Source: Nanobdellota archaeon
GTDB taxonomy: Archaea; Nanobdellota; Nanobdellia; SCGC-AAA011-G17; GW2011-AR17
Direction of reading: 5' to 3'
DNA length: 36,138 bases
NCBI GenBank assembly: GCA_018830945.1
Contig: JAHJRD010000026.1
Span: 1 to 36,138 of the forward strand
The position numbers were made by a program, and so were the translations under genes. Below the pieces are notes generated by a model. That model was not told the origin of the DNA. It made no database searches and saw only the letters and a program-made list of their open reading frames with translations. The number at the start of each line of letters is the position of its first letter. Position 1 is the first letter of the stretch. Shown here piece after piece: positions 1-36,138 of this stretch.

Positions 1-50
1 ATATTCTTAATCGTGACTTCATTCGAGAATATTTGTTTTATTTTTCTCAT

Positions 51-75
51 TTAATATGTATAATATACATATTAA
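51..75. repeat. Perfect 12-bp palindrome in the upstream region
   Basis: Positions 51-62 and 64-75 are exact reverse complements around a single A at 63 (arms TTAATATGTATA and TATACATATTAA). Such a symmetric AT-rich site could bind a dimeric regulator or be a cruciform. A TATA-like run (TATAAAAG, 77-84) follows directly. No gene is visible in 1-355; the rest of this stretch holds only the operon promoter near 289 and a few GC-richer patches without a recognisable RNA. Confidence 0.6.
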
Positions 76-288
76 GTATAAAAGCTTTTCGGAAGCCTAA
101 AATGCCCTAAAATTTGACAAGGGAACATAATTATTAGACGACGGAGCTTTCCACATACTATTAATATACAGGGCGATAACAGCTCTAATCACGCCGAAGG
201 CTGGCTTTCCCACGCTCGAAACATTTACTCACCGCGTTCTTAACCTTCCCGCCCGCCTTCTCTTTTCTATTGATTTTAAAAAGAAACA

Positions 289-296
289 TTTATATA
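289..296 (+). promoter_or_regulatory. TATA box of the exosome operon
   Basis: TTTATATA preceded by an A-rich BRE-like stretch (AAAAAGAAACA). A start about 25 nt downstream (near 318) would give a leader of about 38 nt that is rich in GGAGAG and GGAAG purine tracts before the rnp2 ATG at 356. Confidence 0.6.
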
Positions 297-355
297 CCAC
301 CTATTTCCTTAAAATCTACGGAGAGAGAAAGGAAGAAGGAACTTTCTTCTATACA

Positions 356-751
356 ATGAGAGTTAAGGCAATAAAGCCCTCAATGAGGGAAAAGAAGCGC
401 TATATTGCGTTTGAAGTGCTGTCTGACAAGCTGGTCAGCCGGGAACAGGCAATGAAAGAGATAAAGGAAACAATGGCAAGATTCATAGGCGAATTAGGCA
501 TGGCAAAAGCAGGCATAATATTCTTGCCTGACTGGGACAAAAACAAGGGTGTTTTCAGGGTTGGAAACAAGTATGTTGATCAGGCAAAGGCTGCTTTGGC
601 ATTAGTAAAGCAAATAAACAATAACAGTGTTATTATTAAGAGTGTTGGAGTTTCAGGAATACTGAAAAAATCAAGGAGTAAAATCGGAGGCATCGGAACT
701 AGCGTTCCGGGTCTCCCTTCGAAAAAAACAAAACTTAACTCGGGAGGTTGA
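356..751 (+). CDS. rnp2: RNase P protein component 2 (Pop5)
   Basis: Archaeal Pop5/Rpp14-family subunit of RNase P, which with the RNase P RNA removes 5' leaders from pre-tRNAs. The 131-aa product has the family size. Its opening (MRVKAIKPSMREKKRYIAFE) and the later stretch around NKYVDQAKAALALV are typical of archaeal Pop5. The lysine-rich C-terminus after residue 105 is variable in the family. The gene is the first of the exosome/proteasome operon, where Pop5 commonly sits next to psmA. Its TGA (749-751) overlaps the psmA ribosome binding site GGGAGGTTGAT, so the two genes are probably translationally linked. ATG 356 is chosen because no upstream in-frame start follows the promoter. Confidence 0.85.
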   Translation: MRVKAIKPSMREKKRYIAFEVLSDKLVSREQAMKEIKETMARFIGELGMAKAGIIFLPDWDKNKGVFRVGNKYVDQAKAALALVKQINNNSVIIKSVGVSGILKKSRSKIGGIGTSVPGLPSKKTKLNSGG

Positions 752-755
752 TATT

Positions 756-1463
756 ATGCAAGACATGGCGCACCAGGCAATGGGATATGACAGGACAAGC
801 ACTATGTTCAGCCCTGACGGCAGACTGCTGCAGGTTGAATATGCAAAAGAGTCTGTAAAGCAGGGAGCAACTGCAATTGGAATTGTATGCAGGGACGGTG
901 TTTTATTAGTTGCAGACAAGAGAGTAACTGACAGGCTTGTTGTGGCTGAATCAGTTGAAAAAATATTTCAGGTTGACGAGCATATTGGGGCAACAGCAAC
1001 CGGATTCACAATGGATGGAAGAGTTTTGATTGAAAGGGCAAGGGTTGTTGCGCAGCAGCACATGGTTACTTACGGCGTTGCAATAGACACTATTGATTTA
1101 GTGAAAGAGATATGCGATGTAAAGCAGTTCTACACACAATACGGCGGAGCAAGGCCTTTCGGAGTTTCAATATTGTTTGTTGGCGTTGATGACAATCCCG
1201 GATTATATGTGACAGACCCGACAGGAATTTACTTTGAATACAAGGCAACTGCAGTTGGAGAGGCTGATTCAGAGATAAAAGCTGTCTTGAACAAGGAATA
1301 CAAGGAAACAATGAGCATTGATGAGGGATTGAAGCTTGCGATAACAGCTTTCAAGAAAGTGCTTGGAAAGGACTTTGACTTAAGAAGGCTGGACGCTGCT
1401 TTCATAAAGAGCGGAGAAAAAAAGTTCACAAAAGTGGACAAGAAAAAGCTGAAGTTACAGTAA
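756..1463 (+). CDS. psmA: Proteasome alpha subunit
   Basis: Forms the outer rings of the archaeal 20S proteasome in the cytoplasm, gating substrate entry to the proteolytic beta rings. The 235-aa protein carries the alpha-subunit N-terminal signature (YDR...TMFSPDGRLLQVEYA, residues about 10-30) and lacks the N-terminal threonine nucleophile of beta subunits, as expected. The HbYX-pocket lysine region (DKRVTDRL) is present near residue 55. A strong Shine-Dalgarno (GGGAGGTTGAT, 741-751) fixes the start; a second in-frame ATG three codons on (MAHQAMG) is a weaker alternative. Linkage of psmA to exosome genes is a conserved archaeal arrangement. No SBDS gene lies between it and rrp4, although one is common there. 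Confidence 0.95.
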   Translation: MQDMAHQAMGYDRTSTMFSPDGRLLQVEYAKESVKQGATAIGIVCRDGVLLVADKRVTDRLVVAESVEKIFQVDEHIGATATGFTMDGRVLIERARVVAQQHMVTYGVAIDTIDLVKEICDVKQFYTQYGGARPFGVSILFVGVDDNPGLYVTDPTGIYFEYKATAVGEADSEIKAVLNKEYKETMSIDEGLKLAITAFKKVLGKDFDLRRLDAAFIKSGEKKFTKVDKKKLKLQ

Positions 1464-1475
1464 TATTAATAAAAA

Positions 1476-1493
1476 AGCTTCCCGGGGGAAGCT
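1476..1493 (+). terminator. Intercistronic hairpin between psmA and rrp4
   Basis: AGCTTCCC (1476-1483) pairs perfectly with GGGAAGCT (1486-1493). It lies in the 46-nt psmA-rrp4 gap, just before the rrp4 Shine-Dalgarno (AAGGAGAG). With no T-tract after it, it is more likely an RNA processing or stability element than a terminator. Confidence 0.5.
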
Positions 1494-1509
1494 ATAAGGA
1501 GAGACAAAA

Positions 1510-2211
1510 ATGGGAAAATTAAATGTGGAAGAAAAAACAATAGTGGTTCCCGGAGACGTGCTTGCTGAAGGCATGGATTACCTGCCTGCAGGCGGCGCAT
1601 TCAGGGAAAATGACAAGGTAATAAGCGCGCAGGTTGGCGTTGTTGAAATTAATGGAAGGCTTGTGAAAGTCATGCCATTGGCAGGCGCCTATGTGCCGAG
1701 AAAAGACGATATTGTGATTGGAAGAGTCAGCGATGTAAGCTATTCCAACTGGTTTGTTGACATTGGGTATGCAATCGACGCTGTCATGTCACTTAAGGAA
1801 GGCACAACTGAGTTTGTTGAAAGAGGGGCTGAGCTGAGCGAATTTTACGGCATTGGCGACTTTGTTGTTGCAAGAGTTTCAAACGTGACAAAATCAAAGA
1901 TGATTGACCTTTCAATGAAAGGGCCTGGATTGAGAAAATTAATCGGCGGCAAGATAACAACAATTTGCCCAATAAAGGTGCCCCGTGTTATTGGCAAGCA
2001 GGGAAGCATGGTTTCAATGATAAAGGATTATACAGGCTGCCAAATCATTGTCGGCCAGAACGGCAGGATATGGCTAAGCGGAAAAACACCTGAAGACGAG
2101 TTTTTGGCATCAGAGGCAATAAAGCTTATTGAGGAAAAGGCCCACATGAGCGGGCTCACTGACATAGTGAAGGAATTCCTTGAGAAAAGGAAAAAGGAGG
2201 GGCCAAAATGA
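1510..2211 (+). CDS. rrp4: Exosome RNA-binding subunit Rrp4
   Basis: Cap subunit of the archaeal RNA exosome, binding RNA and guiding it into the Rrp41/Rrp42 ring for 3'-5' phosphorolysis. The 233-aa protein has the family order: an N-terminal domain (VVPGDVLAEGMDY...), an S1 domain at about 65-130 (GRVSDVSYSNWFVDIG) and a KH domain at about 140-210 with the GxxG loop GKQG (VIGKQGSMV). Shine-Dalgarno AAGGAGAG precedes ATG 1510. Its stop overlaps the start of rrp41 by 4 nt (2208-2211), indicating translational coupling within the exosome operon. Confidence 0.95.
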   Translation: MGKLNVEEKTIVVPGDVLAEGMDYLPAGGAFRENDKVISAQVGVVEINGRLVKVMPLAGAYVPRKDDIVIGRVSDVSYSNWFVDIGYAIDAVMSLKEGTTEFVERGAELSEFYGIGDFVVARVSNVTKSKMIDLSMKGPGLRKLIGGKITTICPIKVPRVIGKQGSMVSMIKDYTGCQIIVGQNGRIWLSGKTPEDEFLASEAIKLIEEKAHMSGLTDIVKEFLEKRKKEGPK

Positions 2212-2966
2212 CATACATAAGAACTGATGGAAGGAAAGTGAATGATTTGCGCCCAATGGAAGCAAAGGTTGGAGTCATAAAAAACGCAAGGGGATCTGCA
2301 ATGTTCAAGATTGGAAAGACAATTGCATATGCAGCTGTTTACGGTCCTCGCGAGATGCACCCAAAGTTTATGCAGAATGTTGAAAGAGGCACATTAAGGT
2401 GCAATTACAACATGATGGCTTTTTCAGGCTCAGGAAACAGGGTAAGGCCTGGTCCAAGCCGGAGAAGCAAGGAAATCGGGCTTGTAACTCAGAATGCTTT
2501 GGCTCCTGTGATTGACCTTACAGAATATCCAAAGACAGTTGTTGATGTTTATATCGAGCTTTTGCAGACAGATGCAGGCACAAGGTGCGCTGGAATATGC
2601 GCAGCTTCATTGGCGCTTGCTGACGCTGGGTTTAAGATGAAGGACTTGGTATGCGCAGTGTCATGCGGGCTTGTGGGAGACACGCCTGTTCTTGACCTGG
2701 ATTATTCAGAAGAGGCTTATGAAGGCGGCGCTGTTGACGTGCCGATGGCAATGATACCAAGGACAGGCGAGATTACCCTGATGCAGCTTGACGGAGTTAT
2801 AAGCAGGGAGCAGCTGCAAAGGGCAATGGAGCTTGCAAGGGAAGGCTGCCAAAAGATATATGAAGTGCAGAAAGAGGCGCTTCGCGCCAAGTTCAGCAGC
2901 ATGGAAGTGGAGGCAGGCGAAACTGGCGTTTCGAGCCCCCCTTCGAAAGGGAACAGGGAGGCATAA
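2208..2966 (+). CDS. rrp41: Exosome catalytic subunit Rrp41
   Basis: RNase PH-type subunit that carries the phosphorolytic active site of the archaeal exosome. Of its 252 residues, the RNase PH fold spans about 1-225, with the phosphate/RNA-binding arginines in RPGPSRRSKEIG (about 80-91) and the acidic pair in DLDYSEE...GGAVDVPMA; Asp177 in the latter matches the catalytic aspartate of Rrp41. The C-terminal tail after about 235 is poorly conserved, and its DNA contains a small hairpin (CCCTT...AAGGG, 2939-2951). It is coupled to rrp4 by a 4-nt overlap and followed after 2 nt by rrp42. Confidence 0.95.
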   Translation: MTYIRTDGRKVNDLRPMEAKVGVIKNARGSAMFKIGKTIAYAAVYGPREMHPKFMQNVERGTLRCNYNMMAFSGSGNRVRPGPSRRSKEIGLVTQNALAPVIDLTEYPKTVVDVYIELLQTDAGTRCAGICAASLALADAGFKMKDLVCAVSCGLVGDTPVLDLDYSEEAYEGGAVDVPMAMIPRTGEITLMQLDGVISREQLQRAMELAREGCQKIYEVQKEALRAKFSSMEVEAGETGVSSPPSKGNREA

Positions 2967-2968
2967 AA

Positions 2969-3742
2969 ATGGTACCAAAAAATTACATTCAGACACTTGC
3001 GAAAAAAAATACAAGGGCTGACGGAAGAAAGTTTGACGAATTCAGGAAACCGATTACTGTTGAGTACAGTGTTTCTGCAAAGTCAGCAGAAGGCTCAGCA
3101 AGGGTAACAATTGGAGATACTGTTGTTGTTGCAGGAGTGAAAACAGAGCTTGCAACACCTTATCCAGACAGTCCTGATGAAGGAAGCATAATGGTGAATG
3201 CTGAATTACTGCCAATGTCATCTCCTGAGTTTGAGAGCGGGCCGCCTTCAATTGACTCTATTGAATTGTCAAGGGTTGTTGATCGCGGGATTAGGGAGTC
3301 AAAGGCTCTTGATTTCAAAAAACTTTGCCTGAGAGTCGGCGAGAAGATGTGGATTATAATGATTGACATCTACCCGATAAATGCATCAGGCAATTTGTTT
3401 GACGCGGCTGCTTTGGCTGCTGTTGCTGCTTTGAAAAACGCAAAGTTTCCTAAAGTTGGCGAAAAGGACGTAATTGATTACAAGAACCTTTCAGACAAGT
3501 CTTTGCCGTTTACATTTATGCCTGTGAGCTGCACTGTTTTAAAGATTGGGGACAAGTTTCTTGTTGATCCTATACGTGATGAGGAATTGGCTGCAGATGC
3601 AAGGCTTAGTGTGACTTTCACAGAAGAAGGCAAGATATGCGCCATGCAGAAAGGCGGGCAAAAGCAATTGACCCATGATGAAGTGCTGGCTATGATAGAT
3701 CTTGCAGCTGTAAAGGCGGCAGAACTAAGGAAATGTTTATAA
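2969..3742 (+). CDS. rrp42: Exosome subunit Rrp42
   Basis: Second RNase PH-like subunit, alternating with Rrp41 in the hexameric ring. It is structurally needed but lacks the catalytic aspartate. The 257-aa length and the sequence around TRADGRKFDEFR, ELLPMSSPEFESGPP and IDIYPINASGNLFDAA are typical of archaeal Rrp42. A Shine-Dalgarno (GGGAGG, 2953-2959) lies in the last codons of rrp41. The 3' end contains the TATA box of rpoK (3736-3744), so the last codons of this gene double as a promoter. Confidence 0.95.
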   Translation: MVPKNYIQTLAKKNTRADGRKFDEFRKPITVEYSVSAKSAEGSARVTIGDTVVVAGVKTELATPYPDSPDEGSIMVNAELLPMSSPEFESGPPSIDSIELSRVVDRGIRESKALDFKKLCLRVGEKMWIIMIDIYPINASGNLFDAAALAAVAALKNAKFPKVGEKDVIDYKNLSDKSLPFTFMPVSCTVLKIGDKFLVDPIRDEELAADARLSVTFTEEGKICAMQKGGQKQLTHDEVLAMIDLAAVKAAELRKCL

Positions 3743-3744
3743 AT
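3736..3744 (+). promoter_or_regulatory. rpoK promoter TATA box inside the end of rrp42
   Basis: TTTATAAAT overlaps the last two codons and the stop of rrp42. A transcription start 25-26 nt downstream falls at about 3766, directly before the rpoK ATG at 3767, which predicts a leaderless rpoK mRNA. The stretch between has no Shine-Dalgarno. Confidence 0.6.
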
Positions 3745-3766
3745 AGGTTGGGGTATTCCAATAAGC

Positions 3767-3991
3767 ATGATGAAGCTCACAAAGTATGAAAAGGCAAGGC
3801 TCGTTGGAGCCAGGGCATTGCAAATAGCAATGGGAGCCCCGCTTCTTTTAAAACTGTCAAAGGCAGAGTTTGAAAGCATGCATTACCGCCCTGTTGCAAT
3901 TGCCAAGCTTGAGCTTGAGAAGGAAGTTCTTCCTATAACAATTAAAAGGCCATTGCCGTTCAGGGTTGAGACAGAGCAGAAAGCAGCCTAA
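3767..3991 (+). CDS. rpoK: DNA-directed RNA polymerase subunit K
   Basis: Omega/Rpb6 homologue that helps assemble the archaeal RNA polymerase. The 74-aa product shows the family core: TKYEKARLVGARALQIAMGA, then RPVAIAKLELEKEVLP and ITIKRPLP. The last eight residues (VETEQKAA) extend past the conserved end, and their DNA is duplicated at 5633-5656. Two adjacent ATGs (3767, 3770) exist; 3767 fits a leaderless start from the TATA box at 3736. In many archaea rpoK sits in a ribosomal protein cluster, so its position behind the exosome genes is a lineage-specific arrangement. Confidence 0.93.
   Translation: MMKLTKYEKARLVGARALQIAMGAPLLLKLSKAEFESMHYRPVAIAKLELEKEVLPITIKRPLPFRVETEQKAA
3964..3987 (+). 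repeat. Direct repeat copy 1: 3' end of rpoK
   Basis: 24 nt, beginning GGTTGAGACAGAG and ending AAAGCAGC, identical to 5633-5656. It encodes the last residues of RpoK and lies just before its stop codon. See copy 2; the pair brackets the wHTH/nucleotidyltransferase module. Confidence 0.9.
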
Positions 3992-3994
3992 AAA

Positions 3995-4034
3995 GCCGGC
4001 CTCCGGCATGTTTTCTATTATTTTTTTGTTTTTA
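3995..4034 (+). terminator. rpoK terminator
   Basis: GCCGG (3995-3999) and CCGGC (4003-4007) form a short GC hairpin directly after the rpoK stop, followed by a T-rich run (4011-4034). T-tracts terminate archaeal transcription. The segment 3993-4010 recurs with one mismatch at 25652-25669, also followed by TTTCTATTATTT. The remaining 4035-4137 has no intact gene on either strand. Confidence 0.55.
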
Positions 4035-4137
4035 TCGTTTATTCTAGCTTGCTTTCATTCTGAGTTTGCTCTGGAGAATAGTTTGTCGGCTCCTCAGGGA
4101 TTGGAAGCTATTACACAGACGCTGGATTGAAATAAAC

Positions 4138-4893
4138 TCATCTTAACAGCCCTAAAACCCTTTCAATATCCAAAGCAGGATGCCCCAGCTGCATCCCTAC
4201 CTTTTCCATTTCACTTTTAGTTATGCAGGAAATGCACTTTTTTATGTTTTTGGCAGAAACATACTTCAAAACTTCACTCTTTATGCTATCCTTCTCAGCA
4301 TTGCCATACCATAGCAACGTAAAAAGGTCGCAAATATCCTTTATTTTCTTATGCTCTTTATCACGTGAGGGAAGGCAGTTTATTTTCATTGCAATTAACA
4401 ATTCACTATGCGGCAGCATAACTTTTTTGCCAAACGCTTTTACATTTGTATATTTTCCTTCAAATGCCTGCTTAAGCAGCGGTTCATCAATCGGCTGAAA
4501 ACCAAATTCTTTTTTGAATCCAGCCGGAATCTTGTCAACTATAAAATCAACATAAATCGGGAAGATAAAATGGGCGGGAATTTTCTGCCCAATGCTGATT
4601 TCCTCTTCTGTTTCTGTATGCACTTCCTTGAACATCCTGAAAGTTAGTCTCTTAAACCTTAACTTCTCCAAAACTTTAATCGCTTCTGTAAGCGTACGGC
4701 TGTTTGAACTGAGATTGAAGCCCAAATCAATATCCCTGCTGCCAAGATAGGGCTTTCCAATAGCTTTTTGAAATGCCCTGTTCACATGAAGCATTACTGC
4801 CCATCCGCCAAGTATACATATTGGCTCATCTAATGCACAAATAACTTCCTTAAGATATTTATAAGATGTTTTTGTTTCAAATTCCATATACAT
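4138..4893 (-). CDS. Nucleotidyltransferase, AbiEii-like toxin of a TA pair
   Basis: Predicted nucleotidyltransferase-fold protein of 251 aa. The fold motifs are visible: GGWA (about 29-32), GSRDIDLGF with paired aspartates about D54 and D56, and a third acid in IYVDFIV. Families of this type (AbiEii/DUF1814-like) transfer nucleotides to RNA, often tRNA, and act as toxins; that activity is inferred. The start ATG 4893 is chosen because it follows the upstream gene's TAA (4898-4896) with GAGG eight nt before it; ATG 4887 is an alternative. It is co-transcribed with the wHTH gene upstream, and the pair has the same layout as 33616-34807. It lies inside the interval bracketed by duplicated rpoK ends. 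Confidence 0.75.
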   Translation of the reverse strand: MYMEFETKTSYKYLKEVICALDEPICILGGWAVMLHVNRAFQKAIGKPYLGSRDIDLGFNLSSNSRTLTEAIKVLEKLRFKRLTFRMFKEVHTETEEEISIGQKIPAHFIFPIYVDFIVDKIPAGFKKEFGFQPIDEPLLKQAFEGKYTNVKAFGKKVMLPHSELLIAMKINCLPSRDKEHKKIKDICDLFTLLWYGNAEKDSIKSEVLKYVSAKNIKKCISCITKSEMEKVGMQLGHPALDIERVLGLLR

Positions 4894-4895
4894 TT

Positions 4896-5459
4896 TTACA
4901 GCCTCTTTAGCAGCATTTCTGCTGCTTCCTCGGAAGGCCCTCCTTCCCTTTTTAGATCTGCTATAAGCTGTGGAAGGCATACTATACTAATCCCTTTTAT
5001 CTTTTGTGCCTTAAACAATCCGCTGTCATCAAGCAGGATGCGCAGGTTGCCCTTGCCATACAGCCCTTTTTTTGACAACAATTTATGCCACTTTTCATGC
5101 TCATCCTTTTTTATATATATATCGAGCCTGAACGGGAATACAAATTTCTGCACGATATTTTCAGCATAATATGTAGTTACCGCGTAATCCATGCCTGCAT
5201 TTTTAACTGTGCCTATTGGGTCTTGGACAAGGTATTCCTTATACTTGGGCATTTTGCGAAACGATGACCAGAATGCAATAAGCCCTTCGGTATCCTTTAC
5301 TTCTGTGCCTGTTACAAGCTTTAGCTCCTCCAGCTTCTTTAAAAATTCATGGACCCATGAAAAAGATACGCCTGATTCCTTGGAAACCCTGTATTTGCTT
5401 AGCTTGCTTTTTTCCGTAAGCAATACTTTGATTATTCTTTCCTTTTTTTCCCCCCGCAT
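4896..5459 (-). CDS. Winged-helix antitoxin/regulator, AbiEi-like
   Basis: 187-aa partner of the downstream nucleotidyltransferase. An N-terminal winged helix-turn-helix (about 1-60, around KYRVSKESGVSFSWVHEFLKK) is followed by a mixed domain with an IAFWSSFRK stretch and a YAVTTYYAENI stretch; the product of 33616-34203 has counterparts (LYHWASVRN, VYGAYSAYRLK). This is the architecture of AbiEi-type antitoxins that repress their own operon and neutralise the toxin. An in-frame ATG exists at 5477, but the TATA box at 5483-5490 predicts transcription from about 5461, so ATG 5459 (MRGEKKERI) is chosen as a leaderless start. The stop is 2 nt before the toxin start. Confidence 0.65.
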   Translation of the reverse strand: MRGEKKERIIKVLLTEKSKLSKYRVSKESGVSFSWVHEFLKKLEELKLVTGTEVKDTEGLIAFWSSFRKMPKYKEYLVQDPIGTVKNAGMDYAVTTYYAENIVQKFVFPFRLDIYIKKDEHEKWHKLLSKKGLYGKGNLRILLDDSGLFKAQKIKGISIVCLPQLIADLKREGGPSEEAAEMLLKRL

Positions 5460-5482
5460 GCTTATATCGGTAATCAAACTAC

Positions 5483-5490
5483 TATATAAA
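5483..5490 (-). promoter_or_regulatory. TATA box of the wHTH/nucleotidyltransferase pair
   Basis: TTTATATA on the minus strand, about 26 nt before ATG 5459. A dyad-like sequence (TTCCCGATATATC) lies just upstream and could be an autoregulatory operator; that part is speculative. Confidence 0.5.
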
Positions 5491-5632
5491 TGTTCCCGAT
5501 ATATCTGTAATTGGCACCCTTAATAAATGAAAACGATAGGCTTAATAGCGGGGTGTCAGGGTGGAACCCATTATCTTCTTGTTGCTTATGTAATCCTCCA
5601 ATACCTGATGATGAAGAAGCTGACTTTGACCA

Positions 5633-5656
5633 GGTTGAGACAGAGCAGAAAGCAGC
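5633..5656 (+). repeat. Direct repeat copy 2: relic of the rpoK 3' end
   Basis: Identical over 24 nt to 3964-3987. The reading frame is preserved: it again encodes VETEQKAA followed by a stop (TGA, 5658-5660), although the sequence upstream is unrelated to rpoK. This is what remains if a segment containing the TA pair was inserted at the rpoK 3' end and regenerated it. Upstream in the same frame is an acidic stretch (PPIPDDEEADFDQ) that may be the tail of another broken gene. Confidence 0.85.
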
Positions 5657-5698
5657 TTGAAATAGCTTCTTTAACCTATATATTGCATCCCAATAATG

Positions 5699-5870
5699 CT
5701 TATATATATTGTATTCTTTAATATAACTGTGCCAACGCACGGTTGGTATGGGTAGGACAATTCGGTTGCGCTTGGAAAGCGTGCGGCTATAAGCAGCCTC
5801 TGTCAGGTGTCCGGCCATTAATGCGGTAGCTGGACTTGACTTATCGTATGAAATCTGCATCTGTCAAGCT
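5699..5870 (+). ncRNA. Possible structured RNA or gene relic
   Basis: A strong TATA element (CTTATATATA, about 5700-5709) predicts a transcript from about 5731. From there the DNA can form several hairpins: CCAAC/GTTGG, a 5-bp stem closing a TTGGAAA loop (which resembles a tRNA-Ser GGA anticodon arm), GGCT/AGCC and GTCCGGC/GCTGGAC. No T-arm is present, so it is not a tRNA. Read as protein, a frame from about 5750 to 5940 is open except for one TAG (5827), which would instead suggest a decayed gene. I cannot decide between these. The rest of 5460-6039 holds only the repeat relic and AT-rich sequence. Confidence 0.25.
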
Positions 5871-6039
5871 TGTTTATGACGCGAAGAGGATCACCTTTAA
5901 AGTAAGCCAATGGGTTAAGATTGGATTGGTTATTGCTTAAGGAACCTTTTTACCGAGTCCAGTTCCCAATTTCTATTTGTTTTTAAAATATATCGGCATT
6001 ATAGTTTTCTAGGGTAAAATTAAGAATAAGGCTTTTTTC

Positions 6040-9000
6040 TTAACAAAGCCGTTTAATCTCTTCCATAACTTTACCGAGATTGTTCTGAATATCTACTGCC
6101 CGGAATCTTCTGATCTTCCAGCCTTCAAGCTTTAAATGGGTGTTTCTTAAGCTATCAGACTCAATTTTTTGAGAATGGGCTTTATCGCCATCTATTTCAA
6201 TATCATATTTGTTTTTGTTTACAAATAATGCAAAGTCAAGCCGGTATAACTTATTGCCTTTTACCTTTGTTTCATACTGATAATGGAATTTAATTTTGTC
6301 CTTTTCTAATCTTTTGTATAATCTATGTTCAATCTTAGATTCGAAATTAACCTCTTTTTGTTCTCGCGGAATGCAATAATCTGCCAATTTTTTGAGAATG
6401 CCCCCTGCCTCTTGGCATCTTTCTTTATCGCCTACAATTATCAAAATACTCCTTGCCCTTGTGATAGCAACATTTAGCAATTGTTTTGTCGCATGCACCC
6501 AATTAAGCGTTTTCTGTTCTGTATTTTGTGATATTGCGGGCGAGAATATTATTATGTCTTTTTCATCCCCCTGAAACCTATGAGCTGTCCCCACTTTAAT
6601 GTCCATCTCTTCTAATTCTTTAGTCTTATTGATTCTATTTGTAATTAGTTCCATTTGATTCTTAAATAAAGTTACAACTCCGAGGGAGACTTTTTTAAAA
6701 TCTGATTTGTGATGGTTCCTAATTTTTTTGATTATACTGATTATCTTTTCTGCTTCTTCATTATTATGGAGACTTTTTGTATTGCCCTTCACATCTACCC
6801 ATTTAATTCCCATTGGGTAGGCTCCCTTAGAAATTAATTTGTTTTCGTCAGTCATAATATCTAATCTTTTGTCATAAAAATATTCATTAGAAAAATTAAT
6901 GATGTCCTTGTGGGAACGATAATGCTGATTCAACAATGTTGGGTGCTTATTTTTATTTTGGATTGTTAGTTTAGAGATGTCATAAAGCGAGTTTTTGCTG
7001 TATGCATAATCCAAATATAACTTAGATATCTTATTATCTGAAGCAATTTTGTTATCTTCGCTATCTTTAAGCGATGAAATATGCTTTAGTTGCTGGGTGT
7101 CCCCAATAACCACTACTTTTTTTGCCCTATAGAATAAAGGAAAGGCAGATGCAATATCACATTGCGAAGCTTCATCAATAACTAATAAGTCAAATAAATT
7201 CTCTTTAAGGGGCAGGCTATTTTTTGCCGACAAATTAGTTACAATCCAAACAGGGAGGAAAGGTAATACTTTCTCGATTTCACGTTGTTGTTCTTTTACT
7301 AGTTGATACCATAGGGTAGGATCCTGAATATATGGTTCTAATTTCTCTGTCGCATCGATATATCTTGAGACATGATTTTCATCAGATGGGGATGTGTTCT
7401 TTAGTTTTTCAAACCAGTAATCTTCAAATATGTTTTTTGATATTTTTTGTCTTTCTTCTTGAAATTTAGCGATTTTTGAATATAACATGGAAAAGTGGGG
7501 CTCATCAAATAGCAGGTTTTTTATAGTGTGTATCTCCTTATCATGGGTGGTTATATCCTCCATAACTAATAGCCAACTTAAGAATTGCTTAAGGAAATTA
7601 TCATCACTTTTATCCTTCGAGCCTATAAACTTTTTAGTTGGAGTTGATAATTGAGTGTAGTATTTGTTAAAAATACCTTTTTTTGTTTCAATTAATTTTG
7701 ATACATCTTTATTAAGCTTTTCTATCTCTTTGTTAATTTTGGATAATCTTTTAAAATTTAAGATTAATTCTAAATTTGCTTTGATGCTTTTAGAATTAAA
7801 TTCTATCTGCTTATTAAAGTAAGCCTGAACATCTCGATCTAATGCCTCATAATGCTTCTTAAATAAGCTATATACTTCATTTAAAAAATATTTCGGGAAA
7901 ACTTTTTTGATTACTTTTTTTATAAAGTTGTCCTTGATACATAATAACTCAATATCCTTGATAAGCTCTAACTCATTGGTGTTGTCGTATTCATGTTCTT
8001 CAAATAAGGGGAATAGTTGTGAGGGTATACCTATTTTTGCAGTAAAATTATTCAGCTTGGCTTTTTCCTCCTTTATCTTTTCATTGAGTGTCTTGATGTT
8101 TAAAATGAGAATGTCTATTGAGCTTATATCCTTTTTAACACTGAATTTATTCAGGGAGAGATATTGTTTATTTTGAATATCCTGTTTTAATTCTTTTGGT
8201 AACAAATCGCTTAAAGTCTCTATCATTTCATAATGTTTGTCAATTTTAGCATTTAATTCAGATAAACAACCTATTTTGGATTTTAGTTTGTGGATTTCCT
8301 CATTTAAATGAAATATGCTCTGCTTATTTTTTTCAAAGGAAGATGATACTTTTATGCTCTCTTTATGTTGGAAGAGATTGCTAATCTGTAATTTAGCCTT
8401 TTTTCTATAATTACCTGAGCCCATCCTTATTACTAGGTCTTTAGATAAAACTCCTTTAAGCTTATCATTTACCACGTTTACTGCCTGGTTATTCTTGCTT
8501 GCAAAGAGCACTGTTTTGTCATTCCAGACAGCATTAGCAATGATATTAAGGACTACCTGTGATTTTCCTGTTCCCGGAGGCCCGGTAATAACGCTAATAT
8601 CATTTGAAAAAGCTTCTTTTACGCCTTCTTCTTGTGATTCATTCAGGTTAAAAGCCTCAAGCAGTTCCTTTGGTTTTTCTTTATCATTAAGTTTTTCTTT
8701 GCCAAACAAAAACCCCAGCGAAGTTGTTTCTATTTCGTGCTTAGACTTTTTTTTGAGTTCACGCAATTCATCAATCAAGCCCTTGGTAAATCCCATCTTT
8801 CCACCAAAATATAAAATTGCCTTGTTTATCAATTGGGGAGAATTTGTTACTATCATCGGCTTTTGTTCAAGCTCCGGAGATATGGTTTTCTCATCAAGAT
8901 TAAGCTCTTTTGCTATTATGCTGAGTTTAATGGAAAAATCTTCTTCCTCAGCGATTTTTGCGCGTATGTTGTTTATCTCTTCTATGCCATAACCCTCATG

Positions 9001-9396
9001 TTTACTTAAGATATAATGGTTAAACTCAGGGTTGGGCTCCATTTTAGTGAAAATAAGCGCACCTTCTTTTTCGTCAACACGTATTTCAACATAGAAGACG
9101 GGGCTAACTTTCCCATTAGAATCCATGAAAAGCGGATAACCATAAGAAATAGGCACATCCTTATAATTAAGCTTATAATCCTTGAAAATCCCTTCAGTTT
9201 CAGGAGTTTTCTTGATTTCAACCTGTTCTTTTTTTTGTAGGAGAAATAGCTCTTTTTTGAATATATGTGAGTAAAACCTTTTATTATTTTCCTTATAATC
9301 AAAATTAAGCATTAATTTCTCTTCTTTTTCTAAACAAGAGATATAATAGTCTAATAATGAGTGAAATTCCGTAATTGAATCTATATGGTTAACCAT
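6040..9396 (-). CDS. SF1 helicase fused to a C-terminal DUF559/Vsr-like nuclease
   Basis: 1118-aa predicted nucleic-acid translocase and nuclease. The N-terminal 250 residues are unassigned. The helicase core follows: a Q-like motif (LNESQEEGVKEAF, about 251), Walker A GPPGTGKS (about 272), motif II DEAS (about 741), GDTQQL (motif III), QHYRSH (motif IV), GTAHRFQGDEKD (about 935) and NVAITRAR (about 975). A roughly 400-residue lysine-rich coiled-coil insertion separates motifs Ia and II, as in UPF1-like SF1 enzymes. Residues about 1010-1118 match the DUF559/Vsr-like endonuclease pattern: RLDFAL, IEIDG, H, D..R and GWKIRRF. Single-gene helicase-nuclease fusions are frequent in antiviral islands; that role is inferred. 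The gene is visibly more A+T-rich than its neighbours, suggesting transfer. The TATA at 9419-9426 predicts a leaderless start at ATG 9396. Confidence 0.8.
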   Translation of the reverse strand: MVNHIDSITEFHSLLDYYISCLEKEEKLMLNFDYKENNKRFYSHIFKKELFLLQKKEQVEIKKTPETEGIFKDYKLNYKDVPISYGYPLFMDSNGKVSPVFYVEIRVDEKEGALIFTKMEPNPEFNHYILSKHEGYGIEEINNIRAKIAEEEDFSIKLSIIAKELNLDEKTISPELEQKPMIVTNSPQLINKAILYFGGKMGFTKGLIDELRELKKKSKHEIETTSLGFLFGKEKLNDKEKPKELLEAFNLNESQEEGVKEAFSNDISVITGPPGTGKSQVVLNIIANAVWNDKTVLFASKNNQAVNVVNDKLKGVLSKDLVIRMGSGNYRKKAKLQISNLFQHKESIKVSSSFEKNKQSIFHLNEEIHKLKSKIGCLSELNAKIDKHYEMIETLSDLLPKELKQDIQNKQYLSLNKFSVKKDISSIDILILNIKTLNEKIKEEKAKLNNFTAKIGIPSQLFPLFEEHEYDNTNELELIKDIELLCIKDNFIKKVIKKVFPKYFLNEVYSLFKKHYEALDRDVQAYFNKQIEFNSKSIKANLELILNFKRLSKINKEIEKLNKDVSKLIETKKGIFNKYYTQLSTPTKKFIGSKDKSDDNFLKQFLSWLLVMEDITTHDKEIHTIKNLLFDEPHFSMLYSKIAKFQEERQKISKNIFEDYWFEKLKNTSPSDENHVSRYIDATEKLEPYIQDPTLWYQLVKEQQREIEKVLPFLPVWIVTNLSAKNSLPLKENLFDLLVIDEASQCDIASAFPLFYRAKKVVVIGDTQQLKHISSLKDSEDNKIASDNKISKLYLDYAYSKNSLYDISKLTIQNKNKHPTLLNQHYRSHKDIINFSNEYFYDKRLDIMTDENKLISKGAYPMGIKWVDVKGNTKSLHNNEEAEKIISIIKKIRNHHKSDFKKVSLGVVTLFKNQMELITNRINKTKELEEMDIKVGTAHRFQGDEKDIIIFSPAISQNTEQKTLNWVHATKQLLNVAITRARSILIIVGDKERCQEAGGILKKLADYCIPREQKEVNFESKIEHRLYKRLEKDKIKFHYQYETKVKGNKLYRLDFALFVNKNKYDIEIDGDKAHSQKIESDSLRNTHLKLEGWKIRRFRAVDIQNNLGKVMEEIKRLC

Positions 9397-9418
9397 GGCT
9401 ATGAGAAAATAGAGCCCT

Positions 9419-9426
9419 CTATTTAA
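9419..9426 (-). promoter_or_regulatory. TATA box of the helicase-nuclease gene
   Basis: TTAAATAG on the minus strand, preceded by a BRE-like AAAGCA, 26 nt before ATG 9396. It begins a few bases after the relic of the AAA-gene 3' end (9434-9468). This implies that the helicase once lay directly behind the AAA gene. Confidence 0.55.
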
Positions 9427-9433
9427 TGCTTTC

Positions 9434-9468
9434 TAATTCAATCCGCCCTTAAACTCAGAAGCCAATCC
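9434..9468 (-). repeat. Direct repeat copy 2: relic of the AAA ATPase gene 3' end
   Basis: 35 nt matching 10666-10700 with one mismatch (position 9462). On the minus strand it reads GLASEFKGGLN then stop, against GLTSEFKGGLN then stop in the intact gene at 10665-11618. Just upstream the relic has an in-frame TAG and similarity fades (RKLKV versus RRPKLY). The two copies bracket the MNT/HEPN module. Confidence 0.85.
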
Positions 9469-9490
9469 CTAGACTTTTAGCTTCCGAAAA

Positions 9491-9520
9491 GCTTAAATAT
9501 ATGCAATCCTATAAATAGGA
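9491..9520 (+). promoter_or_regulatory. Promoter and possible operator of the MNT/HEPN pair
   Basis: Two TATA-like elements occur: GCTTAAATATAT (9491-9502) and TATAAATA within CCTATAAATAGG (9509-9520). The latter is itself a dyad (CCTAT/ATAGG) and so a candidate autoregulatory operator. The start codon at 9549 is preceded by AGGAGGAAAT, so this pair uses a leader with a Shine-Dalgarno. Confidence 0.45.
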
Positions 9521-9548
9521 ATGAATAATCCTAAAAACAGGAGGAAAT

Positions 9549-10169
9549 ATGCTTAAAAAAGAACATGAAATACTTTATGTATTTGCTAAAAAGCCGTGGA
9601 AAAAGCTTGCATTCAGGGAGATAAAAATCCTTTCAAAAAAGAAGTCTGAAAGCTATGTATTCGGCTGCCTTAAGAAAATGGTTAAGCAGCAATTACTGAA
9701 TGTTGAAAAGGCAGGCAATGTGTCGCTCTACTCGCTTAATCTTAAATCCTTAAAAGCGCAGTGTTTTGCAGGGTTTGCTGCAGAATTTGCGGCATGGAAC
9801 AAGAAGCAGCTGCCTTATGAAACAATATCAGCCATTACAACAAAAATCCCGACTGCTTTTTATTCATTAATTATAACCGGAAGCTATGCAAGCGGAAAAC
9901 AAAGAAAAGATTCAGACATAGACATGGTTATAATTTGTGATGAATCCATGGATACAAAGCAAATCTACGCAGAGCTCAGGCACAGTTGCGAAATGAGCAT
10001 ACCGCCGATACATTTATATGTGTTCAAAAAATCTGAATTTAAGCTCATGCTTGCTGACAGGAAGGCTAATTACGGGAAGGAAACTGCGAACAACTGCCTT
10101 CTGCTTGCAGGCGGAAGAGAATATTATTCAATCATAAATGAGGCGGTGCAAAATGGATTCAATGGATGA
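9549..10169 (+). CDS. wHTH plus MNT-type nucleotidyltransferase
   Basis: 206-aa fusion of an N-terminal winged helix (about 1-75) and a minimal nucleotidyltransferase domain with GSYASGKQRKDSDIDMVII (about 111-129; paired D123 and D125). In MntA/HepT-type pairs such enzymes modify the partner HEPN RNase (AMPylation) and neutralise it; that role is inferred here. The third acidic residue of the catalytic triad is not obvious: the expected strand reads PIHLYVFKK. A strong AGGAGG at 9539-9544 supports ATG 9549. The 3' end overlaps the HEPN gene by 17 nt. The pair lies between the two copies of the AAA-gene 3' end. Confidence 0.75.
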   Translation: MLKKEHEILYVFAKKPWKKLAFREIKILSKKKSESYVFGCLKKMVKQQLLNVEKAGNVSLYSLNLKSLKAQCFAGFAAEFAAWNKKQLPYETISAITTKIPTAFYSLIITGSYASGKQRKDSDIDMVIICDESMDTKQIYAELRHSCEMSIPPIHLYVFKKSEFKLMLADRKANYGKETANNCLLLAGGREYYSIINEAVQNGFNG

Positions 10170-10632
10170 GATTTATATCGAAAGGGCAAATAATGAGCTT
10201 CTGGCTGCGTATTCGCTTAAAAAGCTGAGCGAGGAGCCTGATGCCAAAAAGATATTTAATATCCCTCTTGATACAACTTTTTTCAGTTCAGTCATATCGC
10301 ATTCTTATTATGCAATATTTTATGCTGCAAAATCCATATTGCTGACAAAAGGCATAAAAACAGTATCGCCTGAAATCCATAGGAAAACCTTGGAAGCTTT
10401 CAAGAAATACCTGGTTGAAACCGGCATATTGGATGTCAAGCTTCTGGAAATATATAAATCAATAGTAATAAGGGCGGATGCGCTTTTTGAGATTTTTAAA
10501 GCAGAAAAAAAGAAAAGAGGGGATTTTACATATACTACCATTCCGCAGGCAAATAAGGGGTTTGCAGAAGATTCCCTAAAGAACGCACAGATATTTGTAT
10601 CAAACATAGAAAAGACCCTAAGAAAAAAGTAA
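10153..10632 (+). CDS. HEPN-domain protein, partner of the MNT
   Basis: 159-aa helical protein with the HEPN signature: an N-terminal helix (ERANNELLAAYSLKK), the SHSYYAIFYAAKSILL helix (about 50-65) and the C-terminal KKRGDFTYTT...A..SLKNAQIFVSNI pattern. HEPN proteins paired with MNTs are typically RNA-cleaving toxins. The strict RxxxxH RNase motif is not evident here (KKRGDFTY occupies that place), so it may belong to the non-canonical subset. ATG 10153 follows GAGGCGGTG inside the end of the MNT gene, which shows translational coupling. An upstream ATG (10138) is less well placed. A terminator hairpin follows at once. Confidence 0.75.
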   Translation: MDSMDEIYIERANNELLAAYSLKKLSEEPDAKKIFNIPLDTTFFSSVISHSYYAIFYAAKSILLTKGIKTVSPEIHRKTLEAFKKYLVETGILDVKLLEIYKSIVIRADALFEIFKAEKKKRGDFTYTTIPQANKGFAEDSLKNAQIFVSNIEKTLRKK

Positions 10633-10637
10633 CATGG

Positions 10638-10666
10638 GGTTTGGGGTATCCCCAACCGCCCTTTTT
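10638..10666 (+). terminator. Terminator of the MNT/HEPN pair
   Basis: TTGGGG (10641-10646) pairs with CCCCAA (10650-10655) around TAT, extendable by GG/CC with a bulged T, and is followed by GCCCTTTTT. The T-run abuts the stop codon of the convergent AAA ATPase gene. Confidence 0.65.
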
Positions 10667-11618
10667 AATTCAATCCGCCCTTAAACTCAGAAGTCAATCC
10701 ATACAGCTTAGGCCTTCTATTGTTAACAATATATGTGACTTGTTTCTCTGCAAGGCTGCTTAACTGCTTTCCAATGCTGCCTTCTGTTGTGTTTAGAATC
10801 TCAGCCAATTGCTTTGCAGTCCTGTTGCCCTCTAATAACAGAAGAACCATTCTTTTCTGCATTGGGCTGAAACCTGATAATTTCTTGTCGTCTATCGGCA
10901 TAAGGTTGTCAGGCAGCTTGATATCATCAGGCCTTTGCAAGTCTAATAACTGGTTTGCTTTTTTTCTTGCCAAAACAGATTTTGCAGAATCAATTGTTAT
11001 TTTTCCAGGCTCCAAATTAATGCACAACTGCTCGCAGTTCTCTAAAATCTTTCTTGGATTGTTTCTTGCGTCATTCACTATTAATGAAACCACATTTTCA
11101 GGAAAAGGGTTTTTGCCTAAAGTCCTCATTTCTATTAATTGGCTTGCCTCTTCCTCGCCCATGCCTGCCAATCTTATAATCCTCCCGCCAACCCTGTTTG
11201 TAAAGCTGTCAGGATAGTCCATCCTGTTTCCAATCTGGGCAATTGCAACGCTTCTTAGCACATTTCCGTCCCACAATGCTTTCATGTCCTTGACAAAAGG
11301 CTCGTCACAATGGTGGGCTTCGTCAAGCATTAAAATTTTCTTTCTGATAAAGGGCTTTCCAACGTGCTTCTTCAGGTTGAATTCCTCGCTCATGCTTTCA
11401 GCATTCAGGTAAATGCCTTTTTGCAGCAGCCCCATCTGTCGTTTAAGCCATCTTAATAATGATGTTTTCCCGGCGCCAGGCTCGCCAACAACAATGCACA
11501 TGTCGCCTGCAGAAACATAATTAAACAAAAGCTCTCTCTCTTTCTCAAAACCAACTAATTCAGTGCTCCATTTGACTGAGAAGGGATTATTCTTCCAGCC
11601 GTACTTCTTATACCACAT
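10665..11618 (-). CDS. AAA ATPase with C-terminal winged helix (ExeA/Cdc6-like)
   Basis: 317-aa P-loop ATPase. Walker A is GEPGAGKTS (about 45-53), Walker B is ILMLDEAHH (about 100) and there is a sensor-type region (AQIGNRMDYP...TNRVGG). Residues about 250-300 form a winged-helix domain (SPMQKRMVLLLLEGNRTAKQLAEI, split across the helix-turn-helix). The layout resembles ExeA/TniB or Cdc6-like ATPases that load or remodel DNA-bound complexes; the exact substrate is unknown. The start ATG 11618 follows GAGAGG. Its last 11 codons and stop are duplicated at 9434-9468. Its own copy (10666-10700) lies immediately beside the inserted MNT/HEPN pair. It may itself belong to the defence-like island. 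Confidence 0.7.
   Translation of the reverse strand: MWYKKYGWKNNPFSVKWSTELVGFEKERELLFNYVSAGDMCIVVGEPGAGKTSLLRWLKRQMGLLQKGIYLNAESMSEEFNLKKHVGKPFIRKKILMLDEAHHCDEPFVKDMKALWDGNVLRSVAIAQIGNRMDYPDSFTNRVGGRIIRLAGMGEEEASQLIEMRTLGKNPFPENVVSLIVNDARNNPRKILENCEQLCINLEPGKITIDSAKSVLARKKANQLLDLQRPDDIKLPDNLMPIDDKKLSGFSPMQKRMVLLLLEGNRTAKQLAEILNTTEGSIGKQLSSLAEKQVTYIVNNRRPKLYGLTSEFKGGLN
10666..10700 (-). repeat. Direct repeat copy 1: 3' end of the AAA ATPase gene
   Basis: The intact copy, coding for the C-terminus (GLTSEFKGGLN) of the AAA ATPase. It is 34/35 identical to 9434-9468, in the same orientation, 1232 nt apart. Confidence 0.85.
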
Positions 11619-11803
11619 ATATACCTCTCTTTAATGCCTCTATCAATGGATATATGGTTAGGATTAATAAATATATCGCTGATTTGGCTGGTGGGAAGTG
11701 GGGGGCAGGCTGTGGCGAAAAATGGATAAAAATCGAAAAAAGGCGGCTTGTATTGGCTGTTTGTTATGGATTCGTGTATAAATGCATTCATTTTGGGTTT
11801 ATC

Positions 11804-11821
11804 GCCTAACAGTCGTTAGGC
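11804..11821. repeat. 7-bp inverted repeat in the 11619-11877 gap
   Basis: GCCTAAC and GTTAGGC around AGTC form a perfect hairpin. The surrounding gap has no gene. It contains AGGCGGCTYGTA twice (11741-11752, 11829-11840) and a related GGCGGCTTACA at the end of the small gene (from 11872). Confidence 0.45.
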
Positions 11822-11877
11822 AAAGTTCAGGCGGCTCGTAAGACTATAACAAAGAAAAGAACAAAACGGCGGGCGGC

Positions 11878-12114
11878 TTACAAAGTTGAGGGATAATCCG
11901 CTAGAAGTTTACAAAGAACCCTCGAGATTTGAGTTGGACCATAGTATGATACTAGTGCACCCGTTGTATATCTTACACATACTGTAGAAGGACCTGAAAT
12001 AGAAATAGCATTCCACTTTACCCCAAGCTGGTTAATAAGATCCACTAATCTATCTTTAAAAGGATCATCTTCATTCACACAAAAAGTAAGTTTTTCTATC
12101 GGCATTTTTCCCAT
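11878..12114 (-). CDS. Small protein of unknown function
   Basis: 78-aa product starting MGKMPIEKLTFCVNEDDPF, with no recognised domain; predicted mixed alpha/beta. The start is set by an excellent Shine-Dalgarno, GGAGGT (12127-12122), seven nt before ATG 12114; an in-frame extension to 12195 lacks one. The leader GGAGGTAAATAA(T)ATGGG is nearly identical to that of the small gene at 20046-20291, pointing to high, Shine-Dalgarno-driven expression for both. Inverted GC-rich 10-mers (GGCGGGCGGC at 11868-11877; GCCGCCCGCC at 12184-12193) flank the gene. It sits between the accessory island and the tRNA gene. It could be a short mobile or orphan gene; I cannot assign it. Confidence 0.55.
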   Translation of the reverse strand: MGKMPIEKLTFCVNEDDPFKDRLVDLINQLGVKWNAISISGPSTVCVRYTTGALVSYYGPTQISRVLCKLLADYPSTL

Positions 12115-12270
12115 ATTATTTACCTCCAAAATATATTTTCTACAGCAATAATCTACTGCATCCTTATAAGCCTTACGGAGAACGCCGCCCGCCAACGACG
12201 AATATGCCGCCTGTAACTCACCAGATGTCGCTCGCCTTCGGCTCGCAAGAACACTCTAAAAAGGAAAAGA

Positions 12271-12394
12271 TGGGCCCCACGGGATTTGAACCCGCGACCA
12301 CTGGTTGTCTTAAGCTTATGTACCAGTGCTAGCCATATAAGACCAGTGCTCTAATTGCCCGAATTTTTAATTCTCCAGGCTGAGCTAAGGGCCC
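12271..12394 (-). tRNA. tRNA-Ile(UAU) with two introns
   Basis: Read on the minus strand: acceptor GGGCCCU/GGGGCCC, D-stem GCUC/GAGC, T-arm GCGGG-UUCAAAU-CCCGU, discriminator A, and no encoded CCA. Intron 1 (12374-12355, 20 nt) splits the D-loop: central helix GCCU/GGGC with 3-nt bulges GGA and AAU, a bulge-helix-bulge. Intron 2 (12335-12307, 29 nt) lies at the canonical 37/38 position: central helix CUUA/UAAG with bulges UAU and ACA. Cutting each bulge after its second base yields a standard 75-nt tRNA with D-loop AGCCUGGUUA and anticodon loop CUUAUAA, so the anticodon is UAU (Ile, reading AUA). Most archaea instead read AUA with an agmatidine-modified CAU tRNA. Confidence 0.9.
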
Positions 12395-12420
12395 ATCTTC
12401 TACAAATGGAATTAGGCATG

Positions 12421-12430
12421 TATTTAAATG
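12421..12430 (-). promoter_or_regulatory. tRNA-Ile promoter
   Basis: CATTTAAATA on the minus strand places transcription start near 12399, about five nt before the mature tRNA 5' end at 12394. A T-rich run (TCTTTTCCTTTTT, about 12270-12258) after the tRNA is a likely terminator. Confidence 0.6.
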
Positions 12431-12541
12431 TTTCGAGCATAGCGAAGAGACATTATGAACCTCAGTGAATAAATGTTTCGAGCGAAATGCTATTTTATAT
12501 CACACATAAATTTATATATTCAGGCTAACTCTAATACAAAC

Positions 12542-12997
12542 ATGATTTGCAAGAGGTGTAATTATAACCCTGATAAGGGGGATTTGTTCTGCAGGAAATG
12601 CGGTGAGGAGCTGCCAACAGATGAGACTTTCCAGTGCGAGTGCGGCGCAGAAGTATGCAATGATGACAGGTACTGCCACAAGTGCGGCGCAATGTTCTCA
12701 TCAGGAACATGCAGCAGCTGCAATGCTGATTTGGCTCCAAATGCCAAATACTGCAGTGAATGCGGGACAAAGGCTGATGAGTCGGAAACAAGCGAAGAGC
12801 CTGCAACCTATGAAACGCCTGCTTTTATGAGCGAGCCTTCTTACAGCGAGCCAGAAACATCTTCTAATGAATCTTCTGAAGTGCCAAAGATAGAAGTGTA
12901 TGATGAGTACGGCAATGTAAGGCCAATTGATGAAAAAGAAGAAGAGCCTAAAAAGCCAAAGTACAGGATGTCTGGCGACGGCTATTACGAGCCTTAG
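12542..12997 (+). CDS. Zinc-ribbon protein with acidic tail
   Basis: 151-aa protein. The N-terminal 80 residues hold successive CxxC knuckles (CKRC, CRKCG, CHKCG, CSSC, CSECG), i.e. about three zinc ribbons; the remaining 70 are acidic, Ser/Pro/Glu-rich and probably disordered. Double zinc-ribbon proteins of this kind are common in archaea; binding partners are unknown. The start is taken at ATG 12542 (MICKRC) because TTTATATA at 12511-12518 predicts transcription from about 12540, a leaderless mRNA; an in-frame ATG at 12473 lies upstream of that promoter. The stop (12995-12997) overlaps the stop of the convergent mtaB. Confidence 0.75.
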   Translation: MICKRCNYNPDKGDLFCRKCGEELPTDETFQCECGAEVCNDDRYCHKCGAMFSSGTCSSCNADLAPNAKYCSECGTKADESETSEEPATYETPAFMSEPSYSEPETSSNESSEVPKIEVYDEYGNVRPIDEKEEEPKKPKYRMSGDGYYEP

Positions 12998-14241
12998 GCA
13001 ACAAGGTAATTATGATTAGCTTTCTTAATCTTAACAAGAACTCTCTGCCCTAATTCAAACTTTCCCTTAACCGCAACAGGCACGTAAGAACCCGTTCTCC
13101 CCAAATAAGAATTATCCTTTCCTTTTTCATCAATCAATACAAGCACCTCTCTTCCAACTGCCTTTTTCTTTTCTTCCAAAGAAAGCTTTTGAAACACTTC
13201 CAGCATTGCATCGCACCTTTCCCTTAAAACCTCGCTCCGCAACTGCTTCATCAGCCCTGCTTTTGTCTCAGGCATTGCCCAGTACCTGTTTAAATTCAGC
13301 ACAGAAGGCTTTACCTGCTTAATAATTGCTATTGACTGCCTGAAATCCTTCCCTGTTTCATAAGGAAACCCAACAATAATGTCTGTTGAGATTGTAATGT
13401 CAGGCAATTCTTTTCGTATGCCCTCAACAATTGAAACAAACTCATTAGCAGTATACTTCCTGTTCATGTCCTTAAGAACATTATTACTTCCGGCTTGTAT
13501 TGGAATATGCAAAAATCTGAACATCTTCTCATTTTTAAAACAAGAAACAAGCTCTTTCAAATACTTCTTAACAAACTGCGGATTAGCCATTCCAAGCCTT
13601 ACTTTGAAATTGCCATCAATACCACAAACTGCTTTTAACAATGAAGGCAAATCACTTCCAATATCCATGCCATAGCATCCAGTGTCCTGCGCAGTAAGCC
13701 ATATCTCTTTACAACCTTCCTTAACACATTCTTCAACTTCAGAAACAATATCATCAACAGCATAAGACAATAAATCACCTTTAATCGCCTTTACAGAGCA
13801 ATAAGAGCATGCGCCTAAACATCCAGTGCTTATAGGCACAATCCCAATTGCCTTATTCTTCCTTATCCTGGGCATGCGCGGCTTTTTAACTGCTTTCTTC
13901 TCAATAACCTCAATCCTTTCACCATTCAGCAGCTTTTCAACAGCAGAACAAACCAATGCAATGTTGTGCGTGCTTACAATTGATGCAGACGGAAGCTCTT
14001 TTCTTATCTTTTCAATCATGTAAGAAGGAATGCAGCCTGCAAGAATCACTCGTTCTTTTGCTTTTTTTGCAGCATTCATTCCCTTGTTAAAGCTAGGGCC
14101 TTTCACATTGCACACGCTAATTATTGCAATATCCTCATTAGAATCAACAATCTCATGCCCTGCTTCTTTCAACAAGCCTGCCATTATCTCTGACTCAGCC
14201 AGGTTATTGCTGCATCCGAATGCAATCAACTTAATTCTCAT
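12994..14241 (-). CDS. mtaB: tRNA t6A37 methylthiotransferase
   Basis: Radical-SAM enzyme of the MtaB/CDKAL1 group that inserts a methylthio group at C2 of t6A37 in tRNAs reading ANN codons. The 415-aa protein has the three N-terminal auxiliary-cluster cysteines (about C10, C44, C70), the radical-SAM CxxxCxxC (GCLGACSYCS; C141, C145, C148), HIPIQAGSNNVLKDMNRKY, and a C-terminal TRAM domain (GRTGSYVPV to the end). ATG 14241 is preferred over the TTG/GTG starts at 14253 and 14250 because GGTGA lies in front of it. It begins 1 nt after the stop of the ThiI-like gene, so both are one operon for tRNA modification. The adjacent tRNA-Ile(UAU) would be a natural t6A substrate (inference). Confidence 0.88.
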   Translation of the reverse strand: MRIKLIAFGCSNNLAESEIMAGLLKEAGHEIVDSNEDIAIISVCNVKGPSFNKGMNAAKKAKERVILAGCIPSYMIEKIRKELPSASIVSTHNIALVCSAVEKLLNGERIEVIEKKAVKKPRMPRIRKNKAIGIVPISTGCLGACSYCSVKAIKGDLLSYAVDDIVSEVEECVKEGCKEIWLTAQDTGCYGMDIGSDLPSLLKAVCGIDGNFKVRLGMANPQFVKKYLKELVSCFKNEKMFRFLHIPIQAGSNNVLKDMNRKYTANEFVSIVEGIRKELPDITISTDIIVGFPYETGKDFRQSIAIIKQVKPSVLNLNRYWAMPETKAGLMKQLRSEVLRERCDAMLEVFQKLSLEEKKKAVGREVLVLIDEKGKDNSYLGRTGSYVPVAVKGKFELGQRVLVKIKKANHNYLVA

Positions 14242-14242
14242 C

Positions 14243-15028
14243 TTATTCACCAATCAAAGGCCGCAGCACTGGTATTGAATATTCTCTTTTCTTCAGTGTT
14301 TCAAGGGTGTCAGAAACAACAACCGCCTCTGCATCTTTTGGCATTTTATCAAGAACCTGCATCCTGAAGCCATAAGCATATTTTTCAATCTCCTTTAAAT
14401 CAACATCTGCCTTTTTCACAAAAACAACCTCGCATCCCCTTTTCATCATAAGCAAGGCAGCCCTTACTGCATTCTTGTCTTCAACCAAAACAGCAACTTT
14501 CCCGCTGACTCCTATGGGAAGCCCGCCTGGGCCTTTTAGTGTCTTATTAAAAACATATGCTTTTCCATTAAACAATTCAATGCCTATTTCCACATCAGGA
14601 TTCTTCAGGTCAACCTTTGCATTTGTCTTTTCCGCTATAAAAGCCCCAATCTCTGTGTTCATTTCAATGGATGTTCCAAGCAGCTTTTCAAGCCTGTGCG
14701 CGGCAACCTTAAAGCTGCCTTCTGAGTAATGCTTTAACGCCTCCTGCTTAATCTTTTCAATGTCAGCTTCCATTTCAACAGCAGGGCTTATTGAAACAAT
14801 GCCAAACACATATGCAAGGCATTCGCAATTATCATTGCTGTAAACAATAATCCTTCCTCTTAGTCTTTTTATCTCGCCAAAAGCAATATTGTTCATCTTA
14901 AGGCAGGTTTTTATGTTTTTCACAAGCTGCTTTTCAAAATCATTCCTGTTCGCGCCTTTCAGCGCTATTTCCCCGTATCTTACAATTATGGTATTATGCA
15001 TTGTCGTTTCACTATGCTCCCAGAGCAT
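14243..15028 (-). CDS. ThiI-like THUMP protein with degenerate PP-loop
   Basis: 261-aa relative of the tRNA 4-thiouridine synthetase ThiI. The N-terminal ferredoxin-like start (IIVRYGEIALKGANRNDFEK) and THUMP domain (about 60-165) are intact, as is the linker GGLPIGVSGKV. Where ThiI has the ATP-pyrophosphatase motif SGGxDS, this protein has VEDKNA, aligned without a gap between GKVAVL and LLMMKRG. The domain is also shortened, ending in VLRPLIGE, which corresponds to the LRPL segment of ThiI; the catalytic-Cys part is gone. It should bind tRNA but cannot adenylate. The start at 15028 fits the TATA at 15051-15060 (leaderless); ATG 15001 (MHNTIIVRYG) fits the family N-terminus better and is the alternative. 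Confidence 0.75.
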   Translation of the reverse strand: MLWEHSETTMHNTIIVRYGEIALKGANRNDFEKQLVKNIKTCLKMNNIAFGEIKRLRGRIIVYSNDNCECLAYVFGIVSISPAVEMEADIEKIKQEALKHYSEGSFKVAAHRLEKLLGTSIEMNTEIGAFIAEKTNAKVDLKNPDVEIGIELFNGKAYVFNKTLKGPGGLPIGVSGKVAVLVEDKNAVRAALLMMKRGCEVVFVKKADVDLKEIEKYAYGFRMQVLDKMPKDAEAVVVSDTLETLKKREYSIPVLRPLIGE

Positions 15029-15061
15029 ATAACCTGAGAAAAAAGCATCCTTTAAAAAGCT

Positions 15062-16009
15062 TTAGTGAAGAGCAAGCTCCATCATTTTCACGAGAAGCTG
15101 GCTGTGGTCCATCCCTCTTACTGCAGCTGCCTTGACAAAATCAGATTCTCCTGCAATATAGCAGTTTGGATTGACATCAATCACATAAACATTATTATTC
15201 TCATCAACCCTTACATCCGCTGTTGCATATCCCCTGCAGCCAAGGGCCTTGAATGCTCCGGTTGCGGCATTCTCAATTTTTTTCTTAAGCTCCTCATCAA
15301 CCTTGGCAGCGACAAATGAATCAGTGTTCTTGTAGAGATTGCTGTTCTTGCTCCACTTTGCCTTGTATGAAAGCATCTTTGGCTTGCCTTCTTTAAGGTT
15401 TTCAGGAAAGTCAATCTCAAGCATTGGAAGCGCTTCAGGCTCACTGTTGCCAAGCATTGGAATGCAGAATTCCCTTGAAGGAATAAATCTTTCGACAAGC
15501 GCCTTGCATTTATTTTCTTCCATTACCTGCTTTATCATCTTTCTCATATCTTCCTCATTAAAGACAACATTGTCAACTTCAATGCCTTCGCTTGCGTGCC
15601 CGTATTCCGGCTTTACAATTACAGGGGTTTCAAGGCTCATCTTTAATTCCTCTTCTCCTGTCTCAAAAACCTGAAACTCAGGCGTAGGAATATTATTTTT
15701 TAATAAAAGATTCTTTATGTTTAGCTTGCTCAGGCTTGTCAGTATTGTTTCTGCAGTGTTTCCTGTGCACGGAACATTTGCTTTTTTTGCCATCTCTGGT
15801 ATAATCACTTCATCTCTCATGTCATCAAAGCCGTCGCAGAGATTGAATACCAAATCATAATCAGAAACATTAATATCTTTGCCTTTATCATAAATCATTG
15901 CGGTTATCTCGTGCCCGCTTTTCTTCATCTCACTGATAATGCCTTTGTCAACAGGCCAGAACTGTTCGTCAGTGTCTGACTTTGAGCAGCATAACGTTAA
16001 TACTTTCAT
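15062..16009 (-). CDS. D-alanine-D-alanine ligase-like ATP-grasp enzyme
   Basis: 315-aa ATP-grasp ligase related to Ddl. Visible: the N-terminal domain ending DYDLVFNLCDGF, the CTGNTAETILTSLSKLNIK stretch (like the TG...A...DK of Ddl), PVIVKPEYGHASEGI (ATP-grasp lysine and glycine loop), VERFIPSREFCIPMLGN, and the metal-binding DVNPNCYI near the end. The substrate is not necessarily D-Ala: archaea lacking murein often carry such ligases for other amino-acid or peptide couplings. A Shine-Dalgarno AGAGG precedes ATG 16009. The TATA for the ThiI-like gene directly follows its stop. The 247-nt gap upstream (16010-16256) is AT-rich with T-tracts and no gene. Confidence 0.75.
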   Translation of the reverse strand: MKVLTLCCSKSDTDEQFWPVDKGIISEMKKSGHEITAMIYDKGKDINVSDYDLVFNLCDGFDDMRDEVIIPEMAKKANVPCTGNTAETILTSLSKLNIKNLLLKNNIPTPEFQVFETGEEELKMSLETPVIVKPEYGHASEGIEVDNVVFNEEDMRKMIKQVMEENKCKALVERFIPSREFCIPMLGNSEPEALPMLEIDFPENLKEGKPKMLSYKAKWSKNSNLYKNTDSFVAAKVDEELKKKIENAATGAFKALGCRGYATADVRVDENNNVYVIDVNPNCYIAGESDFVKAAAVRGMDHSQLLVKMMELALH

Positions 16010-16256
16010 TTTGCCTCTGAAATCATATTTTGTTTTCTTAATTTAATTTTTCTTTTGTGCGGTTTTGAACCCCGTCGTCAAATTTTATGAAATAATTTCA
16101 CTTTATTTCTGTGTTTTATTAGCATTTTGTAATATTTAAACGTTTCTTTTTTTCGGAATCCCTGAAAAAATTTTGCAAAACCTGAAATTTTTTTGTTTTG
16201 AAAGAAAAAAATTTATCAAAGCTGAAATTATTGTACCCATTTATGCCTTGTTCCCA

Positions 16257-17564
16257 TTATTTGGTTTGAAGAATTTGAAAGCAAGAGCAATCGTCTTCCT
16301 GAAACTGCATTCTCTTGCTTATCGCAGCCCTGTATGCGGATGAATCAGGAAACTCTTCGCTCGAAACTCCGTTGATTATTTGCCTGGCGTGTATCCTTGC
16401 AGCATCAAGGCATATCTCTTCAATGTCCCTTCCTGACATTTCCTTTGACATCTTTGCAAGCCAATCTGATTCTTCACCGCCAATGTGCCCCGCATAATGC
16501 CTGAATATTTGCGCCCTCTCTGCTTCTCTGGGCAGCCGGAAATCTATTATGTTATTGCCAAACCTGCTTATCAGCGCATTGTCCAGGTCATCCCGCTTGT
16601 TTGTCGCGCCTATTATCATGGTATTATCTTTTGATGAAAACCCTTGTATGTGCCTCAGCAATACTGAAAGGAGCCGCCTTGTTGCCTCGTGCATGTTCTT
16701 GTCCCTTGCTGTTGCAAGCGAATCTATCTCGTCAAGGAATATCATGCATCTTTCAAATTCAGAAGACCATTTGAATATTGAGCTCAATATCTGTTCAGAT
16801 TCGCCGTACCAATAGCTCATCATTGACTCTATAGGGATATATACAAGGTTTGTTGCTGTTTCGTATGCAATTACCTTTGCCATCGTTGTCTTGCCTGTTC
16901 CCGGCGGCCCTGAGAACAGCACTGCTTTTGGCAAAAGATTCCTAAGCCCTGTCCTTTCCTCAAGCCCTTTGTAAACATCAGGGTGCTTGAACGGAAGAAT
17001 CACTGCATCCTCGACAAGCTGCTTTACATCCTCATATCCTGCAATGGAATCAAAAGTGTATTTTTCATCCGGCTTGTAAAGAACTGCGCCAAGCTTGCCA
17101 AGAGCTTTTTCAGGAGTCATCTTCTTAGGCATTTTTTCCGGCAGCGCCATCTTTGCTATTATTTTCAGCATTGCCTGCAGTTCGATATCATTGAAATCCC
17201 TTATCCTTGAAAATACAACTGTGTCATTTAATTCCTCGCGAAACCTGCTTTCAGGCCTTAATGTGACTGAAAAATACTTGTTTTTCTGCTCTTCTGCATC
17301 TTTTCCATAGGCGTGCTTATTGCCTACTGAAACGCTATAGCCAAATCCGCAGTCGATTGCCAAATCTCGCCTGTAAACGCTGCTCATTATGTCTGCAATG
17401 TCTGTAAGAAACCCCCTGCCTGCTGCAGTCAAAAATATGACTTCTATATCGCCTTCCTCATATTTAAATTCCGGCATTGAAACAGGCAGTGTTTCCGCTT
17501 TTGTTGCCTTGGTTATCTCTTCAAGGCAGTTGTTTACAGCCTGCTTGACTTTTTCGAATTCCAT
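16257..17564 (-). CDS. AAA ATPase (Cdc48/spastin-like, single AAA module)
   Basis: 435-aa protein. An N-terminal domain (about 1-165) is unassigned and includes an EVIFLTAAGRGFLTDIAD stretch. The AAA module has Walker A GPPGTGKTT (about 219-227), Walker B MIFLDEID (about 274-281), an ATNKRDDLDNALISRFGN sensor/arginine-finger region and a C-terminal helical lid. Such enzymes use ATP to unfold or remodel proteins; the substrate is unknown. ATG 17564 (MEFEKVKQ) is preferred over the longer frame to 17675, because the TATA box at about 17605-17613 (TTTATATAT) lies inside that extension and gives a short leader of about 20 nt. It is divergent from nrdJ. Confidence 0.78.
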   Translation of the reverse strand: MEFEKVKQAVNNCLEEITKATKAETLPVSMPEFKYEEGDIEVIFLTAAGRGFLTDIADIMSSVYRRDLAIDCGFGYSVSVGNKHAYGKDAEEQKNKYFSVTLRPESRFREELNDTVVFSRIRDFNDIELQAMLKIIAKMALPEKMPKKMTPEKALGKLGAVLYKPDEKYTFDSIAGYEDVKQLVEDAVILPFKHPDVYKGLEERTGLRNLLPKAVLFSGPPGTGKTTMAKVIAYETATNLVYIPIESMMSYWYGESEQILSSIFKWSSEFERCMIFLDEIDSLATARDKNMHEATRRLLSVLLRHIQGFSSKDNTMIIGATNKRDDLDNALISRFGNNIIDFRLPREAERAQIFRHYAGHIGGEESDWLAKMSKEMSGRDIEEICLDAARIHARQIINGVSSEEFPDSSAYRAAISKRMQFQEDDCSCFQILQTK

Positions 17565-17701
17565 TTTTATCCCATGGTATATCCCTTTGTCAGAAATAGC
17601 TGATATATAAAGTTTATTGTTGTGCTGCACACTACCCCCCTTATTCCAAAGCAAGTGCACGAAATAATAGGGCAAGAGCCATTTTTTATGGTAAACAGCA
17701 A

Positions 17702-17711
17702 ACTTTTTATA
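17702..17711 (+). promoter_or_regulatory. nrdJ promoter TATA box
   Basis: CTTTTTATAC region about 25 nt before ATG 17732, predicting a leaderless mRNA; there is no Shine-Dalgarno in front of the start. Confidence 0.55.
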
Positions 17712-17731
17712 CGTTCCAATACATTATCTCT

Positions 17732-19417
17732 ATGAAAAAGATGGTGCTTTTGAGTGAAAATGCAAGGCTTGTGCTTGAAACAAGGTATCTTAAAAAGAAC
17801 AGCAAGGGGAAAGTAATTGAAAGCCCTGAGCAGATGTTTAAAAGAGTTGCAAAAGCTGTTTCATTGCCTGATAAAAAATACAGGCAGAATCCAAAAACAG
17901 CGGAAAAAGAGTTCTATGATATAATGTCAGAGCTGAAATTCCTTCCTAACTCGCCAACGCTGATGAATGCAGGCACTGAAAAGCAGATGCTTTCAGCTTG
18001 CTTTGTGCTGCCGATAGAAGATTCGCTGGAATCTATCTTTACTACATTAAAGAGCATGGCATTAATTGAGCAGGTTGGCGGCGGAGTTGGGTTTAATTTT
18101 TCTGCATTAAGAAGCAAAGGCTCAATGGTCGGCTCAACCCATGGAGTGGCCTCTGGGCCTGTCAGCTTTATGCGCATTTATGACGAGGCGACTGACGTTA
18201 TAAAGCAGGGCTCGAGAAGAAGGGGCGCTATGATGGGGATACTTAATGCGAATCATCCTGACATTGAAGAGTTTATTACAGCAAAGCAAAAAGGCGATAT
18301 CTTGAATAATTTTAATTTATCAGTAGCGGTAACAGATTCTTTCATGAAAAAATCAAATAATTCAAAGCTTTTCAGGCAAATAGCAGAAAATGCATGGGGT
18401 TCTGGAGACCCTGGATTGGTTTTCATTGATGAGATTAACAGGAAGCATCCGCTTAAGGAGAAAGTGGAATCTTTGAATCCCTGTGGAGAGGTTGCGTTAT
18501 TACCTTACGAATCCTGCAATCTCGGCTCAATAAACCTTTCAAAGTTTGTAAAAAATAACAAGGTTGATTTTGAGGAATTGAAAAAGACAATACACACTGC
18601 AGTGCATTTCCTTGACAATGTGATTGACGCAAACAAGTTTCCATTGAAAGAGACAGAAATAATAACAAAAGCAAACAGGAAGATTGGGCTTGGAGTGATG
18701 GGCTTTGCAGAGATGCTTATACAGCTGAACAGTGCTTATGACTCTGACGAGGCTGTCGCATTTGCAGGAAAGCTCATGAAGTTCATAAGAAAAGAGGCAG
18801 AGGATGCGTCTTTTGGGCTTGCAAAGAAAAGGGGCGCTTTCCCAAATTTCAAAAAAAGCAAATTAAAAAGGAAATTAAGGAATGCAACAGTCACTTCAAT
18901 CGCGCCGACAGGCGCAATATCAATCATTGCAGGCACTTCATCAGGCATAGAGCCTTTGTTTGCAGTATCTTTTGTCAGGGAAGTGCTTGACAATAAAAAA
19001 CTGCCTGAGACAAACCCGCTTTTTGAAAAGATTGCAAAAGGGCGCGGGTTTTACAGCAGAGGATTAATGGAAGAAATCAATAAATGGGGAAGCGTGCAGA
19101 AGCTTAATATTCCTGCTGACGTTAAAAGATTGTTTGTCACAGCGCATGAGATAAAGCCTCAATGGCATGTCAAGATACAGGCGGCTTTTCAAAACCATGT
19201 TGGCAATGCAGTCTCAAAAACAGTAAATCTTCCTAGCAATGCATCAATAGAAGATGTAATGGCTGTTTATTTATTAGCATGGAAAATGAAATGCAAGGGA
19301 ATAACTGTTTACAGGTACGGAAGCAGGAAAGAGCAGGTATTGTATGCAGGAAACAATGAAATAAAGGTGCACCATGAGTTTGCAGGCGGGTGCCTGAAAG
19401 GGGAGTGCAGTTTTTAG
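17732..19417 (+). CDS. nrdJ: Adenosylcobalamin-dependent (class II) ribonucleotide reductase
   Basis: Reduces ribonucleotides to deoxyribonucleotides using a cobalamin-generated thiyl radical; works with or without oxygen. The 561-aa protein is compact. Key residues are visible: C90 (SACFVLP) and C262 (ESCNLGSIN) as the reducing pair, and N249-P-C251-G-E253 as the radical-site finger loop. Later signatures are NRKIGLGVMGFAEML and SIAPTGAISIIAGTSSGIEP. The C-terminal GGCLKGECSF supplies the shuttle cysteines. No N-terminal ATP-cone is present. The context strongly supports class II: the next gene is a corrinoid adenosyltransferase. The start is leaderless from the TATA at about 17702. Confidence 0.93.
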   Translation: MKKMVLLSENARLVLETRYLKKNSKGKVIESPEQMFKRVAKAVSLPDKKYRQNPKTAEKEFYDIMSELKFLPNSPTLMNAGTEKQMLSACFVLPIEDSLESIFTTLKSMALIEQVGGGVGFNFSALRSKGSMVGSTHGVASGPVSFMRIYDEATDVIKQGSRRRGAMMGILNANHPDIEEFITAKQKGDILNNFNLSVAVTDSFMKKSNNSKLFRQIAENAWGSGDPGLVFIDEINRKHPLKEKVESLNPCGEVALLPYESCNLGSINLSKFVKNNKVDFEELKKTIHTAVHFLDNVIDANKFPLKETEIITKANRKIGLGVMGFAEMLIQLNSAYDSDEAVAFAGKLMKFIRKEAEDASFGLAKKRGAFPNFKKSKLKRKLRNATVTSIAPTGAISIIAGTSSGIEPLFAVSFVREVLDNKKLPETNPLFEKIAKGRGFYSRGLMEEINKWGSVQKLNIPADVKRLFVTAHEIKPQWHVKIQAAFQNHVGNAVSKTVNLPSNASIEDVMAVYLLAWKMKCKGITVYRYGSRKEQVLYAGNNEIKVHHEFAGGCLKGECSF

Positions 19418-19476
19418 GAGCAAGCTGCAGACAGCTTGAGCATCAGGGGAGCATGCGCTTTGCTTAGCTCCTAAAA
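19412..19476 (+). promoter_or_regulatory. Structured intercistronic element between nrdJ and the adenosyltransferase gene
   Basis: TTTTAGGAGC (19412-19421), which includes the nrdJ stop codon, pairs perfectly with GCTCCTAAAA (19467-19476). Inside, CAAGCTG (19421-19427) pairs with CAGCTTG (19432-19438), and AGCA (19439-19442) can pair with TGCT (19461-19464), giving a three-way-junction-like fold. The Shine-Dalgarno of the next gene (AAAGGAG) starts about a dozen nt later. It lacks the size and motifs of a known cobalamin riboswitch. It may set the ratio of the two products or be a processing site. Confidence 0.55.
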
Positions 19477-19503
19477 GCAGACGGAAAAAAGGAGAGAACA
19501 AAA

Positions 19504-20010
19504 ATGAAAGGGAATATCTTTTTGATTACAGGAAACGGAGCTGGAAAAACAACGGCTGCATTAGGCGCTGCTTTAAGGGCATGCGGGCACAAGCAAAGCG
19601 TTCTCATGGTGCAGTTCATGAAAGGTCGTAAGGATATTGGAGAATTTAAAATACAAAAGCAATTGAAGACATTTAAGGTTTACCAGTTTGGGAGAAAGCA
19701 GTTTGTTGATTTAAAGCATCCTGAGCTTGAGGATATGAAAAAAGCGCAGGAAGGGCTTGAGTTTGTAAGGAAGATTAAGAAATATCCAGAAGTTTTAATT
19801 CTTGATGAGGTAAATCTTGCAATATCAACAGGAATGTTAAAAGCAGAGGAAGTGATTGCTGTATTAAAGAAAATCCCTGCAAGGTGTTCTGTTTTCATCA
19901 CAGGCAGGTATGCATCTCCAAAGTTAATGGAATATGCTGATTACGTGAATGAAATACTTCTTTTGAAAGCGCCTAAAGAGATAAAGACAAGGAAAGGAAT
20001 TGAGTTTTAG
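19504..20010 (+). CDS. Corrinoid (cob(I)alamin) adenosyltransferase, BtuR/CobO type
   Basis: 168-aa P-loop enzyme that transfers the adenosyl group of ATP to reduced corrinoid, producing adenosylcobalamin. Family signatures: the P-loop GNGAGKTTAALGAALRA (about 10-26), VLMVQFMKGRKDIGE, LILDEVNLAISTG (about 98-110) and FITGRYASPKLMEYADYV. The length is normal. It lies 86 nt behind nrdJ in the same direction with its own GGAG (19491-19494). The evident job is to make the cofactor for the class II reductase from salvaged corrinoid; no corrinoid biosynthesis genes are in the window. Confidence 0.9.
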   Translation: MKGNIFLITGNGAGKTTAALGAALRACGHKQSVLMVQFMKGRKDIGEFKIQKQLKTFKVYQFGRKQFVDLKHPELEDMKKAQEGLEFVRKIKKYPEVLILDEVNLAISTGMLKAEEVIAVLKKIPARCSVFITGRYASPKLMEYADYVNEILLLKAPKEIKTRKGIEF

Positions 20011-20045
20011 AAATAGAATTTAAAAAAAGAAAAAAAGAAAGAAGT

Positions 20046-20291
20046 TTATTTCCTTCTTCCGGGCTTTGCCATCTTGGCTCTTGAAGCATTCATCTGCTTG
20101 TCAACATAGTACAACCAGCCTGATTCTCTCTGAAGGCCGCACTTGTGGCAGACTTCCTGCTTTGGCTTGGCTTTCTTCTTGCCGCCGCCTCTTGCCATTT
20201 TAGCTTTTGCAAGGTTTCCCTTCTTATCGACGAAGTAAAGGAATCCTTTTTCTCTCTTCATTCCCGGATGTTTACATAAAACTTGTCCCAT
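20046..20291 (-). CDS. Small basic protein with two copies of a Cys / FLYFVDK motif
   Basis: 81-aa, Lys/Arg-rich protein built of two similar units: C-K-H-P-G-M-K-R-E-K-G-FLYFVDK...AKAKMA and CHKCGLQRESGWLYYVDK...SRAKMA, joined by a GGGKKKAKPK linker. The second unit has a CxxC knuckle and the first has C...H. The function is unknown to me; basic charge and repeats suggest nucleic-acid or ribosome binding (inference). ATG 20291 is chosen from the Shine-Dalgarno GGAGGTAAATAAA; the in-frame ATG at 20303 lies within that Shine-Dalgarno (ATGGAGG). It converges with the adenosyltransferase gene and is divergent from the next gene. Confidence 0.65.
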   Translation of the reverse strand: MGQVLCKHPGMKREKGFLYFVDKKGNLAKAKMARGGGKKKAKPKQEVCHKCGLQRESGWLYYVDKQMNASRAKMAKPGRRK

Positions 20292-20445
20292 TTTATTTAC
20301 CTCCATTTATACCCTCACAATCTTTGTTGTAAGGATACTGATATTGTGTGATAGGGGGTATATAAACTTTTCCGAGGTAGCGACGAGGGGGGGAGATGGC
20401 TGTTTCTTAGCAAAGCTTATAAAGGGGTTCTTGTTTCCAAGCCGG

Positions 20446-20643
20446 ATGGAAGACGTGCTTGAAACAATGGCTGAAATGGAAGTTGAGCTGAGGCCTTTTG
20501 AAAGCTTAGTTCTGACTGTTGAAAGAGGCGGCGAATCTGCTTATACAAGGCCACTGCCAAAGTATGAGCTGCCAAAGGTTAAGGAAAAGCCTGAGCCTGA
20601 ATGTGTTCTTGAGGATGATTTTAGAGGCTTTCCCAAGCTTTAA
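20446..20643 (+). CDS. Small acidic protein of unknown function
   Basis: 65-aa product (MEDVLETMAEMEVELRPFES...), acidic, with a Pro/Lys/Glu-rich C-terminal half and no recognised domain. The start is assigned by the promoter CAAAGCTTATAAAGG (20411-20425), whose TATA lies about 26 nt before ATG 20446, giving a leaderless mRNA; the frame is open further upstream to 20344, but that would start before the promoter. The promoter sequence nearly repeats that of acdB (CAAAGCTTAAAAAGG, 22374-22388). Confidence 0.5.
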   Translation: MEDVLETMAEMEVELRPFESLVLTVERGGESAYTRPLPKYELPKVKEKPEPECVLEDDFRGFPKL

Positions 20644-20676
20644 CCACTTGCCACTTGACAAACCCACGCGTACGCC

Positions 20677-20792
20677 TTTTATAGTATTCTGATATTTATC
20701 TTATTAAAGGTTAAGGGGGGCGGCTGCGGAACTCCCTCGAAAAAAGAGGTGCGGCCTGCCCTTACTCCTTCTTCTTTATGGTAAAAGAAGGA
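20677..20792 (+). promoter_or_regulatory. Promoter and long structured leader (or small RNA) before the DEDD exonuclease gene
   Basis: TTTTATAG (20677-20684) predicts transcription from about 20706, leaving about 110 nt before the coding start. The stretch folds into a long imperfect hairpin, GGGC-GGCTGCG (20718-20728) with TGCGGCC-T-GCCC (20750-20761) capped by CCTC/GAGG, and a perfect 8-bp hairpin TCCTTCTT/AAGAAGGA (20766-20773, 20785-20792). Most genes here have short or no leaders, so this is either a regulatory leader or a separate small RNA. No C/D or clear H/ACA boxes were found. Confidence 0.4.
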
Positions 20793-20818
20793 ACGCAACA
20801 TCGTGAAGTGACAAAGGG

Positions 20819-21574
20819 GTGATTGGCATTATCAGAAGCTCATTTATAATGCTTGACAAGGTTGGATTGAAAAAAGAAAATTCAATCTGGAAGCAGGGCA
20901 TTGAAACATGGAATGATTTTCTCGCAACTGAAGTAAAAGGAATCTCAAAAACAAGAAAGCCTGAATATGACAGGATTATACGGCTTGCAAAGCTTAACCT
21001 TGATTATGAGAATACATTGCATTTCAGGGAAACACTGCCGTCTTCTGAGATGTGGAGGATTTATCCGGAGTTCAAAGACAAAACAGCTTATTTAGATATT
21101 GAGACTTCTGGCTATTATATAACAGTTGTCGGCATATACAATGGATATGAAGTAAAGCATTTTGTAAAAGGGTTTAACTTAAACAAGGAAGCATTGCTTC
21201 GGGAATTATACAAATACAAGGTTCTGGTTACATTCAACGGCTCTTCATTTGACATTCCTATGCTTGAGCGCTTTCTAAGGCATAAGATAAGAATAGCGCA
21301 TATTGACTTAAGGCATGTGTGCGCAAGAATCGGATTAAAAGGCGGCTTGAAAAGCATTGAAAAACAGCTTTGCATTAAGCGAATGAAAGAGGTTGATGGA
21401 ATGACTGGCGAGCAGGGCGTATACTGCTGGGAAATCTTTCAGCACACCGGCAAAAAGGAATACCTTGACTTATTGCTAAAATACAATGCAGAGGATGTTC
21501 TTAACTTAAAGCCGTTGGCTGAATATGCTGTGAAAGAGCTTTGGAAAAAGACAAGGGGCGCAATTATTAAATAG
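20819..21574 (+). CDS. YprB-like DEDD 3'-5' exonuclease (RNase H fold)
   Basis: 251-aa protein of the YprB/COG3359 type. The four acidic motifs of a DEDD exonuclease are visible: YLDIETSG (about 97), FNGSSFDIPML (about 143), HIDLRH (about 160) and YNAEDVLNL (about 224; the tyrosine position suggests DEDDy). The substrate, DNA or RNA, is unknown. GTG 20819 is preferred to ATG 20849 because family members start with an (I)xxSFxxLxxVG...W..GI.TW..FL segment that would be cut by the later ATG. GGTGAT overlapping the GTG is a possible Shine-Dalgarno for an even less usual start a few codons on. Confidence 0.75.
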   Translation: MIGIIRSSFIMLDKVGLKKENSIWKQGIETWNDFLATEVKGISKTRKPEYDRIIRLAKLNLDYENTLHFRETLPSSEMWRIYPEFKDKTAYLDIETSGYYITVVGIYNGYEVKHFVKGFNLNKEALLRELYKYKVLVTFNGSSFDIPMLERFLRHKIRIAHIDLRHVCARIGLKGGLKSIEKQLCIKRMKEVDGMTGEQGVYCWEIFQHTGKKEYLDLLLKYNAEDVLNLKPLAEYAVKELWKKTRGAIIK

Positions 21575-21595
21575 TCTGGTGCTATTGCAATTTGC

Positions 21596-21982
21596 ATGGC
21601 AGAGCAAATAAGAAAGCTTCTTGAGGATATTGCTGAGAATCTTGCGCCGTCATATGGCGGAAAGCTTTATGTGGGAGAATACAAGCCGCTTTATCCGGGG
21701 TTTCTTCCGTTAGACGAGCCGTTCCTGTACATTGCAGAGGAAAGAGAAGTTGTAAAGCACTGGGAAACAAGGAGATTTCTTGGCTTGATGAAAAAAAAGA
21801 TGCGCAAGAAAGAAACAAAGCTGAAAATAATTGCTGCTTTTTACACATTTGAAAAAGAAGGAGGGAATAAGCTTGGCATTGTGCTTGCTGATCATAAATC
21901 CGAGGGTATTTTTCGCGCGTATTTAATAAGAAACGCTGAGCAATATAATATTGGCCGGGTAAGCTTTCATTTGATGCACTAG
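21596..21982 (+). CDS. Hypothetical protein
   Basis: 128-aa soluble protein (MAEQIRKLLEDIAENLAPSY...) with no recognised domain. A basic patch (LMKKKMRKKETKLK, about 63-76) precedes a hydrophobic strand. A TATA-like ATTATTAAATAG (21562-21573) about 26 nt upstream suggests a leaderless start at ATG 21596. Its stop (21980-21982) overlaps the stop of the convergent gene (21979-21981) by two nt. Confidence 0.55.
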   Translation: MAEQIRKLLEDIAENLAPSYGGKLYVGEYKPLYPGFLPLDEPFLYIAEEREVVKHWETRRFLGLMKKKMRKKETKLKIIAAFYTFEKEGGNKLGIVLADHKSEGIFRAYLIRNAEQYNIGRVSFHLMH

Positions 21983-22323
21983 AATTCAACAGGTTTATAG
22001 ATTACTTCATCAGCCATGTACGCATTAAAAGGCTCTTTTGCAGCAACTTCTTTCATAAGTGAAATATGCTCCTGCCTTGTAAAAACCCTTCTTCCTGTCT
22101 TTGTTTCATAATTAATATCAAGAGTTGCGTCAATTATCAGGCCTTCGCACCCTGCAACAAAATGGCTTTGCTTTGGAAGATGGAGAAGCTCTGCCTCAAG
22201 CCTGTACTCTCCTAATTTTTTTACTATTTCAATGCTTGTTCCCTTGCATTGGCCAAATTCTGGCTTTGCAGAGCACGCAGTGTGCAGTATTGCAAAAATC
22301 CTTACAAATCTCTCCCAATCCAT
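21979..22323 (-). CDS. Hypothetical small protein with Cys-His-Asp pattern
   Basis: 114-aa protein. GQCKGTSIEIVKKL (about 24-37), then SHFVAGCEGLIIDATLD (about 53-69) give an ordered Cys, His, Asp set that resembles the core of papain-like/transglutaminase-like cysteine enzymes in miniature. This is pattern recognition only; the family is not established. The TATA CTTATAGC (22354-22347) 25 nt upstream supports a leaderless start at ATG 22323. It is divergent from acdB. Confidence 0.5.
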   Translation of the reverse strand: MDWERFVRIFAILHTACSAKPEFGQCKGTSIEIVKKLGEYRLEAELLHLPKQSHFVAGCEGLIIDATLDINYETKTGRRVFTRQEHISLMKEVAAKEPFNAYMADEVIYKPVEF

Positions 22324-22373
22324 AGCATATATAATGCAGGAATAAAGCTATAAGTGTTTCGACTGATAATGTG

Positions 22374-22388
22374 CAAAGCTTAAAAAGG
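22374..22388 (+). promoter_or_regulatory. acdBA promoter
   Basis: CAAAGCTTAAAAAGG, nearly identical to the promoter at 20411-20425. The predicted start near 22410 leaves only a few nt before ATG 22416 and argues against the upstream GTG at 22371. Confidence 0.5.
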
Positions 22389-22415
22389 CAAAATACAATT
22401 AATATACTGAAAAAG

Positions 22416-23045
22416 ATGGCTGATAGTGAATTTTTGAAGCATTATGGAATACAGCTGCCGATTGCAAAAGAAGCAAAGACAAAGCAGGAAGCATTGGATG
22501 CTGCCAAATCAATCGGCTATCCTGTTGTTCTAAAAATAGTTTCTAAAACAATCCTGCATAAGAGCGATGTCAAAGGTGTGAAATTAGATATAAAAAACGA
22601 ATACCAATTAAGAGAAGCGTATGAAGGCATGGAAAAAAGATTAAAGAAAGACATTGACGGCTTTATTGTGCAAAAGATGTATGAAGGGCATTATGTGCTT
22701 GTTGGCATGAAACGCGATTCCCAGTTCGGGCCTGTGATTGCTTTTGGGTTAGGAGGCATATTTGTTGAAATCATGAAGGATGTTTCTTTCAGGATAGCTC
22801 CTGTAACTGAGAAGGATGCAAATGAGATGATGAAAGAGATAAAAGCGTATCCTGTTTTGGAAGGCGCAAGAGGGGGGATAAAGGCAAATGCTGCTCTTCT
22901 TGTGAAAGCTATTCTTGCGGTGTCAAAGCTTTCAATGGAGAATTTAGATATAAAGGAGATTGACTTGAATCCGATTGTTGTGAATGAAAAAGAGGCTGTT
23001 GCTGTTGACGTTAGAATAATAAGGGGGAAAGATGAAAGACCTTAA
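22416..23045 (+). CDS. acdB: Acetate/acyl-CoA ligase (ADP-forming), beta subunit
   Basis: ATP-grasp subunit of the archaeal ADP-forming acetyl-CoA synthetase, which converts acyl-CoA + ADP + Pi to acid + CoA + ATP. The 209-aa protein has LKHYGIQLPIAKEA, YPVVLKIVSKTILHKSDVKGV (ATP-grasp lysine and phosphohistidine-binding region, split here by name only), GPVIAFGLGGIFVE and EIDLNPIVVNE. Start choice: a GTG at 22371 would give 224 aa, but it lies upstream of the TATA-like promoter at 22374-22388; ATG 22416 follows it. The 3' end overlaps acdA by 14 nt, so the two are co-translated. Confidence 0.85.
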   Translation: MADSEFLKHYGIQLPIAKEAKTKQEALDAAKSIGYPVVLKIVSKTILHKSDVKGVKLDIKNEYQLREAYEGMEKRLKKDIDGFIVQKMYEGHYVLVGMKRDSQFGPVIAFGLGGIFVEIMKDVSFRIAPVTEKDANEMMKEIKAYPVLEGARGGIKANAALLVKAILAVSKLSMENLDIKEIDLNPIVVNEKEAVAVDVRIIRGKDERP

Positions 23046-24411
23046 TCTGCTTTTCAATCCTAAGAGCATTGCAGTAATCGGCGCTTCGCGCGATGAGAAG
23101 TCAGTGGGGCATGGCATATTAGTAAATCTTTTGAAAGGCGGGATGTTTGCAACAAGGCATAATGAGCCTTTCAAGGGAAATGTTTATCCAATCAATCCAA
23201 ATGCAGATGTGATACTCGGCTTGAAATGCCACAAGTCAATAATAGAGATAAAAGACAAGATTGACATGGCTGTTATTGCTGTGAAAGCCCAGCTTGTGCC
23301 TTCTGTGTTAAAGGAATGCGCAAGAAAGCAGGTAAAGGCAGTAATTGTCATTTCGTCAGGGTTTGCAGAGTTTTCAGATGAAGGAAAACAATTGCAGAAA
23401 GAAATCACGGATATTGCAAAAAAAGAAGGGATTATTTTATTAGGCCCGAATTGCTTGGGCTTGGTGAATACTTATGCTTCACTGAATGCCTCTTTTGCGC
23501 CTGCAATGCCTCCAAAAGGAGAGATTGGATTTATCAGCCAGTCAGGCGCATTGGCAGACAGCATTATTGATTGGGCTCTTTGGAAGAATTACGGCTTCAG
23601 CAAATTAGTCAGCTATGGTAATGCAGCTGGCATTGGCATTACCCAGCTTGTTGAGCATATGAGCAATGATAAAGAGACAAAGGCAATTGCATTGTATGCA
23701 GAGAGCATACCTGACGGAAGAAAGTTCATGGCTGCTGCCAAAAAATCCAAAAAGCCTATTGTTGTCTTGAAAGCAGGAAGAGCGGAAAAAGGCATGAATG
23801 CTGCAAAATCCCATACTGGGAATTTAGCAGGCTCTTATGATGTTTACAAGGCTGCTTTCAGGCAATCCAATGTGCACATAACTGATAATGTTGATGAATT
23901 GTTTGAGGCTGCGCAGGTAATGGCTTACCAGCCTCGATTAAAAGGAAATTCAATTGCAATTGTCACTAATGGCGGAGGCTGCGGCGTTATAACAGCTGAC
24001 AGCTGCGCAGAGCACGGCATGAATCTTGCTGTTTTGGATGAAAAGACACTTTCTGCTTTGGACAAGAGCGGGAAGATGCATCCTGCTTATTCAAGAAGCA
24101 ATCCATTGGACATTGTTGGCGATGCGCTGCCTGACAGGTATGATGCTGCATTGAATGCTGTACTCCAACAAAAGGATGTTCATGGCTTGATTATGATACA
24201 GACGCTGCAGACAATGACAGACCCTGTTGAGAATGCAAGGGTTATATTAAACGCCAGGAAGAAGTTTCCTGACAAGCCGATAATCGCTGTTTTCATGGGC
24301 GGGAAGTTTACAAGAATGGGTAAGCTGTTCTTGGAGTCAAACAAGGTTCCTGTTTATGCGTACCCTGCAAAAGCAGTATTGGCTATGAAGGCGCTGCTTC
24401 ACAAGAGATAA
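23032..24411 (+). CDS. acdA: Acetate/acyl-CoA ligase (ADP-forming), alpha subunit
   Basis: CoA-binding and CoA-ligase subunit of the same enzyme. The 459-aa protein opens with the CoA-binding Rossmann domain (FNPKSIAVIGASRDEKSVG), followed by two succinyl-CoA-ligase-like domains; H261 in KSHTGNLAGS is the phosphorylated catalytic histidine of the family, and GPNCLGLVN and FISQSGALAD are conserved. GGGGGAAAG precedes ATG 23032. In peptide- and sugar-fermenting archaea this enzyme makes ATP at the last step, fitting the amino-acid catabolic genes downstream. The stop overlaps the convergent JAMM-like gene by 13 nt. Confidence 0.93.
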   Translation: MKDLNLLFNPKSIAVIGASRDEKSVGHGILVNLLKGGMFATRHNEPFKGNVYPINPNADVILGLKCHKSIIEIKDKIDMAVIAVKAQLVPSVLKECARKQVKAVIVISSGFAEFSDEGKQLQKEITDIAKKEGIILLGPNCLGLVNTYASLNASFAPAMPPKGEIGFISQSGALADSIIDWALWKNYGFSKLVSYGNAAGIGITQLVEHMSNDKETKAIALYAESIPDGRKFMAAAKKSKKPIVVLKAGRAEKGMNAAKSHTGNLAGSYDVYKAAFRQSNVHITDNVDELFEAAQVMAYQPRLKGNSIAIVTNGGGCGVITADSCAEHGMNLAVLDEKTLSALDKSGKMHPAYSRSNPLDIVGDALPDRYDAALNAVLQQKDVHGLIMIQTLQTMTDPVENARVILNARKKFPDKPIIAVFMGGKFTRMGKLFLESNKVPVYAYPAKAVLAMKALLHKR

Positions 24412-25166
24412 GCCAGACCGCCGGGATGCGCTTTTAGTTTTATTTCTATTCCCGGGATTTCTTCATTAATTCTTCTGCAGAGGTTTTCTGCAAGATTTAT
24501 AACAGGATAGAATCTGTATGCTGTCATGTGCCGCTCATCTAAAAGGGCCTCTTTTTTTTGTAATTCTTCATACTTCTCGCTTGCGAGGATGTTTACCAAT
24601 TCCTCTGCCCTGTATGGATCTATCCTTACCTGTGAAACAAAGAGTGGTGAAACAACAAAAAAATCTGTCTGGTTATCTTCCCCTTCAAGAGCCAAATCTA
24701 GATAAGTCTCAATATCTCCAGAAGAGGGCAATCCTTCTATTACATAAGCTGCTTTTTTTAATATCCTTTTTAATTCTTCAACTGCTTTACCTGGTATATC
24801 CCGGGATATTGTCAGTATATTCTTTAACGCAATATCCGCTTCCCTGTCCATAAATGCCTTGGGATGTGTATGAAAATGAGATTTTGCCTTGCCTTTAACA
24901 TGTTCAGGCGGGGCGTGCATTACAATGCCCTCCATAAGCAATCCATCTTCCCTCAATTCATTTATTCTTTCGCCGGATAAATTATACCACTTTCTATCAT
25001 CATGCACGTAAAGCCAGCAGGCTTCCTGCTTTTCTTCTTGTGCTGTTCTAACAAGGTCTGCAACGCCTTCATTAAGGCTTTTTGCTATGCATACCGGTTC
25101 AAAAGAAACTCCTATATTGCCTATAGATTTATTATATGTTATTGTTGGGGGATTCTGGCTTTCCAT
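24399..25166 (-). CDS. JAMM/MPN-like metalloprotease candidate with an insertion
   Basis: 255-aa protein. It carries the JAMM pattern in order: a glutamate in KQEACWLYV (about 50), then about 50 residues on SHFHTHP (His-x-His), then LPSSGDIETYL (Ser..Asp). Between HTHP and PSSGD about 50 residues are inserted (predicted helical), whereas classical JAMM domains have about ten. The strand after the motif (DFFVVSPLFVSQVRI) fits the fold. JAMM enzymes are zinc isopeptidases that remove ubiquitin-like modifiers or act on other amide bonds; the substrate here is unknown. ATG 25166 follows the upstream gene's TGA (25171-25169) by 2 nt; the TTG at 25172 overlaps it and is less likely. Confidence 0.55.
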   Translation of the reverse strand: MESQNPPTITYNKSIGNIGVSFEPVCIAKSLNEGVADLVRTAQEEKQEACWLYVHDDRKWYNLSGERINELREDGLLMEGIVMHAPPEHVKGKAKSHFHTHPKAFMDREADIALKNILTISRDIPGKAVEELKRILKKAAYVIEGLPSSGDIETYLDLALEGEDNQTDFFVVSPLFVSQVRIDPYRAEELVNILASEKYEELQKKEALLDERHMTAYRFYPVINLAENLCRRINEEIPGIEIKLKAHPGGLAYLL

Positions 25167-25168
25167 CT

Positions 25169-25543
25169 TCAATCCACATAATCATCATACTCAACGCCGT
25201 TATGGTATGCAATCTCTGCGCAGAATGGCCTGCCGTTATTGTATAAGCGGGATGCATATAAATCGTCATTTATATTCCCTAACAGGCCTGCGACCTTCCT
25301 GTTATCTGCATTAGGAAGGCTTGCCTTAAGCACATAATTCAGGCCTGCGCCCTGTGCAATCCTTACAACATTGGCAAGCCCCGGGTCACCTGCTGTATCA
25401 AGGTTTCCGGCGCCCTCTATTACTTGAAGGCTTAATTCAGGCGGAGTCCGGGCAGTAGTTCTGATTTCAGGAATCTGCTCTAAGAGATCCTCTATCCTGC
25501 CATTGTATTGCAAAAATCCGTATGCTTCGCCTGCTTTTGCCAT
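25169..25543 (-). CDS. Hypothetical protein, operon partner of the JAMM-like gene
   Basis: 124-aa acidic protein (MAKAGEAYGFLQYNGRIED...) without a recognised domain. TTTATATA at about 25572-25565 lies 25 nt before ATG 25543, so the mRNA is probably leaderless. It is directly followed by the JAMM-like gene. The C-terminus ends EYDDYVD, not in a Gly-Gly, so it does not look like a ubiquitin-like modifier itself. It could be a substrate or regulator of the JAMM-like protein; that is only a positional inference. Confidence 0.5.
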   Translation of the reverse strand: MAKAGEAYGFLQYNGRIEDLLEQIPEIRTTARTPPELSLQVIEGAGNLDTAGDPGLANVVRIAQGAGLNYVLKASLPNADNRKVAGLLGNINDDLYASRLYNNGRPFCAEIAYHNGVEYDDYVD

Positions 25544-25651
25544 ACGATTATGAGTATGTACTGGTATATAAATATTTCTATTTGTAGTTACTTTATAAAG
25601 GTTACAGAATAGGCTTAAAAGGCTAAATCCTTGGCTTAAACAGCTAATGGG

Positions 25652-25691
25652 AAGCCTGCCTCCGGCATGATTAGATTGTTTCTATTATTTT
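25652..25691. repeat. Second copy of the rpoK-terminator repeat
   Basis: 25652-25669 matches 3993-4010 in 17 of 18 positions (GCCTCCGGCATG core), and TTTCTATTATTT follows in both. Here it lies in the 180-nt gap between the ALDH gene end and the 25543 start. The gap has no gene; AGGCTTAAAAGGCTAAATCC and TTGGCTTAAACAGC form short degenerate repeats in it. Confidence 0.5.
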
Positions 25692-25723
25692 AAAACAATA
25701 AATTACAGCGAAGCTCGGCCTTT

Positions 25724-27286
25724 TTACCTAACTTTCCTTGCTATTGTCTTTGGCTGCATGAATAACCCAACATAATCAGGCCCGCCTGTTTTTGAATCAG
25801 TGCCTGAATGGTTAAATCCTCCAAACGGATGCACTCCAACCAATGCGCCTGTGCATTTCCTGTTAAGGTAAAGGTTGCCTGTATGGTATTCTTCAGCAGC
25901 TCTTCTCAGCTTTTCCTCATTCTCTGTGAAAACAGCCCCTGTCAATCCATACTCTGTGCTGTTTGCTATTCTTAAAGCATCATCAAAGTCCCTTGCCTTG
26001 ATTACAGCCAATACAGGGCCAAAGATTTCTTCCTTGGCTATTCTTGCATTCCATGCAACATCCTGTATAATTGTCGGTTTTATGAAATATCCTTTGCTGC
26101 AGTCACCGCTGCCTCCAAAAACAATTGTGCCTTCTTTTCTTCCAATCTCAATGTATCTCATTACCTTGTTAAAAGCGTCCTGGTTTATTACAGGACCCAT
26201 GTGGTTTGCAAAGTTTTCTGCAGGACCTACTTTTAATTTTTCTGCTTCTGCTATCAGCCTGTCAATGAACTCATCATATACTTTTTCATCAACAATTGCC
26301 CTTGAACAGGATGAGCACTTTTGCCCCTGTCTTCCGGCAAAAGCCATTATTGTATGAGTTACTGCAAGTTCTAAGTTAGTTTCGCTGTCAACAATGTGCG
26401 CATTCTTTCCGCCCATCTCTGCTATTAATCTCTTCATCCAGATTTGCCCTTCCTGCGGCTTTGCAATATTTCCATAAATCTCCAACCCCACTTCTTTTGA
26501 GCCTGTAAAGCCAACATATCTTGTCTTTGGGCTGTTGACTAAATGGTTGCCGACTTCAAGGCCGCTCCCAGGCACAAAATTCACTACGCCTTCAGGCAGT
26601 CCTGCTTCCATTAATAATTCAACAAGCTTCGCAGCTATTACAGGGGTGTCAGATGCCGGTTTTAAAACAACTGTATTGCCTGCAAGTAATGATGCCATTA
26701 CTAAGCCTGCTGGTATTGTAAATGGATAGTTCCACGGCGGAATAATTGCGCCAACACCCAATGGAATGTTTTGCACGTACCCTTCTTCATCTGCTTTTGC
26801 AGTTACTTTCTGCGGCCTGCATAATCTTTCAGCATGCCTTGAATAAAAATCAAAGAAGTCAACTGTTTCTGCAACCTCTCCATCAGCTTCTGCCCAGGTC
26901 TGGCCTGACTCAAAAACACACCACGCATTGAACTCATCCCTTCTTTCTATAAGAAGGTCTTTTGCCTTCATCATAATATCTACTCTTTTTTCTATAGGGG
27001 TTCGTTTCCAGCTTTCAAATGCTTCTGTTGCAGCATCCAATGCATCCTCTGCATCGTTTACATCTCCCTTGCCTGCAAGTCCTATTAATTCTTCTTTTTT
27101 TGAAGGGTTGTAGGAATATATTGAAGGCCCTGACATTCTTGCCAGCCCACCTATTAACATTGGATATATTTTCCCAAACTCGCCTCTTACTTTTTCCAAT
27201 GCCTTAAGCATCCTTGTCTTGTTTTCCTCTTTTTTATAGTCCCTGTATTCGCAGTTCTTAAACGTCTTTTTGAATCTTGTTGCCAT
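25724..27286 (-). CDS. Aldehyde dehydrogenase, L-glutamate gamma-semialdehyde (P5C) dehydrogenase-like
   Basis: NAD(P)-dependent oxidation of a semialdehyde to the acid. The 520-aa protein follows the P5C-dehydrogenase (RocA/PutA) pattern from end to end, including the long N-terminus (EFGKIYPMLIGG), PPWNYPFTIPAGL, EMGGKN (E290), catalytic C324 in GQKCSSCSR, KEEIFGPVLAVI and the C-terminal NRKCTGALVGVHPFGGFNHSGT. The likely substrate is glutamate semialdehyde or a related omega-semialdehyde produced by the neighbouring aminotransferases. ATG 27286 is chosen because GGAGGATGAT sits nine nt before it, while the in-frame ATG 27295 lies inside that Shine-Dalgarno. It is 54 nt behind the BKACE gene, same strand. 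Confidence 0.85.
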   Translation of the reverse strand: MATRFKKTFKNCEYRDYKKEENKTRMLKALEKVRGEFGKIYPMLIGGLARMSGPSIYSYNPSKKEELIGLAGKGDVNDAEDALDAATEAFESWKRTPIEKRVDIMMKAKDLLIERRDEFNAWCVFESGQTWAEADGEVAETVDFFDFYSRHAERLCRPQKVTAKADEEGYVQNIPLGVGAIIPPWNYPFTIPAGLVMASLLAGNTVVLKPASDTPVIAAKLVELLMEAGLPEGVVNFVPGSGLEVGNHLVNSPKTRYVGFTGSKEVGLEIYGNIAKPQEGQIWMKRLIAEMGGKNAHIVDSETNLELAVTHTIMAFAGRQGQKCSSCSRAIVDEKVYDEFIDRLIAEAEKLKVGPAENFANHMGPVINQDAFNKVMRYIEIGRKEGTIVFGGSGDCSKGYFIKPTIIQDVAWNARIAKEEIFGPVLAVIKARDFDDALRIANSTEYGLTGAVFTENEEKLRRAAEEYHTGNLYLNRKCTGALVGVHPFGGFNHSGTDSKTGGPDYVGLFMQPKTIARKVR

Positions 27287-27340
27287 TTGTATCATCCTCC
27301 GTTAATTCTAAGGCTGTAATAAACTGGAAGTATTTAAATC

Positions 27341-28159
27341 TTATTGAATAAGCCCGAGAATCTGCCTTGCTTCATCTGGAGTTGCAGGCTCTCTTTTATA
27401 CTTTCTTGCAAGCCTTACAACTCTTTCAACAAGCCTTTCGTTTGTTGCCTTGTCATTATTTTCCCTGTCAAACCAGATATTATCCTCAATCCCTGTCCTC
27501 ACATGCCCACCATTGAATATTGCATATAAGTTCATCTCAAGCTGGCTTTTGCCTATTCCTGAAACAGTCCATATAGAGCCTTCTGGGATATCAGTAAGGC
27601 ACCTGAAGAAATACTTCCCGTCCGCAGGCATTGCTCCCTTCAGCCCAAGAACAAAATTAAAATACAATGGCGCATCAATAAGTCCCTGCTTATGCAAATA
27701 AACAGCATTTGGTATCATGCTTGAGTCAAATATCTCAAGCTCAGGCTTTATCTTATACTGCTTCATCTGCCTTGCCAGCATTTCAATAATATCAGGAGGA
27801 TTTACATAAGCTATGTTTGGAAAATTCACAGAGCCTGTTGTCAGTGATGCCATCTCAGGCTTTAAATACAAAGCGCTGCCTCTTTCTTCCTGAGTTCTTC
27901 CCCTGCCTCCTGTTGAGATATTTATTATTAATTCAGGACATTTTCCCCTTATCCTTGTCACAATGTCTTCAAACACTTTCGGCTCAGATGTGGGCATGCC
28001 ATTTTCATCCCTTGCGTGCACATGCACAACAGCAGCTCCTGCATTATAGCAGGAATAAGCTGATTCAGCAATTTCTTCAGGAGTTACAGGCACATAAGGC
28101 GTCATCTCTTTTGTAGGCACGCCGCCTGTCAGCGCGCATGTTATGATTATTTTACCCAT
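27341..28159 (-). CDS. Beta-keto acid cleavage enzyme (BKACE, DUF849)
   Basis: TIM-barrel zinc enzyme that cleaves a beta-keto acid with acetyl-CoA to acetoacetate and a new acyl-CoA; 3-keto-5-aminohexanoate cleavage enzyme of lysine fermentation is the founding member. The 272-aa protein has the zinc ligands HVHARD (H46, H48), INISTGGRG, LEIFDSSMI, and the C-terminal GGHVRTGIEDN. The specific substrate cannot be read off; none of the other lysine-fermentation genes are in the window. Its start overlaps the end of the upstream aminotransferase by 8 nt, so the transaminase product or a derivative is a plausible source of its keto acid. Confidence 0.85.
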   Translation of the reverse strand: MGKIIITCALTGGVPTKEMTPYVPVTPEEIAESAYSCYNAGAAVVHVHARDENGMPTSEPKVFEDIVTRIRGKCPELIINISTGGRGRTQEERGSALYLKPEMASLTTGSVNFPNIAYVNPPDIIEMLARQMKQYKIKPELEIFDSSMIPNAVYLHKQGLIDAPLYFNFVLGLKGAMPADGKYFFRCLTDIPEGSIWTVSGIGKSQLEMNLYAIFNGGHVRTGIEDNIWFDRENNDKATNERLVERVVRLARKYKREPATPDEARQILGLIQ

Positions 28160-29540
28160 TTATTCTCTCCATTACTGCTTTTATGCTTGTTTCAAAAGTA
28201 TTTAAAATAGTATCAAGCTCCTGCCTTGTTGTTGTGAAGTGCGGGGCAAGCATCACGTGGTCACCTTGTTTTACTTCATTTCCATCAACTTTTACTTTCA
28301 TCCGGGTTCCCTGGAATATCAGCATTCCATTTTTCCAGCACTCCTGCTTAATCATGGCAGCTAGATTCATATTTTCAGGGAAAGGCTCTCCTGTTATATT
28401 ATCTTTCACAAATTCAATGCCTGCCATGAAACCAAGTCCTCTAACATCGCCGATATAAGGAATTTTCTCTTTCATGTCCTGCAGCCTTGCAAACAAGTAT
28501 CTTCCATCTGCCTGCACTTTTTCAAGCAAATGCTCTTTTTCAATATAATCAAACACAGCAGTTCCAGCAGCTGCAGCTAGTGCATGCCCTGAAAATGTAA
28601 AGCCGTGGACAAAAATACCTTTTGAAATGCCTTGGGCTATCTTATCCTTGCAGACAACAGCTGCCAAGGGAATGTAGCCTGAGCTTAATCCTTTTCCTAA
28701 AGTGAATATATCAGGCTCAACTCCATAATTCTCAAACGCAAACCATTTTCCAGTCCTTCCTATGCCTGACATTACTTCATCAAAGATAAGCAGGATATCA
28801 TTCTCATCGCATATCTGCCTTATTCTTTTGAAATAGTCCCTGCTTCCTTCCAAGCCGCAGCAGGAAGCGCCCACAACCGGCTCTGCAATGAACGCTGCTA
28901 TATTCTCTTTTCCTTGTTTTTGTATTATCTTTTTAAGGCTTTGAGCGCACTCAAAATCACAAAAGCCTTTTATTTTTCCGTAAGCGCAGCGATAGCAATA
29001 ATTTGGAGCTGCTTTTGGCTGGCTTTTCATCATGGGTGCATAAAGCTTCTGCCTTGCCGGATTTCCTGACAATGAAAGCGCGCCTAATGAATTGCCATGA
29101 TAGCTCATCAGCCTTGAAACAATCTTTATTTTTCTTTTCTCCCCTTTATCGTGCCAGTATTGCCTTGCCAATTTAATGGCTGTTTCGTTTGCCTCTGAGC
29201 CGCCTGACACAAAATAAGCTTTTCCAAATTCATGGGAAAGCTTAGACATAATCTTATCAGACAAATCAATTACAGGCTTGTTAAGAAATGCGCCTGTATG
29301 GGCAAAGCAAAGCTTTCCTGCCTGTTCTTTTATTCTTTCCTGAATAAATTCATTGTCATATCCCAATGAAACAGCAACAACACCACCGCAAGCATCAAGA
29401 TATTCTCTCCCTTGCTCATCAAGGATATATATGCCTATGCCTCTTGAAGCAACAGGAAACTCTTTTTTCAAATCCCTTGTAAACACGCAATTACCCACGG
29501 CTAATAGAATATTCTGCTTGTTTAAAAATTTATCTTCCAA
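28152..29540 (-). CDS. Class III (PLP) aminotransferase
   Basis: 462-aa fold-type I transaminase of the omega-amino acid/DAPA group. Visible: DACGGVVAVSLGY, YFVSGGSEANETAIKLARQY (PLP phosphate cup), FDEVMSGIGRTGKW (PLP-nitrogen aspartate) and TLGKGLSSGYIPLAAV (Schiff-base lysine). A C-Y-R-C...C-D-F-E-C cysteine group at about 182-200 is shared by a known subgroup of these enzymes. The start is TTG 29540, unusual but supported: the TATA at 29564-29571 predicts a transcript starting at about 29541 (leaderless), and there is no nearby ATG in frame. It is the first gene of the operon with the BKACE and ALDH genes. Confidence 0.85.
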   Translation of the reverse strand: MEDKFLNKQNILLAVGNCVFTRDLKKEFPVASRGIGIYILDEQGREYLDACGGVVAVSLGYDNEFIQERIKEQAGKLCFAHTGAFLNKPVIDLSDKIMSKLSHEFGKAYFVSGGSEANETAIKLARQYWHDKGEKRKIKIVSRLMSYHGNSLGALSLSGNPARQKLYAPMMKSQPKAAPNYCYRCAYGKIKGFCDFECAQSLKKIIQKQGKENIAAFIAEPVVGASCCGLEGSRDYFKRIRQICDENDILLIFDEVMSGIGRTGKWFAFENYGVEPDIFTLGKGLSSGYIPLAAVVCKDKIAQGISKGIFVHGFTFSGHALAAAAGTAVFDYIEKEHLLEKVQADGRYLFARLQDMKEKIPYIGDVRGLGFMAGIEFVKDNITGEPFPENMNLAAMIKQECWKNGMLIFQGTRMKVKVDGNEVKQGDHVMLAPHFTTTRQELDTILNTFETSIKAVMERING

Positions 29541-29563
29541 TAATATCTGTTTTACCCTAAAAG

Positions 29564-29571
29564 ATTATAAA
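29564..29571. promoter_or_regulatory. Bidirectional TATA element between the two aminotransferase genes
   Basis: ATTATAAA on the plus strand reads TTTATAAT on the minus strand. Minus-strand use gives a start at about 29541, directly at the TTG of the upstream-reading gene; plus-strand use gives about 29593, just at the GGAGGCGG Shine-Dalgarno before ATG 29608. A single symmetric element could therefore couple expression of both transaminases. Confidence 0.45.
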
Positions 29572-29607
29572 CCGGCAATACATTACCTAATTTGGAGGCG
29601 GGTTTTT

Positions 29608-30951
29608 ATGAACAGGGATACAGCTAATATTTCACTTAAGACAAGCATGCCAGGGCCAAATGCGCTGGCAGTTGTTGCAAGGGACGCAAAGGTGCAGGCG
29701 CCAAGCACGCAGGAATATGCTTTTGTAAGGGCTTATGATGGAGATGAGGTGGGGGCCTTCTGTACAGATGCTGACGGCAATGTTGTTCTTGACTTTACAG
29801 GCCAGATAGGGTGCAACCCTCTTGGCTACGGCAACCCAGAGGTTCTTGAATTGCTGGCAAAGCTGAAGCCTTTTATGCCAATGAAATTCGCAGGGGCTGA
29901 TTTTTATGTGACATCAATAAACGGGTTTCCGTCTCCAACTGACTTGAAAGAAAAACTGATAGAGGCAACCTCCATGTTCGGATTTGACAAAGTATTCTGC
30001 GTAAGCACTGGAACTGAGACAGTTGAAAATGCATTAAAAAGATGCTATGCATTACGCGGAAGGGGGTGCTATGGCATCGGCTTTGAAGGGGCGTTTCATG
30101 GCAGGACAACAGGACCATTATCATACAACCAGAGCAAGAGGGTGCACAGGGAAGGGCATGCTTTATTGCCAGGGGTATTAACAGTGCCTTTCTGCAGCGA
30201 AAGCAAGGCTGATTGTGACTGCGGTTTCTGGGTAAGGGATAAACGGCTTGGGGCAAAAATAAGTAAGCTGGAGAAAATGCTTAACAAAGACATAGGCGTG
30301 TATCCGCCTGGTGAGATTGCCTGCATATTGTTTGAGCCTGTACAGGGCGAAGGAGGATACATAGTGCCTTCTGCTGATTTTATTGCAGAGCTAAAGAGGG
30401 TGGTTTCAGAATATAATATCCCATTGATTGCAGATGAAGTGCAGACAGGGCTTGGGAGGACAGGCAAGTTATGGGCAGTGGAACATTTTGGGATAATGCC
30501 TGACTTAATCTGCTCGTCAAAAGCCCTGCAGGTTGGAGCAGTTATTGGAAAAGAGCGGATGTTTGCGCAAAATCCCGGATCCATATCAAGCACATGGTCC
30601 GGCGGCCATATAATGGATTCCATTGTTGGATATAAAACCCTTGAAATATTAATGAGGGACAGGCTTTGGGAGAATGCTGAGCAAATGGGAAACTATTTTC
30701 TTGGGGAGCTAAGGCAGCTGCAGGCAAAATATTCTGTTCTGACAGATGTAAGAGGGCTTGGGCTGATGGACGTGATGGATTTTGAAACTCCGGAGAAACG
30801 GAATGCATTCAAGGACGAGTCATTCAAGCGCGGATTTATGGTAATTGGGTGCGGCTATCGCGGAATAAGGTTCCTGCCGCCATTGGATGTTACAAAAAGA
30901 GAGTTAGATATTGCGCTTAACATGACAGAAGATGTGCTGAAAGCAATCTAA
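29608..30951 (+). CDS. Class III (PLP) aminotransferase, GABA/ornithine-type
   Basis: 447-aa transaminase. The N-terminal MPGPNALAVVARD...DADGNVVLDF layout resembles the archaeal GABA/ornithine aminotransferase and amino-acid racemase group. Other signatures: STGTETVENALKRC, EGAFHGRTTG, LFEPVQGEGGY, IADEVQTGLGRTGKLWAVEH and CSSKALQVG (Schiff-base lysine). Likely products are omega-semialdehydes that the ALDH could oxidise; racemase activity is an alternative for this group. The coding frame continues upstream to 29353, but GGAGGCGG (29593-29600) and the promoter fix ATG 29608. It ends 2 nt before the stop of the convergent UDP-glucose dehydrogenase gene. Confidence 0.85.
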   Translation: MNRDTANISLKTSMPGPNALAVVARDAKVQAPSTQEYAFVRAYDGDEVGAFCTDADGNVVLDFTGQIGCNPLGYGNPEVLELLAKLKPFMPMKFAGADFYVTSINGFPSPTDLKEKLIEATSMFGFDKVFCVSTGTETVENALKRCYALRGRGCYGIGFEGAFHGRTTGPLSYNQSKRVHREGHALLPGVLTVPFCSESKADCDCGFWVRDKRLGAKISKLEKMLNKDIGVYPPGEIACILFEPVQGEGGYIVPSADFIAELKRVVSEYNIPLIADEVQTGLGRTGKLWAVEHFGIMPDLICSSKALQVGAVIGKERMFAQNPGSISSTWSGGHIMDSIVGYKTLEILMRDRLWENAEQMGNYFLGELRQLQAKYSVLTDVRGLGLMDVMDFETPEKRNAFKDESFKRGFMVIGCGYRGIRFLPPLDVTKRELDIALNMTEDVLKAI

Positions 30952-30953
30952 GA

Positions 30954-32345
30954 TTAGTTTTTACTAAAGCAGAGCAAATCAGGCCTTCCAACAGAGAAAT
31001 AATCAAAGCCATAGTCTTCCATGTGCCTTGTATTAATAATATCCTTTCCGTCAAACACAACAGGCGCTTTCATCAGCTTTTTCATCTTTTCAAAGTCAGG
31101 GTTCCTGAAGTCATTCCATTCAACTGCAATCACAACGCCTTCAGCTTCCTTTAATGCACCATACATGTCATGGGCAAATGCTAATCTCTCCATATGCGGC
31201 TTTAAATTTTCATCCAAAGACAATGCAAACAATGAATGTTCACTTCCAGAAGGCTCGTATGCTGCTACAGAAGCCCCTCTTAATAAAAGCTCTTTAATCA
31301 TGTGCAGTCCTGCTGATTCCCTTACATCATTTGTCTCTGGCTTGAATGTTGTGCCCCAGACAGCTATTTTCTTGCCTTCAAGGCTTCCATAATATTTTTC
31401 CATCCTTGGAAGGAACACTGATTTCTGCGCCTCATTCATTTCTATTATCTTTTTCAAATATTCCAAATCAAGCGTATTCCCCCTGTACATTGACATTGTA
31501 TGGATAAGCTCTCTTACGTCTTTTGGAAAGCATGAGCCGCCAAAGCCAAGCCCTGCATAAACAAACCTTCCAACCCTTACATCCTTCTTGACGCCTTCAA
31601 GCACCTTTCTCCAGTCAGCGCCAAGCTCCCTTGAAAGGTTAGCCATGGCATTTGTCAGTGAAACCTGCGCAGCTAAATAAGTATTTGATGCATACTTTAC
31701 CATCTCTGCGTCAATGTTGCTCATGAACATTATTGAAACTTCCCTGTCCTTGAAAGGGGCGTATAATTCTTCCATTTTGGATGCTGCTTTTGCGTTTGAA
31801 GTGCCAACAATAATCCTTGACGGCCTTAAACAGTCTTTCACAGCCCTTCCTTCTGCCAAAAATTCAGGGTTTGAAACAACATCAAACCCATTCCTTGTTT
31901 CACTTGCTATAATATCATGCACAACCTTGTATGTGTTTGGAGGGACAGTGCTCTTGTTGACTATTATCTTGTAAATGGGTGTTTCAGATTCATAGTTCAT
32001 TGCCTTTGCAATGTCCAAAGCAACATTCTTTACATGGGTTAAGTTTGCAGAGCCGTCCTCGTTTGAAGGAGTGCCGACTGCAATGAAGATTACTTTTGCC
32101 CCTTTTACAGCTTCATTTATGTCTGTTGTGAAACTTAACCGCTTTTTATCATAATTCTCCTTTACAAGCCTTGGCAGGTCAGGTTCTAAAATTGGAAGGT
32201 CATTTCTCTTGCCTTCGCAGAACTCATTCAAATGGATGATTTTCTCTTTTACCTTGTCAACGCAGGTTACAGAATGGTTGACATCTGCAAAAGCAGCTCC
32301 CTGCACTAATCCCACATATCCTGTGCCTATAACAGCTATTTTCAT
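30954..32345 (-). CDS. UDP-glucose 6-dehydrogenase family
   Basis: Oxidises UDP-glucose (or a related nucleotide sugar) to the uronate for surface glycans. The 463-aa protein has the Rossmann start KIAVIGTGYVGLVQGAAFAD, AVGTPSNEDGSANL, STVPPNT, NPEFLAEGRAVKDCLRPSRI, the catalytic cysteine in GFGGSCFPKDV (about 270) and GTTFKPETNDVRESA. UDP-N-acetyl-mannosamine dehydrogenases share most motifs, so the sugar is not certain. ACTATATAAACC (32380-32369) 26 nt before ATG 32345 predicts a leaderless mRNA. No glycosyltransferases adjoin it here. Confidence 0.9.
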   Translation of the reverse strand: MKIAVIGTGYVGLVQGAAFADVNHSVTCVDKVKEKIIHLNEFCEGKRNDLPILEPDLPRLVKENYDKKRLSFTTDINEAVKGAKVIFIAVGTPSNEDGSANLTHVKNVALDIAKAMNYESETPIYKIIVNKSTVPPNTYKVVHDIIASETRNGFDVVSNPEFLAEGRAVKDCLRPSRIIVGTSNAKAASKMEELYAPFKDREVSIMFMSNIDAEMVKYASNTYLAAQVSLTNAMANLSRELGADWRKVLEGVKKDVRVGRFVYAGLGFGGSCFPKDVRELIHTMSMYRGNTLDLEYLKKIIEMNEAQKSVFLPRMEKYYGSLEGKKIAVWGTTFKPETNDVRESAGLHMIKELLLRGASVAAYEPSGSEHSLFALSLDENLKPHMERLAFAHDMYGALKEAEGVVIAVEWNDFRNPDFEKMKKLMKAPVVFDGKDIINTRHMEDYGFDYFSVGRPDLLCFSKN

Positions 32346-32467
32346 TATTGAAAATGATTAAAATGCGGTTTATATAGTTTGCGAAGAAGAAATTGAGTAT
32401 AACCAAAAACAATATAAGCTTAATGTTGTTTACCCTCTTATATACTGAGAATAGGGAGGAATCTACA

Positions 32468-33493
32468 ATGGCACACGATTGCAAATGCAGTGGGAAATGC
32501 ACGAAAAGGCTGGCTCTGGAAACAGCTGTTGGCCAGTACCATAAATGGGATGACATGGTATTTAAAGCAAAGGACGGAGTGCCTCCTTTGGTTAATGTTC
32601 AAATGACGGCATATACAATGGATTTTTTCTTAAGGGAAACACAGCTTTTGAAGCTATTGTTTGCACCAGATCCTTCACATTCTGAATCTACAAACACAAA
32701 CATGGCAACTGTTCTTTATGACAGGGATAAGCTTGTGGGCATTGCGATTGAGTATGGTAATAATGAGAAAGCGTACATTGCAATGGACGAGCTTGATGCT
32801 GATGATTTCAGGGGATTGGCTGACTGGCAGCAGAACCCAGGGCTGCATGCAGCTGAGATGAGGACAAGGATAAAGGCATATACAGGCAGGGAAATTGGGC
32901 TGATAAAATGCGCTGATTTGAAGGGCTTTTTTGGCAATCTTGGAAAAGTTGTTGAAAATGATAATACATTAGAGATGCTTTTAGAAGGAGTGAAGTTTGC
33001 GTGCAGCGCAGTAAGCGCAGGGCATTTATCAATACAGCCTGAGCCGAAGTTCTTTGGATATTTGAAAATGCTTAATGATTTGACAAAAAGAATGGATGTA
33101 AAGATGATTAGCGGGGCTGCAATGGCACTCGGGAGTGTTTACGATTCATGCCTGGACCTAGCTGAAAAGGTAAACATCAGTTTGCCTGAAGGGGTTACAA
33201 TGGGGCTTGTGCTGCAGAACAAGAGAGGGAATTTTGCATCTGTTGAAGTTTTTACTGCAGTAGGATATCTTTATTTCCATGACTACGGCGATTTAATTCC
33301 TGTCAGGCATCCTGGCGTGCCTTTGAAAGAGGCAATAAGGGATGTGAATGAGGAGTTTAAGCAGAACCTTACAATTGGATTGTCAACAGACTTCCTGTAC
33401 AATGCAACGCACGCTGCAATGACTGCTTCGCCGTACAAGCTTGGGAAGGCTGTGTTTAATGCTGTTAGAAATGGAGAAATTGTGGTCTGCTAG
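32468..33493 (+). CDS. Unknown protein with N-terminal cysteine cluster
   Basis: 341-aa protein that I do not recognise. It opens MAHDCKCSGKCTKR, a possible metal-binding CxCxxxC. It then runs as a mixed alpha/beta soluble protein with no transmembrane segment; the C-terminal residue is also Cys. The segments VLYDRDKLVGIAIEYG and ISLPEGVTMGLVLQNKRG look like strand-rich core. GGGAGGA (32454-32460) seven nt before ATG 32468 sets the start; the frame is open back to 32393 but without a Shine-Dalgarno. TATA-like elements at about 32408 and 32436 precede it. Strong Shine-Dalgarno and codon use suggest good expression. Confidence 0.65.
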   Translation: MAHDCKCSGKCTKRLALETAVGQYHKWDDMVFKAKDGVPPLVNVQMTAYTMDFFLRETQLLKLLFAPDPSHSESTNTNMATVLYDRDKLVGIAIEYGNNEKAYIAMDELDADDFRGLADWQQNPGLHAAEMRTRIKAYTGREIGLIKCADLKGFFGNLGKVVENDNTLEMLLEGVKFACSAVSAGHLSIQPEPKFFGYLKMLNDLTKRMDVKMISGAAMALGSVYDSCLDLAEKVNISLPEGVTMGLVLQNKRGNFASVEVFTAVGYLYFHDYGDLIPVRHPGVPLKEAIRDVNEEFKQNLTIGLSTDFLYNATHAAMTASPYKLGKAVFNAVRNGEIVVC

Positions 33494-33587
33494 AAAGCGG
33501 CTTTATTTCCTGTTTTTCTTTCTTTTTTGTGTATAAAATGCAATTTTTGTCTTATTTATATTAATTTCTATAAAAGTAGAAACATTT

Positions 33588-33596
33588 ATAAATAAA
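33588..33596 (+). promoter_or_regulatory. TATA box of the second wHTH/nucleotidyltransferase pair
   Basis: CATTTATAAATAA region; the TATA centre at about 33589 is 26 nt before ATG 33616, so the mRNA should be leaderless. A nearby TTCTATAAAAGTAGAAA dyad (33567-33583) is a candidate operator. Confidence 0.5.
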
Positions 33597-33615
33597 CTTT
33601 ACTACTTATTAAACC

Positions 33616-34203
33616 ATGAAAAAGATAGAATTAGTCTTCAGGGAGCTCCTGTTTCAGGCAATTGAAAAACAAAACAGGAGGTTTACGCAGCTTGCGCTTT
33701 CAAGGGAATTAGGGCTTTCAACGAGCATGATAAGCTTTGCCCTAAAGCCATTGAAAAAAATGAATGCTGTTGAGGTAAGGCAGAGGGGTTTTTCAGTCAT
33801 TGACCCGCGGAAAGTCCTTTACCATTGGGCAAGCGTGAGAAACATAGAAAAAGACATTCTTTACAAAACAAGGGCTGAAATGCCTGTTATTGAAATAGAG
33901 AAGGCGATGCCTGATAATATAGTGTACGGCGCGTATTCTGCTTACAGGCTGAAATTCAAGGATGCGCCTGCTGACTATTCAGAAGCTTATATTTATGGGG
34001 ATGAAACATTAAAAATAAGGTTTCCGGAGACAAAAGGCCCTGCAAACCTCTTTGTCTTAAAAAAAGACCATTTGATGGAAAGATACGGGAAGCTTACAAC
34101 AATGGCGCAGACATTTGTCGATTTGTGGAACATTAAAAGCTGGTATGCAAGCGAATACCTGAAGGCACTGGAGGCGAGGATAAATGAAAGACTTCTGGAA
34201 TAG
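33616..34203 (+). CDS. Winged-helix antitoxin/regulator, AbiEi-like (second copy)
   Basis: 195-aa protein. An N-terminal wHTH (about 20-60, QLALSRELGLSTSMISFALK) is followed by a domain with VLYHWASVRNIEKD, IVYGAYSAYRLKF and NLFVLKKDHL. The same segments, in the same order, occur in the product of 4896-5459, so the two are distant paralogues. The expected role is to repress the operon and neutralise the downstream nucleotidyltransferase. The stop lies 20 nt inside the toxin gene. No duplicated flanking sequence is seen around this pair, unlike the other two modules. Confidence 0.65.
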   Translation: MKKIELVFRELLFQAIEKQNRRFTQLALSRELGLSTSMISFALKPLKKMNAVEVRQRGFSVIDPRKVLYHWASVRNIEKDILYKTRAEMPVIEIEKAMPDNIVYGAYSAYRLKFKDAPADYSEAYIYGDETLKIRFPETKGPANLFVLKKDHLMERYGKLTTMAQTFVDLWNIKSWYASEYLKALEARINERLLE

Positions 34204-34807
34204 CGCGATAACAGAAAAAAGCTGGAACATATTGCTGGGTCTTAAGAAATTGCCTTTTGAATTTGTTGTAATAGGCGGCTGGGCAGCTTACCTCTGGACA
34301 AAAGCGCACAAGTCAAAGGATATTGACATTTTATTAAAGAATTTTGAGGACATGAAATACCTGAAAGAGCATTACACACTTAAGAAAAACGATAATCTTA
34401 AGAAATATGAGATAAAGATTGAAGAGATTGACATTGACATCTATGCGCCTTTTTACTCCAAGCTTGCGCTGCCTGTTGAGGAATGCCTGAAACATACTGC
34501 TAAAATTGACGGCATTGAAGTTGTTTCCCCTGAAGTATTGCTTATATTAAAGCAAGGGGCTGAAATTGACAGGAAGGATTCTGTGAAAGGCGCTAAAGAC
34601 AGGATAGATGTAATGTCGCTGCTTATTTATTCTCCGATAAATTTCAGGAAATATTCTGAATTGCTTAAAAGCAATAAGATCGAGCATTATTTTCAAAGGC
34701 TGAAAGAGATAATTAATTCATTTAGGAACATTGAATATCTGGGCTTAAACCCGCGCGAGTTTAGGCTGAAAAAGCAGGAACTTCTTGAGAAGCTGAAGAA
34801 AGTGTGA
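34184..34807 (+). CDS. Nucleotidyltransferase, AbiEii-like toxin (second copy)
   Basis: 207-aa nucleotidyltransferase-fold protein with VIGGWAAYLWTKAHKSKDID (G31-G32, D46, D48) and a third acidic cluster EEIDIDIY (about 83-90). The downstream EVLLILKQGAEIDRKDSVKG..DRID pattern matches the basic C-terminal part of the family. It overlaps the antitoxin gene by 20 nt, which ties its translation to antitoxin synthesis. Toxin action by nucleotide transfer to tRNA is known for related proteins and only inferred here. Confidence 0.72.
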   Translation: MKDFWNSAITEKSWNILLGLKKLPFEFVVIGGWAAYLWTKAHKSKDIDILLKNFEDMKYLKEHYTLKKNDNLKKYEIKIEEIDIDIYAPFYSKLALPVEECLKHTAKIDGIEVVSPEVLLILKQGAEIDRKDSVKGAKDRIDVMSLLIYSPINFRKYSELLKSNKIEHYFQRLKEIINSFRNIEYLGLNPREFRLKKQELLEKLKKV

Positions 34808-34866
34808 AGGTTTCGTCACGCAGGCCATTGTTTTTTTTTGGAATCTTTGGATTTTCTCAAACCGCA

Positions 34867-34876
34867 AGGCTTATAT
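34867..34876 (+). promoter_or_regulatory. Promoter of the coiled-coil gene
   Basis: GCTTATATATATG with predicted start near 34897, about 32 nt before ATG 34929. The leader ends with AGGGGGTATAAA, a Shine-Dalgarno-like run. The TTTTTTTTT at about 34830-34838 is a likely terminator for the preceding TA pair. Confidence 0.5.
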
Positions 34877-34928
34877 ATATGTTGTTACTGCTAAAATGTA
34901 ACAATAATTATTATTTAGGGGGTATAAA

Positions 34929-35990
34929 ATGGAAGCTTATCAGACAACAGCAATAATAAAGGCAGGGGAAACAGGCATTGACAGGCTGGTTGCTGCGCAG
35001 TATGCAGAAGCCTGCATCGAGAGGGTTTCTGCTGCATATGATATTTCGCCTTATGAAACGCAGCTTGGGGCAAGCCAGGAGAGTGACAAGACAGCATACA
35101 GGAAAAGCACAGGGCTTGCCAAAAGGGTTAAGAGAATTCTTTTAATGTGCGTTGGAAAGGCAGAGCCAATAAAGCCGTCTGAAAGGACACTGCAGCTTGA
35201 AAGAATCTTAATGGCGGATAAGGAAATGAAAACAAGCGCTGCCGTATTTAAAGAAATTCCCCCAACAATAAAAAGGAACACAGAGAGGTATGATGCGCTT
35301 GTTTCTCAGGAGCAGAAATTGGTTGCGAAGATTTCCGGCGACACGGCTGATTATGAAAGCGCTGAAAAGGACAGGGTTGTAATAGGTTCTATATTGGATT
35401 ATGCGGCACTTTCTGATGAAAGCAGGAAAAGTATAGGTGAGGCTGTAATGGGAATGATGGGACTTGATGTTGACATTTCTGATGCTGAAACAAGGCAGAT
35501 GGCTTACACAAGGCTGTCTGCTGAGAACAAAAGCCTGATTGAGAAAATTGAGATTAATTTTCCGTTTGATGAAAGGGAGCTTGCGTCAGCAAGAAGGCAG
35601 ATGCAGGTAATAAAGCAGTATGATGAGAAAAAAGTAAGAAAAGGCTTTATTCCTGCAATGGACAAGCTGCATGAATTAATGTGCGAGCTTAACGAGGCAA
35701 TGAACAAGGCTGATGTTGAAGGGCCAGGCGCTGACCTTGAAGGCATAAGCGAGAGATGCGGGCAGCATATTGCAGAATTAAAGGCAATGAGGGAGCAGAA
35801 GGAAGCTGAAGCTGAGCTTGAGATAGAAGTTGTAAAAGAGATGGAGCAGCTTGAGCCTGCGCCGCAGGCTGAAGAGGATATAAAGCTAAGAATGTACAGG
35901 GCGCTTGGGCTGGATTCTGCCCAATATAGTGCGCCTGTTGCTGAAGAGCCTGTAATAATAGAAGCTGATTTTACTGAAGTGAAACTGTAA
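34929..35990 (+). CDS. Unknown helical/coiled-coil protein
   Basis: 353-aa, highly charged protein predicted to be almost entirely alpha-helical. Heptad-like stretches occur at about 190-290 (ENKSLIEKIEI..., ELKAMREQKEAEAELEIEVV), and an acidic tail ends in EADFTEVKL. No signal peptide or membrane segment. I do not recognise a family. It is followed after 8 nt by another Glu/Leu-rich frame (35999 onwards), so the two are probably one operon. Confidence 0.65.
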   Translation: MEAYQTTAIIKAGETGIDRLVAAQYAEACIERVSAAYDISPYETQLGASQESDKTAYRKSTGLAKRVKRILLMCVGKAEPIKPSERTLQLERILMADKEMKTSAAVFKEIPPTIKRNTERYDALVSQEQKLVAKISGDTADYESAEKDRVVIGSILDYAALSDESRKSIGEAVMGMMGLDVDISDAETRQMAYTRLSAENKSLIEKIEINFPFDERELASARRQMQVIKQYDEKKVRKGFIPAMDKLHELMCELNEAMNKADVEGPGADLEGISERCGQHIAELKAMREQKEAEAELEIEVVKEMEQLEPAPQAEEDIKLRMYRALGLDSAQYSAPVAEEPVIIEADFTEVKL

Positions 35991-35998
35991 GGTAAAAA

Positions 35999-36138
35999 AT
36001 GATATACAAAATAAGAACAGAGCTGGAAGAAGGAGTTAAGCTGCTTGCAGAGGCTGAAGATGCCTTGAAGGCAGATAGGATAGGCACTGCATTCTGCCTT
36101 GATGCCGGAACACTTTCAAGGCTTGAGCAGCTTTCAGC
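35999..36138 (+). CDS. Partial helical protein, cut by the window end
   Basis: An open frame from ATG 35999 (MIYKIRTELEEGVKLLAEAE...) runs off the window after 46 codons. GTAAGG eight nt upstream is a weak Shine-Dalgarno. The visible part is charged and helical like the preceding protein and has no recognised domain. It is in-operon with it. Confidence 0.5.
   Translation, partial: MIYKIRTELEEGVKLLAEAEDALKADRIGTAFCLDAGTLSRLEQLS

Follow-up and report, generated by a model that had tools for sequence, protein, structure and literature searches.

A two-intron tRNA-Ile(UAU) gene as the most likely AUA decoder of a nanoarchaeal genome

The codons AUA and AUG differ in the third base only, and in most bacteria and archaea the distinction between isoleucine and methionine depends on a dedicated enzyme. 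In Archaea the usual decoder of AUA is tRNA-Ile2 with the anticodon CAU, which carries agmatidine made by TiaS. A tRNA gene that encodes the anticodon UAU directly, and that is disrupted by two introns, raises the question of how AUA is read in its host and why the introns are kept. We address this question for one such gene in a stretch of 36,138 nucleotides, hereafter the window, from a Woesearchaeales-like nanoarchaeal metagenome-assembled genome (MAG; 1.5 Mb, 109 contigs, 95% complete). The proteasome alpha protein encoded in the window is 84–87% identical to those of Nanoarchaeota/Nanoarchaeia MAGs and 61–67% identical to those of Woesearchaeota. In 30 open reading frames of the window AUA accounts for 319 of 732 isoleucine codons (44%) and for 3.4% of all codons, and therefore some AUA decoder is required.

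Structure of the gene and its introns

The gene spans 124 nt on the minus strand. A cmscan search with Rfam model RF00005 matched exactly positions 12271-12394 (44.9 bits, E 1.4e-6), covering the full model (1-71) with two insertions, and our own covariance model R1 scored the same span at 102.7 bits. ARAGORN run without intron settings missed the unspliced gene and identified the spliced 75-mer as tRNA-Ile(tat); across precursor and spliced form, Rfam and ARAGORN give a cloverleaf whose anticodon loop, once the introns are removed, carries UAU. The initial annotation had described two bulge-helix-bulge (BHB) introns in a 75-nt tRNA with anticodon UAU and had proposed a covariance-model search as a check. 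That search, the reading of the BHB motifs and ARAGORN on the spliced form confirm, at the level of sequence, a tRNA-Ile(UAU) gene with two introns. Its parts and flanking elements are as follows.

12271..12394, minus strand: tRNA-Ile(UAU) gene with two introns and a 75-nt mature product (RF00005, ARAGORN and R1)
12375..12394, minus strand: exon 1, with the acceptor 5' strand, D-stem 5' strand and D-loop to G19 (cmscan alignment, junctions from the BHB)
12355..12374, minus strand: D-loop intron of 20 nt between residues 19 and 20 (BHB GCCU/GGGC, bulges GG^A and AA^U)
12336..12354, minus strand: exon 2, with the end of the D-loop, D-stem 3' strand, anticodon stem 5' strand and loop to A37; identical in genome G003
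12337..12339, minus strand: anticodon UAU, that is U34, A35 and U36 (cmscan alignment and ARAGORN)
12307..12335, minus strand: canonical intron of 29 nt between residues 37 and 38 (BHB CUUA/UAAG)
12322..12326, minus strand: element CUGGU at +10 to +14 of the intron, which duplicates 27-31 of the anticodon-stem 5' strand and can pair with 39-43
12271..12306, minus strand: exon 3, with A38, anticodon stem 3' strand, variable loop, T-arm, acceptor 3' strand and A73
12421..12435, minus strand: archaeal promoter-like element, BRE CGAAACA followed by TATA TTTAAATA, 27-41 nt upstream of the mature 5' end
12258..12268, minus strand: T-rich run TTTTCCTTTTT just downstream of the gene, a possible terminator

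Read directly, both junctions show 3-nt bulges on either side of a 4-bp helix. In the canonical intron the central helix is formed by C32-U33-U34-A35 (CUUA) with UAAG near the intron 3' end, the bulges are UA^U and AC^A, the inner helix is GGCU/AGCU and the outer helix is the anticodon stem; when the anticodon stem was forced in the fold, the central and inner helices were present, and homologues of the D-loop intron fold similarly. The D-loop intron has its central helix between GCCU of the D-loop and GGGC, and the D-stem, separated from it by a few unpaired bases, serves as the outer helix; the geometry is a regular 3-4-3 that departs mainly in the outer helix. Between this genome and G003 the three exons differ at 1, 0 and 6 bases, and the introns diverge much more. 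The D-loop intron of G003, AGGAGAAAUCCGGGCAU, keeps GGGC and has an inner helix altered on both sides (GAAU/AUUC to GGA/UCC). The same D-loop intron site recurs in the UAU genes of G050, G030 and G034 and in a tRNA-Ala of G009. The latter, a tRNA-Ala(UGC) (L044, G009:C27:375-491), also has the same GCCU/GGGC helix, and the shared site and helix hint at intron transposition between tRNAs. We also considered the intron copy of CUGGU as the true exon, forming a second anticodon stem, and rejected it because the resulting loop ACAUAAG lacks U33 and the D-stem pairs at only three of four positions.

The mature body is closely similar to the same organism's tRNA-Ile(GAU) and includes A73, and exon 3 encodes no CCA. 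Among the homologous UAU genes inspected, most are preceded by an element comparable to the BRE/TATA-like sequence CGAAACATTTAAATA. The gene recurs with its two introns in three congeneric genomes (98, 97 and 79% identity), flanked in each by the AAA ATPase and zinc-ribbon genes that flank it here, and on this comparison the gene is neither a chance match nor an artefact of a single assembly. Close by, at 12994-15028 of the window, lie genes for a radical-SAM/TRAM protein (UPF0004, methylthiotransferase type) and for a THUMP/ThiI-ferredoxin-like protein of only 261 aa, which is likewise of tRNA-modification type.

As for the splicing enzyme, a search with PF01974 detected one gene in this genome (95% complete) and no separate beta subunit. 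It encodes a catalytic alpha subunit of 225 aa with its N-terminal domain present, and the best solved relative is the Nanoarchaeum equitans subunit 3iey_A (E 3.5e-36). The N. equitans enzyme is an alpha2beta2 splicing endonuclease (PMC4033280), a type that has been linked to diverse introns (PMC4090602). The broad-specificity enzyme that the initial annotation called for at the D-loop intron can thus only be inferred, because no beta subunit was identified. EndA would presumably cleave both introns in vivo.

Probable reading of AUA without detectable TiaS

TiaS, searched for as PF08489, was detected neither in this genome nor in any of 79 relatives or 371 sampled genomes of the phylum, 243 of which have at least 90% completeness and at most 5% contamination; the same search was positive in all four control archaea. 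The genome yields 41 tRNA-like hits, all read individually save four weak ones, and among them are two tRNAs with the anticodon CAU. One (L026) is initiator-like, with A1-U72 and a GGG/CCC anticodon stem, and the other (L002, G000:C5:22820-22891) must by elimination be the elongator tRNA-Met. The latter, the only non-initiator CAU tRNA, has G37 (loop CUCAUGA) in place of the usual A37, and CUCAUG is also found in intron-bearing CAU tRNAs of G061 (L153) and G075 (L162). A third CAU tRNA, as expected of a tRNA-Ile2 besides initiator and elongator Met, is missing from the 41 hits of this 95% complete genome, a result to be read with the caveats that an incomplete MAG by itself cannot exclude a missed CAU tRNA or tiaS and that multi-intron tRNAs can escape the tRNA model. 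The genome further contains an intron-containing tRNA-Ile(GAU) at C106:7427-7522 and a second tRNA-like gene with the anticodon GAU (L027 1501-1574, G000:C106:6519-6592), which has A1-U72 and C33 instead of U33 (loop CCGAUGU) and may be a pseudogene or a specialised tRNA. No candidate decoder of AUA other than the UAU tRNA was found in the genome. The earlier suggestion that TiaS may be dispensable here is thus supported, and the accompanying check for tiaS and for an additional CAU isoleucine tRNA recovered neither.

UAU genes are also widespread. Counting only loci that were read as tRNAs, and locating them through DNA similarity, the covariance model R1 and fetched stretches, we found them in at least 47 of the 71 genomes scored in the order, in 16 of 20 numbered families; in the other 24 no UAU gene was located among the matches listed, which is not evidence of absence. 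Twelve more were read in other families of the class, and every UAU gene read in either set has an intron at 37/38. A pattern search of the phylum for intron-bearing UAU genes, the source of those twelve loci, returned 48 genomes, a count that bounds the true number neither from below nor from above because the pattern was mis-specified (RARG where TARG was needed). In pattern searches with GGTTCRA and then RGTTCRA, most of whose matches are not tRNAs, intronless UAU genes turned up in a single genus only, in the genomes G237, G340 and G382. Additional introns lie in the D-loop (this genus, G050, G030 and G034), in the anticodon stem (G022, G027, G037, G046 and G054) or in the T-arm (G006, G028, G044 and G082).

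The view that native UAU isoleucine tRNAs are rare in archaea, from which the initial annotation started, consequently fails in this phylum; published cases are those of Nanoarchaeum equitans and Korarchaeum (PMC6000648, PMC8450103) and of ARMAN-2 (PMC12397907). Since TiaS is undetected in all of the roughly 370 related genomes, a UAU tRNA without TiaS is, judging by gene content, the normal solution of the group, known before from Nanoarchaeum, and not an oddity. We found neither the phylum-wide lack of TiaS nor the spread of UAU genes stated in the open-licence literature searched.

We are thus highly confident, from the sequence comparisons, that the gene is functional and most likely the sole AUA decoder here, acting by ordinary decoding with a spliced tRNA. 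The gene would be transcribed from its own TATA promoter, and the splicing endonuclease would excise the D-loop and 37/38 introns at the two BHB sites. Ligation of the exons would give the 75-nt tRNA, IleRS would charge it, and U34-A35-U36 would read AUA by ordinary pairing, in which case neither an agmatidine-modified tRNA-Ile(CAU) nor TiaS is needed. Misreading of the methionine codon AUG might be avoided through modification of U34/U36 or through strict pairing of the unmodified bases. It is very improbable that the gene is instead a decayed pseudogene and that AUA is read by a CAU tRNA with an unrecognised modifying enzyme: an incomplete MAG and the unusual G37 of the second CAU tRNA would fit such a case, but the exon stems are all intact, the promoter is conserved, the gene is kept across families with exon 2 identical in G003, the presence of similar G37 tRNAs in G061 and G075 makes that CAU tRNA an established gene, and it is needed as the only elongator tRNA-Met known here.

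An intron copy of the anticodon stem and the retention of the 37/38 intron

A 9-nt direct repeat, AGCACTGGT, which includes CUGGU, occurs once in exon 2 and once in the canonical intron, so that the 3' strand of the anticodon stem can pair with either copy. The predicted minimum-energy fold of the precursor is the strand-swapped one that uses the intron copy. For the anticodon arm alone, the fold with anticodon stem and BHB is predicted to be 1.6 kcal/mol less stable than the alternative, a difference too small for energy to decide the real fold.

A comparable element is found in 24 of 48 precursors, where it starts between +7 and +11, mostly at +10, and pairs over at least 4 contiguous bp from residue 43. 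Swapping introns among genomes gave 15.5±1.8, and none of 5000 trials reached 24; when each family and stem type was represented once, the element was present in 14 of 27 sequences, against 8.0±1.4 after swaps. With the offset fixed and no search, only a start at +10 stands out as a peak (139 of 205 cells paired, 68%; 30–49% at other offsets), and the excess over swaps at +10 is modest (z 2.4 for all pairs, 3.0 for Watson-Crick pairs), the Watson-Crick excess being reached by 5 of 2000 swaps and by 17 of 2000 in the reduced set. Only 3 of 20 canonical introns of non-UAU tRNAs have the element. The element also tracks the stem, with both-sided changes at 43 (C-G/A-U/U-A), 42 (U-A/C-G) and 41 (G-C/A-U) at a nearly fixed offset, and neither the other half of the order nor the remainder of the class has it. 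Support for an alternative pairing that is conserved within part of the order is moderate, because the position and score were chosen after inspection of the data and the sequences are related.

Why the 37/38 intron is kept may be explained in more than one way. The explanation we tend to favour is that it persists with no special function: the conserved anticodon-loop sequence CUUAUA would fix the BHB, precise intron loss would be rare, and the stem copy would be left over from a local duplication or follow from the GC richness of the stem. Other tRNAs here often carry introns too, and their presence in 9 of 10 parsed tRNA-Ile(GAU) indicates that canonical introns are widely retained; moreover, the shared G-C core of the stems explains much of the pairing (15.5 of the 24 are matched by the swap null), and one genus has lost the intron. 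What fits this explanation less well are the both-sided changes at the three stem positions and the lack of such an element at neighbouring offsets and in most non-UAU introns.

It is unlikely that retention of the intron reflects a requirement in cis, on the precursor, for a modification of U34 and/or U36 that restricts the tRNA to AUA. The 37/38 intron is present in all UAU genes read bar those of one genus while introns elsewhere come and go, and the stem mimic anchored at residue 43, its excess over swapped and non-UAU introns, and the single peak at +10 with its Watson-Crick excess would all agree with a role in cis. There is precedent in yeast, where Psi34 and Psi36 are intron-dependent (PMC4090602, PMC11408192), and intron dependence has also been studied in a red alga with D-, anticodon- and T-arm introns in its tRNA-Ile(UAU) (PMC9602550). 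Against this stand the intronless genes in three genomes, the lack of the mimic in half of the order and in the remaining members of the class, and the post hoc choice of position and score. The TruA/Pus1 family PF01416, furthermore, was detected in none of the 71 genomes of the order, this one included, by a search that was positive in 12 of 14 controls and, having missed those of S. acidocaldarius and C. glutamicum, is not exhaustive. On the result of this search modification of the Pus1 kind was rejected; the undetected family weakens the direct parallel to Pus1, leaving RNA-guided or other routes as candidates. Inspection by eye revealed no recognisable box C/D or H/ACA consensus, and a box C/D guide inside the canonical intron was likewise rejected, as no CUGA or C box was recognised and the intron is short.

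Rather doubtful is the fuller proposal in which the UAU tRNA is the phylum-wide AUA solution in Nanoarchaeota and in which, in one order, the canonical intron has a second role as a cis-acting RNA element, competing for the 3' strand of the anticodon stem such that an alternative precursor fold might present U34 and U36 to a non-Pus1 modification machinery. Both accounts of intron retention, without function or in cis, are compatible with decoding of AUA by the spliced UAU tRNA.

Comparison with known systems

A phylum apparently without TiaS, in which the intron of the UAU tRNA is nearly always kept, is a natural setting in which to ask if decoding accuracy depends on tRNA introns, in parallel with eukaryotes. 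It also carries a warning, since gene finders that do not support multiple introns miss an essential tRNA in these genomes.

The tRNA-Ile2(CAU)/TiaS system does the same job of reading AUA, but differs in its CAU anticodon and its need for TiaS, which is undetected here. The type of gene described here is not new, since it has precedents in N. equitans, K. cryptofilum and ARMAN-2. Among 167 archaeal genomes UAU tRNA-Ile was reported only in N. equitans and K. cryptofilum, the gene of the latter having one intron (PMC6000648), and in both the UAU tRNA replaces the CAU tRNA-Ile2 (PMC8450103), as it appears to do here. N. equitans belongs to Nanoarchaeota, the group of the nearest named relatives of the window. 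The present case differs from these two in its second, D-loop intron and in the occurrence of UAU genes across many families. ARMAN-2 (Micrarchaeum acidiphilum) likewise has an intron-containing pre-tRNA-Ile(UAU), which is cleaved in vitro by its own endonuclease (PMC12397907), but that enzyme is of the epsilon-2 type and the organism belongs to another DPANN lineage. Finally, yeast and Cyanidioschyzon merolae share a UAU tRNA with an anticodon-arm intron, and the D- and T-arm introns of the C. merolae gene (PMC9602550) are also seen here and in relatives; these systems are, however, eukaryotic, with Pus1 acting on the precursor (PMC11408192), whereas a Pus1/TruA homologue is undetected here.
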